NCBI GenBank assembly: GCA_944386755.1
Contig: CALXCF010000015.1
Span: forward strand, 1-41,444
From: an uncultured Clostridia bacterium
GTDB lineage: Bacteria > Bacillota > Clostridia > TANB77 > CAG-508
Direction: 5' to 3'
DNA: 41,444 bases
Shown here: positions 1-41,444 of the stretch, one piece after another
Layout: the number at the start of each line of letters is the position of its first letter
Position numbering within the stretch: the stretch's first letter is position 1
Program-made: the position numbers and the translations under genes
The notes under the pieces: model-generated
Told to the model about the DNA's origin: nothing
The model's database searches: none
Seen by the model: only the letters and a program-made list of their open reading frames with translations

Positions 1-462
1 GTATTTACTTGTGTCTTTAGTCCACTTACTTCTGTATTTAACGTATTTACTTGTGTCTTTAGTCCACTTACTTCTGTATTTAACGTATTTACTTGTGTCT
101 TTAGTCCACTTACTTCTGTATTTAACGTATTTACTTGTGTCTTTAGTCCACTTACTTCTGTGTTTAATGTATTTACTTGCGTCTTTAGTCCACTTACTTC
201 TGTATTTAACGTATTTACTTGTGTTTTTAGTCCACTTACTTCTGTATTTAAATTATTTACTTGTGTCTTTAGTCCATCTACTTCCTTATTTAACGTATTT
301 ACTTGTGTCTTTAGTTCACCTACTTCTGTGTTTAGAGTATTTACTTGTGTTTTTAGTTCTCCTACTTCTGTGTTTAGAGTATTTACTTCTGTCTTTACTT
401 CTCCTACTTCTTTAGTTAGAGTACCAACTTGTGTTTCTAAACCATCAAGTCTCTTATTCTGC
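1..462 (-). repeat. 42-bp in-frame tandem repeat (about 11 units)
   Basis: Units start at 1, 43, 85, 127, 169, 211, 253, 295, 337, 379 and 421. The first three are identical; later ones carry a few substitutions and the unit at 421 is strongly diverged. Each unit encodes two heptads of the coiled coil, so gain or loss of a unit keeps the frame. Confidence 0.9.
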
Positions 463-509
463 TTACTAAATTCTCCTTGTATATTTTGCCATAATTCATT
501 AATGTCCAT
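1..509 (-). CDS. Coiled-coil repeat protein, 3'-truncated by window edge
   Basis: Open minus-strand frame from ATG at 509 to the window edge (169 codons visible, no stop). A GGAGG Shine-Dalgarno lies about 9 nt upstream. The protein starts MDINELWQNIQGEFSKQNKR and then becomes a 14-residue repeat of the type LNTEVSGLKTQVNT, about 10 copies, encoded by 42-bp units in exact register. Leu and Val recur every seven residues, so this is a long parallel coiled coil. No enzymatic domain is visible; the C-terminus lies outside the window. The copies nearest the window edge are identical and those nearest the start codon are diverged. It has its own promoter and is followed upstream only by the argS intergenic region. 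Function unknown; a structural or surface rod is possible. Confidence 0.8.
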   Translation of the reverse strand, partial: MDINELWQNIQGEFSKQNKRLDGLETQVGTLTKEVGEVKTEVNTLNTEVGELKTQVNTLNTEVGELKTQVNTLNKEVDGLKTQVNNLNTEVSGLKTQVNTLNTEVSGLKTQVNTLNTEVSGLKTQVNTLNTEVSGLKTQVNTLNTEVSGLKTQVNTLNTEVSGLKTQVN

Positions 510-561
510 ATTCAATCTTCCTCCTTTCAAAATTTATTTGCATAAGATTGACTATGGACAT

Positions 562-590
562 ATAATATCATTATAAAATAGAACTTTCAA
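562..590 (-). promoter_or_regulatory. Sigma-A-type promoter of the coiled-coil gene
   Basis: On the minus strand TTGAAA (585-590), 17-nt spacer, TATTAT (562-567), followed by an AT-rich leader and the GGAGG site of the gene starting at 509. Confidence 0.6.
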
Positions 591-720
591 ATTAATTTTT
601 TCTTGTTAGTGTCATATTAGCTGTTAAAAACTTTCATTATCTTTTAAAAGCTCATTTAATCGAACTTTTTCATAAATTTTTACTTTTAGGTGTTTGTTTT
701 TGTTTTAATTAGTAATAAGT

Positions 721-775
721 GGCGTCCCTAAGGTGACCCAAAATGGTCAGTCCAAACCTGTCCCCAGACTAACCA
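721..775 (-). terminator. GGGAC-type intergenic hairpin after argS
   Basis: Immediately downstream of the argS stop. GGTTAGTC (767-774) pairs with GACTGACC (745-752) with one G-U pair, and GGGGAC/GTCCC motifs flank it. The core shared with 30391-30456 reads AGGTTyGGACTGACCATTT. Probably a terminator or 3'-end stabiliser; there is no clean T-run. Confidence 0.5.
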
Positions 776-786
776 AACTAATCTAT

Positions 787-2493
787 CTACATCTTGTTTG
801 GCATTTCCATTCCTAATAAGTAACCACCTATTTTTAATACTTTTCCAACTGCACTTGTTAAATAGATACGAGCATCTTGTAATTCTTTTTCTTCTCCTAT
901 AATTTTATTTTCATTATAGAAATTACTAAAAGCCTTTGCTAAATCTATTAAATATCTTGCAAGAATTGATGGCTCTTCTTTGTTTGTTACTTGAGTTAAT
1001 ATGTCTTCAAAATTGTATATTGTTTTTAAAACATTAATAGAATATTCATCTTGTAATTTTTCTATATTTATATCTTTAAATTTTGGCATTTCTTCTACTT
1101 TTGATAATACGCTTTGTGTACGTACATATGTGTATTGTATATATGGTCCTGTTTCCCCTTGGAAGTTTAATGCTGTATTCCAATCAAATATTTGATCTTT
1201 TATGTTTGCTGTTGATAGTGTATTATATATGATTGCACCAATTCCAACTTTTTTAGCAACTTCTTCTTTTTCTTCTAAGTCTGGATTTTTTTCTGATATT
1301 ATTTCTTCTGCTTTTTCTATTGTCCCATTTATTAAGTCTTCGATTTTTACAACATTTCCAAGTCTTGTTGACATTCTTCCACTAGGTAATGCTACCATTC
1401 CATATGATACATGTTCTAATCCTTTTACATATTTTTCATCTACTAGATATCTTGCCACTGCAAATATTTGCTTAAAGTGTAGATTTTGTTCATATGCTAC
1501 TACATACAAGCATTTATCAAAGTCATATGTTTTTGCTCTATACATTATCGCTGCTAAATCTCTTGTAGCATATATTGATGAACCATTTGCTTTTTGTATC
1601 AAGCATGGTGTTTTTATTCCCACATCTGTTAAATCTACAATTTTTGCTCCTTCTGAATCAGTTAATACTCCTTTTTCTTCAAGTTTTTGTATTACTTCAT
1701 CAGTTTTATCTGCATAAAATGCTTCTCCGTTGTATGAATCAAATTTGACGTTTAATACATCATAAATTTTATTAAATTCAACCATACTTACATCTTTAAA
1801 TTTATTCCACAAATCTGTACAATATTTATCTTCCGCTTCTAATAGTCTAAAATTTTCCCTACATCTTTCAAGTACGTTTTCATCTTCTTTACAAAGGTCA
1901 TTAATTCTTACATACATGTCCATTAATTTATTAATTGGATCAACGGTTAAATCATATTCTTGTCCCCACATTTTATATGCTTCTATCATTTTTCCGAATT
2001 GTGTTCCATAGTCTCCCAAATGATTTACTCCTATTGTTTTATATCCTAAATATTTATATATTCTATATAAAGAATTTCCAATTAAAGTTGTTCTTAAGTG
2101 TCCAATATGAAATGGCTTTGCAATATTAGGTGAAGAATAGTCTATTACTATATTTTTTCCTTTTCCTATTTCTGATTTTCCATATTCTTCTTTGTTTGCA
2201 ATTTCTTCTAATACTTCTTTTGCAAGTAATTTTTTATTAATATAGAAATTTATATATCCACCTAAGACTTCAATTTTTTCAACTACATTATTATCAATTT
2301 CTATTTTTTCTTTCATTTCTTCTGCAATGGCTTGTGGGGATTTTTTTAAAGTTTTTGCAAGTCTAAAACAAGGAAATGCATAATCCCCATTGTTTTGGTC
2401 TTTTGGGATTTCAATATATCCTTCTATTTCATTTTGTTCAATTTCTGTTGCTTTTGAAATTTCTTTAGCAATTTCTTTCTTAAATTGTATCAT
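787..2493 (-). CDS. argS: Arginyl-tRNA synthetase
   Basis: Class I aminoacyl-tRNA synthetase that charges tRNA-Arg in the cytoplasm. 568 aa, a normal length. It has an N-terminal additional (tRNA D-loop recognition) domain at about 1-100. The class I signature is SSPNIAKPFHIGHLRTT with HIGH at 129-132. A KMSKS-loop equivalent, SGRMSTRLGN, lies near residue 373 and has the divergent form usual in ArgRS. An all-helical DALR anticodon-binding domain fills about 440-568. The ATG at 2493 has a GGAAGG site 10-12 nt upstream. It lies 22 nt downstream of the hepT-like gene on the same strand and is followed by a GGGAC-type hairpin, so it probably ends the transcript. Confidence 0.97.
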   Translation of the reverse strand: MIQFKKEIAKEISKATEIEQNEIEGYIEIPKDQNNGDYAFPCFRLAKTLKKSPQAIAEEMKEKIEIDNNVVEKIEVLGGYINFYINKKLLAKEVLEEIANKEEYGKSEIGKGKNIVIDYSSPNIAKPFHIGHLRTTLIGNSLYRIYKYLGYKTIGVNHLGDYGTQFGKMIEAYKMWGQEYDLTVDPINKLMDMYVRINDLCKEDENVLERCRENFRLLEAEDKYCTDLWNKFKDVSMVEFNKIYDVLNVKFDSYNGEAFYADKTDEVIQKLEEKGVLTDSEGAKIVDLTDVGIKTPCLIQKANGSSIYATRDLAAIMYRAKTYDFDKCLYVVAYEQNLHFKQIFAVARYLVDEKYVKGLEHVSYGMVALPSGRMSTRLGNVVKIEDLINGTIEKAEEIISEKNPDLEEKEEVAKKVGIGAIIYNTLSTANIKDQIFDWNTALNFQGETGPYIQYTYVRTQSVLSKVEEMPKFKDINIEKLQDEYSINVLKTIYNFEDILTQVTNKEEPSILARYLIDLAKAFSNFYNENKIIGEEKELQDARIYLTSAVGKVLKIGGYLLGMEMPNKM

Positions 2494-2515
2494 CTAACTT
2501 CGTTCCTTCCTTTTT

Positions 2516-2923
2516 TTATATTTTTAGCATTTGTCTTGCAAAATCAGTTAAATCATCCAAATGATTTTCAATAACATCTTGTAATATCTCCTCATCAATT
2601 TGCTTATACTCATGTATAGCAATATTTCGAAAGCCAACCATTCCTTTCATATTTTTGCACAAGTCATCTGAAATCAAATTAGCATTTTTTAATAAATCAA
2701 ATGCTTCTTTTTTAGTTTGAGGAATTCCTAATTTTCTTGTAGAAATTACATACATTGCAATATCTGTTACACTTTCACAAGCTCTTTGCAAATTTAAAAC
2801 TATGGCATCATTTCTTCTATAATCTTCTAAATTTTCTGGATTGCCTTCATATTCTTCTCTTATTCTATTTATGCATCTTTCAATACTTTCTAATTTATTT
2901 ATTATTACCGCTTTGTTCTCCAT
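2516..2923 (-). CDS. hepT: HepT-like HEPN-domain toxin (DUF86 family)
   Basis: 135-aa all-helical HEPN protein with the family motif RX4HXY at R99-NIAI-H104-E-Y106 (RNIAIHEY). In characterised HepT/MntA pairs the HEPN protein is an RNase toxin, and the partner nucleotidyltransferase adenylylates the tyrosine of this motif. The start codon lies inside the 3' end of the upstream antitoxin gene (29-nt overlap), with GGAG about 10 nt upstream, so translation is probably coupled. Toxicity here is inferred from the intact motif and gene pairing. A housekeeping or chromosomally domesticated role between galE and argS is equally possible. Confidence 0.88.
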   Translation of the reverse strand: MENKAVIINKLESIERCINRIREEYEGNPENLEDYRRNDAIVLNLQRACESVTDIAMYVISTRKLGIPQTKKEAFDLLKNANLISDDLCKNMKGMVGFRNIAIHEYKQIDEEILQDVIENHLDDLTDFARQMLKI

Positions 2924-3314
2924 AGATTGAGTCTCCTTTTTTTATCCTATCTATAATTATTTGTCTACTTTCGTTAAGTTCAAGATATTCTCTATACATA
3001 TCTAATTTGTATAATTCAAATTTAAGCTCATCTTTACAATAAATAGTTTTTCCATTTATTAATATTTCATATCTAAAACTATCATTTATATCATCTAAAT
3101 TTATTAAATCTACTTCTGTTTTTATTTCTTCTTCAAGGTCTTGTGATAAGTAAAATATTTGTTTTTTGCTTATATTTGTATTTGGCTTTATAGCTATATC
3201 GATATCACTTTCTGCGTTTTGTGTTCCTCTTGCATAGCTTCCAAATAGGACTATTGCATCACAATCTACATTTTCTAAAATAATTTTTTTTATAATATCT
3301 AATATTTCTTTCAT
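2895..3314 (-). CDS. mntA: MntA-like minimal nucleotidyltransferase (antitoxin)
   Basis: 139-aa polymerase-beta-fold nucleotidyltransferase. The signature GSX10DXD is intact: G25-S26 then D37-I-D39 (FGSYARG...SDIDIAI), with a further acidic segment VDLINLDD that can supply the third metal ligand. In HepT/MntA systems this enzyme AMPylates the HEPN toxin and neutralises it. I chose the ATG at 3314 because GGAGG sits 6 nt before it; an upstream in-frame TTG at 3326 would overlap that site. It overlaps hepT by 29 nt, with antitoxin first. The C-terminal ~40 residues are helical and charged. Confidence 0.88.
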   Translation of the reverse strand: MKEILDIIKKIILENVDCDAIVLFGSYARGTQNAESDIDIAIKPNTNISKKQIFYLSQDLEEEIKTEVDLINLDDINDSFRYEILINGKTIYCKDELKFELYKLDMYREYLELNESRQIIIDRIKKGDSIYGEQSGNNK

Positions 3315-3337
3315 TAAGTCCTCCAACCAATTATATT

Positions 3338-4348
3338 TTAATGATTGTTTCTATTTATAATATAATTCCAAGAATCTTTACACATATCTTCTAAATTCTT
3401 TTCTGCAACCCATCCTAATTCCTCTTTAGCCTTTTTAGGATCTGCATAGCAAGTTGCAATATCACCAGGTCTTCTTGGTGCAATTTTATATGCAACTTCT
3501 TTTCCTGTTGCTTTTTCAAATGCTTTTACCATATCTAAAACACTATATCCTGTTCCAGTTCCTAAATTGTATATATATAATCCTTGTCCTTCTTTATCAA
3601 TCTTTTCTAATGCTTTAATATGTCCCTTAGCTAAGTCTACTACATGGATATAATCTCTAACACCTGTTCCATCTGGTGTATCATAATCATTTCCAAATAC
3701 TGATAATTCTTTTAATTCTCCATTTGCAACTCTAACAATATATGGCATTAAGTTATTTGGTATTCCTTGTGGTTCTTCTCCAATTAGTCCACTTTCATGT
3801 GCTCCTACTGGATTGAAATATCTTAATATGCATATATCCCATGTGTTATCTGACTTATATATATCTTTTAAGATTTGCTCAATAAATAGTTTTGTAGTAC
3901 CATATGGATTTGTTGTTCCTCCTGTCCTACATTCCTCTGTTAGAGGAATTGTTTCTGGATCTCCATATACTGTTGCAGAAGAACTGAATATGAATTTTTT
4001 GCATCCATATTTTCTCATTGTATCTAATACTACTAATGCTCCTGAAATATTATTTGTATAATATTCAATTGGTTTTTGTACTGATTCTCCTACTGCTTTA
4101 TATCCTGCAAAGTTTATAACTGCATCTATTTTATTTTCTTCAAATACTTTTTCTAGTTTTTCTCTATCCATATAATCCATTTCATAAAATTTGAATTTTT
4201 TTCCTGTTATTTTTTTGATTGCTTCTAAAACTTTTGGATTGCTGTTTGAGAAATTGTCTATTATTACTATTTCATATCCTTTTTTTAATAATTCAATAGC
4301 AGTGTGGCTTCCTATGTATCCTGCTCCTCCTGGTAATAAAATTGCCAT
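3338..4348 (-). CDS. galE: UDP-glucose 4-epimerase
   Basis: Short-chain dehydrogenase/reductase-family epimerase interconverting UDP-glucose and UDP-galactose with bound NAD, supplying galactosyl units for cell-surface glycans or the Leloir pathway. 336 aa. The Rossmann glycine motif GGAGYIG is at 7-13 and the catalytic Y149-x3-K153 (YGTTK) has serine in SSSATVYG upstream. The C-terminal sugar-nucleotide region has RDYIHVVDLAKGHIKAL and YNLGTGTGYSV. The ATG at 4348 is preferred, since AAAGGAAG lies 9 nt upstream, over the one at 4357 that abuts the site. The residues before the glycine motif are LLP where most homologues have LVT; this does not affect a catalytic residue. It lies 24 nt after cysS on the same strand. 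Confidence 0.95.
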   Translation of the reverse strand: MAILLPGGAGYIGSHTAIELLKKGYEIVIIDNFSNSNPKVLEAIKKITGKKFKFYEMDYMDREKLEKVFEENKIDAVINFAGYKAVGESVQKPIEYYTNNISGALVVLDTMRKYGCKKFIFSSSATVYGDPETIPLTEECRTGGTTNPYGTTKLFIEQILKDIYKSDNTWDICILRYFNPVGAHESGLIGEEPQGIPNNLMPYIVRVANGELKELSVFGNDYDTPDGTGVRDYIHVVDLAKGHIKALEKIDKEGQGLYIYNLGTGTGYSVLDMVKAFEKATGKEVAYKIAPRRPGDIATCYADPKKAKEELGWVAEKNLEDMCKDSWNYIINRNNH

Positions 4349-4372
4349 AATTATCATCTTCCTTTCTTTTCT

Positions 4373-5770
4373 TTAAATTTTGCTTATGTCCATTCCATCC
4401 TTTGTATCTTTTACTTCATAACCTTTTTCTTTTATTAAATCTCTTAATCTATCAGATTCAGTCCAATTTTTTTCTTGTCTTGCTTGTTTTCTTTGCTTCA
4501 TTAAATCTAATACCTCTTGTGGAATTTCAATTTCTTCTTGTTCAGGTTCTTTATCAACTTTTAGACCTAAAACCGTATCAAATTTTAATAATAAATCTGC
4601 AACTTCTGGAGATTTTTTATTATATCTTACTGCTTCCCATACATAACTCATGGCAAGTGGCATATTCATGTCATCATTTATTGCTTCATGGAAATTATGT
4701 TCTATTTCTTCTAATCTTTTTCTATCTTCTTCATCCAATTTTTCTTTTCCTTCTATATGTGTTTTATATCCATTTCTAAGTCTATTTAATGATTTTGATG
4801 TTGCTTCCATTCCTTCCCATGTAAAGTTTAATTTTATTCTGTAACTACATGAGTAGCATAAAAGTTTATATACTATTGGATCATAACCTCTGTCTTTTAT
4901 ATCTTTTATTAAATAAACATTTCCTAAACTCTTTGACATTTTTCCGCCATTAATCAGTAAATATTCTCCATGTAACCAATAATTTGCAGGTATTTTTCCA
5001 CATGCTCCTTTACTTTGTGCAATTTCATTTTCATGGTGTGTTGGTATTAAATCAATTCCACCTGTATGAATATCAAATTGTTCACCCAAATATTTTTGTC
5101 CCATTGCACTACATTCAATATGCCAACCTGGATAACTTGGTCCCCATGGGCTATCCCATTTCATCAAATGGTTTTCTGGTGCTTTTATCCATAAAGCGAA
5201 GTCATATGGATTTCTTTTTTCTGGATCTACATTTACTCTTGCGCCTGCTTTTTGCTCTTCTATATCTAAATTTGATAATATTGGATATTTGTCTAATTTT
5301 GATATATCAAAATATATTGCTGTTGATGTTTCGTATGCATATCCATTTTCCATTAATTTCTTAACATATTCTAACATTTCTGGTATATGGTCTGTTGCTT
5401 TACAAATTATTTCAGGCATTTCAATATTTAAGTCTTTTAAATCTTGAAAGAATAGTTTTGTATAATGTTCAGCAATTTCTAAAGGTGTTTTGTGTTCTTC
5501 TTTTGCTGATTTTATCATTTTGTCTTCACCTTCATCACCATCTGAAACTAGGTGTCCAACATCTGTTATATTCATTACATGCTTGATTTTGTATCCATTA
5601 TATTTTAAAACTCTTCTTAGTACATCTTGAAATATGTTTGTTCTCATATTTCCTATTGTTGCATCTTTGTATACTGTTGGTCCACAAGAATAAATTTTCA
5701 CCTCATTTTTATCAATTGGTATAAATTTGTCTTTTTTCCTTGTTAGAGTATTATAAAAATATATATCCAA
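4373..5770 (-). CDS. cysS: Cysteinyl-tRNA synthetase
   Basis: Class I synthetase, 465 aa, that charges tRNA-Cys. Zinc-site residues expected in CysRS are present: Cys29 in YSCGPTVY, then the WHIECSAMGQKYL cysteine, and THHEN. KMSKS is intact as GGKMSKSLGN near 277. The first class I motif is TIGN (38-41, KDATIGNMRT) instead of HIGN, so the leading His is Thr; I read this as a clostridial sub-family variant, not decay, because the rest is intact. The start is TTG at 5770 with AGAGGTGAG 7 nt upstream. The C-terminus has the DALR and anticodon domains (about 340-465). Confidence 0.95.
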   Translation of the reverse strand: MDIYFYNTLTRKKDKFIPIDKNEVKIYSCGPTVYKDATIGNMRTNIFQDVLRRVLKYNGYKIKHVMNITDVGHLVSDGDEGEDKMIKSAKEEHKTPLEIAEHYTKLFFQDLKDLNIEMPEIICKATDHIPEMLEYVKKLMENGYAYETSTAIYFDISKLDKYPILSNLDIEEQKAGARVNVDPEKRNPYDFALWIKAPENHLMKWDSPWGPSYPGWHIECSAMGQKYLGEQFDIHTGGIDLIPTHHENEIAQSKGACGKIPANYWLHGEYLLINGGKMSKSLGNVYLIKDIKDRGYDPIVYKLLCYSCSYRIKLNFTWEGMEATSKSLNRLRNGYKTHIEGKEKLDEEDRKRLEEIEHNFHEAINDDMNMPLAMSYVWEAVRYNKKSPEVADLLLKFDTVLGLKVDKEPEQEEIEIPQEVLDLMKQRKQARQEKNWTESDRLRDLIKEKGYEVKDTKDGMDISKI

Positions 5771-5794
5771 TAATTTCTCACCTCTTTTTATTTT

Positions 5795-5851
5795 AATTAA
5801 GATGTTCTATAATTTTATATTTTTTAATTTTTATTATAGAACATCTAATTA
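5795..5851 (-). terminator. 13-bp perfect inverted repeat between pbp and cysS
   Basis: AGATGTTCTATAA (5800-5812) and its exact complement (5834-5846) flank a 21-nt AT loop, just after the stop codon of the penicillin-binding protein gene and just before the cysS ribosome binding site. No long T-run follows on the minus strand, so it may be a weak terminator, an mRNA-stabilising hairpin or a protein-binding dyad. Confidence 0.45.
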
Positions 5852-5853
5852 AA

Positions 5854-8499
5854 TTAATTTGTATTTGTTGTATTTGATGTGTTACTTGAATTTGTAATAG
5901 GTGGTGGTGTAGTGTTTGCTGTATTGTCAGTTGTATTCGTATTTGATGTGTTAGTATTGCTTGTGTTAGAAGCATTTGAAGTGTTAGATGTATTTGTTGT
6001 GTTTGTTGTTTCTGGTGGTTTTTCTTCTTGCTTTGGTTCTGTATGTAATGTGCAAACTTCATTTATTTTTGTACCACCTGTTGTAGAACTTTTTCCTACT
6101 GGTTTCCACAATTTTAATTGTTCTTTTGGTATTACTGCACCATAATAATTTGTTGTAACTGTACAATATTGTGAGCAATATGCTGTTGCAACTTTACCAG
6201 ATTCTGAACATATTTGTTGGCTTCCATGTCCTTGACATTTCTCTGGTAAATTGTTTGATGTAAATATCTCTTTATATGTATCGTTACATCCTGTTGTAGC
6301 TAAACAACCTGTTTTTCTACATACTGTTTGTTCTACTATTCCACTTGGTTTTGTAAATGATGCCTTATCTAGTCCTTTATGAATATCTGTCATAACTGCA
6401 TCCCAAATTTGTCCTGCTGGGTTTTGGCTGAATCCTCTTACTTCTTCATTTCTGTCATATCCAAACCAAGTTGCTGCTGCATAATATGGTGTAAATCCAC
6501 ATAGCCATCTATCATAGCTTTCATCTGTTGTTCCTGTTTTTGCTGCAACATCAATTCCTGATATTGCACAATATTTAGCTGTACCATTACTTGCTTTTAC
6601 TGGCTCTTGTGTAATTGATTTTACTAAATATGCTGTTTGTTCTGAAAATACTCTTGTTTCTTCTTGTTTTGGTGTTAATACTGTATTTCCACTTGAATCT
6701 ACAACTTTAGTGTAGAAAGTTGGTGTGATGTATACTCCATCGTTTGCAATTGTTCCGTATGCTGCTGCCATTTCTAATGGGCTTGAACCATTGCTAGTAC
6801 CTCCAATTGCTAGTGATAATACATTATCTGCTTCTTTAGTTAGAGATGTCATTCCCATTTTATTTAAATATTCTAATGATTTTGCTGGTGTTAGCTCTTT
6901 CATTATTTTTAATGCTGGTATGTTATGTGATACTGCAATAAATTGTCTAATATTTATAAGTCCATCATAATCGTCGCCTTCATTTTTAGGTTCATAGTCT
7001 CCGCCAAAATTTGTTTTTACATCATCATATACTGTTGCTGGTGTAATTATTCCTTCTTCTAATGCTGGTGCAACATCTGCAAGTGGTTTTATTGCTGAAC
7101 CTTGTTGTCTTCTCATTTGTGTTGCTCTATTCCATCCAGATGCTTCTTTTTGTCCTAATCCTCCTGCTATTCCTACTACATATCCTGTTTTATAGTCTAC
7201 TATAGCCATTCCTGATTGTGTATGTTCATTTATTAAGTTTCCATCTTTGTCTTTATCTCTTCCTGATTTTATATATTTTTCTTTTGCATATTCTTCTTCT
7301 AATCTAGTTTGGACACTTGTATCAACTGTTGAATAAATTGTTAATCCGCTACTATATACATAGTTTTCCGCAATTTGTCTTGATACTCCTCTTTCTTCCA
7401 TTACTTGGTCTATTACTTGGTCTAGTACTGCATCTGTGTGATATGAATAATCTGTACCATTTGAAATTTGACCTTTTTGGAAGTTTAATCCATTATCTAC
7501 TTCTGCAATAGCTGCATTATATTCTTCTTCACTATTTATATATCCTAATTCTTTCATTTTATTTAAAACTGTTTTGGTTTTGTCTTTTATTTTTTGTGTA
7601 TTATCTGTTGATGTGTCGAATGGATTATACGACATAGGGGAACTGTTTATTCCTGCCATATATGCACATTCTGCTAATGTTAAATCTTTTGCAGATTTGT
7701 TAAAATAGTATTCTGCTCCAAGTTCAACACCATGCAAGTTTCCTTCTCCACCAACAAATAAGATATTTAGGTATAACTCTAAGATTTGGTCTTTTGATAT
7801 CATTCTTTCAACTTGATATGCTTTTGCCCATTCTCTTACTTTTCTGAAAATTCCAGCTAGCCCTTCTGATTCGTCATCATCAGTTATGTTTTTTACTAAT
7901 TGCTGTGTTATTGTACTTCCTCCATAGCTTGAACTACCTTTAAATATTGTATTTAATATTGCTCCTGCTGTTCTTTTTAAATCTACTCCACTATGGTCAT
8001 AAAATCTTTCATCTTCGATTGCTACATAGGCTTTTGGTAGATATTCTGCCATGTCTTCAAGTGTTATTATTTTTCTTTTTTCATCTCCACTCAAGTTTGC
8101 AAGTACTGCACCATTTGAATCAACTACGACTGAGTTTGAAACTCCTATTTGAAGTTCTTCTTTTGTTATTTCGAAATCATCTCCAAATAGTCCAAAGAAT
8201 ATTCCTGCAACTACTCCTGCTCCAATAACACAAAGTAATAGGAATAAAATAATCATTATTTTAATAAACATCATTAATTTAGGATGTCGTGCCGAAAATT
8301 TATCCTTTTTACCTTTTTTACTGTTTCCTTTTGTTCCATTACTTTTTTTAGGTACTGGCTTCTTACCTGTTGGTACTCTTTTTGTTTGTTCATTATTTGC
8401 TACTCTTTTTGCAGTTTTTCTTCTTTTATTTTGTGGTCTATATTTTTTTGTTTGTTCTTTGTCATATTCTTTATTTCTTCTATTATTCTCGCTTGGCAT
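5854..8499 (-). CDS. Class A penicillin-binding protein (PBP1A-type glycosyltransferase/transpeptidase)
   Basis: 881-aa bifunctional peptidoglycan synthase. A basic cytoplasmic tail (1-~75, many Lys/Arg) precedes one transmembrane helix (~76-102). Then comes the GT51 glycosyltransferase domain with AIEDERFYDHSGVD (~161) and SSYGGSTITQQLVKN. The transpeptidase has SxxK as GSAIKPLAD (Ser ~467), an SHN-type motif (VSHNIPALK) and KTGTTDE (~652). The C-terminal part has about ten cysteines (CRKTGC...CNDTYKE...CSQYCTV...CTLH), then a low-complexity tail rich in Asn, Thr and Ser (roughly 830-881). That tail is probably a flexible wall-exposed linker. ATG at 8499 with AGGAGG 9 nt upstream. Likely ortholog of ponA/mrcA/pbpF; paralogues cannot be separated here. 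Confidence 0.93.
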   Translation of the reverse strand: MPSENNRRNKEYDKEQTKKYRPQNKRRKTAKRVANNEQTKRVPTGKKPVPKKSNGTKGNSKKGKKDKFSARHPKLMMFIKIMIILFLLLCVIGAGVVAGIFFGLFGDDFEITKEELQIGVSNSVVVDSNGAVLANLSGDEKRKIITLEDMAEYLPKAYVAIEDERFYDHSGVDLKRTAGAILNTIFKGSSSYGGSTITQQLVKNITDDDESEGLAGIFRKVREWAKAYQVERMISKDQILELYLNILFVGGEGNLHGVELGAEYYFNKSAKDLTLAECAYMAGINSSPMSYNPFDTSTDNTQKIKDKTKTVLNKMKELGYINSEEEYNAAIAEVDNGLNFQKGQISNGTDYSYHTDAVLDQVIDQVMEERGVSRQIAENYVYSSGLTIYSTVDTSVQTRLEEEYAKEKYIKSGRDKDKDGNLINEHTQSGMAIVDYKTGYVVGIAGGLGQKEASGWNRATQMRRQQGSAIKPLADVAPALEEGIITPATVYDDVKTNFGGDYEPKNEGDDYDGLINIRQFIAVSHNIPALKIMKELTPAKSLEYLNKMGMTSLTKEADNVLSLAIGGTSNGSSPLEMAAAYGTIANDGVYITPTFYTKVVDSSGNTVLTPKQEETRVFSEQTAYLVKSITQEPVKASNGTAKYCAISGIDVAAKTGTTDESYDRWLCGFTPYYAAATWFGYDRNEEVRGFSQNPAGQIWDAVMTDIHKGLDKASFTKPSGIVEQTVCRKTGCLATTGCNDTYKEIFTSNNLPEKCQGHGSQQICSESGKVATAYCSQYCTVTTNYYGAVIPKEQLKLWKPVGKSSTTGGTKINEVCTLHTEPKQEEKPPETTNTTNTSNTSNASNTSNTNTSNTNTTDNTANTTPPPITNSSNTSNTTNTN

Positions 8500-8606
8500 T
8501 TTCGTACCTCCTTGCCAATTTAAAATTTAACATTTATATTATATTATAAAATTCATAAAAAGAAAAGGTTTTGAGGTGAAATTTATGAAATATTAATATT
8601 TCAATA

Positions 8607-9488
8607 TTACAACAATTTAGTAATTTTAACTTTATCTTTTCTAATTTTATTCATAATGTTTTCAATTGGTTGTTGTTTATAGATATAAGCCTCATAAATA
8701 TTTTTCTTATAATATATGTTTTCTTTATCAAAATCAAATTCTTCTAAATTTTCATATTTTATTTCATAATCATTATAAATTTTACCTTCAAATCTTTTTT
8801 GATTAATTTTTATATTTCCTCTTATATTGATTATGCTTGCTTTTTCAGCAATTCTATATTTGTTAATTAATTCATTGGGAAAATCTACATTTAATATTAT
8901 ATCTGATTTTGTTAAACTTTTTTTCTTATTGTTATTTACTGTAATCATTATTCCATACTCTTCTAAAATTTGCTCTTCTAATTTCTTGAATTTTTCCATA
9001 TGATTAGTAACTATGTTTATGTTTTTATATTTTTTAATTATTTGATTTATGATTTCTAAAATAATTTCATCTAAATCATTTACTAATATGGATATTTTTA
9101 TCTTTTCTGATGTAATATTGTTTTTCTTGACAACGTAGTTTATTGCATCAAATGCTAGAACTTTAAAAAGCCATCTTCCATCACTTATTTCAAATCCATA
9201 TGTATATAATTGATTACAAAAAATTTCTTTTCCTTGCATTTCCTTGCTCAAAATTACTTTTTTGCAATGGGTTTTATCTAAAATTTTCTTTGTTTTTTTA
9301 GCAATTAGCATTTCTTGTTTTGTAATCTTTTTTTCTAATTCTGAGTCTTTTTTTCTTATTTCCTTTTGGTTGTTTTTTTCCTCTGTCTCTAAAAACATTG
9401 GTAATATTATTTTATCTTTTTCTAATTTTGGAATTAATAATAATTGAGATAATATTTTAGGCTTGTCAGTTTCTTGGATAAAATACAC
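8607..9488 (-). CDS. Uncharacterised clostridial protein after truB
   Basis: 293 aa, Lys/Glu/Ile-rich, not recognised as a named family. There is no signal peptide or membrane segment, so it is probably cytoplasmic. The middle (about 100-215) looks like an alpha/beta Rossmann-type fold, with predicted strands such as KISILVNDL, NINIVTN and SDIILNVDF separated by helices. It therefore could be a degenerate nucleotide-binding domain, but I see no glycine-rich loop or catalytic motif. I prefer GTG at 9488, 9-10 nt after GAGGAG, over GTG at 9497, which overlaps the site. It is the last gene of the infB/truB cluster. The ribosome binding site lies inside a hairpin (9493-9533). Confidence 0.75.
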   Translation of the reverse strand: MYFIQETDKPKILSQLLLIPKLEKDKIILPMFLETEEKNNQKEIRKKDSELEKKITKQEMLIAKKTKKILDKTHCKKVILSKEMQGKEIFCNQLYTYGFEISDGRWLFKVLAFDAINYVVKKNNITSEKIKISILVNDLDEIILEIINQIIKKYKNINIVTNHMEKFKKLEEQILEEYGIMITVNNNKKKSLTKSDIILNVDFPNELINKYRIAEKASIINIRGNIKINQKRFEGKIYNDYEIKYENLEEFDFDKENIYYKKNIYEAYIYKQQPIENIMNKIRKDKVKITKLL

Positions 9489-9492
9489 TAAA

Positions 9493-9533
9493 ATCACTCC
9501 TCATATACTTTTATTCAAATATATGTGAGTGAT
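9493..9533 (-). promoter_or_regulatory. Hairpin overlapping the ribosome binding site of the 8607-9488 gene
   Basis: ATCACTC (minus strand, 9527-9533) pairs with GAGTGAT (9493-9499); an inner CATATA/TATATG pairing closes a 12-nt loop. The 3' arm contains the GAGGAG site and is followed by TTTTA. It could be a weak terminator after truB or a translation-gating hairpin. Confidence 0.45.
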
Positions 9534-9566
9534 TTTCATTATATTACTATTTAGTTTTTTTATGCT

Positions 9567-10446
9567 TTAGATTATAATATCTCTTTTTAATAGATTGTCT
9601 TTTATAATTCCTATTCCAATAAAATTTTTATTGCTATATATTTTATATATTCCATCAGGTTTGTTTTGTGTTAACTTTACGCCATTTAAAAATAATTCTA
9701 GTTTTTTATCATTTAATTCAATATTTTCCTTTTCTTTGAATAATTGTTCTATTGTAATTAAGTTTTTGTTAATACTGTTTTTTAATTCCTTTTCTTCTTG
9801 ATTTTGCAGTTCTTCGATTGTAATAGAATTTGATATATTAAATTGCCCTACTTGTGTCCTATTTAAATTTAACATATATCCGGACTGTTCCTATTTTTTT
9901 TGCTATATCTTCACATAGACTTCTTATATATGTACCTTTAGAGCAACTAACTTCAAAACTTATAACCTTATTTGCTTTATCAACATTTTTTAATTCTATT
10001 TTATATATTTCAATATTTCTTGGCTCTATTTCAATTTTTTCACCTTTTCTTGCATATTCATATAGTTTTTTTCCTTTTACTTTTATTGCTGAATACATGG
10101 GTGGTATTTGTTTTTGTTTTCCTTGAAATGAACTTAAAGCTTTTTTTATTGTTTCTTCTTTTAATGCTTCTTCTGGCACTTCTTTTTCTTCTATTATTTT
10201 TCCTTCACTATCTGCTGTCTCTGTTTTTATTCCTAATTTTAGTTCTACTTGATATGTTTTGTCATGGTTCATTAGGTATTTTGAGCATAGTGTTCCTTTT
10301 CCTATTAATATTGGTAATACTCCTGTTGCTAGTGGGTCTAATGTTCCTGTGTGCCCAACTTTTTTGCCTGTTATTTTTTTTATTTTATATACTATATCAT
10401 GTGAGGTATAGTTTTTTGGTTTGTTTATTATTATTATTCCATCCAT
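9567..10446 (-). pseudogene. truB: tRNA pseudouridine synthase B, split by a +1 frameshift
   Basis: TruB makes pseudouridine 55 in the T-loop of tRNAs. The N-terminal piece (10446 to 9859) has the family start GIIIINKPKNYTSHDIV and the catalytic Asp37 in GHTGTLDPLATG, then CSKGTYIRSLCEDIAKKIGTV. It then runs out of frame. The C-terminal piece (to stop at 9567) continues in another frame with LNLNRTQVGQFNISNSITIE, the normal TruB continuation, and the small C-terminal PUA-like region. Removing one C of the CC at 9880-9881 restores GTVGYMLNLNRTQVG and a 292-aa protein of normal length. The overlap is exact, so this is one gene with a single-base insertion: a real mutation or a sequencing/assembly error. 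The active site lies before the shift. Confidence 0.9.
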
Positions 10447-10450
10447 TGTT

Positions 10451-11404
10451 CTATTTTAAAGCTTTCCTTACTTCTTTTATCAATTTTTCTTTTACTTGTT
10501 CCACATTTCCTTGTATTAAAGCACCTGCAGCTCTTGGGTGGCCTCCACCACCAAATAAGAAACAAATATCAGATACATTAACTTTATTTCCTGAACGCAT
10601 AGAAATTTTATATGCATCTTCATTTTCCTTTTGCCTAATAAATATTGAAACTTCTACACCTTCTATGTCTCTGCCAATTTCAACTAATCCTTCATGGTCT
10701 CCAGGCTCTGCTCCTACTTCTTCTTCATCTTTTTTATCCATGTATGTGAAGGTAACTTTGCCATCTTCTAAAATTTCCATTCTATCCATAACTCTTTTAG
10801 ATAATTCAAAATTTGCTCTTGTCTTAGTATTTAATGTTCTTTTATATATATCTGGCACATCTACACCTAATCTAATCAAGTCTGCTGTAAATTCAAAAGT
10901 TTCTGGTGTTATTCCTACATGTCTGAATCCTCCTGTATCGGTTATAATTCCAGTCATTAGGCATGTTCCAATATCTTTTGTTATATCAATTTCATAGTAT
11001 TTTACCATTCCAGCTATAACTTCACAACATGCTGGTGATACTGGATTAACATAGTTTAAATCTCCATACATTGTATTGCTTCCATGGTGGTCTATAACTA
11101 TTGTTGATTTTGCATTTTCAAAATATTCTTTTTTTGCCATTCTTTTAAAAGTTGCACAATCTACTGATATTGCTAAATCATAGTTTTTTATTTCAGAGTC
11201 TATCATTATTTCTTCTGCTGATGGTAAAAAATTGAATAATCTTGAATATTCTGGTATTATTACATCTGCTTTTTTTTCTAGTTTTTCTAAGATTAATTTC
11301 ATCGCTAAACTGCTTCCTACTGCATCTCCATCTGGTGATTCATGTGTTAATATTACTATTTTTTCTGCTTTTTGTATTTGTTTTAATATTTCATCTAGAG
11401 TCAT
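10451..11404 (-). CDS. nrnA: Bifunctional oligoribonuclease / pAp phosphatase (DHH family)
   Basis: 317-aa DHH/DHHA1 phosphoesterase that degrades nano-RNAs and dephosphorylates 3'-phosphoadenosine 5'-phosphate. Motif I is THESPDGDAVGSS with D25-G-D27; motif II has VDC (81-83); motif III is VIDHHGSN with D105-H106-H107. The C-terminal DHHA1 substrate loop GGGGHPRAAGA lies near 285-293. ATG at 11404 with AGGAAAGG upstream. It lies 4 nt before truB and after rbfA in the usual Firmicutes order; the rbfA-nrnA gap carries a large palindromic element. Confidence 0.95.
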   Translation of the reverse strand: MTLDEILKQIQKAEKIVILTHESPDGDAVGSSLAMKLILEKLEKKADVIIPEYSRLFNFLPSAEEIMIDSEIKNYDLAISVDCATFKRMAKKEYFENAKSTIVIDHHGSNTMYGDLNYVNPVSPACCEVIAGMVKYYEIDITKDIGTCLMTGIITDTGGFRHVGITPETFEFTADLIRLGVDVPDIYKRTLNTKTRANFELSKRVMDRMEILEDGKVTFTYMDKKDEEEVGAEPGDHEGLVEIGRDIEGVEVSIFIRQKENEDAYKISMRSGNKVNVSDICFLFGGGGHPRAAGALIQGNVEQVKEKLIKEVRKALK

Positions 11405-11440
11405 ATTTTCAACTTTCCTTTCCTAAGACTACTATATCTG

Positions 11441-11562
11441 GTTGGAAAAGAATTAAATTTTGGCTAGGAAAACGAATTTGAAATTTATGAGACGTACTTT
11501 TTGTACGTTGATTAAATTTCAAATGAAGTTTGACAACGCCAAAATTGTAATTATTTTTCAAC
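11441..11562 (-). mobile_element. MITE/REP-like palindromic intergenic element, copy 1
   Basis: 122 bp with imperfect terminal inverted repeats (GTTGGAAAAGAATTA... and its complement ending in TTTTTCAAC, about 24 bp each). Inside is a nested stem, TTTGAAATTTA against TAAATTTCAAA, and a perfect ACGTAC-TTTTT-GTACGT hairpin. The same sequence recurs at 23241-23369. Both lie in the same orientation directly after a stop codon within an operon. It has no coding capacity. Confidence 0.8.
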
Positions 11563-11571
11563 CAACTCTCC

Positions 11572-11931
11572 TTAATCTTCTTTTTTAGGCAGTATCTCCT
11601 TCAAAATACTATCAATTCTTGCACCATATTCGATTGAGTCATCTAACTCAAATATTAATTCTGGTGTATTTCTCAAATTTACACTTCTTGCTAATTCGCT
11701 TCTAATAAAACCTGAAGATTTTTTTAATCCTGCTAAAGTGTCTTTAATATTTTTTGAATTTAGTATACTTACATATACTTTTGCATATTTCAAATCATTA
11801 GTTACCTTTACTTTTGTCACACTAATTAATCCTGTAACGTTTGGATTTTTTAGCTTATAACTAATTATATTACTAATTTCCTTTCTATATTCTTCGTCTA
11901 TACGTCCTAGACGTGTTTGATTTTCAGGCAT
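11572..11931 (-). CDS. rbfA: Ribosome-binding factor A
   Basis: 119-aa KH-fold factor that binds the 30S subunit and helps 16S rRNA 5' end maturation and cold adaptation. Family features are RLGRIDEEYRKEISNIISYKLKNP near the N-terminus, VTKVKVTNDLKYAKVYVSIL in the core, and RSELARSVNLRNTPELIFELDDSIEYGARI near the C-terminus. ATG at 11931 follows AGGAGG by 6 nt. It lies downstream of infB (two small unknown genes intervene) and upstream of nrnA, the canonical position. Confidence 0.96.
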   Translation of the reverse strand: MPENQTRLGRIDEEYRKEISNIISYKLKNPNVTGLISVTKVKVTNDLKYAKVYVSILNSKNIKDTLAGLKKSSGFIRSELARSVNLRNTPELIFELDDSIEYGARIDSILKEILPKKED

Positions 11932-11962
11932 TTTCTAACCTCCTAACTAATTATACAGATTA

Positions 11963-12238
11963 TTATCTTTCATAAAATTTATCATTATCTATAACAGATG
12001 GATGCCTTTTTGGTCCCAATTCCCTCTTCATTACTCTTTCTTCATATTTTTGGTTATTTGGTGATTCTATAACAATAGCTTTTTTATCAACTTCTTGTGA
12101 TAATCTTGCTGTTTCTTCAAGGCTTAATTGTTGTTTTTTACTATTATTACAATTAGAACTTTCTTTTAATCTCTTATAAAATTCTGCTCTTCTTACATGT
12201 TTTGGTGGAACTGTTGCTTCTTCATTATTTTTTTTCAT
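11963..12238 (-). CDS. Hypothetical basic protein in the infB-rbfA gap
   Basis: 91 aa, rich in Lys, Arg, Glu and Asn; no signal peptide, membrane helix or recognised domain. ATG at 12238 with AAGGATG about 8 nt upstream. The sequence starts MKKNNEEATVPPKHVRRAEF and has an SQEVDKKAIVIESPN segment. It is probably cytoplasmic and partly disordered. It lies 31 nt upstream of rbfA and 22 nt downstream of a second basic ORF, so it is co-transcribed with translation genes. A ribosome- or RNA-associated role is only an inference from charge and position. Confidence 0.65.
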   Translation of the reverse strand: MKKNNEEATVPPKHVRRAEFYKRLKESSNCNNSKKQQLSLEETARLSQEVDKKAIVIESPNNQKYEERVMKRELGPKRHPSVIDNDKFYER

Positions 12239-12260
12239 TTCAACACATCCTTTTTTTATA

Positions 12261-12596
12261 TTAAAAATCTCTTTCGTTTTCTTGTTGTTGTAATTTTAAA
12301 CCTATCTCATAGCTAAGCATGGATTGTTTAGCACTTTCTATCGATTTTATATCTCCAACATTAAGACTTTCTATATATCTTTCTCGCAATTCTCGTCTAT
12401 TTTGTATTATTTTGTTTTCTTTTTCTGCTATTTTTCTTTCTTTTTGATTAATCTCTCTAATATTTCTTTTTAGCATTTTTCTTTCATGTCTTGTTTTAAA
12501 ATAATTTTGGCTTTTCATTTCTTTCAACTTCTTCTTACCATTCCTTTTCTTTCTTTTTTCTATGGCTTTTTTATTTTTTTGTAAATAACCTCTCAA
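12261..12596 (-). CDS. Hypothetical highly basic coiled-coil protein downstream of infB
   Basis: 111 aa, not recognised. The first half is extremely Lys/Arg-rich (LQKNKKAIEKRKKRNGKKKL), followed by a long helix of alternating charges (residues ~40-75) likely to form a coiled coil, and a short C-terminal part with SIESAKQSMLSYEIGLKLQQ. The best start is TTG at 12596, 7 nt after GAGGAAG. Such composition suits an RNA- or ribosome-bound protein, but there is no family evidence. Its 3' end is followed after 22 nt by the 91-aa ORF. Confidence 0.6.
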   Translation of the reverse strand: MRGYLQKNKKAIEKRKKRNGKKKLKEMKSQNYFKTRHERKMLKRNIREINQKERKIAEKENKIIQNRRELRERYIESLNVGDIKSIESAKQSMLSYEIGLKLQQQENERDF

Positions 12597-12636
12597 TTTA
12601 AACTTCCTCTTTTTTTCTTTTAATAATACTCTATTA

Positions 12637-12690
12637 AGGTCCGTCCCTAAATCCCTAATTTCAGGGATTTAGAGGTCCGTCCCCTAATCC
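12637..12690 (-). terminator. GGGAC-type hairpin after infB
   Basis: A perfect 10-bp stem, CTAAATCCCT/AGGGATTTAG (12647-12656 and 12663-12672), flanked by two direct repeats of GGGACGGACC, immediately downstream of the infB stop. Related in sequence to the other GGGAC/GTCCC elements in the window. A partial terminator or mRNA processing site inside the operon is plausible. Confidence 0.5.
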
Positions 12691-12692
12691 CT

Positions 12693-15641
12693 TTATCTTT
12701 TTATTTCTTCCATGATGTACACTTCTATAATGTCTCCTTCTTTAATGTCGTTGTAGTTTTCTATTTGAATTCCACATTCAAATCCTTTTGTTACTTCTTT
12801 TACATCATCTTTAAATCTTCTTAATGTTGCTAAGTGTCCATCATGTATTACAACATTATCACGTATTACTCTTACTCCGGCATTTCTTTCTACTTTACCA
12901 TTTAATACATATGCTCCTGCAATAGTTCCTACATTTGATATTTTGAATGTTTGTCTTACTTCTGCATTTCCAATTACTTTTTCTTCATATTTTGGATCTA
13001 ACATTCCTTTCATGGCTGCTTCTACATCTTCTATTGCTTGATAAATAATTGAGTATTGTTTTATTTCTACTTCATCTTTTTCTGCCATTTCTTTTGCCAT
13101 ATTGTCTGGTCTTACATTGAATGCTATTATTATTGCATTTGATACTTTTGCAAGTGTAACATCTGATTGGTTTACTCCTCCAACTGCTGCGTGGATTACT
13201 TTTACTTTTACTTCTTCATTTTCTAATTTTTCTAATGATTGTTTTACTGCTTCAACAGATCCTTGTACATCTGCTTTTACAATTAGGTTTAATACTTTTA
13301 GTTCTCCTTCTTCCATTTTGCTAAATAAGTTATCTAATGTTACTTTTGATGCACTATTTATTGCTTTTTCTCTCGCTTGACGTTTTCTTCTTTCAATTAG
13401 ATGTTTTGCCATTTTTTCATTTTTAACTTCATAGAATGTATCTCCTGCTTCTGGTACTTCTGTTAATCCCATTATTTCTACTGGGGTTGATGGTCCAGCC
13501 GCTTTTACACTTCTACCTTTGTCATCCTTCATTGCTCTTATTCTTCCTATTGAAGAACCTACAACTATTGTATCTCCTACATCTAGTGTTCCTCTTTGCA
13601 CTAACATAGTTGCAATTGCACCTTTTGATTTGTCAAGTCTTGCCTCTATTACTGTTCCTTTTGCTTGTTTATTTGGGTTAGCTTTTAATTCTAATACATC
13701 TGCTTCTAAAAGTACCATTTCTAGTAATTGGTCTATGTTTTGATGTTGTTTCGCAGAGATTGGTACAAATATTGTATCTCCTCCCCATTCTTCTGGAACT
13801 AAGTCATATGCCATTAATTCTTGTTTTACTTTTTCTACATTGGCATCTGGTAAATCTATTTTGTTTATTGCAACAATTATTGGTATTCCAGCTGATTTTG
13901 CATGGTTTATAGCTTCAATTGTTTGTGGTTTTACTCCATCATTTGCAGCAACAACTAATATTGCGATATCTGTTATTTGAGCACCTCTTGCTCTCATTGC
14001 AGTAAATGCTTCATGTCCTGGTGTATCTAAAAATGTTATTAATCTATCATTTATTTTTACTTGGTATGCACCTATTGCTTGTGTAATTCCTCCAGCTTCT
14101 CCTTCAATTACATTTGTTTTTCTAACAGCATCTAAAAGTGAAGTTTTTCCATGGTCTACGTGTCCCATAACAACTATTACTGGTGGTCTTGGTTTTAAAT
14201 CTTCTTCTTTATCTTCTGAGTCGTCAAATAAGATGTCTTCTTCTGTTACAACTTCTTTTTTCTTTGCAGTAATTCCAAATTCTCCTGCAACTAAAAATGC
14301 TGTATCAAAGTCAACTTCTTGATTTATTGTTGCCATTATTCCATAACCTAATAGCTTTTTAATTACTTCTGCTGTTGTTTTTTTCATTTCAGCGGCTAAG
14401 TCTTTAACTGTAATTGTTTCTGGAATTTCAATTTCTGTTAATTGAAAGATTTTTTGCTTGTTACGTGGTTCTTGATTTTTATTATTTTTCTTCTTTCCAC
14501 GTCTTCCACGTTCTGTTGTTAGGTCATAATAGTCTAGCATTCCACCATCTTGTTCATCAAACATATTAGATAATCTATTTGTTTGTTTAAGGCTTTTTAA
14601 TTTTCCTTCATCAAAGTCATTGTGAGAGCTGTTTCTTCTATTTTTATTTTTCTTTGTATTTTTGTTTTCTTCAAATCTATTATTATTTTTTTGTTTGTCA
14701 ATTGATTTGTTATATTCTCTAGTTGGCTCTTTTTCTATAGTTTCAGTTGCCATTATATTTTTAATATTTTTCTCAATTCCTTTTTCGTCTAATGGTCTTC
14801 TTCCAAATCTCTCTCCATTATTATTTCTATTTTTATTAAATTTATTATTATTTCTATTGAAGTTATTATTATTTTGGTTATTGTTTTGGCCTCTATTTCT
14901 ATTGTTGTTATTTTTAAAATTATTTCTACCATTGTGGTCATCTTGGTTTCTTGTGTCATTGTTTCTCGTTTTTGTAATATTTGCATTACTATGGTCTTTA
15001 ACTATTTTTTCACCTGAAGAGACATTTGTTGATGTTTCTGTTTTTTCAACTTTTGCTTCTTGATCTACTTTTTTATCTATTTCTTCTTTAATTTTTGTTT
15101 CTTGTTTTACATCTTCTTTTATTTCTTCTTTTTTAGGTTCTTCTTTTTTTAGACCAAATAATTCACTTACAGTCATAGGTTTACTTGGTTTATTACGATA
15201 AACTATGTTATAATCTTTGTTTTGTTTTCTTTCTACAAATCCTATATTATTTCTGTTATTTTGTTTTTTTGTTTCTTCTTTTTTTGCTTCTGGCTCTTCA
15301 TTAATAATAACTTCTCTTCTTATTATGACTGGAGCTTTTTCTTCTTTCTTTGACTCTTTTTTTGTTTTTTCTGATTTTTCAGATTTCTTTTTTTCTTGTT
15401 TTTCTGAGTCTTTTTTAGTAGTTTCCTTTTTCTTGTCTGCCTTTTTTTCTTCTTGATTTTTATCTGCTTGTTTACTTGCCCCATTTTTAGATATTTCTTT
15501 TTCTATTTTATCTGCTTCGTCTTGTTCAACTCCACTCAAATGACTTTTTGCTTCAATATTTAATTTTTTAGCTACTTCTAGTACTTCTTTACTTGTTAAT
15601 CCTAATTTTTTTGCTATTTCGTGTATTTTTATCTTACCCAA
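12693..15641 (-). CDS. infB: Translation initiation factor IF-2
   Basis: GTPase that brings initiator fMet-tRNA to the 30S subunit and promotes subunit joining. It has an IF2-N helix domain at about 1-55 ([20 protein letters not shown]). A long low-complexity linker follows: a Lys/Glu-rich stretch, then an Asn/Arg-rich stretch. A second IF2-N domain ([20 protein letters not shown]) precedes the G domain with GHVDHGKTS (~492), DTPGHEAF and NKID, then domains II-IV. I prefer TTG at 15641 ([14 protein letters not shown], 982 aa), 6 nt after GGGGGTG; GTG at 15650 would sit inside that site. It overlaps ylxQ. The unusually Asn-rich linker is a composition feature, not a truncation. Confidence 0.96.
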
Positions 15642-15954
15642 TAGCTTCACCCCCGTTATTTATTTTTTGTATCTCCTTTGCTAAATTGATATCTTCAATT
15701 CCTAAAATTGCTTTATTATTTTTTCCTATTGCTTTACTTAAATCTTCAATTGTTTGTGTTATAATTATAGGTATGTTATATTTCTCACTAATTTTTTGGA
15801 ATTTTTCTTTTGTCCTTATTGATGAGTCTTGTGCTAGAATAATTAAATACACGTTTCTTTTTTGTGTCTCTAATTCTACACTATCTGCTCCATATGATAC
15901 TTTTCTAGCTCTTGCAGCTAAACCTATTAAACCTAATATTTTATTATTTTTCAA
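15634..15954 (-). CDS. ylxQ: L7Ae-family ribosome/RNA-binding protein YlxQ
   Basis: 106-aa L7Ae/L30e/Gadd45-fold RNA-binding protein. Typical features are [18 protein letters not shown] near the N-terminus and [17 protein letters not shown] in the middle. The fold recognises kink-turn RNA; the exact bacterial role of YlxQ is not settled. TTG start at 15954, 8 nt after AGAGGTG. It overlaps ylxR by 11 nt and infB by 8, indicating translational coupling in the nusA-infB operon. Confidence 0.92.
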
Positions 15955-16204
15955 GCATTACACCTCTTAATCTTTCATAGATTTCATCTGGTATTTTTTG
16001 TTCAAATACTTTTTCAATTCTTTTATTTTTTATTGCTTTTTCAAGACAAGTTATACTATCACAAATATATGCACCTCGTCCTTCTAATTTACCAGTTTTA
16101 TCTATATTTATTTCATTTTGTTTGTTTTTTACGATTCTTATTAAATCTTTTTTGTCTTTTTTCTCATTACATCCCATACATGTTCTTTGAGGTTGTTTCT
16201 TCAT
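15944..16204 (-). CDS. ylxR: YlxR / RnpM family RNA-binding protein (DUF448)
   Basis: 86 aa. The family pattern RTCMGCNEKKDKKDLIRIV (C9, C12) and the core GRGAYIC followed by a second cysteine pair are intact. YlxR (renamed RnpM in B. subtilis) binds and modulates RNase P RNA; older work links it to transcription control. ATG at 16204 follows AGGAGGG. It sits between nusA and ylxQ, as in other Firmicutes. I infer the same role from sequence and synteny. Confidence 0.93.
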   Translation of the reverse strand: MKKQPQRTCMGCNEKKDKKDLIRIVKNKQNEINIDKTGKLEGRGAYICDSITCLEKAIKNKRIEKVFEQKIPDEIYERLRGVMLEK

Positions 16205-16240
16205 TTTGTGCCCTCCTTTTATTTTTATGTATAGATTTTA

Positions 16241-17392
16241 TTATTCTTCATTTTCTTCTTTGTTATTTTCTTCAATCTCGCTACTTTCGTTAACTTCTTC
16301 AGTTTTTTCTGTTTCATTTTGTGCATTCATTAACATCTCTCTAAATTGTGTTTCTGATTTAATATCTATTTTCCAATTAGTTAATTTTGCAGCTAATCTT
16401 GCATTTTGTCCAGATTTTCCAATAGCTAATGATAATTGGTCATCTGGAACTATTACTTGTGCAAATTTCTCTTCTTGTTTTATATCAACAGCTAGTATTT
16501 TTGCAGGTAATAAACTTGATGCAATATATATTGATGGATCTTCATTCCATTCAATAACATCTATTTTTTCTCCATTTAATTCATTTATTACATTTTGAAT
16601 TCTTACACCTTTTTGTCCAACACATGAACCTACTGGATCTATATTAGGATCTGGTGAATATACAGCAACTTTACTCCTGTAACCTGGATCTCTTGATACA
16701 CTTTTTATTTCTATTACTCCTTCATAAATTTCAGGTATTTCAAATTCTAGTAATTTACGTACAAAATCTGGATGGCTTCTTGACACTATTACTTGTGGTG
16801 CACCTTTTGAACCTTTTTCTACATCTAATACATATCCTTTTATTTTATCATTTACTCTGTAATGTTCTGTTGGTATTTGTTCTTTTGATGGCATAACTCC
16901 CTCAAGTTTTCCTAAATCCATTACAACTATGTTTCTATCTGCTTTTTGGATTAATCCTGTAACAATTTCACCTTTTCTATCATTATATTCATTAAATATA
17001 ATTTCTCTTTCTAATTCTCTTAGTTTTTGAATTATTACTTGTTTTGCTGTTTGAGCAGCAATTCTACCAAAATTTCTTGGTACTATTTCAATTTCTACTG
17101 TTTCTCCTTCTGATATATCAGGATTTATTTTTTTAGCTTCTTCCATAGAAATTTGTGTTTCAGTATTTTCTACTTTTTCTACTGCTTCTTTTATTGAATA
17201 TACATGTGTTGCTCCTGTTTTTTTGTCCATTTCTACTCTTACATTTTCTAAAGAATCAAAGTTTCTTTTATATGCTGTAACTAATGCTGTTTCTATTGAT
17301 TCTAATAAGTATTCCTTTTTTATTCCTTTCTCTTTTTCTAAATCTTCTAGTGCAATAATTAGTTCTTTATTATCTATTGCTGGCTCTTTCAT
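16241..17392 (-). CDS. nusA: Transcription termination/antitermination factor NusA
   Basis: 383 aa. N-terminal RNA polymerase-binding domain (about 1-125, with LEKEKGIKKEYLLESIETALVTAYK), an S1 domain (about 130-200, KGEIVTGLIQKADRNIVVMDLG), then KH1 and KH2 (PDPNIDPVGSCVGQKGVRIQ and DDQLSLAIGKSGQNARLA). An acidic tail of Glu/Asn (about 358-383) follows; the proteobacterial AR repeats are absent, as expected in Firmicutes. NusA stimulates pausing and intrinsic termination. ATG at 17392 with GGAATG/AGG upstream; 31 nt after rimP. Confidence 0.97.
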   Translation of the reverse strand: MKEPAIDNKELIIALEDLEKEKGIKKEYLLESIETALVTAYKRNFDSLENVRVEMDKKTGATHVYSIKEAVEKVENTETQISMEEAKKINPDISEGETVEIEIVPRNFGRIAAQTAKQVIIQKLRELEREIIFNEYNDRKGEIVTGLIQKADRNIVVMDLGKLEGVMPSKEQIPTEHYRVNDKIKGYVLDVEKGSKGAPQVIVSRSHPDFVRKLLEFEIPEIYEGVIEIKSVSRDPGYRSKVAVYSPDPNIDPVGSCVGQKGVRIQNVINELNGEKIDVIEWNEDPSIYIASSLLPAKILAVDIKQEEKFAQVIVPDDQLSLAIGKSGQNARLAAKLTNWKIDIKSETQFREMLMNAQNETEKTEEVNESSEIEENNKEENEE

Positions 17393-17423
17393 TTTCCTAT
17401 CATTCCTTTCTTTTATTTATATT

Positions 17424-17873
17424 TTACCAATTATATACTGTTTTTATTTGAGCTATATTTTTACGTTCAATTGGCTCTTCATTCTCCAATATAATTTCAT
17501 CCTCATTGAAATCCTTTAATATTCCTTGATATTCTTTTTGTCCTTGAATATCTTTTCTAAAAAGTTTTATATGTACTTCTTTTCCGATATTTTGTTTTAG
17601 GTGTTTATCTTTCCTTAATATTCTTTCAATTCCAGGTGAAGATACCTCTAAAAAATATTGGTCTTTTATGTAATCAGCTTTATCTAATAAATCATTTATC
17701 ACGTCATTTACTTTTTCACAATCTTTTAAGTCAATTCCATCTGGTTTGTCTATAAAGATTCGTAAAAAAAAGTTTTTTCCTTCTTTTGCATATTCCACAT
17801 CATATAAGTCATATCCATTTTTTTGAATTTCATCTTTCAAAAGATTTTCTACTTTTTCTTCAATATTTGCCAA
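17424..17873 (-). CDS. rimP: Ribosome maturation factor RimP
   Basis: 149 aa, needed for 30S maturation. It has an N-terminal alpha/beta domain with YDLYDVEYAKEGKNFFLRIFID, the conserved segment YFLEVSSPGIERIL around residues 77-90, and an Sm-like C-terminal domain. The start is TTG at 17873 with AAAGGAG 7 nt upstream. First gene of the nusA-infB operon; its promoter and a hairpin-bearing leader lie upstream. Confidence 0.96.
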   Translation of the reverse strand: MANIEEKVENLLKDEIQKNGYDLYDVEYAKEGKNFFLRIFIDKPDGIDLKDCEKVNDVINDLLDKADYIKDQYFLEVSSPGIERILRKDKHLKQNIGKEVHIKLFRKDIQGQKEYQGILKDFNEDEIILENEEPIERKNIAQIKTVYNW

Positions 17874-17910
17874 TGTATGCTCCTTTCTGTTTTTGGTTTT
17901 TAAACTGACT

Positions 17911-17937
17911 GAAGAGTGGGATTTGTTCCCACTCTTC
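17911..17937 (-). promoter_or_regulatory. Stable 5'-leader hairpin upstream of rimP
   Basis: GAAGAGTGGG (17911-17920) and its exact complement CCCACTCTTC (17928-17937) enclose a 7-nt loop. It lies in the mRNA leader between the promoter and the rimP start, with no T-run, so not a simple terminator. A role in feedback control or RNA stability is inferred. Confidence 0.55.
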
Positions 17938-17959
17938 TAGTCTCTTCATGTTCTTTAAT

Positions 17960-17988
17960 ATTATACCCAATTTTTGGCATAAATGCAA
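17960..17988 (-). promoter_or_regulatory. Promoter of the rimP-nusA-infB operon
   Basis: Minus strand TTGCAT (17983-17988), 17-nt spacer, consensus TATAAT (17960-17965). It lies about 87 nt upstream of the rimP TTG. Confidence 0.75.
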
Positions 17989-18033
17989 GTATTTTTGAAA
18001 AATTGTTTAATATTTTCGTAAATATTTATCTTT

Positions 18034-19302
18034 TTAAACTTTCTCTGCCATTTCAGCTGCTTCTGCACTTCTGCCTGAGTTTCCAATTTTAATATTTCTA
18101 ACATGGTCAATTTTCTCCCATGATGTTTCTCTTTTAAATAGACATTTAAAGTTTATTAGTAACCATGAACCCATAAATAATGGATAACAAATTAATCCTT
18201 TAATCATTGGTTTTATTGGTCTTCTATCTAATAACATTGCTATAACTGCTGTACCTATTGGTAATAAAAATGTTGGTACTAAAAATTTCACTATATTAAA
18301 TACCAATTCTTCGTTCGTCATTCCATTTCCTGCATACATTAAGAAGTTTGTTGCTAATATTATTAAAGTAATTACAAACATTGGTATACTTCCTATTATA
18401 TATAGGAAACCATCAAAATTCATCATTGTTTTGTTTTCTTTTGCAGCTTGTGCAAGTTGTTTTGTATATTCTTTTATACATTGCATATGTCCAACTGTCC
18501 ATCTGCTTCTTTGTGACCAACTTTGCGCAAATCCTGTTGGTTGTTCGTCATAACAAATTGCTTCTGTTGACCATCCTAATTTTTTACCTTTTATTATTCT
18601 TTTTAATGAGAATTCAATGTCTTCAGTTAATGTTACTGTTTTTAAACCTTTTTCTGGTTTTATAACATCAAATCTTACCATAAATCCTGTACCATTTAAT
18701 AATGGTGATAGTCCTAAATTATATCTTGCTAAATGATAAAATCTATGCATTGTCCAGTAAAATAGTGCATATCCTGCTGATATCCAGTTATCTGTTGGAT
18801 TTTTAATATCTCTATAACCTTGAACTACATCTTCTCCTTGACATAGTTTCTTGTTCATTGCTTTAATAAAGTTTGGATCTACTATATTGTCTGCGTCAAA
18901 TACGAAGAATGCATCATAGTCTGCATTTTCATCAATTTTTTGTTGTAAAAACCAATCTAATGCATATCCTTTTGTTTTCTTTGTTTCATCAAATCTTTCA
19001 TATACTATTGCACCTGCTTCTTCAGCGATTTTTGCTGTGTTGTCTGTACAGTTGTCTGCAATAACATATATGTCATATAAATCTTTATCATAGTTTTGAT
19101 TTTTTAGGCTTTCAATTAAGTTTCCAACTACTGCTTCTTCATTATGTGCTGGTACTATAGCCATAAATTTGTGATTTTTGTTTACTTTTAATGGTTTTTC
19201 TTTTATTTTTACTAGTGAGCATAAACTTACCATTATTTGATATAACCAGAATATTGTAATTATCCATAACAATGCTTCTCTTAGTATATATAAATAATCC
19301 AT
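18034..19302 (-). CDS. Membrane glycosyltransferase, family 2 (polysaccharide synthase-like)
   Basis: 422-aa processive-type GT2 enzyme. One N-terminal transmembrane helix (about 7-30) precedes the GT-A catalytic domain with VPAHNEEAVVGNL (~50), DAD (~136, FVFDADN), TED (~226) and the QRSRW motif (~264). These are the D,D,D,QxxRW residues of cellulose/hyaluronan/poly-GlcNAc synthases. Two to three C-terminal membrane helices (about 300-385) follow. It probably uses a UDP-sugar to build or export a surface polysaccharide or glycolipid; the sugar cannot be read from sequence. It is monocistronic with its own strong promoter. Confidence 0.9.
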   Translation of the reverse strand: MDYLYILREALLWIITIFWLYQIMVSLCSLVKIKEKPLKVNKNHKFMAIVPAHNEEAVVGNLIESLKNQNYDKDLYDIYVIADNCTDNTAKIAEEAGAIVYERFDETKKTKGYALDWFLQQKIDENADYDAFFVFDADNIVDPNFIKAMNKKLCQGEDVVQGYRDIKNPTDNWISAGYALFYWTMHRFYHLARYNLGLSPLLNGTGFMVRFDVIKPEKGLKTVTLTEDIEFSLKRIIKGKKLGWSTEAICYDEQPTGFAQSWSQRSRWTVGHMQCIKEYTKQLAQAAKENKTMMNFDGFLYIIGSIPMFVITLIILATNFLMYAGNGMTNEELVFNIVKFLVPTFLLPIGTAVIAMLLDRRPIKPMIKGLICYPLFMGSWLLINFKCLFKRETSWEKIDHVRNIKIGNSGRSAEAAEMAEKV

Positions 19303-19358
19303 TTTCTACCTCTCTTTTTATTTTTTCGTTTATTTAATATTATTATGCTACCTTTTCT

Positions 19359-19387
19359 ATTATACTATTATTGTTAAAATTATGCAA
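19359..19387 (-). promoter_or_regulatory. Promoter of the glycosyltransferase gene
   Basis: Minus strand TTGCAT (19382-19387), 17-nt spacer, TATAAT (19359-19364), about 57 nt before the ATG at 19302. Confidence 0.75.
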
Positions 19388-19428
19388 TAATTTTGCGATA
19401 ATTTCTTTAATTTTTTCATATTTTTTGC

Positions 19429-20322
19429 TTAAAAATCCCACTTTGGCACGTATTCTTCTTCATGTTCACCTAATTCTTGTATAAAGCCATTTTTTATACC
19501 TAGTTCTTCAACATAATCTTCAATCTCTTCCCACTCTTCTTTTGTCAATTTTCTATTTAATTCTGCTACTTCTTTTGCTTTATATGTTGGAAAATATTGA
19601 GCCATTATACTAACATATGTATAATCTTCCATGTTTTGTTTTATCCATTGTAAAACCTTTTTACTATTTTCAATATTATTTGGCAAAACTAAATGTCTTA
19701 TAATCATGCCTTTTTGCATAATACCATTTTCATTAAAAACTGCTTCTCCAACTTGTCTTTGCATTTCTTTTAGAGCTTTTGTTGTTATTTCAAAATAATT
19801 ATCAATTTTAGAATATTTTTTTGCTATATCATCAAAATAATATTTAAAATCTGGCAAATAAATATCTACATATCCTTCTAGCATTTTTAATGTTTCTACT
19901 TTTTCATATCCATTTGTATTATAAACAATTGGAATATTAAGTCCATTTTTCTTTGCAATCTTAATTGCTTCAACAATTTGTGGTACATAACTTGTAGGCG
20001 TTACTAAGTTTATATTTTCTACATCTTTTTCCTGTTGTTTTATAAAAATTTCAGCTAAATCTTCAATAGATATTTCTTTTCCTTTTCCTAATTGACTAAT
20101 TTCATAGTTTTGGCAAAAAATGCAGTTTAGATTGCAGTTAGAAAAAAAGACCGTTCCAGAGCCTTTTTCTCCACTAATACATGGTTCTTCAAAATTGTGA
20201 GTTGAATATAATGCTATTTTTATTGTGTCTTTTGATTTGCATCTTCCTATTTGATTTTCATTTCTATTTATATTACATTCGTGTGGACATATTTTACACT
20301 TCGTTAGATACTTTTTGTACAT
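19429..20322 (-). CDS. Radical SAM protein, PflA/PflX-like (COG1313 type)
   Basis: 297 aa. The radical SAM cluster motif CX3CX2C is at C63-NLN-C67-IF-C70, preceded by a cysteine-rich N-terminus (C9, C12, C16, C28: KCKICPHECN...GRCKS) like that of the PflX family. The latter part has VYNTNGYEK, DIYLPDFKYY and a C-terminal MAQYFPTYKA segment typical of these proteins. It is annotated in many genomes as a putative pyruvate formate-lyase activating enzyme, but no glycyl-radical enzyme is next to it, so the true substrate is unknown. Its start overlaps the upstream membrane protein gene by 29 nt. Confidence 0.88.
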   Translation of the reverse strand: MYKKYLTKCKICPHECNINRNENQIGRCKSKDTIKIALYSTHNFEEPCISGEKGSGTVFFSNCNLNCIFCQNYEISQLGKGKEISIEDLAEIFIKQQEKDVENINLVTPTSYVPQIVEAIKIAKKNGLNIPIVYNTNGYEKVETLKMLEGYVDIYLPDFKYYFDDIAKKYSKIDNYFEITTKALKEMQRQVGEAVFNENGIMQKGMIIRHLVLPNNIENSKKVLQWIKQNMEDYTYVSIMAQYFPTYKAKEVAELNRKLTKEEWEEIEDYVEELGIKNGFIQELGEHEEEYVPKWDF

Positions 20323-21022
20323 ATATATTTTCGCCCTCTTTTTTTAGTGTTACAATTTTTTTCGTGAATTTATCTAAATTATTTTTTACTATATCTTGAC
20401 TACTACTTTCTTGGTTTTCTTCTACTTTTCCTATTTCTTCATCATTTAAATTTCTGATAATTATCTGAAAATTTTGCATGTTTGTATTCTCAATATTTTC
20501 AATACTTTCTTCAGTATCTAAATTTTCAATGTTTTCCTGAGAGTAATCTTCTAAGTATTCTACTATTTCAACTTCATATCCAGTATCTGTTTTGTTTATC
20601 TGGTTTAATAAAAAGCAATCCTCTTCTTGGTCTAATCCCATTCCTGTTGCATAATATTTGTCTGTTTCTTCATCATATATAAAATTTTCTGTGCCTTCTC
20701 TTGGGAATTCTTTTGTAAAATCCGGACCGAATAGTTCTTTTGCTTTTTCTTGGATTTGTTCATAGCTTAATTCATAATCTTCAAGATTCTTTTTTACTAC
20801 TTCCCATGTCCACATATCACTTGCTTCGTTTATATTTTCAAATGTAGGTAATGCTTCTGCCGTTACTTCTTTCCACATATATATTTTTGTTATATATGTT
20901 TGTATTTGTTCTATTTCTTGTACACTCACTTGATTGTTTGAACTTATTGCCATATTTCTATATATTATCATTCCAACAAATATTATTAATAAAATAACTA
21001 TTGCGACAATCATTTTTCTCAT
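20294..21022 (-). CDS. Membrane-anchored extracytoplasmic protein of unknown function
   Basis: 242 aa. One N-terminal hydrophobic helix (about 4-22, MIVAIVILLIIFVGMIIY) acts as an uncleaved anchor with no lipobox. The remainder is acidic and predicted extracellular. Residues ~35-140 have aromatic and acidic patches (IYMWKEVTAEALP, GMGLDQEEDCFLL) that may form a small globular domain, followed by a Glu/Asn-rich linker and a basic C-terminus. No known family recognised. It is the first gene of a two-gene unit with the radical SAM gene. A strong promoter precedes it. Confidence 0.75.
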   Translation of the reverse strand: MRKMIVAIVILLIIFVGMIIYRNMAISSNNQVSVQEIEQIQTYITKIYMWKEVTAEALPTFENINEASDMWTWEVVKKNLEDYELSYEQIQEKAKELFGPDFTKEFPREGTENFIYDEETDKYYATGMGLDQEEDCFLLNQINKTDTGYEVEIVEYLEDYSQENIENLDTEESIENIENTNMQNFQIIIRNLNDEEIGKVEENQESSSQDIVKNNLDKFTKKIVTLKKEGENIYVQKVSNEV

Positions 21023-21061
21023 TTTCCTACATTCCTCTCATGTTTTTATCTTTCGATTGTC

Positions 21062-21090
21062 ATTTTATCATATCCGTTTTTCATTTTCAA
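21062..21090 (-). promoter_or_regulatory. Promoter of the membrane protein / radical SAM operon
   Basis: Minus strand TTGAAA (21085-21090), 17-nt spacer, TAAAAT (21062-21067), 40 nt before the ATG at 21022. Confidence 0.65.
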
Positions 21091-21119
21091 TGCAAAATAT
21101 GTGTTTTAAATAATATTTT

Positions 21120-21169
21120 AGGTCTGTCCCTTTTTAGCAAAAAATGCTCTTTTTGGCATGTCCCTAAAT
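21120..21169 (-). terminator. GGGAC-type element after the histidine kinase gene
   Basis: Begins at the kinase stop codon with TTAGGGACATGCC, has an AGCA...TGCT hairpin in the middle and ends in AAGGGACAGACC. Same family as the elements at 721, 12637, 24148 and 30391. Confidence 0.5.
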
Positions 21170-23187
21170 CACCACTCCATCACAACCTTAAATAAATCAC
21201 CATCTATAACAATATCAAAAGTTCCTCTTTGTAATTCAGTTAGACTTTTTGCAATAGATAAACCTAATCCGCTTCCTTCAGTATATCTTGATTTATCACC
21301 TCTGACAAATCTCTGCATCAATTCATCACTACTAATATTTAGTCTGTCTTTAGAAATATTTTTTATACTAATATTAACTTTTTTATTTGTCTTTTTAACA
21401 TCAATATATACTCTTGAATTTTCTTGTGCATATTTGCTAATATTGCTAAATAGATTTTCCATAATCCTAAACATATATCTATTATCTGCATCTATTCTTA
21501 CATCTTCATGTGGCATATCTGTTTCTATCTGAAGATTTCTACTTTCAAGTCTATCTTTAAATTCTCCAATTGTTTGATTTATTAATTCTTTTATATTTAT
21601 GCTTTCAATATTTAATTTAACATTTCCAGAAGATGCTTTTGATGCTTCAACTAAATCTTCTGTCAATTTTTTAAGCCTTTGTGATTTAACATCTAAAATA
21701 TCTATATATTCTTTAATTTTTTCATCTTTTATATCTTCTTTTTTCAATAAATCTACATAGTTTATTATAGATGTTAATGGTGTTTTTATATCATGTGATA
21801 CATTTGTAATTAATTCAGTTTTTAGTCTTTCTGATTTCAAATTTTCTTCAATTGCGTTTTTAAATCCACCTGCTATATCATTAATATATACTGCCATTTC
21901 TTTCAATGTTCCTTCAAGTTCTTGTTCGTTTATGTGAACACTGGTATCTCCGTCGTAGATTTTTTTTAAAGTTTCTTTAAGCATTTCTTCTTGTCTTACA
22001 TATTTTCTTAATTTATAATATGCCCATATCCAGAAAGCTATTAAGATTAGTATTGCTATTCCTGTTACAAACATACTTAGAAGTATTGTTGTTATTAACA
22101 CAAATCCCCAATAAAGCCAGAATATCTTTTTAGTGTTATCTGTTTTGTTTTTAAATTCGTCTATATATTTTTTTATCTTATTTTTAAACCATCTTAATAT
22201 TCTATATGTTAAAAAACTTCTCCAAAATTGTTTTGCTTTTATTCTTTTTATTGTTGTGATTGTTAGTGCTGCTGTCATTACATAACAGATTATATATGAA
22301 ATTATTAGTATTGTCATAAATATATAGCTAAAGCTATCTGTTACACTATTTACTGCTATTGCCCAGAACATTGGTATTATGCAGCAAAATAGTAAAAATA
22401 CTAATTCATATGGAATTTCGTCTATAAAGTCTAATGTGATTCCTTCTTTTCCTTTTTTGTGTCCAATTGCCCATAATAGATATATTGCTATTATTGTTAA
22501 TAATATTAAACTGATTGCTAGTGCATATACCGGTAATTTTTGATTTGAAGTAACAAATTGGTATATATCTTGTGTTGTTACAAAATCAAATGATTGCTCT
22601 GTCCTTGTTTGATTATATGATGTGTATATATCATAATCTCTTAAAGTTTTTGCAGTTTCATCTATTAATACTGGTTGTGTATCAATCATTTCATGATAAT
22701 ATGTATAATCATATTTCATATTATCTTGGTTCATATAATTTATGTCTGTTTGTATCTGCCCATTTACAATATTCCAATAATATGGATTTGAACTATTTTC
22801 ATTCATAGTTTGTTGATAGTCATTGCTTTTTATGTTTGTATACATTTTGCCTGTTTCTTTATCTATTATTATATAATTTATACAGATTTCTGAATCATGA
22901 TTATAATCTTCTGAATAATAATATTGTTGTCCCTTTGAATCTTCTAATTGTATGTATTGTCCTGTTTCTTCACTTCTTTCGGCTTTTCCTACTTTATCTA
23001 ATACAGAGTAGAAATATTTATCTGCAAACCATTGACTTTGCTTATATTCTGTTGCTATATTATCATTCATTTCAAATTCATTTAGATATGTTATATGAAC
23101 TATGCTAAGAAATAATATTGCAGCTAATATTGGAATTAATATATAGCATAATATTTTTAAAATAGATGATTCTCTTAATTTCTCCAT
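21169..23187 (-). CDS. Multi-pass sensor histidine kinase
   Basis: 672 aa. A transmembrane helix at about 13-33 and another at about 217-240 flank an extracellular sensor region of about 180 residues rich in Tyr, Asp and Asn. Four more hydrophobic segments (about 255-330 and 355-390) follow. Then comes a HAMP-like linker, a HisKA dimerisation helix with NVSHDIKTPLTSIINYVDLL (phospho-His ~462) and a HATPase_c domain with N-box ENLFSN and G-box GSGLGLSIAKSL (~640). The catalytic region resembles VanS-type kinases of Clostridia. The signal is unknown. It is paired with the response regulator upstream; a palindromic element separates the two genes. Confidence 0.92.
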   Translation of the reverse strand: MEKLRESSILKILCYILIPILAAILFLSIVHITYLNEFEMNDNIATEYKQSQWFADKYFYSVLDKVGKAERSEETGQYIQLEDSKGQQYYYSEDYNHDSEICINYIIIDKETGKMYTNIKSNDYQQTMNENSSNPYYWNIVNGQIQTDINYMNQDNMKYDYTYYHEMIDTQPVLIDETAKTLRDYDIYTSYNQTRTEQSFDFVTTQDIYQFVTSNQKLPVYALAISLILLTIIAIYLLWAIGHKKGKEGITLDFIDEIPYELVFLLFCCIIPMFWAIAVNSVTDSFSYIFMTILIISYIICYVMTAALTITTIKRIKAKQFWRSFLTYRILRWFKNKIKKYIDEFKNKTDNTKKIFWLYWGFVLITTILLSMFVTGIAILILIAFWIWAYYKLRKYVRQEEMLKETLKKIYDGDTSVHINEQELEGTLKEMAVYINDIAGGFKNAIEENLKSERLKTELITNVSHDIKTPLTSIINYVDLLKKEDIKDEKIKEYIDILDVKSQRLKKLTEDLVEASKASSGNVKLNIESINIKELINQTIGEFKDRLESRNLQIETDMPHEDVRIDADNRYMFRIMENLFSNISKYAQENSRVYIDVKKTNKKVNISIKNISKDRLNISSDELMQRFVRGDKSRYTEGSGLGLSIAKSLTELQRGTFDIVIDGDLFKVVMEW

Positions 23188-23240
23188 TTTTTATTTCATC
23201 CCTTTCTAATTTTTTAGTTTCTTGTTTTTTGCTTCACCTA

Positions 23241-23369
23241 GTTGGAAAAGAATTAAATTTTGGCAAGGAAAACGAGTTTGAAATTTATGAGACGTACTTT
23301 TTGTACGTTGATTAAATTTCAAATGAAGTTCGCCACTGCGCACAGCCAAAATTGTAATTATTTTTCAAC
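23241..23369 (-). mobile_element. MITE/REP-like palindromic element, copy 2
   Basis: 129 bp, nearly identical to 11441-11562: same terminal inverted repeats, same inner TTTGAAATTTA stem and same ACGTAC-TTTTT-GTACGT hairpin. It differs mainly by a ~7-nt longer segment (GTTCGCCACTGCGCACAGCC). Its outer end supplies the last codons and TAA of the response regulator. Confidence 0.8.
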
Positions 23370-24059
23370 TGCCTCTATTTTGTAGCCAATCCCCCATATA
23401 ACCTTCAAATATCTAGGTTCTTTTGGATTTATCTCAATCTTTTCTCTTATGTGTCTTATATGTACTGCTATAATATTTTCTGCTCCATAGCTTTCTTCCT
23501 TCCAAACATTTTCATATATTTGTGGAATAGAATACACCTTTCCTTTGTTTTTTAATAAGAATTTCAATATATTAAACTCTGTTGCTGTTAATTTTACTTC
23601 TTTGCCATCTACTGTAACTTTTTTAGTTTCATCATCAAGTATTAATTCTCCTGTTCTATATATTTGTTTATTGTCTTTTTTCTCCATTGCGCCTAATGAT
23701 ACATAACGTCTTATTTGTGAATTTACTCTTGCAATTAATTCTAATGGGTTAAATGGTTTTGTTATATAATCATCTGCTCCTTGGTTTAATCCACCTATTT
23801 TGTCATAGTCTTCAGATTTTGCTGACAAGAGAATTACTGGAATAGATTTATCTTTTCTTAATTCTTCTAATGTTTCTAATCCGTCTTTTTCTGGCATCAT
23901 GATGTCTAGAATTATTAGATGTATTTCATTTTCCTTTACTTTTTCTAATGCTTCATTTCCATTGTAGGCTTTTATTATGTTATACCCTTCCTTTTTTAAA
24001 TAGATTTCAATTGCTCCTACTATTTCTCTATCATCATCAACAACTAAAATATTGTACAT
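23358..24059 (-). CDS. OmpR/PhoB-family response regulator
   Basis: 233 aa. Receiver domain 1-~115 with the acidic pair D8-D9, phospho-acceptor D52 (LIILDIMMPEKDG), the conserved Ser in LLSAKSEDYDK and Lys in DYITKPFNPLEL. A winged-helix DNA-binding domain (~130-230) has VKLTATEFNILKFLLKN and VHIRHIREKIE...GIGYKI. The ATG at 24059 is preferred, with AAAGGGA 8 nt upstream; the in-frame upstream extension to 24101 has no support. It is the partner of the downstream kinase. The final codons (VEK, TAA) come from the palindromic element at 23241-23369. Confidence 0.93.
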   Translation of the reverse strand: MYNILVVDDDREIVGAIEIYLKKEGYNIIKAYNGNEALEKVKENEIHLIILDIMMPEKDGLETLEELRKDKSIPVILLSAKSEDYDKIGGLNQGADDYITKPFNPLELIARVNSQIRRYVSLGAMEKKDNKQIYRTGELILDDETKKVTVDGKEVKLTATEFNILKFLLKNKGKVYSIPQIYENVWKEESYGAENIIAVHIRHIREKIEINPKEPRYLKVIWGIGYKIEAVEK

Positions 24060-24091
24060 TGTAAATCCCTTTCCTTTCATTTTCTGATAAT

Positions 24092-24097
24092 AGTATA
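24092..24097 (-). promoter_or_regulatory. Extended -10 promoter of the two-component operon
   Basis: Minus strand TGG-TATACT just upstream of the regulator leader. The -35 region is poor (T-rich), which fits an extended -10 or activator-dependent, possibly autoregulated, promoter. Confidence 0.4.
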
Positions 24098-24123
24098 CCA
24101 CAAATATTATGAAGAAAAAATAG

Positions 24124-24143
24124 AGGAAAAATTAATTTTTCCT
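24124..24143. repeat. 20-nt perfect palindrome downstream of clpX
   Basis: AGGAAAAATTAATTTTTCCT is self-complementary. It lies between the clpX end element and the response regulator promoter and could be a weak terminator or an operator. Confidence 0.4.
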
Positions 24144-24147
24144 TAAT

Positions 24148-24236
24148 GTCCATTTAGGGACATATCTATGCATAAAAAAAGAGAACTGTCCCAGAGTGGA
24201 CAAAAATGTCCAAACGGAAACGTCCCCAAATGTCCC
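24148..24236 (-). terminator. GGGAC-type multi-hairpin element after clpX
   Basis: Starts in the clpX TAG codon (TAGGGACATTTGGGGACG), contains a TGGACA...TGTCCA hairpin (24197-24212) and ends with TAAATGGAC. It has five GGAC/GTCC motifs in about 90 nt. Same family as the elements at 721, 12637, 21120 and 30391. Confidence 0.5.
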
Positions 24237-25552
24237 TATGCTGCAGGTGTTTGTCTTTTCTTTTTACCTGTAGGCTTATCACTATTTTCTTCTTTGCTTT
24301 TATCTTTATTTATAACTAATTCTGGTCCTTTATTATCCAAAATTGTTTCTTTTGTTATAATACATTTCTCTATATCTGGATTAGATGGTATTTCAAACAT
24401 GATGTCTCTCATTCTTTCTTCTATTATTGAACGAAGTCCTCTTGCTCCTGTTTTTCTTTCAATTGCTTTATCAACAATTGCTTCTAAGGCTTCTTGTTTA
24501 AATACTAATTCTACTCCATCTATTTCAAATAGTTTTTGATATTGTTTTACCAATGAATTTTTAGGTTCTACTAATATTTGTATTAAAGCATCTCTATCTA
24601 AGTCTTTTAGTGTTGCTACTATTGGCAATCTTCCTATAAATTCTGGTATTAGTCCAAATTTTAATAAGTCTTGTGGTAATAGTTCTTGGAATATTTCATA
24701 TTTATTGATTTCTTTTGGGCTTTTTATTTGTGTTCCAAATCCTATTGCTTTTTCACCAGTTCTGTCTTTTATGATGTTTTCAAGTCCTTCAAATGCTCCA
24801 CCACATATTATTAAAATGTTTTCTGTATTTATTTGTATTAATTCTTGGTTTGGATGTTTTCTTCCTCCTTGTGGTGGTACTGATGCAATTGTTCCTTCTA
24901 TGATTTTTAATAATGCTTGTTGTACTCCTTCACCACTTACATCTCTAGTTATTGATGGATTTTCTGATTTTCTTGTTATTTTGTCTATTTCATCAATATA
25001 TATAATTCCTTTTTCTGCTTTTTGAATGTCTCCATCTGCTGCTTGTATTAATTTTAATAGTATATTTTCAACATCTTCTCCAACATATCCTGCTTCTGTT
25101 AATGTTGTTGCATCTGCTATTGCAAATGGTACATTTAAGATTTTTGCTAATGTTCTTGCTAAAAGTGTTTTTCCACAACCAGTTGGTCCTAATAATAAGA
25201 TATTACTTTTTTGTATTTCCACATCATCTTTATTTTGCACTTCTTCATGTGCTATTCTTTTATAATGATTATATACTGCTACTGATAATGTTTTTTTAGC
25301 TTCTTCTTGACCAATTACATAGTCATCTAATACTGCTTTTATTTCTTTAGGACTTGGTATATCATTTAATTCGTTTAAACTGTATCCTGCTTTTTCATCT
25401 TCATATAATTCTGCTTCTATTATACTGTTGCAAAGCTCTACACATTCATCACAAATATATACCCCTGGTCCTGCTACTATTTTCCTTACATTTTCTTGTG
25501 ATTTACCACAAAACGAACATCTTACACTTTTAGGTGCATTATTCTTCGCCAT
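24236..25552 (-). CDS. clpX: ATP-dependent unfoldase ClpX
   Basis: 438-aa AAA+ unfoldase that feeds ssrA-tagged and other substrates to ClpP. The N-terminal zinc-binding domain has C12, C15, C34 and C37 (RCSFCGKSQ...[11 protein letters not shown]). Walker A GPTGCGKT lies near 127, with Walker [11 protein letters not shown], the GYVGED pore loop, the ClpP-contacting IGF loop (EKAIGFGTQ) and sensor 2 [14 protein letters not shown] at 25552 with AAGGAG upstream. It lies 21 nt after clpP. Confidence 0.97.
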
Positions 25553-25573
25553 ACATCATTCTCCTTAATTTTC

Positions 25574-26179
25574 TTATTTTCTTTTGTCCATAATTCCGTC
25601 TATTAATCCATATTTTAATGCTTCTTCAGCTGTCATATAATTATCTCTTTCAGTATCTTTTTGGATTGTTTCAACAGTTTGACCTGTTCTTTCACTTAGG
25701 AATTTATTTAATTTTTCTCTTGTTTTTACTAAGTGGTCTGCATGTATTTTGATTTCTGTTGCTTGACCTGAAAGTCCGCCACCACCGATTAATGGTTGGT
25801 GAATTAAGATTTCAGCATTTGGTGTTGCGAATCTTTTTCCTTTTTCTCCAGCTGCAAGTAATGCTGCTCCCATACTTGCTGCCATTCCAATACATATTGT
25901 TGATACCGGACATTTGATATAATTCATTGTATCTATTATACCCATTCCATCTGTTATTGATCCACCTGGTGAATTTATATATAAATTGATATCTTTATCT
26001 GGGTCTTCTGATTCTAAGAATAATAATTGTGCAATTACTAGACTTGCTGTTGTTGCATTTACATCTTCTCCTAAAAATATTATTCTATCTTTTAATAATC
26101 TTGAGAAAATATCATATGATCTTTCTCCTTTGCTTGTTTGTTCGATTACATATGGTACTAAACTATTTTTTTCTAACAT
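25574..26179 (-). CDS. clpP: ATP-dependent Clp protease proteolytic subunit
   Basis: 201-aa serine peptidase forming the tetradecameric ClpP chamber. Catalytic triad: S102 (MAASMGAAL), H127 (EILIHQPL) and Asp in KDTERDNYM (~176). The N-terminus has [21 protein letters not shown], including the axial loop and conserved processing region. ATG at 26179 with AGGAGG upstream. It lies between tig and clpX in the classical order. Confidence 0.97.
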
Positions 26180-26245
26180 AATTTTATACCTCCTTTGTTT
26201 TTCTATATTAATTATATACCATTATTTTGAAATATAATCAAAAAA

Positions 26246-27532
26246 TTATTTCATTTTTGCATTTTTTACTAAAAATTCTATTGCTTTTTGTGATGTTAAT
26301 CCATCTTTAATGTAATTTCTTACATTTTCATTTTTCATGAATTCTTCATCATTTTCTTTTCCATAATTTTTAGCCATTTCTTTCATTTTTTCGTCAACTT
26401 CTTCTTCTGTTGCTTCTATTTTTTCAGCTTTTATTACTGCCTCTAAAGCTAAACGTGATTTTATACTATCTATTGCTTGAGGTTCATATTCTTTTCTCAT
26501 TTCTTCAGTAGTTTTACCCATCATTTGAAGATATTGTTCTAATTTTAATCCTTGATATGATAATCTTTGCTCAATATCTTTTATCATGTTGTCTACTTCA
26601 GTTTCAATCATTCCTGATGGAATATCTACTTTTACATTTTCACAAACTGCTTTTATTACTGCATCTTCAGTTTCATATTTTGCTTTATCATCATTTTGTT
26701 TTTGTTGTTTTTTCTTTATATCTTCTTTTAATTCTTTTAATGTATCAAATTCGCTTACATCTTTTGCAAATTCGTCATCTAGTTTTGGTAATTCTTTTTT
26801 CTTTATTTCATGTAATTTAACTTTAAATGTTGCATCTTTTCCAGCTAATTCTTTTGAAAAATATTCTTCTGGGAATTTAACATTTATATCTTTTTCTTCA
26901 TCAATTTTCATTCCAATTATTTGGTCTTCAAATCCTGGTATAAATGTGTTGCTTCCTATTTCTAATTCATGACCTTCTGCTTTTCCACCGTCAAATGCTT
27001 TTCCATCAACAAATCCTTCAAAGTCAATTGTTGCAATATCTCCACTTTCTACTGGTCTGTCTTCTACTGTAATCATTCTTGCATTGTGTTCTTGCATATG
27101 TCCTAATTCATGTTCTATATCTTCATCTGTTACTTTGTATTCGATTTTTTTGATTTCTACTCCTTTATATTTTCCAAGTTCAGCTTCTGGTTTTGTTTGC
27201 ATTACTGCTGTAAATATTAAGTCTTTTCCTTTTTCTATTTGTGTTACATCAATATCAGGTCTTGATACAACATATAAATCGTTTTCTTTTACTGCTTCAT
27301 CTAACGCGTCTCCTGCAACTTCATTGAAAGCATCTTCATAAAAGATTTCTTTTCCATAATATTTTTCTACTATATTCATTGGTGCTTTACCTTTTCTGAA
27401 TCCTGGTATATTAAAATATTTTGCACTTTTGAAGTATACTTTTTTTATTGCGTCATTAAATTTTTCAGCTTCTACTGTTATTTCTAATTTTACTTCATTT
27501 GCGTTTTTTGTTTTTTCAACTTTACATTTCAT
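26246..27532 (-). CDS. tig: Trigger factor (ribosome-bound chaperone/PPIase)
   Basis: 428 aa. The N-terminal ribosome-binding domain carries FRKGKAPMNIVEKYYG, the signature loop that docks on L23. An FKBP-like PPIase domain fills about 150-240 (SGDIATIDFEGFVDGKAFDGG...IPGFEDQIIGM). The C-terminal helical arms form the chaperone cradle. ATG at 27532 lies 9 nt after AAAGGA; the in-frame TTG at 27541 abuts that site. First gene of tig-clpP-clpX with its own promoter, divergent from rpmB. Confidence 0.97.
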   Translation of the reverse strand: MKCKVEKTKNANEVKLEITVEAEKFNDAIKKVYFKSAKYFNIPGFRKGKAPMNIVEKYYGKEIFYEDAFNEVAGDALDEAVKENDLYVVSRPDIDVTQIEKGKDLIFTAVMQTKPEAELGKYKGVEIKKIEYKVTDEDIEHELGHMQEHNARMITVEDRPVESGDIATIDFEGFVDGKAFDGGKAEGHELEIGSNTFIPGFEDQIIGMKIDEEKDINVKFPEEYFSKELAGKDATFKVKLHEIKKKELPKLDDEFAKDVSEFDTLKELKEDIKKKQQKQNDDKAKYETEDAVIKAVCENVKVDIPSGMIETEVDNMIKDIEQRLSYQGLKLEQYLQMMGKTTEEMRKEYEPQAIDSIKSRLALEAVIKAEKIEATEEEVDEKMKEMAKNYGKENDEEFMKNENVRNYIKDGLTSQKAIEFLVKNAKMK

Positions 27533-27582
27533 TCTATTCAATCCTTTCTGCTTTCTATCAATTCATTTTTTAAAGCCTATTT

Positions 27583-27610
27583 ATTATACCACATTTTTCC
27601 TAATTTGCAA
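27583..27610 (-). promoter_or_regulatory. Promoter of tig-clpP-clpX
   Basis: Minus strand TTGCAA (27605-27610), 16-nt spacer, TATAAT (27583-27588), preceded by TGTGG close to an extended -10. No CtsR-type operator was recognised. Confidence 0.7.
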
Positions 27611-27638
27611 GGAATTTTTTATAATTTTCAAAAAATAC

Positions 27639-27667
27639 TTGTTTTTTTTATTTTTTTGTGGTAAACT
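27639..27667 (+). promoter_or_regulatory. Candidate promoter of rpmB
   Basis: TTGTTT (27639-27644), 17-nt T-rich spacer, TAAACT (27662-27667), about 46 nt before the rpmB start. A moderate match. Confidence 0.45.
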
Positions 27668-27713
27668 TGTAAATAGTCAATTTATTTATGAAATTTAGGA
27701 GGTGCAGTTAAGA

Positions 27714-27911
27714 ATGGCAGTATGTGAAATTTGTCAAAAATCAGCTAGTCATGGAAATAAACTTAGCATTACTCGTTCTCATATAAGCAAAAGATCACCA
27801 CGTACTTGGAAACCAAACTTAAGAAGAGTTAAAGCAGAAATTAATGGTGAAACAAAAAGAGTTTATGTATGTGCTAAATGTTTAAAAGATGGAAAAGTAA
27901 AAAGAGCCTAA
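27714..27911 (+). CDS. rpmB: 50S ribosomal protein L28 (zinc-binding form)
   Basis: 65 aa. C4-EI-C7 near the N-terminus and C53-AK-C56 near the C-terminus form the zinc ribbon of C+ type L28. The body RSHISKRSPRTWKPNLRRVK is the L28 signature. I chose ATG at 27714, 10 nt after AGGAGG; the upstream in-frame GTG at 27702 overlaps that site. Convergent with spoVM, as in Bacillus. Zur-controlled C-minus paralogues are common elsewhere, but this copy keeps all four Cys. Confidence 0.97.
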   Translation: MAVCEICQKSASHGNKLSITRSHISKRSPRTWKPNLRRVKAEINGETKRVYVCAKCLKDGKVKRA

Positions 27912-27922
27912 GCTCTTTTTTT
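27899..27922. terminator. Bidirectional intrinsic terminator between rpmB and spoVM
   Basis: AAAAAGAGC-CTAA-GCTCTTTTTTT. The rpmB TAA lies in the loop. The poly-T on the plus strand and the poly-A arm read as poly-T on the minus strand serve both convergent genes. Confidence 0.8.
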
Positions 27923-27960
27923 GTTTATTTTTATTGTAATTTCATTGCTGTCCAATTTTC

Positions 27961-28035
27961 TTATTCTTTAATTCCAAATATTAATTTTACGATACCTCTT
28001 AGAAATTTTGGCACTTTTTTTACTACAATCGTCAT
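27961..28035 (-). CDS. spoVM: SpoVM-like spore coat/cortex morphogenetic peptide
   Basis: 24 aa: ATG at 28035 with AGGAGGGAG 5-8 nt upstream. The core VPKFLRGIVKLIFG matches the B. subtilis SpoVM helix (LPKFLGGIVRAMLG), which marks the positively curved forespore membrane and recruits SpoIVA. The key Pro-Lys-Phe-Leu and amphipathic helix are conserved. Synteny supports it: in Bacillus spoVM converges on rpmB and lies downstream of prpC-prkC-rsgA-rpe, all present in this window. The reading frame can be extended upstream to 28170, but that overlaps another gene and lacks a ribosome binding site. Implies a sporulating host. Confidence 0.85.
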   Translation of the reverse strand: MTIVVKKVPKFLRGIVKLIFGIKE

Positions 28036-28052
28036 ATGTATCTCCCTCCTTT

Positions 28053-28202
28053 TTAACAAGCAAGCCACATTATTCCAATACTTACCACGGCTACTCCTAT
28101 TATAAATAACCAACCTGTTGTTGGAAGTAATAAAACCATTAATATTCCTAATCCTAATCCAATTAGACATACTGCTAATGTTTTTCTTAATATTCTACGC
28201 AA
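28053..28202 (-). CDS. Small hydrophobic membrane protein upstream of spoVM
   Basis: 49 aa starting at TTG 28202, 7 nt after AGGAGG. After a basic MRRILRK it contains two hydrophobic segments (about 8-26 and 30-47, TGWLFIIGVAVVSIGIMWLAC), suggesting a hairpin in the membrane with both ends inside. It is followed after 17 nt by spoVM and surely co-transcribed. No named family is recognised. A sporulation-time role is inferred from position only. Confidence 0.72.
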   Translation of the reverse strand: MRRILRKTLAVCLIGLGLGILMVLLLPTTGWLFIIGVAVVSIGIMWLAC

Positions 28203-28289
28203 TTTATTACCTCCTTTTTTGTATATTATATTCCTTACATTATTATTTGTTCCTAATTATGTCACATATAATTTTGTAATAATTTAACG

Positions 28290-28318
28290 TTGACCTAAAT
28301 CAATTTTTCTTGTAAAAT
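28290..28318 (+). promoter_or_regulatory. Promoter of nth
   Basis: TTGACC (28290-28295), 17-nt spacer, TAAAAT (28313-28318), about 38 nt before the nth ATG. Confidence 0.65.
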
Positions 28319-28356
28319 AATGTCGAAACGATACATTTTTGAAAGGATGTTGTTAA

Positions 28357-28992
28357 ATGAAAAAATCAGACGCGCTTATGTTATTTAATAGATTAAAAGA
28401 ATATTATCCAGATGCTACTTGTAGTTTGGATTTTAAAGAACCTTTCCAGTTAGTTGTTGCTGTTATGCTTTCTGCTCAATGTACTGATGAAAGGGTTAAT
28501 AAAACAACTCCAGAGCTATTTTCAAGATGTAAAACGATACAAGATTTTGCAGACATTGACATTAATGAATTAGAAAAAATTATTCATCCATGCGGATTTT
28601 ATAAAAATAAAGCTAAAAATATTAAATTATGCGCAAAACAAGTTTTAGAAAATTTTGATGGTGTAGTTCCTCATACTATGAAAGAGTTAACTTCTTTAGC
28701 TGGTGTTGGTAGAAAATCTGCAAATGTTATTATGCTTGAAGTTTTCGGAATTGCTGAAGGTGTTGCAGTAGATACTCATGCTAAAAGAATTTCTAATTTG
28801 ACTGGTTTGTCAAAAGAAAAAGAACCTGAAAAGATTGAACAGGATTTATTAAAAACTTTTCCTAAAGAATGTTGGAAGGATTTAAACCATTTATTAGTTT
28901 GGCATGGAAGGAATACTTGTGTTGCAAGAAATCCTAAATGTGATGTATGTCCTATCTCTAATATGTGTAAATTTTTCATGTCTAAAAAATAG
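28357..28992 (+). CDS. nth: Endonuclease III
   Basis: 211-aa base-excision-repair glycosylase/AP lyase acting on oxidised pyrimidines. Helix-hairpin-helix LAGVGRKSANVIM carries catalytic K120; the active-site Asp is D139 in VAVDTHAKRIS. The C-terminal iron-sulfur site CX6CX2CX5C (C188, C195, C198, C204) is complete. ATG at 28357 with AAAGGATG upstream. Monocistronic on the plus strand, divergent from the spoVM unit. Confidence 0.97.
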   Translation: MKKSDALMLFNRLKEYYPDATCSLDFKEPFQLVVAVMLSAQCTDERVNKTTPELFSRCKTIQDFADIDINELEKIIHPCGFYKNKAKNIKLCAKQVLENFDGVVPHTMKELTSLAGVGRKSANVIMLEVFGIAEGVAVDTHAKRISNLTGLSKEKEPEKIEQDLLKTFPKECWKDLNHLLVWHGRNTCVARNPKCDVCPISNMCKFFMSKK

Positions 28993-29063
28993 TTATATTT
29001 ATTTTGTTATGTTTTTGTTAAATTATTGTAATGTAATTTTAAAATAATTTTTATATATTTTAA

Positions 29064-29092
29064 TTGACAAATCTCCTACAAAGATATATTAT
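29064..29092 (+). promoter_or_regulatory. Strong consensus promoter of the bactofilin-like gene
   Basis: Perfect TTGACA (29064-29069), 17-nt spacer, TATTAT (29087-29092), then AGGAGG just before the ATG at 29133. Confidence 0.8.
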
Positions 29093-29132
29093 TTTTACAT
29101 ATAAAAGATAATATTTTTAGGAGGTTTTTTTA

Positions 29133-30368
29133 ATGTTAAAGAAAAAAATTGGAATTATGCTATTAGTATTAATTACTGCTTTAGCGCTTGTTTTGCCAGT
29201 AGCAAGAGCTACAGAAACAGATACTGATGCTACTACAACAGAAAATGAAACAATTTCAACTGATGAGGCTACAGAAAATCAAGAAGCAACTACTTCTGAA
29301 GATGCTGCAACTACTGATGAAGAAGTCGCTACATCTACAGAGACAAATATGCATCAAGGTGATGTTTATCTAACTGGTGATGATGTAACTATTGATTATG
29401 TAATAGATGGAAATCTATTTATTTTTGCAAATAATGTAACTATTAACGCTCAAATTGGAGGAGATGCTTTTATTGTTGCAAATACAGTAACTATTGGTGA
29501 GCAAGGATACATATTTAGCAATTTATTTACAGTTGCAAGTACAGTAAATGTACAAGGAGTTATTTATGATTTATATGCACTTTCAACTGATGTTACAATT
29601 ACAGGATATGTATATCGTGACATAAAAATAAGCAGTAATAATTTAAATATTTTTGGTACTGTTGGTAGAAATGCATATGCGATTTGCAATAATATTAATT
29701 TTGTACAAGATGGTACTAATGATACAGAAGAATCTACAACAATTAGTTCTCAAGGTATGATTAATGGTAATTTAGATTATACTTCTTCAAATGAAATTAC
29801 TATTCCTGAAGGAACTGTAATAGGTGAAACTCATTATACTCAATCAAATTCAACTAATACAAAATCAATACAAAGTTATTTAATTTCATTAGGAACTATT
29901 ATTGCTACTGCAATCCTTGTTTGGTTAGTATGTTTATGGTTAGCACCAAAATTTGTTAAAAAAGAAAATCTTATTGATAAGAAAAACATTTTACCTGAAA
30001 TTGGTTTAGGTATTATAACACCCATTATATTAATATTAGTTTCTTTCATCCTAATCTTATTAGGTATAACATCATCATTTGGTTTATTGCTTTTAACTTT
30101 ATCTTTTATACTAATCGGATTAAGCACATCAATATTTATAATTAGCTTAAATAATTTAGTATGTAATAAATTAAAAATTCAAAAAACTATTGGTAATTTC
30201 GGTATGTTAATTGTTACAGCTGCAGTTTTATGGTTAATTGGTTTAATACCTTATGTTGGTAGCATAGTTGGAATTATAGCAATAATAATTGGTTTAGGAA
30301 TTTTAGTATATCATTTAATTAAAAGAGAAAAAACTAATAAAGATGAGAAAGCAAAAGAAACAAAATAA
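29133..30368 (+). CDS. Secreted/membrane bactofilin-like (polymer-forming) protein
   Basis: 411 aa. Signal peptide about 1-27 (LALVLPVARA|TE). An acidic Thr/Glu/Asp linker follows to ~68. Then comes a region of short repetitive strands (~70-245, for example GDVYLTGDDVTI, GNLFIFANNVTI, GDAFIVANTVTI) that reads as a right-handed beta-helix like bactofilin or polymer-forming domains. Four to five transmembrane helices (about 248-400) and a basic tail end the protein. The beta-helix is thus predicted outside the membrane. Function unknown; a surface or envelope scaffold is plausible. Strong promoter. Confidence 0.8.
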   Translation: MLKKKIGIMLLVLITALALVLPVARATETDTDATTTENETISTDEATENQEATTSEDAATTDEEVATSTETNMHQGDVYLTGDDVTIDYVIDGNLFIFANNVTINAQIGGDAFIVANTVTIGEQGYIFSNLFTVASTVNVQGVIYDLYALSTDVTITGYVYRDIKISSNNLNIFGTVGRNAYAICNNINFVQDGTNDTEESTTISSQGMINGNLDYTSSNEITIPEGTVIGETHYTQSNSTNTKSIQSYLISLGTIIATAILVWLVCLWLAPKFVKKENLIDKKNILPEIGLGIITPIILILVSFILILLGITSSFGLLLLTLSFILIGLSTSIFIISLNNLVCNKLKIQKTIGNFGMLIVTAAVLWLIGLIPYVGSIVGIIAIIIGLGILVYHLIKREKTNKDEKAKETK

Positions 30369-30390
30369 AAAATATGTTCACATGAATGAA

Positions 30391-30456
30391 TAGGGACGGT
30401 AGAAAGTGCTGTCCCTTTATTGACTAGAAATGGTCAGTCCGAACCTGAACTAACCA
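30391..30456. terminator. GGGAC-type element between two convergent genes
   Basis: AGGGAC...GTCCCTTT hairpin (30392-30418) terminates the plus-strand gene. The second half shares AGGTTyGGACTGACCATTT with the argS element, and its GGTTAG contains the rpe stop codon. Confidence 0.6.
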
Positions 30457-31112
30457 TTTTTTAATTCACTAATTATATCTTCGAATTTATTAGCCATTAG
30501 AATTGCAGTTCCCGCAACTAAGATACTTGCACCTGCATTCTTTACTATCGGAGCAGTCTTTAAATTAATTCCACCATCTACTTCAATATCTGTCTCTAAA
30601 TTATTTTCTTCTAAATATTTTTTCAATTCTTCTATCTTTTTTGCCATATCATTTAAAAATGTTTGACCACCTTTTCCAGGTTCTACTGTCATTACTAAGC
30701 ATAAATGAATATATGGCAAAAATTCATAAATATCCTCTATTTTAGTATTAGGCTTAATTGCAATTCCTACTTTACAATGATTGTCTTTTATATATTGTAT
30801 TTTTTTCATTACATCTTCTTTATCTTTACATGCTTCTAAATGAAATGTAATTATATTTGGCTCTACTGCTAAGAAATCCTGTATTGCTTTTTCTATATCT
30901 TCTACCATCAAATGTACATCTAAAGGTAAATTTGATATTCTTCTAATATATGCTGCATATTCAAACATTTTTTGATATGTGTCTTTTTCAACAAATTTTC
31001 CATCCATTACATCAATATGGAAATAATCTGTTTTTGCTGCTTCTAATTCAAAAAATGTTGCTGATTCTTCTCCTTTTTTTACGTTTAAAATTGATGTTGA
31101 AATCTCTACCAT
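30450..31112 (-). CDS. rpe: Ribulose-phosphate 3-epimerase
   Basis: 220-aa TIM-barrel epimerase of the pentose phosphate pathway, interconverting ribulose 5-phosphate and xylulose 5-phosphate. Signatures are HIDVMDGKFV (metal-ligand His and catalytic Asp), DVHLMVED, MTVEPGKGGQTF and EVDGGIN. The usual ISPSIL start is ISTSIL here. ATG at 31112 with AGGAGG upstream; overlaps rsgA by 7 nt. The stop codon is inside a GGGAC-type hairpin. Confidence 0.95.
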   Translation of the reverse strand: MVEISTSILNVKKGEESATFFELEAAKTDYFHIDVMDGKFVEKDTYQKMFEYAAYIRRISNLPLDVHLMVEDIEKAIQDFLAVEPNIITFHLEACKDKEDVMKKIQYIKDNHCKVGIAIKPNTKIEDIYEFLPYIHLCLVMTVEPGKGGQTFLNDMAKKIEELKKYLEENNLETDIEVDGGINLKTAPIVKNAGASILVAGTAILMANKFEDIISELKNG

Positions 31113-32068
31113 TTTTTTCTGTCCTCCTTTTGTTTTAATTCTTCATAAATTTTGCAAAATCTATCATATCTGTCTTGTGAAATTTTTTCTTCTCTTATTG
31201 CTTGTTTTATTCCACAATTTTCTTCTTTTATATGTGTACAACTGGCAAATTCACAATTTTGTATTTTATTTCTAAATTCCTTAAAATATTCAGCTAATTT
31301 ATTGCTTGGTATTTCTTCGATTGAAAATGTTGAAAAACCTGGAGTATCTGCAATATATGTATTTTCTTCTATTTCATATAATTTCGTTGATGTAGTTGTG
31401 TTTTTCCCTCTTTTATTTCTATTGCTTATTTCTCCTTCTTGTGTTAATTCTTTCTTAAAAATTGCATTTATTAATGTAGATTTGCCTACTCCTGAATTTC
31501 CTGCTAAAACATTTATATTTCCTTTTAAACTTAAAATTAAATCGTTAATCCCTTTATCTTCTTTTATCTTTTGTTTTGATAATTCTCCATTTCTTTGTTC
31601 ACTTCTTTTATTTGCCTGTGTTTCTATTACTTCATAACCTATTTTAGAATAAATTTCTTTAATACTTTTAAATTCTTTTTCATTGTCTAAATCTATTTTA
31701 TTTAAAATTACACACACCTTCAAATCTATAAATTCGGCAAATGCTAGTTGTTTATCTAACATTAATAAATCTGGTTTAGGATCTTTACTTGATACAACTA
31801 ATACAAGTTGTGTAATATTTGCCATTTTAGGTCTTTTTATATATACTTTTCTTTCTTCAATTTGAGTTATTACTGCTTTTTTATTTTTTTCATCTGTTAC
31901 TTCAAATTCCACAAAATCTCCCACTACTGGTGTTATTTCTTCTTTTTTAAATTTTCCTCTAGCATAGGCTTCATAGACTTCTTTTGTGCTGTTTTTCTTG
32001 TTCTTATCTTGTTCTCTATTTTCTATTTTATACAAATTTGCAATATTTTCTATAATTAATCCTTGCAT
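31106..32068 (-). CDS. rsgA: Small ribosomal subunit biogenesis GTPase RsgA
   Basis: 320-aa circularly permuted GTPase that checks late 30S maturation. An N-terminal OB-fold (about 1-75) precedes G4 (VILNKIDLD), G1 (GNSGVGKSTLINAIF) and G3 (DTPGFSTFSIEE) in permuted order. A C-terminal zinc site follows with Cys and His in NCEFASCTHIKEENCGI. ATG at 32068 with AAGGAG upstream. Part of the conserved prpC-prkC-rsgA-rpe cluster, with its own promoter after a terminator. Confidence 0.96.
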   Translation of the reverse strand: MQGLIIENIANLYKIENREQDKNKKNSTKEVYEAYARGKFKKEEITPVVGDFVEFEVTDEKNKKAVITQIEERKVYIKRPKMANITQLVLVVSSKDPKPDLLMLDKQLAFAEFIDLKVCVILNKIDLDNEKEFKSIKEIYSKIGYEVIETQANKRSEQRNGELSKQKIKEDKGINDLILSLKGNINVLAGNSGVGKSTLINAIFKKELTQEGEISNRNKRGKNTTTSTKLYEIEENTYIADTPGFSTFSIEEIPSNKLAEYFKEFRNKIQNCEFASCTHIKEENCGIKQAIREEKISQDRYDRFCKIYEELKQKEDRKKW

Positions 32069-32084
32069 TAAAAATTCTCCTTGT

Positions 32085-32112
32085 ATAATATATTTATAAA
32101 AACATATAACAA
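32085..32112 (-). promoter_or_regulatory. Candidate promoter of rsgA-rpe
   Basis: Minus strand TTGTTA (32107-32112), 16-nt spacer, TATTAT (32085-32090), just upstream of the rsgA ribosome binding site. Confidence 0.5.
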
Positions 32113-32136
32113 ATATATTTTTTGTTATTATATATT

Positions 32137-32175
32137 AAAAAAGTTCAATTAGCAATTATCGAAATTGAACTTTTT
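32137..32175 (-). terminator. Intrinsic terminator after prkC
   Basis: Minus strand AAAAAGTTCAATT, 12-nt loop, AATTGAACTTTTTT, 15 nt after the prkC stop. Confidence 0.8.
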
Positions 32176-32189
32176 CTATTATTTTTATA

Positions 32190-34190
32190 TTAGCTAAAAC
32201 TAATTGTATCTTGTGAACCTATCACAACTGTTTTACTTGATTCATAAACTGTGCTTCCATTTGGATTTGTTATTGTTACTGTAACTTCAAGGCTTTCTCC
32301 ATCTTTGCCTGAAAGTATTACAGAGTAATTAGAGTTGTTTTTATCTATACCTGTTCTTGTTTCATTATTTACCTTTATATTAACAGTTTTACTCTGCGTA
32401 GTAGTTGTTTCATTTTCTTCTTCAGATTCTGTGTATCCTCCAGTAATTGCTTTAACATTTATATTTACTGTTAAATTCTTAGTTTCTGCGACTTTATTTA
32501 CTGTTAATGTTATTGTTGTTCCTTCATCAACTACTTTATTTGCTTCTATACTTTGTCTTGTAACTTTTCCATTATTAGAATTACTATCTTGATATGTCAC
32601 ATTTACTTTTAATCCTAAATTTTCTAAATTACTTTTAGCTGTAGCTTCATCTTGCCCTACTACACTTATAACAGTAACTTGTTTTATACCTGTCCCTGTA
32701 CTTACATGAATTACTACTGTATCTCCTGCATATGCTTCTGAGTCCGGATCTGTTTCTTGGCTAATTACATACCCCTCTTCAACTGTTCTACTTGTTTCTT
32801 CAACCACTTCTGCTTTTAAGTTTGCATCTTCTAATAATTTAATTGCTTCAGCTCGTTCTTTTCCTTCAACATTTGGAACTGTTGTCTTTTCTTGTCCTTT
32901 ACTTATTACAACCGATACTGTGCTTCCTTCTTTTACTTTATTGTAGTTTTCCATATATGCGGGATCTTGTGAAATTACAAATCCTTCAGGTACATCTTTG
33001 TTATATTCTTCTGATGATACTTCAAATACCAAGTTTGCTTCTTCAATTTCTTTCTGAGCTTCTTCTCTAGATAATCCTACAACATTTGGCATTGATACTT
33101 CTGGTGGGTTTGTTATATTTAGTACCGCCATTGTTCCACCTAAACTTATGGCAAATAATAGAATTAATCCAATAAAGATACTTAATGCTTTATGTTTTTT
33201 TATGAAACTCTTGAATTTTCCATCTTTTTTATCTTTTTTATCTTTTTTATTTTTACCTTGATTTTCTTTTTCCTCGTCTAATAAATTTCCATACATGTCT
33301 GTATTTATTTTTTGAGTCTTTGCTGTTGGATCATATTCTTCCTCTTCAACAAAATCTCCATCTGGATCTTTTAAAGATTTTCTCAAATCTCTTAGCATCT
33401 CTGTTGCTGATTGATATCTTAGTGTTGTATCTTTTTGCATTGCTTTTAGAATTATTTTATTTACTGATGTTGGTAAATTTGGATTTAATTCTATTGGCTC
33501 TTCTGGTTCTTCTTGCATATGTTTTAACGCAACAGAAACTGGAGTATCTGCATCAAATGGTACTCTTCCTGTTACCATTTCATACATAACTACTCCTAAT
33601 GAGTATAAATCTGACTTTGCATCTGTAAATCCACCTCTTGCATGTTCAGGTGAGAAATAGTGTACAGAACCTATTGTTGTTCCAAAAGCTGTAATTGTTG
33701 AATTTGAAACTGCTTTTGCTATTCCAAAGTCTGTTACTTTTGCAATTCCATCTTCTGTTATTATAATATTATGTGGTTTTATATCTCTATGTATTATATT
33801 ATTTCTATGCGCTGTTTCTAATGCAGAAGCTATTTGAATTGCTACATTTACTGACCATTTCCAAGGTAATGGTCCTTTTTCTTCTACTATTATTTCTTTT
33901 AGTGTTTTTCCTTGTATTAATTCCATTACTATATAATGTAGGTTATCTTCAACTCCAACATCATAAATTGATACTATATTTGGATGTGTTAACCTTGCAG
34001 CAGATTGAGCTTCAACTTCAAATCTTTTGATAAACTCTTCATCTGTTGTAAATTCATCTCTTAATATTTTTACTGCTACATCTCTTTTTAGAATTTTATC
34101 AGTTGCTCTATATACTGTTGCCATTCCACCATTACCTATTTTTTCAATCATCTCATAACGGTTACCTAATAGTTTACCTTCTAAATTCAT
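32190..34190 (-). CDS. prkC: Ser/Thr protein kinase with PASTA domains (PrkC/Stk)
   Basis: 666-aa eukaryotic-type kinase that senses cell-wall fragments and controls growth and spore germination. Kinase domain 1-~270: glycine loop GNGGMATVYRA, ATP-binding K41 (VAVKIL), HRDIKPHN (Asp ~137), DFGIAK and SPEHARGG. A Lys-rich juxtamembrane region and one transmembrane helix (~336-358) follow. Three PASTA repeats (about 365-430, 432-500 and 502-570) precede a further extracellular segment (about 570-666). ATG at 34190 with AAGGAGAG upstream. Co-transcribed with prpC, which opposes it. Confidence 0.96.
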   Translation of the reverse strand: MNLEGKLLGNRYEMIEKIGNGGMATVYRATDKILKRDVAVKILRDEFTTDEEFIKRFEVEAQSAARLTHPNIVSIYDVGVEDNLHYIVMELIQGKTLKEIIVEEKGPLPWKWSVNVAIQIASALETAHRNNIIHRDIKPHNIIITEDGIAKVTDFGIAKAVSNSTITAFGTTIGSVHYFSPEHARGGFTDAKSDLYSLGVVMYEMVTGRVPFDADTPVSVALKHMQEEPEEPIELNPNLPTSVNKIILKAMQKDTTLRYQSATEMLRDLRKSLKDPDGDFVEEEEYDPTAKTQKINTDMYGNLLDEEKENQGKNKKDKKDKKDGKFKSFIKKHKALSIFIGLILLFAISLGGTMAVLNITNPPEVSMPNVVGLSREEAQKEIEEANLVFEVSSEEYNKDVPEGFVISQDPAYMENYNKVKEGSTVSVVISKGQEKTTVPNVEGKERAEAIKLLEDANLKAEVVEETSRTVEEGYVISQETDPDSEAYAGDTVVIHVSTGTGIKQVTVISVVGQDEATAKSNLENLGLKVNVTYQDSNSNNGKVTRQSIEANKVVDEGTTITLTVNKVAETKNLTVNINVKAITGGYTESEEENETTTTQSKTVNIKVNNETRTGIDKNNSNYSVILSGKDGESLEVTVTITNPNGSTVYESSKTVVIGSQDTISFS

Positions 34191-34226
34191 AATTTCTCTC
34201 TCCTTAAATCATGTTTACATGAATTC

Positions 34227-34961
34227 TCATATGTTTTTTATTACAATTACTGTTATGTTATCATATCCACCATTTTCATTAGCTAGTCTAACTAATTCTT
34301 TAGGTGCTTGTTCTATGTCTTTCTTTGCCTCTCTAAAAATATCTTCTTGTGACACTAAATTTGTTAATCCATCTGAATTTATTATTAGAATATCATCCTT
34401 CAAAAATCCTTTTACCATAACATCTGGCTCTACAAATGCATTGCATCCCAATGCTTTCATAAGCATATTTTTTTGTGGATGATGTACTGCTTCTTCTTGT
34501 GTTATTGTTCCATCTTTCACCAGTTTTTGTACATAGCTATGGTCTTGTGTTAATTTTCTCATAAATTCTTTTCTTATTCTATATATTCTACTATCTCCGA
34601 CATGTCCGATAAATACTTTATTATTATATATTAAGCAAATTTCTAAAGTAGTACCCATGCCTTCTAATTCTTCACTCTCTTTTGATTTTTCATATACTAC
34701 CATATTTGCATATTCCATACTGCTTCCTACTAATTGTATTATGCTATCTTTGTCTTTTTCTATTTCTTTAAAGTTGTTTTCTATATAGCTTTTTGCTGAT
34801 TGTATAGCTAGTTTGCTTGCTATTTCTCCTCCATTGTATCCTCCCATTCCGTCTGCTAACATGTATAGCTGTACTTCATCTAATGAGTCTGATATGTAAT
34901 AATAGTCTTGGTTTATTTCTCTTACTTTTCCAATATCTGACTTGGCATATGCTTTTATCAT
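34227..34961 (-). CDS. prpC: PP2C-type protein phosphatase PrpC
   Basis: 244-aa Mn/Mg-dependent phosphatase that reverses PrkC phosphorylation. PP2C motifs: an Asp in SDIGKVREINQDYY, ADGMGGYNGGE (~36), GHVGDSRIYRI, and NSDGLTNLV, with GGYDNITVIVI at the end. All metal-binding aspartates are present. ATG at 34961 with AGAGGTGAG upstream. First gene of prpC-prkC. Confidence 0.96.
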   Translation of the reverse strand: MIKAYAKSDIGKVREINQDYYYISDSLDEVQLYMLADGMGGYNGGEIASKLAIQSAKSYIENNFKEIEKDKDSIIQLVGSSMEYANMVVYEKSKESEELEGMGTTLEICLIYNNKVFIGHVGDSRIYRIRKEFMRKLTQDHSYVQKLVKDGTITQEEAVHHPQKNMLMKALGCNAFVEPDVMVKGFLKDDILIINSDGLTNLVSQEDIFREAKKDIEQAPKELVRLANENGGYDNITVIVIKNI

Positions 34962-35009
34962 TTTCTCACCTCTTTTTATGCCTTGTTCTCATTTTATTCG
35001 TTATTTTAT

Positions 35010-35038
35010 TTTATATCACAACTTAATAGATTTTGCAA
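35010..35038 (-). promoter_or_regulatory. Promoter of prpC-prkC
   Basis: Minus strand TTGCAA (35033-35038), 17-nt spacer, TATAAA (35010-35015), about 49 nt before the prpC ATG. Confidence 0.65.
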
Positions 35039-35078
35039 TGTTTTTTATATTTTATTTCAAACTCCTTAAATTTAAAAG

Positions 35079-35109
35079 TAAATTCCAGTGAACGCTCAAT
35101 TGGAATTTA
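35079..35109. terminator. 9-bp inverted repeat
   Basis: TAAATTCCA (35079-35087) and TGGAATTTA (35101-35109) with a 13-nt loop, followed by GTTTTATATT on the plus strand. Weak terminator candidate or remnant. Confidence 0.3.
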
Positions 35110-35238
35110 GTTTTATATTTACCTTTGTTTTTAAAATTTATTGTCATTTTGCATTGTTTTATTCCATGTTTATCAAGGTTATAATATTTGAATTGTAAAA
35201 CTATAATATAATTGCAAAATAGTAAGGATGGTGCAAAA

Positions 35239-35292
35239 ATGAGTGTTTTAGATAGGTTTTGGCCAAAAATGGTATTTCAGTTTATAAGTTGA
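35239..35292 (+). other. Tiny ORF (17 codons), possible gene remnant
   Basis: ATG with AAGGATGG about 8 nt upstream and TATAAT-like boxes before it; encodes MSVLDRFWPKMVFQFIS then TGA. No family recognised; it may be the stub of a deleted gene or chance. Confidence 0.2.
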
Positions 35293-35331
35293 TTCATATT
35301 GCTATTAAAAATGTGCTTATACAGTATCATG

Positions 35332-35376
35332 AAGAAAAGGGCTAATAATTACAAAATAACTATTAGCTCTTTTCTT
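35332..35376. terminator. Bidirectional terminator-like hairpin after the AAA-like gene
   Basis: AAGAAAAGGGCTAATA (35332-35347) pairs with TATTAGCTCTTTTCTT (35361-35376) over 16 bp with one G-U, 10 nt after the AAA-like gene stop; the arm supplies CTTTTCTT on the minus strand. Confidence 0.65.
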
Positions 35377-35385
35377 AGCTAAAAT

Positions 35386-37062
35386 CTAAACTTTCTCTAC
35401 ATATATTTCATCATTTACTGCTACTACTGTATAACAATTTAAATTCTCTATATTTTTTATTTCTTCAAATTCCATATATTCATTTATTTGTTCTTTTGCC
35501 TCTTTTTGTTTTTCTTTTAACTTTCCTGCTTCTTCTTTTTTCAAATATTTAAACTCTATCATTACTCCTTTGTATCCTTTACTTTTATCTTTTGGTATTA
35601 ATAATATATCTGGATATTTTCTTTGTACTTCCATTTCTGACTTTAGTCTAAATATTTTTAAATTCATTGCTATACAATAAAATATTAATTTTACGTATTT
35701 TTCATCAAATTTTATAAAGTCTCTATTTGACAAATTTTTTAAATATTCTCCTAGCATTTTAGTAATTTTGTCTATCTTACCTTCTAATGCTATTTCTCTT
35801 GCTATTTCTGTATAATTTTCATTAATATCTACATCTATATTTCTTTTTAGTATTTGTAAGAAATAATCTGAATAAATTTCTTTCATGACTTTGTTTGGTA
35901 TATTTAATTTCGGATATCCAACTTCTTCATCTTCTATTGTTAAATATCCTAAATAATACAACATTGAAACCAAATCTGTCTCCGTAAATTCCATTGCAGG
36001 GTTAAATTTCTGTGTTATTTCACTTACTATTCCTTCTCCTGATACTGTTTGTTCTATTACCCTTTCTCTTTCTTCTCCTTTGCATAAATCTAGCATCTTT
36101 CCTAACTTTGTATAATCACTTGCTATATTCACATCTATTAATTGTCTTGGTATCTCTTTATGTCTTGTGTAACTATTTAAGAAATATAAACACATATTTG
36201 AATTATATATTCTTTCTTTTGCATTTAATGAAAATCTATATCCATCATAATTTTCTTTCATTATTGGTAATATTTCTTCTTGTTTTTCTTTTGATATATT
36301 TTGTTCTTGCATTATACCTTTTAATTCTTCTTCTGTAAATCCTATCATTTCATTAAAATCTCTATCTTGCGTTATATCTAACCCTATATTAAATCCTGAT
36401 GTTAAACTGTCTAATGTTATTGGAGCTACTCCTGTTATAAATATTCTATCTATTACACTTTCTGTTCCTTCTTTTAATATTTCATACCATTTTCTTACTT
36501 TTCCGTTTTTAGATACTAAGTTTTTGAATTGATTCGTATTAAATCCCAATAGTTCATTTGCAAAATGGTCATATTCATCTATTATTACATATATTTTCTC
36601 TTCTGCTTTTTGAATTTTAAATGCCTTTATTAAATCATCTAATATATTTTCTGCTTCTTCATTTGAATTTACAAAAAAGTCTAAATTATATTTCTCCACA
36701 AAAAATTTTATTGACGATGCTACTTTGTTCTTAAATCCTAAAATTGTTGTTTCTTCATTCGTTGTATCTATTCCTGAAAAATTAAACCTCAAAATGTGAT
36801 AACTATTTTTTAATTTTGTTGGATTTTTTCCTATATATGTGTTTCCATATAACTTTTCAAATTTTTCTACTTTTTTTAAATCGTAATAATTTTCTAACAC
36901 GCTTGTAAATAGTGTTTTTCCAAATTTTCTTGGGCGTAAAAACATTATTCTTTTTTCTGCTATATTTTCTAATTTTTCAATATACCTTGTTTTATCTACA
37001 TAGTAATATCCATCTTCTATTAATTCTTCATAATTGCTTATTCCATATGGTAATTTTTTCAT
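35386..37062 (-). CDS. AAA-like ATPase with PD-(D/E)XK nuclease-fold C-terminus (DUF1703 type)
   Basis: 558 aa. The N-terminus has the family start LPYGISNYEELIEDGYYYVDKT, then the P-loop-like RPRKFGKT (43-50) and a Walker B-like VIIDEYDHF (~158). The C-terminal ~80 residues have a PD-(D/E)XK pattern: YPDILLIPK followed by GVMIEFKYLKK. This family is greatly expanded in gut anaerobes, usually as stand-alone genes, and its role is unproven. Start ATG at 37062 with GGAAGTGG upstream. It lies next to the DGR region on the same strand, but nothing ties it functionally to the DGR. Confidence 0.88.
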   Translation of the reverse strand: MKKLPYGISNYEELIEDGYYYVDKTRYIEKLENIAEKRIMFLRPRKFGKTLFTSVLENYYDLKKVEKFEKLYGNTYIGKNPTKLKNSYHILRFNFSGIDTTNEETTILGFKNKVASSIKFFVEKYNLDFFVNSNEEAENILDDLIKAFKIQKAEEKIYVIIDEYDHFANELLGFNTNQFKNLVSKNGKVRKWYEILKEGTESVIDRIFITGVAPITLDSLTSGFNIGLDITQDRDFNEMIGFTEEELKGIMQEQNISKEKQEEILPIMKENYDGYRFSLNAKERIYNSNMCLYFLNSYTRHKEIPRQLIDVNIASDYTKLGKMLDLCKGEERERVIEQTVSGEGIVSEITQKFNPAMEFTETDLVSMLYYLGYLTIEDEEVGYPKLNIPNKVMKEIYSDYFLQILKRNIDVDINENYTEIAREIALEGKIDKITKMLGEYLKNLSNRDFIKFDEKYVKLIFYCIAMNLKIFRLKSEMEVQRKYPDILLIPKDKSKGYKGVMIEFKYLKKEEAGKLKEKQKEAKEQINEYMEFEEIKNIENLNCYTVVAVNDEIYVEKV

Positions 37063-37135
37063 TAATAACCACTTCCATTCTTTACTTCTAACATTTATTA
37101 TATTTTACTATATCAAAACTAAAATATCAAGCTAA

Positions 37136-37424
37136 TTATATGACTGAAATTTTTATTTTTGTCTCTTTTTTATCTTCTAAAAAAATTACTATCTTTCCGC
37201 TATTTACATTAAAACTTCTTACAATATTTAAATTTATTACTGCAAAGTCTAAATTTATTTTGCTTATTATATATAGCTCATCATTTTTTATCTCATAATT
37301 CATTTCTTCTATTGTTGCTTTTTTTATAATTCCATTTTCAACTTCTACAATAAAATTTCTTCCTTTGTTTTTCTAATCTTTTCTCATTGTTTCTTATATT
37401 ATTTAATTTCTTTATAAATTTCAT
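37136..37424 (-). pseudogene. Frameshifted small gene downstream of the OB-fold gene
   Basis: ATG at 37424 begins 2 nt after the stop of the OB-fold gene. It encodes MKFIKKLNNIRNNEKRLE, then the frame breaks after about 24 codons at an A-run (gaaaaac near 37365). Deleting one A restores a 95-aa reading frame that continues FIVEVENGIIKKATIEEMNY and ends KIKISVI, stop at 37136. It is small and beta-rich in its second half; no family recognised. A real mutation or a homopolymer sequencing error. Confidence 0.55.
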
Positions 37425-37426
37425 AT

Positions 37427-37678
37427 TTAAATAAACTCTATATCTTGTACAATAATTTCCATTTCACTATTCAAATTTCCATATATGGCAATATTATCAT
37501 TCTTTATTAAATTTCTATAACACCAATCTGCTGTTTCATTATATCCTTTTACTGTTATTATACTTTTGTTATCTAATTTAATTTTAAATATAGAAATTGA
37601 ATAATATTTTTTGTTATTTATTATAAATTTAAATTCTATATCACTTATTATTTTTCCTTTTAAAAAACATATATTCAT
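37427..37678 (-). CDS. Small OB-fold, SSB-like protein
   Basis: 83 aa, ATG at 37678 with GAAGG 5-6 nt upstream. The strand pattern ICFLKGKIISDIEFKFIINN, then SIITVKGYNETADWCYRNL, then DNIAIYGNLN and a last beta strand resembles the single-stranded-DNA-binding OB fold (compare the GxIxGxL segment of SSB). It lacks the acidic C-terminal tail of true SSB. It lies about 214 nt downstream of the DGR template repeat on the same strand. A role in binding DGR cDNA is attractive but speculative. Confidence 0.65.
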   Translation of the reverse strand: MNICFLKGKIISDIEFKFIINNKKYYSISIFKIKLDNKSIITVKGYNETADWCYRNLIKNDNIAIYGNLNSEMEIIVQDIEFI

Positions 37679-37815
37679 TTTTAACCTTCTATTTTTTACT
37701 TATATTCTATAATTTTACATATTATATTTTAAAACACTGCATAAAATAAGTATATTCAAATAGATTTCCTATCCTACTAATACCTATTTTACTGATACAT
37801 TTTTACCTATTCGGG

Positions 37816-37863
37816 AAGGAATAAATCTCTTTAATACTAATACATTTACTGTATATATTCCTT
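37816..37863 (-). repeat. Hairpin in the RNA 3' of the template repeat
   Basis: AAGGAATA (37816-37823) and TATTCCTT (37856-37863) are exact complements, 28 nt beyond the TR end in the transcript. In the Bordetella phage DGR, RNA 3' of TR takes part in priming cDNA synthesis, so structure here may matter. Confidence 0.4.
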
Positions 37864-37891
37864 GAAATATATAATCTGAAAATTGTATTAG

Positions 37892-38008
37892 AGTGCTGGA
37901 CGGAAGGTTTTGTTGTTGTTGGCATTGTCATTATTACTATTGCGTTTGCTCGCTCTGTTGTTGCTATTCCTATTGTAATTGCCTCCTCTATTAACAAACG
38001 GATTGCTT
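37892..38008 (-). repeat. DGR template repeat (TR)
   Basis: 117 bp matching the 3' end of the target gene (40102-40218). On the coding strand it is rich in AAY codons: read in the VR frame it encodes NPFVNRGGNYNRNSNN followed by more Asn. All 21 differences from VR are at A in TR (13 A to T, 6 A to G, 2 A to C in my count). The flanks diverge abruptly on both sides. It lies 39 nt after the RT stop codon. Confidence 0.97.
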
Positions 38009-38047
38009 CTTCAATTTTTCGATTTATCCCTAATTATTATTGTTTTA

Positions 38048-39067
38048 TTATAAGTTCTTTTTCATATAAAATAATTTTTCTGTTAGATTATTAACATTTG
38101 CATACTTTATATATCCCATATGTCCTGCTAAAAATTTTTTGGCTTCTTTGCTTGTAATTTTTCCTTGTTTTATTTCATATTCTAATTTTTTAATCTTCTT
38201 CTTTAATTTTCTTTTTCCTTTATCTCTAATCTTCATTCTATATTCGTTTATCTTATATCCACAAAAATTTACTCCTTGCTTGTTTTTAAATATTTGTGTT
38301 TTTTTATTTAGTTCTAACTGTAAATTATCTTTCAGAAAAAGTTTTATTTTTTCTAATATTTCTTTTGCTTCTTTCTTCGTTTTCAACATTAAAACTGAAT
38401 CATCTAAGTACCTACAATAATATCTTACCTTTAATTTATGTTTTATATATTGGTCTACTTCATTTAAATATATATTTGCAAACATTTGTGATGTATAATT
38501 TCCTATTTCTAATCCTTTTTCTCTTTTTTGAGCATATAATATTTCATTTATTAACCATAATAAATCTTTGTCTTTTATTTTTCTTTTTATGATATTTAAT
38601 AATATTTCTTTATTTATATTATCAAAATATTTTGCTACATCCATTTTTAGGATATAATATTCGCCCCAAATTCTTTTACAATGTTTCATCTTCTCTTGCA
38701 CATATATTGCAGCTCTATGCATACCTCTATTCTTTAAACACGCATATGAACTTGTGATAAATTGTGGCACAAAATTAGGTTCTAAAAAATTGTCTACTAC
38801 CCATCTATGTACTATTCTATCTATATATCTTGATTTTTCAATTTTTCTTAACTTAGGCTCAGTTACATAAAAAGTACTATATCCTCCATGTTTGTATGTC
38901 TTTCTTTGCAATTTTTCTAACAACCACATAATATATTCTTCTTGCTTTAAATTAAATAGTATTATTTCTTTTCTATAACCTTTTCCTTTTCTTGATTTAA
39001 TATGTGCTTCCATTAGCTTTTCATAAGTTAAATATTTTTGAAATTGATTTCTAATTGTTTTTGGCAT
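38048..39067 (-). CDS. DGR reverse transcriptase
   Basis: 339-aa group II-intron-related RT of the diversity-generating retroelement class. Motifs: SRYIDRIVHRWV (RT1-2), LKMDVAKYFDNI (motif A, catalytic Asp ~145), GNYTSQMFANIYLNEVD (motif B; the SQ-containing form is typical of DGR RTs), YCRYLDDSVLM (motif C, YLDD ~219-222) and VNFCGYKI (motif D/E). No maturase or endonuclease domain. It copies TR RNA to cDNA with adenine-specific errors. The start overlaps the Avd gene by 17 nt; AGGAGG lies 14 nt upstream. TR follows within 40 nt. Confidence 0.96.
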   Translation of the reverse strand: MPKTIRNQFQKYLTYEKLMEAHIKSRKGKGYRKEIILFNLKQEEYIMWLLEKLQRKTYKHGGYSTFYVTEPKLRKIEKSRYIDRIVHRWVVDNFLEPNFVPQFITSSYACLKNRGMHRAAIYVQEKMKHCKRIWGEYYILKMDVAKYFDNINKEILLNIIKRKIKDKDLLWLINEILYAQKREKGLEIGNYTSQMFANIYLNEVDQYIKHKLKVRYYCRYLDDSVLMLKTKKEAKEILEKIKLFLKDNLQLELNKKTQIFKNKQGVNFCGYKINEYRMKIRDKGKRKLKKKIKKLEYEIKQGKITSKEAKKFLAGHMGYIKYANVNNLTEKLFYMKKNL

Positions 39068-39419
39068 AATATTTTATTATTCCTCCTAGTATTTTTCCTA
39101 TTTCATATATTTGTTCCATTGCTACTTTAAATTTCTTTTCGTCTATCCATCTGTTCTTTTTCATTATCCTTAAGTATATTCTTTGGGTATTTAATAATCC
39201 ATCAATTTCATTTAAGTAGTATAATACGTTTTTCTTTTCAATTTTCGAAATCATCATAATATTTTTCATCATTTGGTATAAACTTAATTTATATTCTGTT
39301 CCTATACTATACTTTTCTACTCTTGGTAATTTAAAAATTATTTGCAATATATATTCAATATATTTTTCTGCTTTTGGGATTAATTGTAATCTGTTTTCCT
39401 TTTTTTGTTCTTTAGACAT
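39051..39419 (-). CDS. avd: Avd-like DGR accessory protein (four-helix bundle)
   Basis: 122 aa, all alpha, basic (many Lys). The sequence has the family pattern IPKAEKYIEYILQIIFKLPRVEKYSIGTEYKLSL, then NVLYYLNEIDGLLNTQRIYLRIM, as in Avd/S23-like helical bundles. In the Bordetella system Avd is a pentamer that binds RT and nucleic acid and is required for mutagenic homing. It overlaps the preceding MutS-like gene by 8 nt and RT by 17 nt, so the three are translationally coupled. Confidence 0.9.
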   Translation of the reverse strand: MSKEQKKENRLQLIPKAEKYIEYILQIIFKLPRVEKYSIGTEYKLSLYQMMKNIMMISKIEKKNVLYYLNEIDGLLNTQRIYLRIMKKNRWIDEKKFKVAMEQIYEIGKILGGIIKYYAKNN

Positions 39420-39852
39420 CTTCGTTTACCTCGTCTTTGAATAATTCTTCTTCATATAACTTTTTTACTGCTTCAATGTATATATCTTCTTTTTTGTAAT
39501 ATCTTCCACAATGTTTGCATTTATAACAATTTAGTTTTTGCTCTGTTTCTTCATTTTTTCTTTTCCCTTTGCAACTCTCTACAATTGATAATTCTTTTTT
39601 ATTTTTATCAAAATAGAAAATGATATAACTATATCTACTTTTTATTAATAATTCTGTATATTTTTCTAGTGATTGTATAGGAAAACCCACTTTGCATACT
39701 TCTGTTTTAAAACAAGTTACTTTTAATCCTAATATTTTATTTAACAATATTGCATCTTTTCCTATTGCTACATAAAAATCACCTGCATTACATATTACTA
39801 TTCTTCCTTTTTCTTTTATTTGTAATAATTCCATCATTTGACTAAAACTCAT
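39412..39852 (-). CDS. MutS domain I-like DGR accessory protein with zinc-ribbon motif
   Basis: 146 aa. The segment GDFYVAIGKDAILLNKILGL, then a Lys/Cys stretch, then KVGFPIQSLEKYTELL follows the MutS N-terminal mismatch-binding domain pattern (gDFYE...DA...L.i.LT...GvP.hsle.Y...L). The C-terminal part adds CYKCKHCGRYY, a Cys-rich knuckle that could bind zinc. The rest of MutS (ATPase, clamp) is absent. ATG at 39852 is preferred, with GAGGAAG 8 nt upstream; GTG at 39861 sits inside that site. MutS-like accessory proteins occur in a subset of DGRs. First gene of the msl-avd-RT operon. Confidence 0.85.
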   Translation of the reverse strand: MSFSQMMELLQIKEKGRIVICNAGDFYVAIGKDAILLNKILGLKVTCFKTEVCKVGFPIQSLEKYTELLIKSRYSYIIFYFDKNKKELSIVESCKGKRKNEETEQKLNCYKCKHCGRYYKKEDIYIEAVKKLYEEELFKDEVNEDV

Positions 39853-39878
39853 TTTTATCACTTCCTCTCATTTTTTGC

Positions 39879-39918
39879 TGTGCGTTTTTTATGCTTTAAA
39901 AAGCACAAAAAACGCACA
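39879..39918 (-). repeat. Long hairpin just upstream of the MutS-like gene
   Basis: TGTGCGTTTTTTATGCTTT (39879-39897) against AAAGCACAAAAAACGCACA (39900-39918), 19 bp with one mismatch that is a G-U pair in the minus-strand RNA; loop about 2-6 nt. On the minus strand the 3' arm does not end in a T-run. It lies about 20 nt before the ribosome binding site. Confidence 0.6.
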
Positions 39919-39923
39919 CTGGA

Positions 39924-39937
39924 AGTGTGCGCACACT
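39924..39937. repeat. 14-nt perfect palindrome
   Basis: AGTGTGCGCACACT. CCAGTGTGCG is also directly repeated here on the minus strand. Lies between the two larger hairpins; could be an operator or part of a compound structure. Confidence 0.5.
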
Positions 39938-39992
39938 GGAAAAAATTTTCTTGTTCCTCATTCCAGAACTCGGAACAAGAAAATTTTTTCCA
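39937..39992 (-). repeat. 21-bp perfect inverted repeat downstream of the DGR target gene
   Basis: Arms 39937-39957 and 39972-39992 are exact complements (TGGAAAAAATTTTC... and ...GAAAATTTTTTCCA) around a 14-nt loop. About 97 nt after the target gene stop and 110 nt after VR. Likely a terminator; the position also recalls the hairpin that lies downstream of VR in some DGRs. Confidence 0.75.
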
Positions 39993-40088
39993 TTAACTCA
40001 TTTCATTCGTTAATCCATATATTTAATTTTACTATATTAAAACAACTTTTTTCAATTTTTCTAATTTTAGTTTTCACAGCCTTCAGTT

Positions 40089-41444
40089 CTACATTATATA
40101 AAGTGCTGGACGGAAGGTATAGTAGTAGACGGCAACGTCATAACCACCATAGCGATTGCTCGCTCTGTAGTTGCTATCCCTAAGGTAATAGCCTCCTCTA
40201 AGAACAAACGGATTGCTTGTGTTATTTTTTTCTGCTACATATTCATAACAATTTCCTTCTAAATCATAAATATTTTGTACTTTATCATATTCATTTTTTC
40301 CTGCTGTTGTTTTACTTCCTTTATGTCTATTTGCATCATATGTTCTTACATCATATGTCTCCCCTTGTGCTGGTTTTTTTCCATCTACAAATTTCATTAC
40401 CATATCCCATTGTATTCCTGAACACATTGCACTTCTTACTGCTGTACTATTACTACTGTTGTACATACTTTTTCCTATATCTTCTTTAAATTCTGTTTGT
40501 GTTCCTTTTGTATATACTGTTGCATCTTGCTTACTTATTACTGTTGTTCCATCTTTTCCTGCTTCATATCTTGCTATATAAAATCCATTGTATTTCATTA
40601 CTGCATTTCTTTCTGCTTCTTCATTACTTTCTGCATCATTTCTTGATTCTTCTGGTATTGTTGCTTGGATTTCATTTGGCAAATATCCTGTATCTGTAAA
40701 TGTATTTTCTAAACTAGCACTATAATTACTTGGATAACTAAAATCTCTTATATATTCTCCTCCTGTTGCTACTGGTATCCATACAAATTGATTATATAAG
40801 GTTTGCACTTGATATGCTCCATCTTCATTTTTGGCTGTCCAATCTACACTTGCTAATTCATCTTCTGGTATATCATATATTACTAATCCACTTGATATTT
40901 TTTGCTCTTCTGGTATTTTTGATACTACAAATCCTGCTGGTACTGTTGCTTTATTTCCTTCTGAATCTGTATAATTATTTTTTACTGTTGTTGCTACTAT
41001 TTCTCCTGGTTGTACGCTACCTGTTTGACCTCCACCTGGATTTTCACTAGGTCCTGGTCCTGTTATATTTCCATTACTATCAATTGTATAAACTCTATTT
41101 GATGGTGGGGCAAATGTTACTGTTATTGTTCCATCTCCATTATCTACTGCTTTTGCATTTGTTCCATTTGTTTCAAATTCTCTATTTAAATCATCTGCTG
41201 TTATATCTTCTGTTCCTCTTTTTTCTGCTACTGCTCCTGCATATGCTAATTGTATTGCCTCTTTTTCTTCTGCTGTCTCTGTATCTGTCTTTGCATCATT
41301 TGCTCTTGTTAATATTCCATTCTCTCCTGTTAATGTTGCAATGCTTACTGCTGCTAAAATTAAAAGTACAATAATGTTTAGTATGTTATCGATGGTTAGG
41401 CTGTAGAAAATCAGACTGGAATAAATCACTAGACCAGCCTGACC
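40089..41444 (-). CDS. DGR variable target protein, pilin-like N-terminus and C-type lectin/FGE-like C-terminus
   Basis: At least 446 aa from GTG 41429; the frame stays open to the window edge and no ribosome binding site precedes that GTG, so the true start may lie outside. The N-terminal helix IIVLLILAAVSIATLTGENG followed by ILTRANDAK resembles clostridial type IV pilin-like proteins. A Gly/Pro linker (GPGPSENPGGGQTG) precedes a domain with WIPVATGGEYIRDFSYPS, YNGFYIARYEAG, MCSGIQWDMVMKFV and NIYDLEGNCYEYV, as in FGE-sulfatase/CLec-fold DGR targets. It ends in NPFVLRGGYYL...RPALYIM, which is VR. Diversified residues are mostly Tyr, Val, Leu and Gly where TR has Asn. Surface-displayed ligand binding is inferred. 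Confidence 0.92.
   Translation of the reverse strand, partial: GQAGLVIYSSLIFYSLTIDNILNIIVLLILAAVSIATLTGENGILTRANDAKTDTETAEEKEAIQLAYAGAVAEKRGTEDITADDLNREFETNGTNAKAVDNGDGTITVTFAPPSNRVYTIDSNGNITGPGPSENPGGGQTGSVQPGEIVATTVKNNYTDSEGNKATVPAGFVVSKIPEEQKISSGLVIYDIPEDELASVDWTAKNEDGAYQVQTLYNQFVWIPVATGGEYIRDFSYPSNYSASLENTFTDTGYLPNEIQATIPEESRNDAESNEEAERNAVMKYNGFYIARYEAGKDGTTVISKQDATVYTKGTQTEFKEDIGKSMYNSSNSTAVRSAMCSGIQWDMVMKFVDGKKPAQGETYDVRTYDANRHKGSKTTAGKNEYDKVQNIYDLEGNCYEYVAEKNNTSNPFVLRGGYYLRDSNYRASNRYGGYDVAVYYYTFRPALYIM
40102..40218 (-). repeat. DGR variable repeat (VR) in the target gene
   Basis: 117 bp at the 3' end of the target gene. The 3'-most 17 nt (ACCTTCCGTCCAGCACT) and the 5' part are identical to TR, and the conserved 3' segment is the likely initiation-of-mutagenic-homing site. 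The invariant GC-rich codons (RGG, RAS, TFRPAL) are scaffold; AAY codons are the mutated sites. Confidence 0.97.

Follow-up and report, generated by a model that had tools for sequence, protein, structure and literature searches.

Reverse transcriptases (RTs) of the clade found in diversity-generating retroelements (DGRs) carry the motif [LIV]GxxxSQ, which replaces QGxxxSP. In the DGR of the Bordetella phage BPP-1 (AY029185), an RT, an Avd-type gene, a template repeat (TR) and a variable repeat (VR) are annotated, as in the locus described here. The accessible text of PMC12875486 states that the changes in BPP-1 are adenine-specific, and that its spacer RNA has a role in RT-Avd recruitment and cDNA priming. 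A MutS-like protein (MSL, PF01624) has already been published as a DGR accessory, according to the accessible part of PMC10053308.

Our cassette, carried by a bacterium related to uncultured Clostridia, lies at the right end of the window, the whole stretch of DNA that was analysed (contig C15, 41,444 bases). By the defining features open to test it is a DGR, of a known kind and ordinary within it. We hold with high confidence that this is a DGR in which TR and VR diverge at template adenines alone, and which is predicted to alter the end of a pilin-like, likely surface-displayed protein: a template RNA, whose 3' part is likely the RNA RT-14, would be reverse-transcribed with errors. Its features are the following.

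37741..37893, minus strand: RT-14 RNA (Rfam RF02921), abutting the TR 3' end; 100.3 bits against a gathering cut-off of 48.1; helices P1 and P2 covary in the family
37892..38008, minus strand: TR, 117 bp, 50 adenines on the coding strand; from realignment and pair scan
38048..39067, minus strand: DGR-type RT, 339 aa; RVT_1 6e-19; motifs IGNYTSQ and YLDD
39051..39419, minus strand: Avd accessory protein, 122 aa; bAvd 4.2e-15; DivGenRetAVD 6.6e-18, a match under the cut-off of that model
39412..39861, minus strand: MSL accessory, MutS domain I and a C-terminal Cys pair, no ATPase; MutS_I (PF01624) 1.6e-8; model pLDDT 89; best Foldseek match Taq MutS
39879..39918, minus strand: hairpin 1, just upstream of the MSL start; similarly placed hairpins recur in MSL-type DGRs
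39937..39992, minus strand: hairpin 2, predicted stem of ~20 bp, between VR and MSL
40089..41373, minus strand: target gene, with a pilin-like N-terminal segment (IVLLILAAVSIATLTGENGIL...) and a C-terminal variable region ending TFRPALYIM; 5' end outside the contig
40102..40218, minus strand: VR, 21 substitutions, each at a TR adenine; from realignment
41374..41444, minus strand: right end of an IS91-like element of ~2.4 kb, 71 bases in place of the prepilin leader codons; a repeat where the contig breaks

Repeat pair, core genes and target

The order on one strand is target-MSL-Avd-RT-TR. The first-pass annotation had placed RT, Avd and a MutS-like gene in the interval separating the two repeats, all in one orientation, and profile searches bear this out for all three (RVT_1 6e-19, bAvd 4e-15, MutS_I 1.6e-8). 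The MutS-like gene, for which it gave no explanation, is the known MSL accessory; the RT-14 RNA, the three further DGR loci of the genome and the mobile-element end on the 5' side of the target are additions to it. The annotation's description of the DGR as complete stands for TR, VR, RT, Avd and MSL, but not for the target gene, which runs off the contig end. Among the 81 RTs of the family, [LIVM]GxxxSQ is present in 79, and likewise YxDD; the window RT has both, as IGNYTSQ and YLDD.

A repeat scan tolerant of changes at A, covering the final 7.4 kb in the minus-strand reading, returned TR and VR as the sole pair. On realignment, the repeats were again 117 bp each and gap-free, and all 21 mismatches fell on an A of the TR in the minus-strand reading, as the annotation had claimed. 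Of 50 TR adenines, 21 are changed in the VR (13 to T, 6 to G and 2 to C) and 29 are unchanged. Differences at non-A positions of the TR, which the annotation had named as grounds for rejecting its reading, were found at 0 of 67 sites when 37892-38008 was realigned with 40102-40218. Random placement of 21 mismatches would give the A-only pattern with P ~9e-10. The VR makes up the 3' end of its ORF, in frame and closing with TFRPAL, and 15 codons are altered; the claim that the changes sit in AAY codons holds for 12 of these, and not for two AAA and one AGT. Elsewhere in the genome, a 24-base match to the TR at C6:64344 is likely a chance occurrence.

The target is likely a surface protein. Its structure model is poor (pLDDT 57) and gave no convincing fold match, so the C-type lectin fold proposed for the variable domain is a reading of its sequence. 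A Class III-type leader is found in the target of another DGR of the same genome (C3), and in 25 of the 30 related targets whose ORF lies away from a contig edge; with contig-edge ORFs the count is 27 of 44, 17 of the 61 VR loci having given no ORF and been left out. In the window target, a mobile-element end at the contig edge takes the place of the prepilin leader codons. Because this end sits at the expected leader position, expression and export of the present target are uncertain. The source genome, of 1.6 Mb and with four DGR loci that target pilin-like proteins, is a good system for asking what the binding partners of these proteins are.

RT-14 RNA beside the template repeat

The RT-14 match in the window is full-length (model positions 1-144 of 144), and its helix P1 starts where the identity between TR and VR stops. 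RT-14 was found in 17 of the 20 sources scanned. Our own RNA model, R1, built from 40 of the same 80 loci, matches 76 of the 80; among the 59 loci that have both, its start lies at a constant distance from the end of the TR in 49. Both sides change in 12 of the 16 pairs of the RT-14 helices (77 cells against 11.2 shuffled, 0/500 shuffles). Nine loci of other genomes show the order VR-Avd-TR-RNA-RT, with the offset from the TR end kept.

In a sample that started from the RNA, RT-14 was detected at E <= 0.001 in 12 of 398 genomes of the phylum (11 over the cut-off), at 15 places; a DGR-type RT adjoins all 15, and TR/VR was seen at 12. An RT stands beside 25 of the 30 RNA-first loci, the rest being L189, L193 and L205 (short, contig-edge), L186 (an MSL gene follows) and L200. 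As evidence the adjacency to RTs is partly circular, because the family was named for lying near them; the abutment on the TR is not. RT-14 is absent from the C3 DGR of the same genome and from L147, which has a clear TR/VR. In one other genome, RT-9 occupies the template-RNA slot.

In BPP-1, taken as a control, the corresponding slot (from TR to brt) holds the Rfam Phage_DGR RNA (RF03022, 104.7 bits). Since RT-14 lies in the slot held by that RNA, it very likely serves as the template-RNA spacer of the DGR, by analogy. Two RNA families that the catalogue lists by no more than a name, RT-14 and (for a single genome) RT-9, thereby gain a testable role, and the RT-14 covariance model lets DGR annotators mark the TR 3' end even without a VR. 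Counting AAY codons upstream of RT-14 as a test for a TR is not discriminating, because at least 8 are present in 30 of 31 elements, but also in 23 of 31 background stretches. By eye, N-rich frames ending in FR/SR/CR-like motifs were seen upstream of RT-14.

The MutS-like accessory and its hairpins

The profile search of MSL (149 aa) matched only the MutS_I part, and found no ATPase, clamp or lever domain. Where MutS has Phe-X-Glu, MSL has Phe-Tyr-Val, and so keeps the Phe. Among the matches listed, all 120 MSL homologs have Ile, Val or Leu for the Glu, and the Glu is present in one of the 41 aligned MSLs. The same genome encodes a full-length MutS with Phe-Tyr-Glu intact. On a more speculative reading, which we hold to be unlikely, MSL would be a disarmed MutS made by the DGR, with the wedge Phe kept and the mismatch-reading, repair-signalling Glu lost; it would cover the heteroduplex of mutated cDNA and VR and mask the many mismatches there from the host MutS until replication fixes them. 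With the MSL data, an accessory that so far had a name but no explanation gains a concrete hypothesis on the coexistence of DGRs and mismatch repair.

Loci with MSL show a higher number of substitutions per VR than those without (22.2 against 12.6), and also more TR adenines (50 against 31). The fraction of A changed was 0.44 in the 37 loci with MSL and 0.42 in the 24 without (p = 0.17), which disfavours the simple idea that MSL raises mutation density. On an RT tree made by a quick method and with long branches, MSL is found on 53 rows with 6 changes, rows L008, L052, L079 and L082 having been unlabelled before the MSL count.

Strong hairpins lie at most 120 bases upstream of MSL in 37 of 47 MSL loci, against 2 of 27 non-MSL loci upstream of Avd, and 4 of 470 mononucleotide shuffles gave one. 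Over 31 distinct hairpins upstream of MSL, G-T pairs outnumber A-C pairs (27 against 9, in strand-blind scoring). For hairpin 2, nothing similar in sequence occurs among the best hairpins listed for other loci. Rfam miRNA matches over the hairpins fell under the cut-off and were taken as chance.

Activity, rival readings and likeness to known systems

The annotation had suggested recent activity and had proposed a search of related genomes for the same TR with different VRs. Such a pair is L007 and L009, which share the window layout: their RTs are 99.8% identical and their TRs identical, and between their VRs 23 of 47 A sites are different, against 0 of 84 others. As these VRs diverge at A sites only, under an identical TR, this type of DGR is active, and recent diversification by DGRs of the window layout is supported by such comparisons. 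L050, L051, L054 and L055 are further relatives showing activity. L044 and L046 also have an identical TR, yet 7 of their 77 non-A sites differ as well. TR/VR pairs are A-biased in 60 of 80 related loci, and within the genome itself the three remaining DGR loci show A/other changes of 15/0 (C4), 24/1 (C6) and 25/0 (C3).

The pair might instead be an ordinary duplication decayed by biased substitution, with no retrohoming. Its two copies are indeed no more than 2.4 kb apart, and the genome is rich in A+T (window GC 0.28), but RT and Avd adjoin it, none of its 67 non-A sites differs, and changes of the same bias recur at the other three loci and between near-identical relatives. The base- and strand-specific pattern counts strongly against decay, which we regard as extremely improbable. 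That RT-14 is an independent regulatory RNA or terminator outside the template RNA is somewhat less far-fetched, though still very improbable: Rfam types it only as sRNA, but the constant TR-end offset (49/59 loci, and also the nine loci with another gene order), the slot shared with the BPP-1 RNA and the start of P1 at the end of TR/VR identity all argue for a part of the template RNA.

More weight, although it remains unlikely, belongs to a silenced DGR, in which the parts are intact, the target leader was lost to the IS91-like element and the present VR dates from a time when the system still worked. The final 71 bases of the window recur unchanged at contig ends that precede two further pilin-like genes of the genome. 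A chimeric contig end was ruled out, as the sequence recurs in 35 of the 194 sampled genomes of the genus, its own included. Longer copies of the element, seen only in related genomes, encode a Y2 transposase, an IS91 zinc domain and a tyrosine integrase, and in two of the five relatives with the left end visible (L238, L241) the element starts inside the leader codons. In the other three (L237, L242, L245), however, the left end is preceded by other sequence, so that not every copy is explained by a simple insertion. Against silencing also speak the RT, Avd and MSL ORFs, which are all open, and the pilin frame, which is likewise open and continues the frame of an ORF starting in the element; moreover, one assembly need not represent the copy of every cell.

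In a working DGR, the TR transcript would continue into RT-14. By analogy with the BPP-1 spacer, the fold of RT-14 may recruit RT-Avd and prime cDNA synthesis where TR meets P1. The RT would misread template adenines, and the cDNA would replace the VR through CCTTCCGTCCAGCACT, the 3' end that is identical, and through the 5' part, which is homologous. MSL may bind DNA or the RNP during homing.

A stem-loop right after the VR, a trait of BPP-1 and not part of the general DGR definition, was not consistently predicted here (window z -0.93; mean z -0.45, below -1.5 in 8 of 61 loci). Compared with BPP-1, MSL is extra, the TR follows the RT instead of lying between the Avd gene and the RT, and a pilin-like protein of the cell, not a tail protein, is the target. 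The MSL shares the domain I fold and the wedge Phe with mismatch-repair MutS, but has the Glu replaced and is without ATPase, clamp and lever. The DGRs of PMC10053308 likewise have a standalone MutS domain I beside the DGR RT; the Phe-X-Glu change, the Cys pair and the upstream hairpin are described here, whereas the accessible part of that paper gives no motif, RNA or mechanism. The Rfam label of RF02921 gives no DGR role, whereas here the RNA is placed at the TR 3' end. In both our DGR and BPP-1 a structured spacer RNA follows the TR, RF02921 here and RF03022 there, and the A-specific changes, as the accessible text of PMC12875486 states them for BPP-1, are common to the two.

The cassette and its probable recent activity

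The cassette in the window is a genuine diversity-generating retroelement (DGR) of a known kind. Its template repeat (TR) and variable repeat (VR), together with two further features discussed below, are located as follows.

Features located in the window
37741-37893: RT-14 RNA (Infernal/Rfam RF02921, 100.3 bits)
37892-38008, minus strand: TR (alignment with VR)
40102-40218, minus strand: VR (alignment with TR)
41374-41444: right end of an IS91-like element, identical at the ends of contigs C30 and C34 of the same genome

Realignment of 37892-38008 with 40102-40218 agrees with the first-pass annotation: the repeats are gapless, 117 bp each, and all 21 differences fall on TR adenines (13 A to T, 6 A to G, 2 A to C), while none of the 67 non-A sites is changed. 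No other pair was found in a scan of the last 7.4 kb of the minus strand. Fifteen VR codons are altered relative to TR, and the placement of the changes in AAY codons holds for 12 of them and fails for the other three. The reverse transcriptase (RT; RVT_1), the accessory protein Avd (bAvd) and a standalone MutS domain I protein (MSL; MutS_I) were found by their Pfam domains where they had been described, between VR and TR and on the same minus strand.

The same annotation held the cassette to be active in the recent past, which relatives with identical TR, near-identical RT and VR divergence at A sites make probable. L007 and L009, two MSL-type loci with 99.8% nucleotide identity between their RTs, carry the same TR; of the 47 template-A sites in VR, 23 differ between them, and of the 84 other sites none does. 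Pairwise comparison of four loci without MSL (L050, L051, L054, L055; RT 99.3-100%, TR identical) shows 13-15 of the 30 A sites changed and all 79 other sites conserved. The sole exception to A-only divergence among the eight pairs with identical TR is L044/L046 (RT 100%), with 23 of 31 A sites plus 7 of 77 other sites.

The window is the complete contig C15 of a 1.59-Mb genome in 41 contigs. Since it also carries housekeeping genes (Pfam: arginyl-tRNA synthetase, IF-2, NusA, ClpX, trigger factor, RsgA), the DGR is most likely chromosomal. Beyond TR, on the same strand, lies an AAA-ATPase_like and PDDEXK_9 gene (35386-37062), without a PADLOC match at E <= 0.01. The genome has four DGR-type RTs, that of C15 and those on C4 (83% identity), C6 (44%) and C3 (35%), each accompanied by a TR and VR whose differences are A-biased (changes at A/at other bases: C15 21/0, C4 15/0, C6 24/1, C3 25/0). 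The C3 locus (L112, C3:40000-56000; 7458-11370) has a 159-bp TR/VR, with target and TR on one strand and the RT on the other; MSL-like genes adjoin both target and RT, and the Rfam scan gave no RT-14 match. The 80 related RT loci used below come mainly from uncultured Clostridia-type assemblies, some labelled animal gut.

Pilin-like targets and an IS91-like element

Of the 16 sequences that a pilin-like N-terminus query matched in this genome (E <= 0.001), four are DGR targets; the two lowest-ranking matches are weak. The window target ORF terminates ...SNPFVLRGGYYLRDSNYRASNRYGGYDVAVYYYTFRPALYIM. Of 61 VR loci, 17 yielded no ORF; among the other 44, whose targets have an ORF spanning VR, 27 have a GITLIALVIT-type leader, or 25 of 30 without contig-edge ORFs. 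A C-type lectin fold is conjectural, the model of the C-terminal 228 residues being poor and without a convincing structural match.

A ~2.4-kb element with a Y2 transposase, an IS91 zinc domain and a tyrosine integrase has as its right end the last 71 bases of the window, a sequence that 35 of 194 genus genomes contain over 28-71 bases. The left end of the element is visible in five relatives: it comes after leader codons in two, GITLIALVIT or GITLIALVVT (L238, L241), and after other sequence in three (L237, L242, L245). Contigs C4 and C6 start at the same codon, and may carry the element too. Because the element end lies at the target's leader site, export of the window target is uncertain. 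In many genus genomes the junction between the right end and a pilin-like gene falls at one leader codon. Copies were seen in the window, L237, L238, L239, L240, L241, L242 and L245; in most copies read the frame is open into the downstream pilin, and the right end has a predicted 10-bp hairpin.

The MSL accessory

HRDC and MSL (PF01624) are named as DGR accessories in a passage of PMC10053308, and the presence of MSL is therefore not new. The AlphaFold model of MSL (pLDDT 89) matched MutS proteins best in Foldseek, Taq MutS first (E 3.8e-6). A profile search of PDB sequences returned MutS (E 0.0022) and aligned an MSL Phe with the MutS wedge Phe; all 41 aligned MSLs retain this Phe. At the MutS Glu position these 41 have Glu once, an Ile, Val or Leu 28 times and another residue 12 times. 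The closest homologs (best 120 of 203) all have Ile, Val or Leu there, and 118 of the 120 have a C-x2-C pair near the C-terminus. At the corresponding place the full-length MutS of this genome has GDFYEMF, and a MutL-type gene is present.

According to the review PMC3848065, a Glu38-to-Gln MutS cannot distinguish mismatched from matched DNA, and Glu38 is believed to be involved in signalling to the ATPase. MSL might conceivably cover mismatches of the cDNA-VR heteroduplex against host MutS, a testable role that we consider doubtful. A strong effect of MSL is unsupported, as the fraction of changed A is alike with and without it. MSL occurs in 50 of 80 related loci, some partial, with six changes on a quick RT tree.

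In L070 a single short ORF (7727-8023) matches MSL as well as Avd and looks like a deletion fusion; database protein P0104 combines both Pfam domains. Hairpins lie between VR and MSL in the window (39879-39992) and in MSL loci, often ~20-30 nt ahead of the MSL start; their stems hold 27 G-T against 9 A-C pairs, hinting at an RNA-level role. In L076 (908-3796) the DGR RT gene seems to be split by an RT-encoding group II intron (Rfam group II matches at 1649 and 3377).

RT-14 and the template-RNA slot

Directly 3' of TR, Infernal matched RT-14 (model 1-144) far above its gathering score of 48.1, and helix P1 (CUAAUAC/GUAUUAG) starts at the end of TR/VR identity. We read this RNA as the likely spacer and priming part of the DGR template RNA. 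It reached the gathering score in 17 of 20 scanned sources, the others being L111 (46.4 bits in another scan), L112 and L053. Our own model R1 of P1 and P2 matches 76 of 80 related loci, 40 of which are its building set, and gave no match in L025, L039, L053 and L058; of the 59 loci having both, 49 show its start at a constant offset from the end of TR. In the CM alignment, which is fitted to the structure and holds related sequences, 12 of 16 pairs vary on both sides (77 cells versus 11.2 on average after shuffling; 0 of 500 shuffles). One drawn P2 pair is unpaired in 73 of 74 sequences.

Searching by the RNA, at E <= 0.001, found RT-14 at 15 places in 12 of 398 phylum genomes (11 above cut-off). 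A DGR-type RT was present at all 15, and a TR/VR pair at 12: ten in fetched loci, plus C4 and C15 in longer stretches. In the ten fetched loci (<=3.2 kb), TR ends at 1497-1504 and the RNA match starts at 1501. Within the same family, RT-14 occurs in 55 of 145 genomes (50 above cut-off), with an RT inside the fetched stretch in 25 of 30 loci taken.

Two or three tandem template-RNA elements in L079 (9, 370, 723), L067 (1862, 2167) and L193 (336, 745) suggest several TRs served by a single RT. In L072 (3254-3341) the element lies on the strand opposite to RT.

The literature searched contained no mention of the RT-14, RT-9 or Phage DGR RNA families, and the likely identity of RT-14 as DGR template RNA was found unremarked there; the 2017 paper, reportedly the source of the RT RNA families, lies outside it.

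Among 20 further Avd-like loci, the Rfam scan gave two RT-14, one RT-9 (RF03080) and neither in the rest (one gave rRNA). The rest include many weak Avd-like matches and also L147, a DGR whose repeats differ at 13 A and at no other base. RT-9, in 1 of 398 phylum genomes, starts ~16 bases past a TR whose VR is changed at 5 A and nowhere else; one genome has four such copies. These copies (L206-L209; G367, a 3.4-Mb genome) share an identical 155-base TR region plus RT-9 and the same five A changes in each VR, and look recently multiplied.

In phage BPP-1, RF03022 (Bacteriophage Diversity-Generating Retroelement RNA, 104.7 bits) forms the spacer that separates TR from brt; according to PMC12875486, this spacer recruits bRT-Avd and primes cDNA via an internal adenine. 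In the window, RT-14 follows TR. BPP-1 and nine RT-14 loci from other genomes have the order VR-Avd-TR-RNA-RT, whereas the window cassette has VR-MSL-Avd-RT-TR-RNA. As RF03022, RT-14 and RT-9 each follow TR in their respective DGRs, one DGR slot is filled by three Rfam families.
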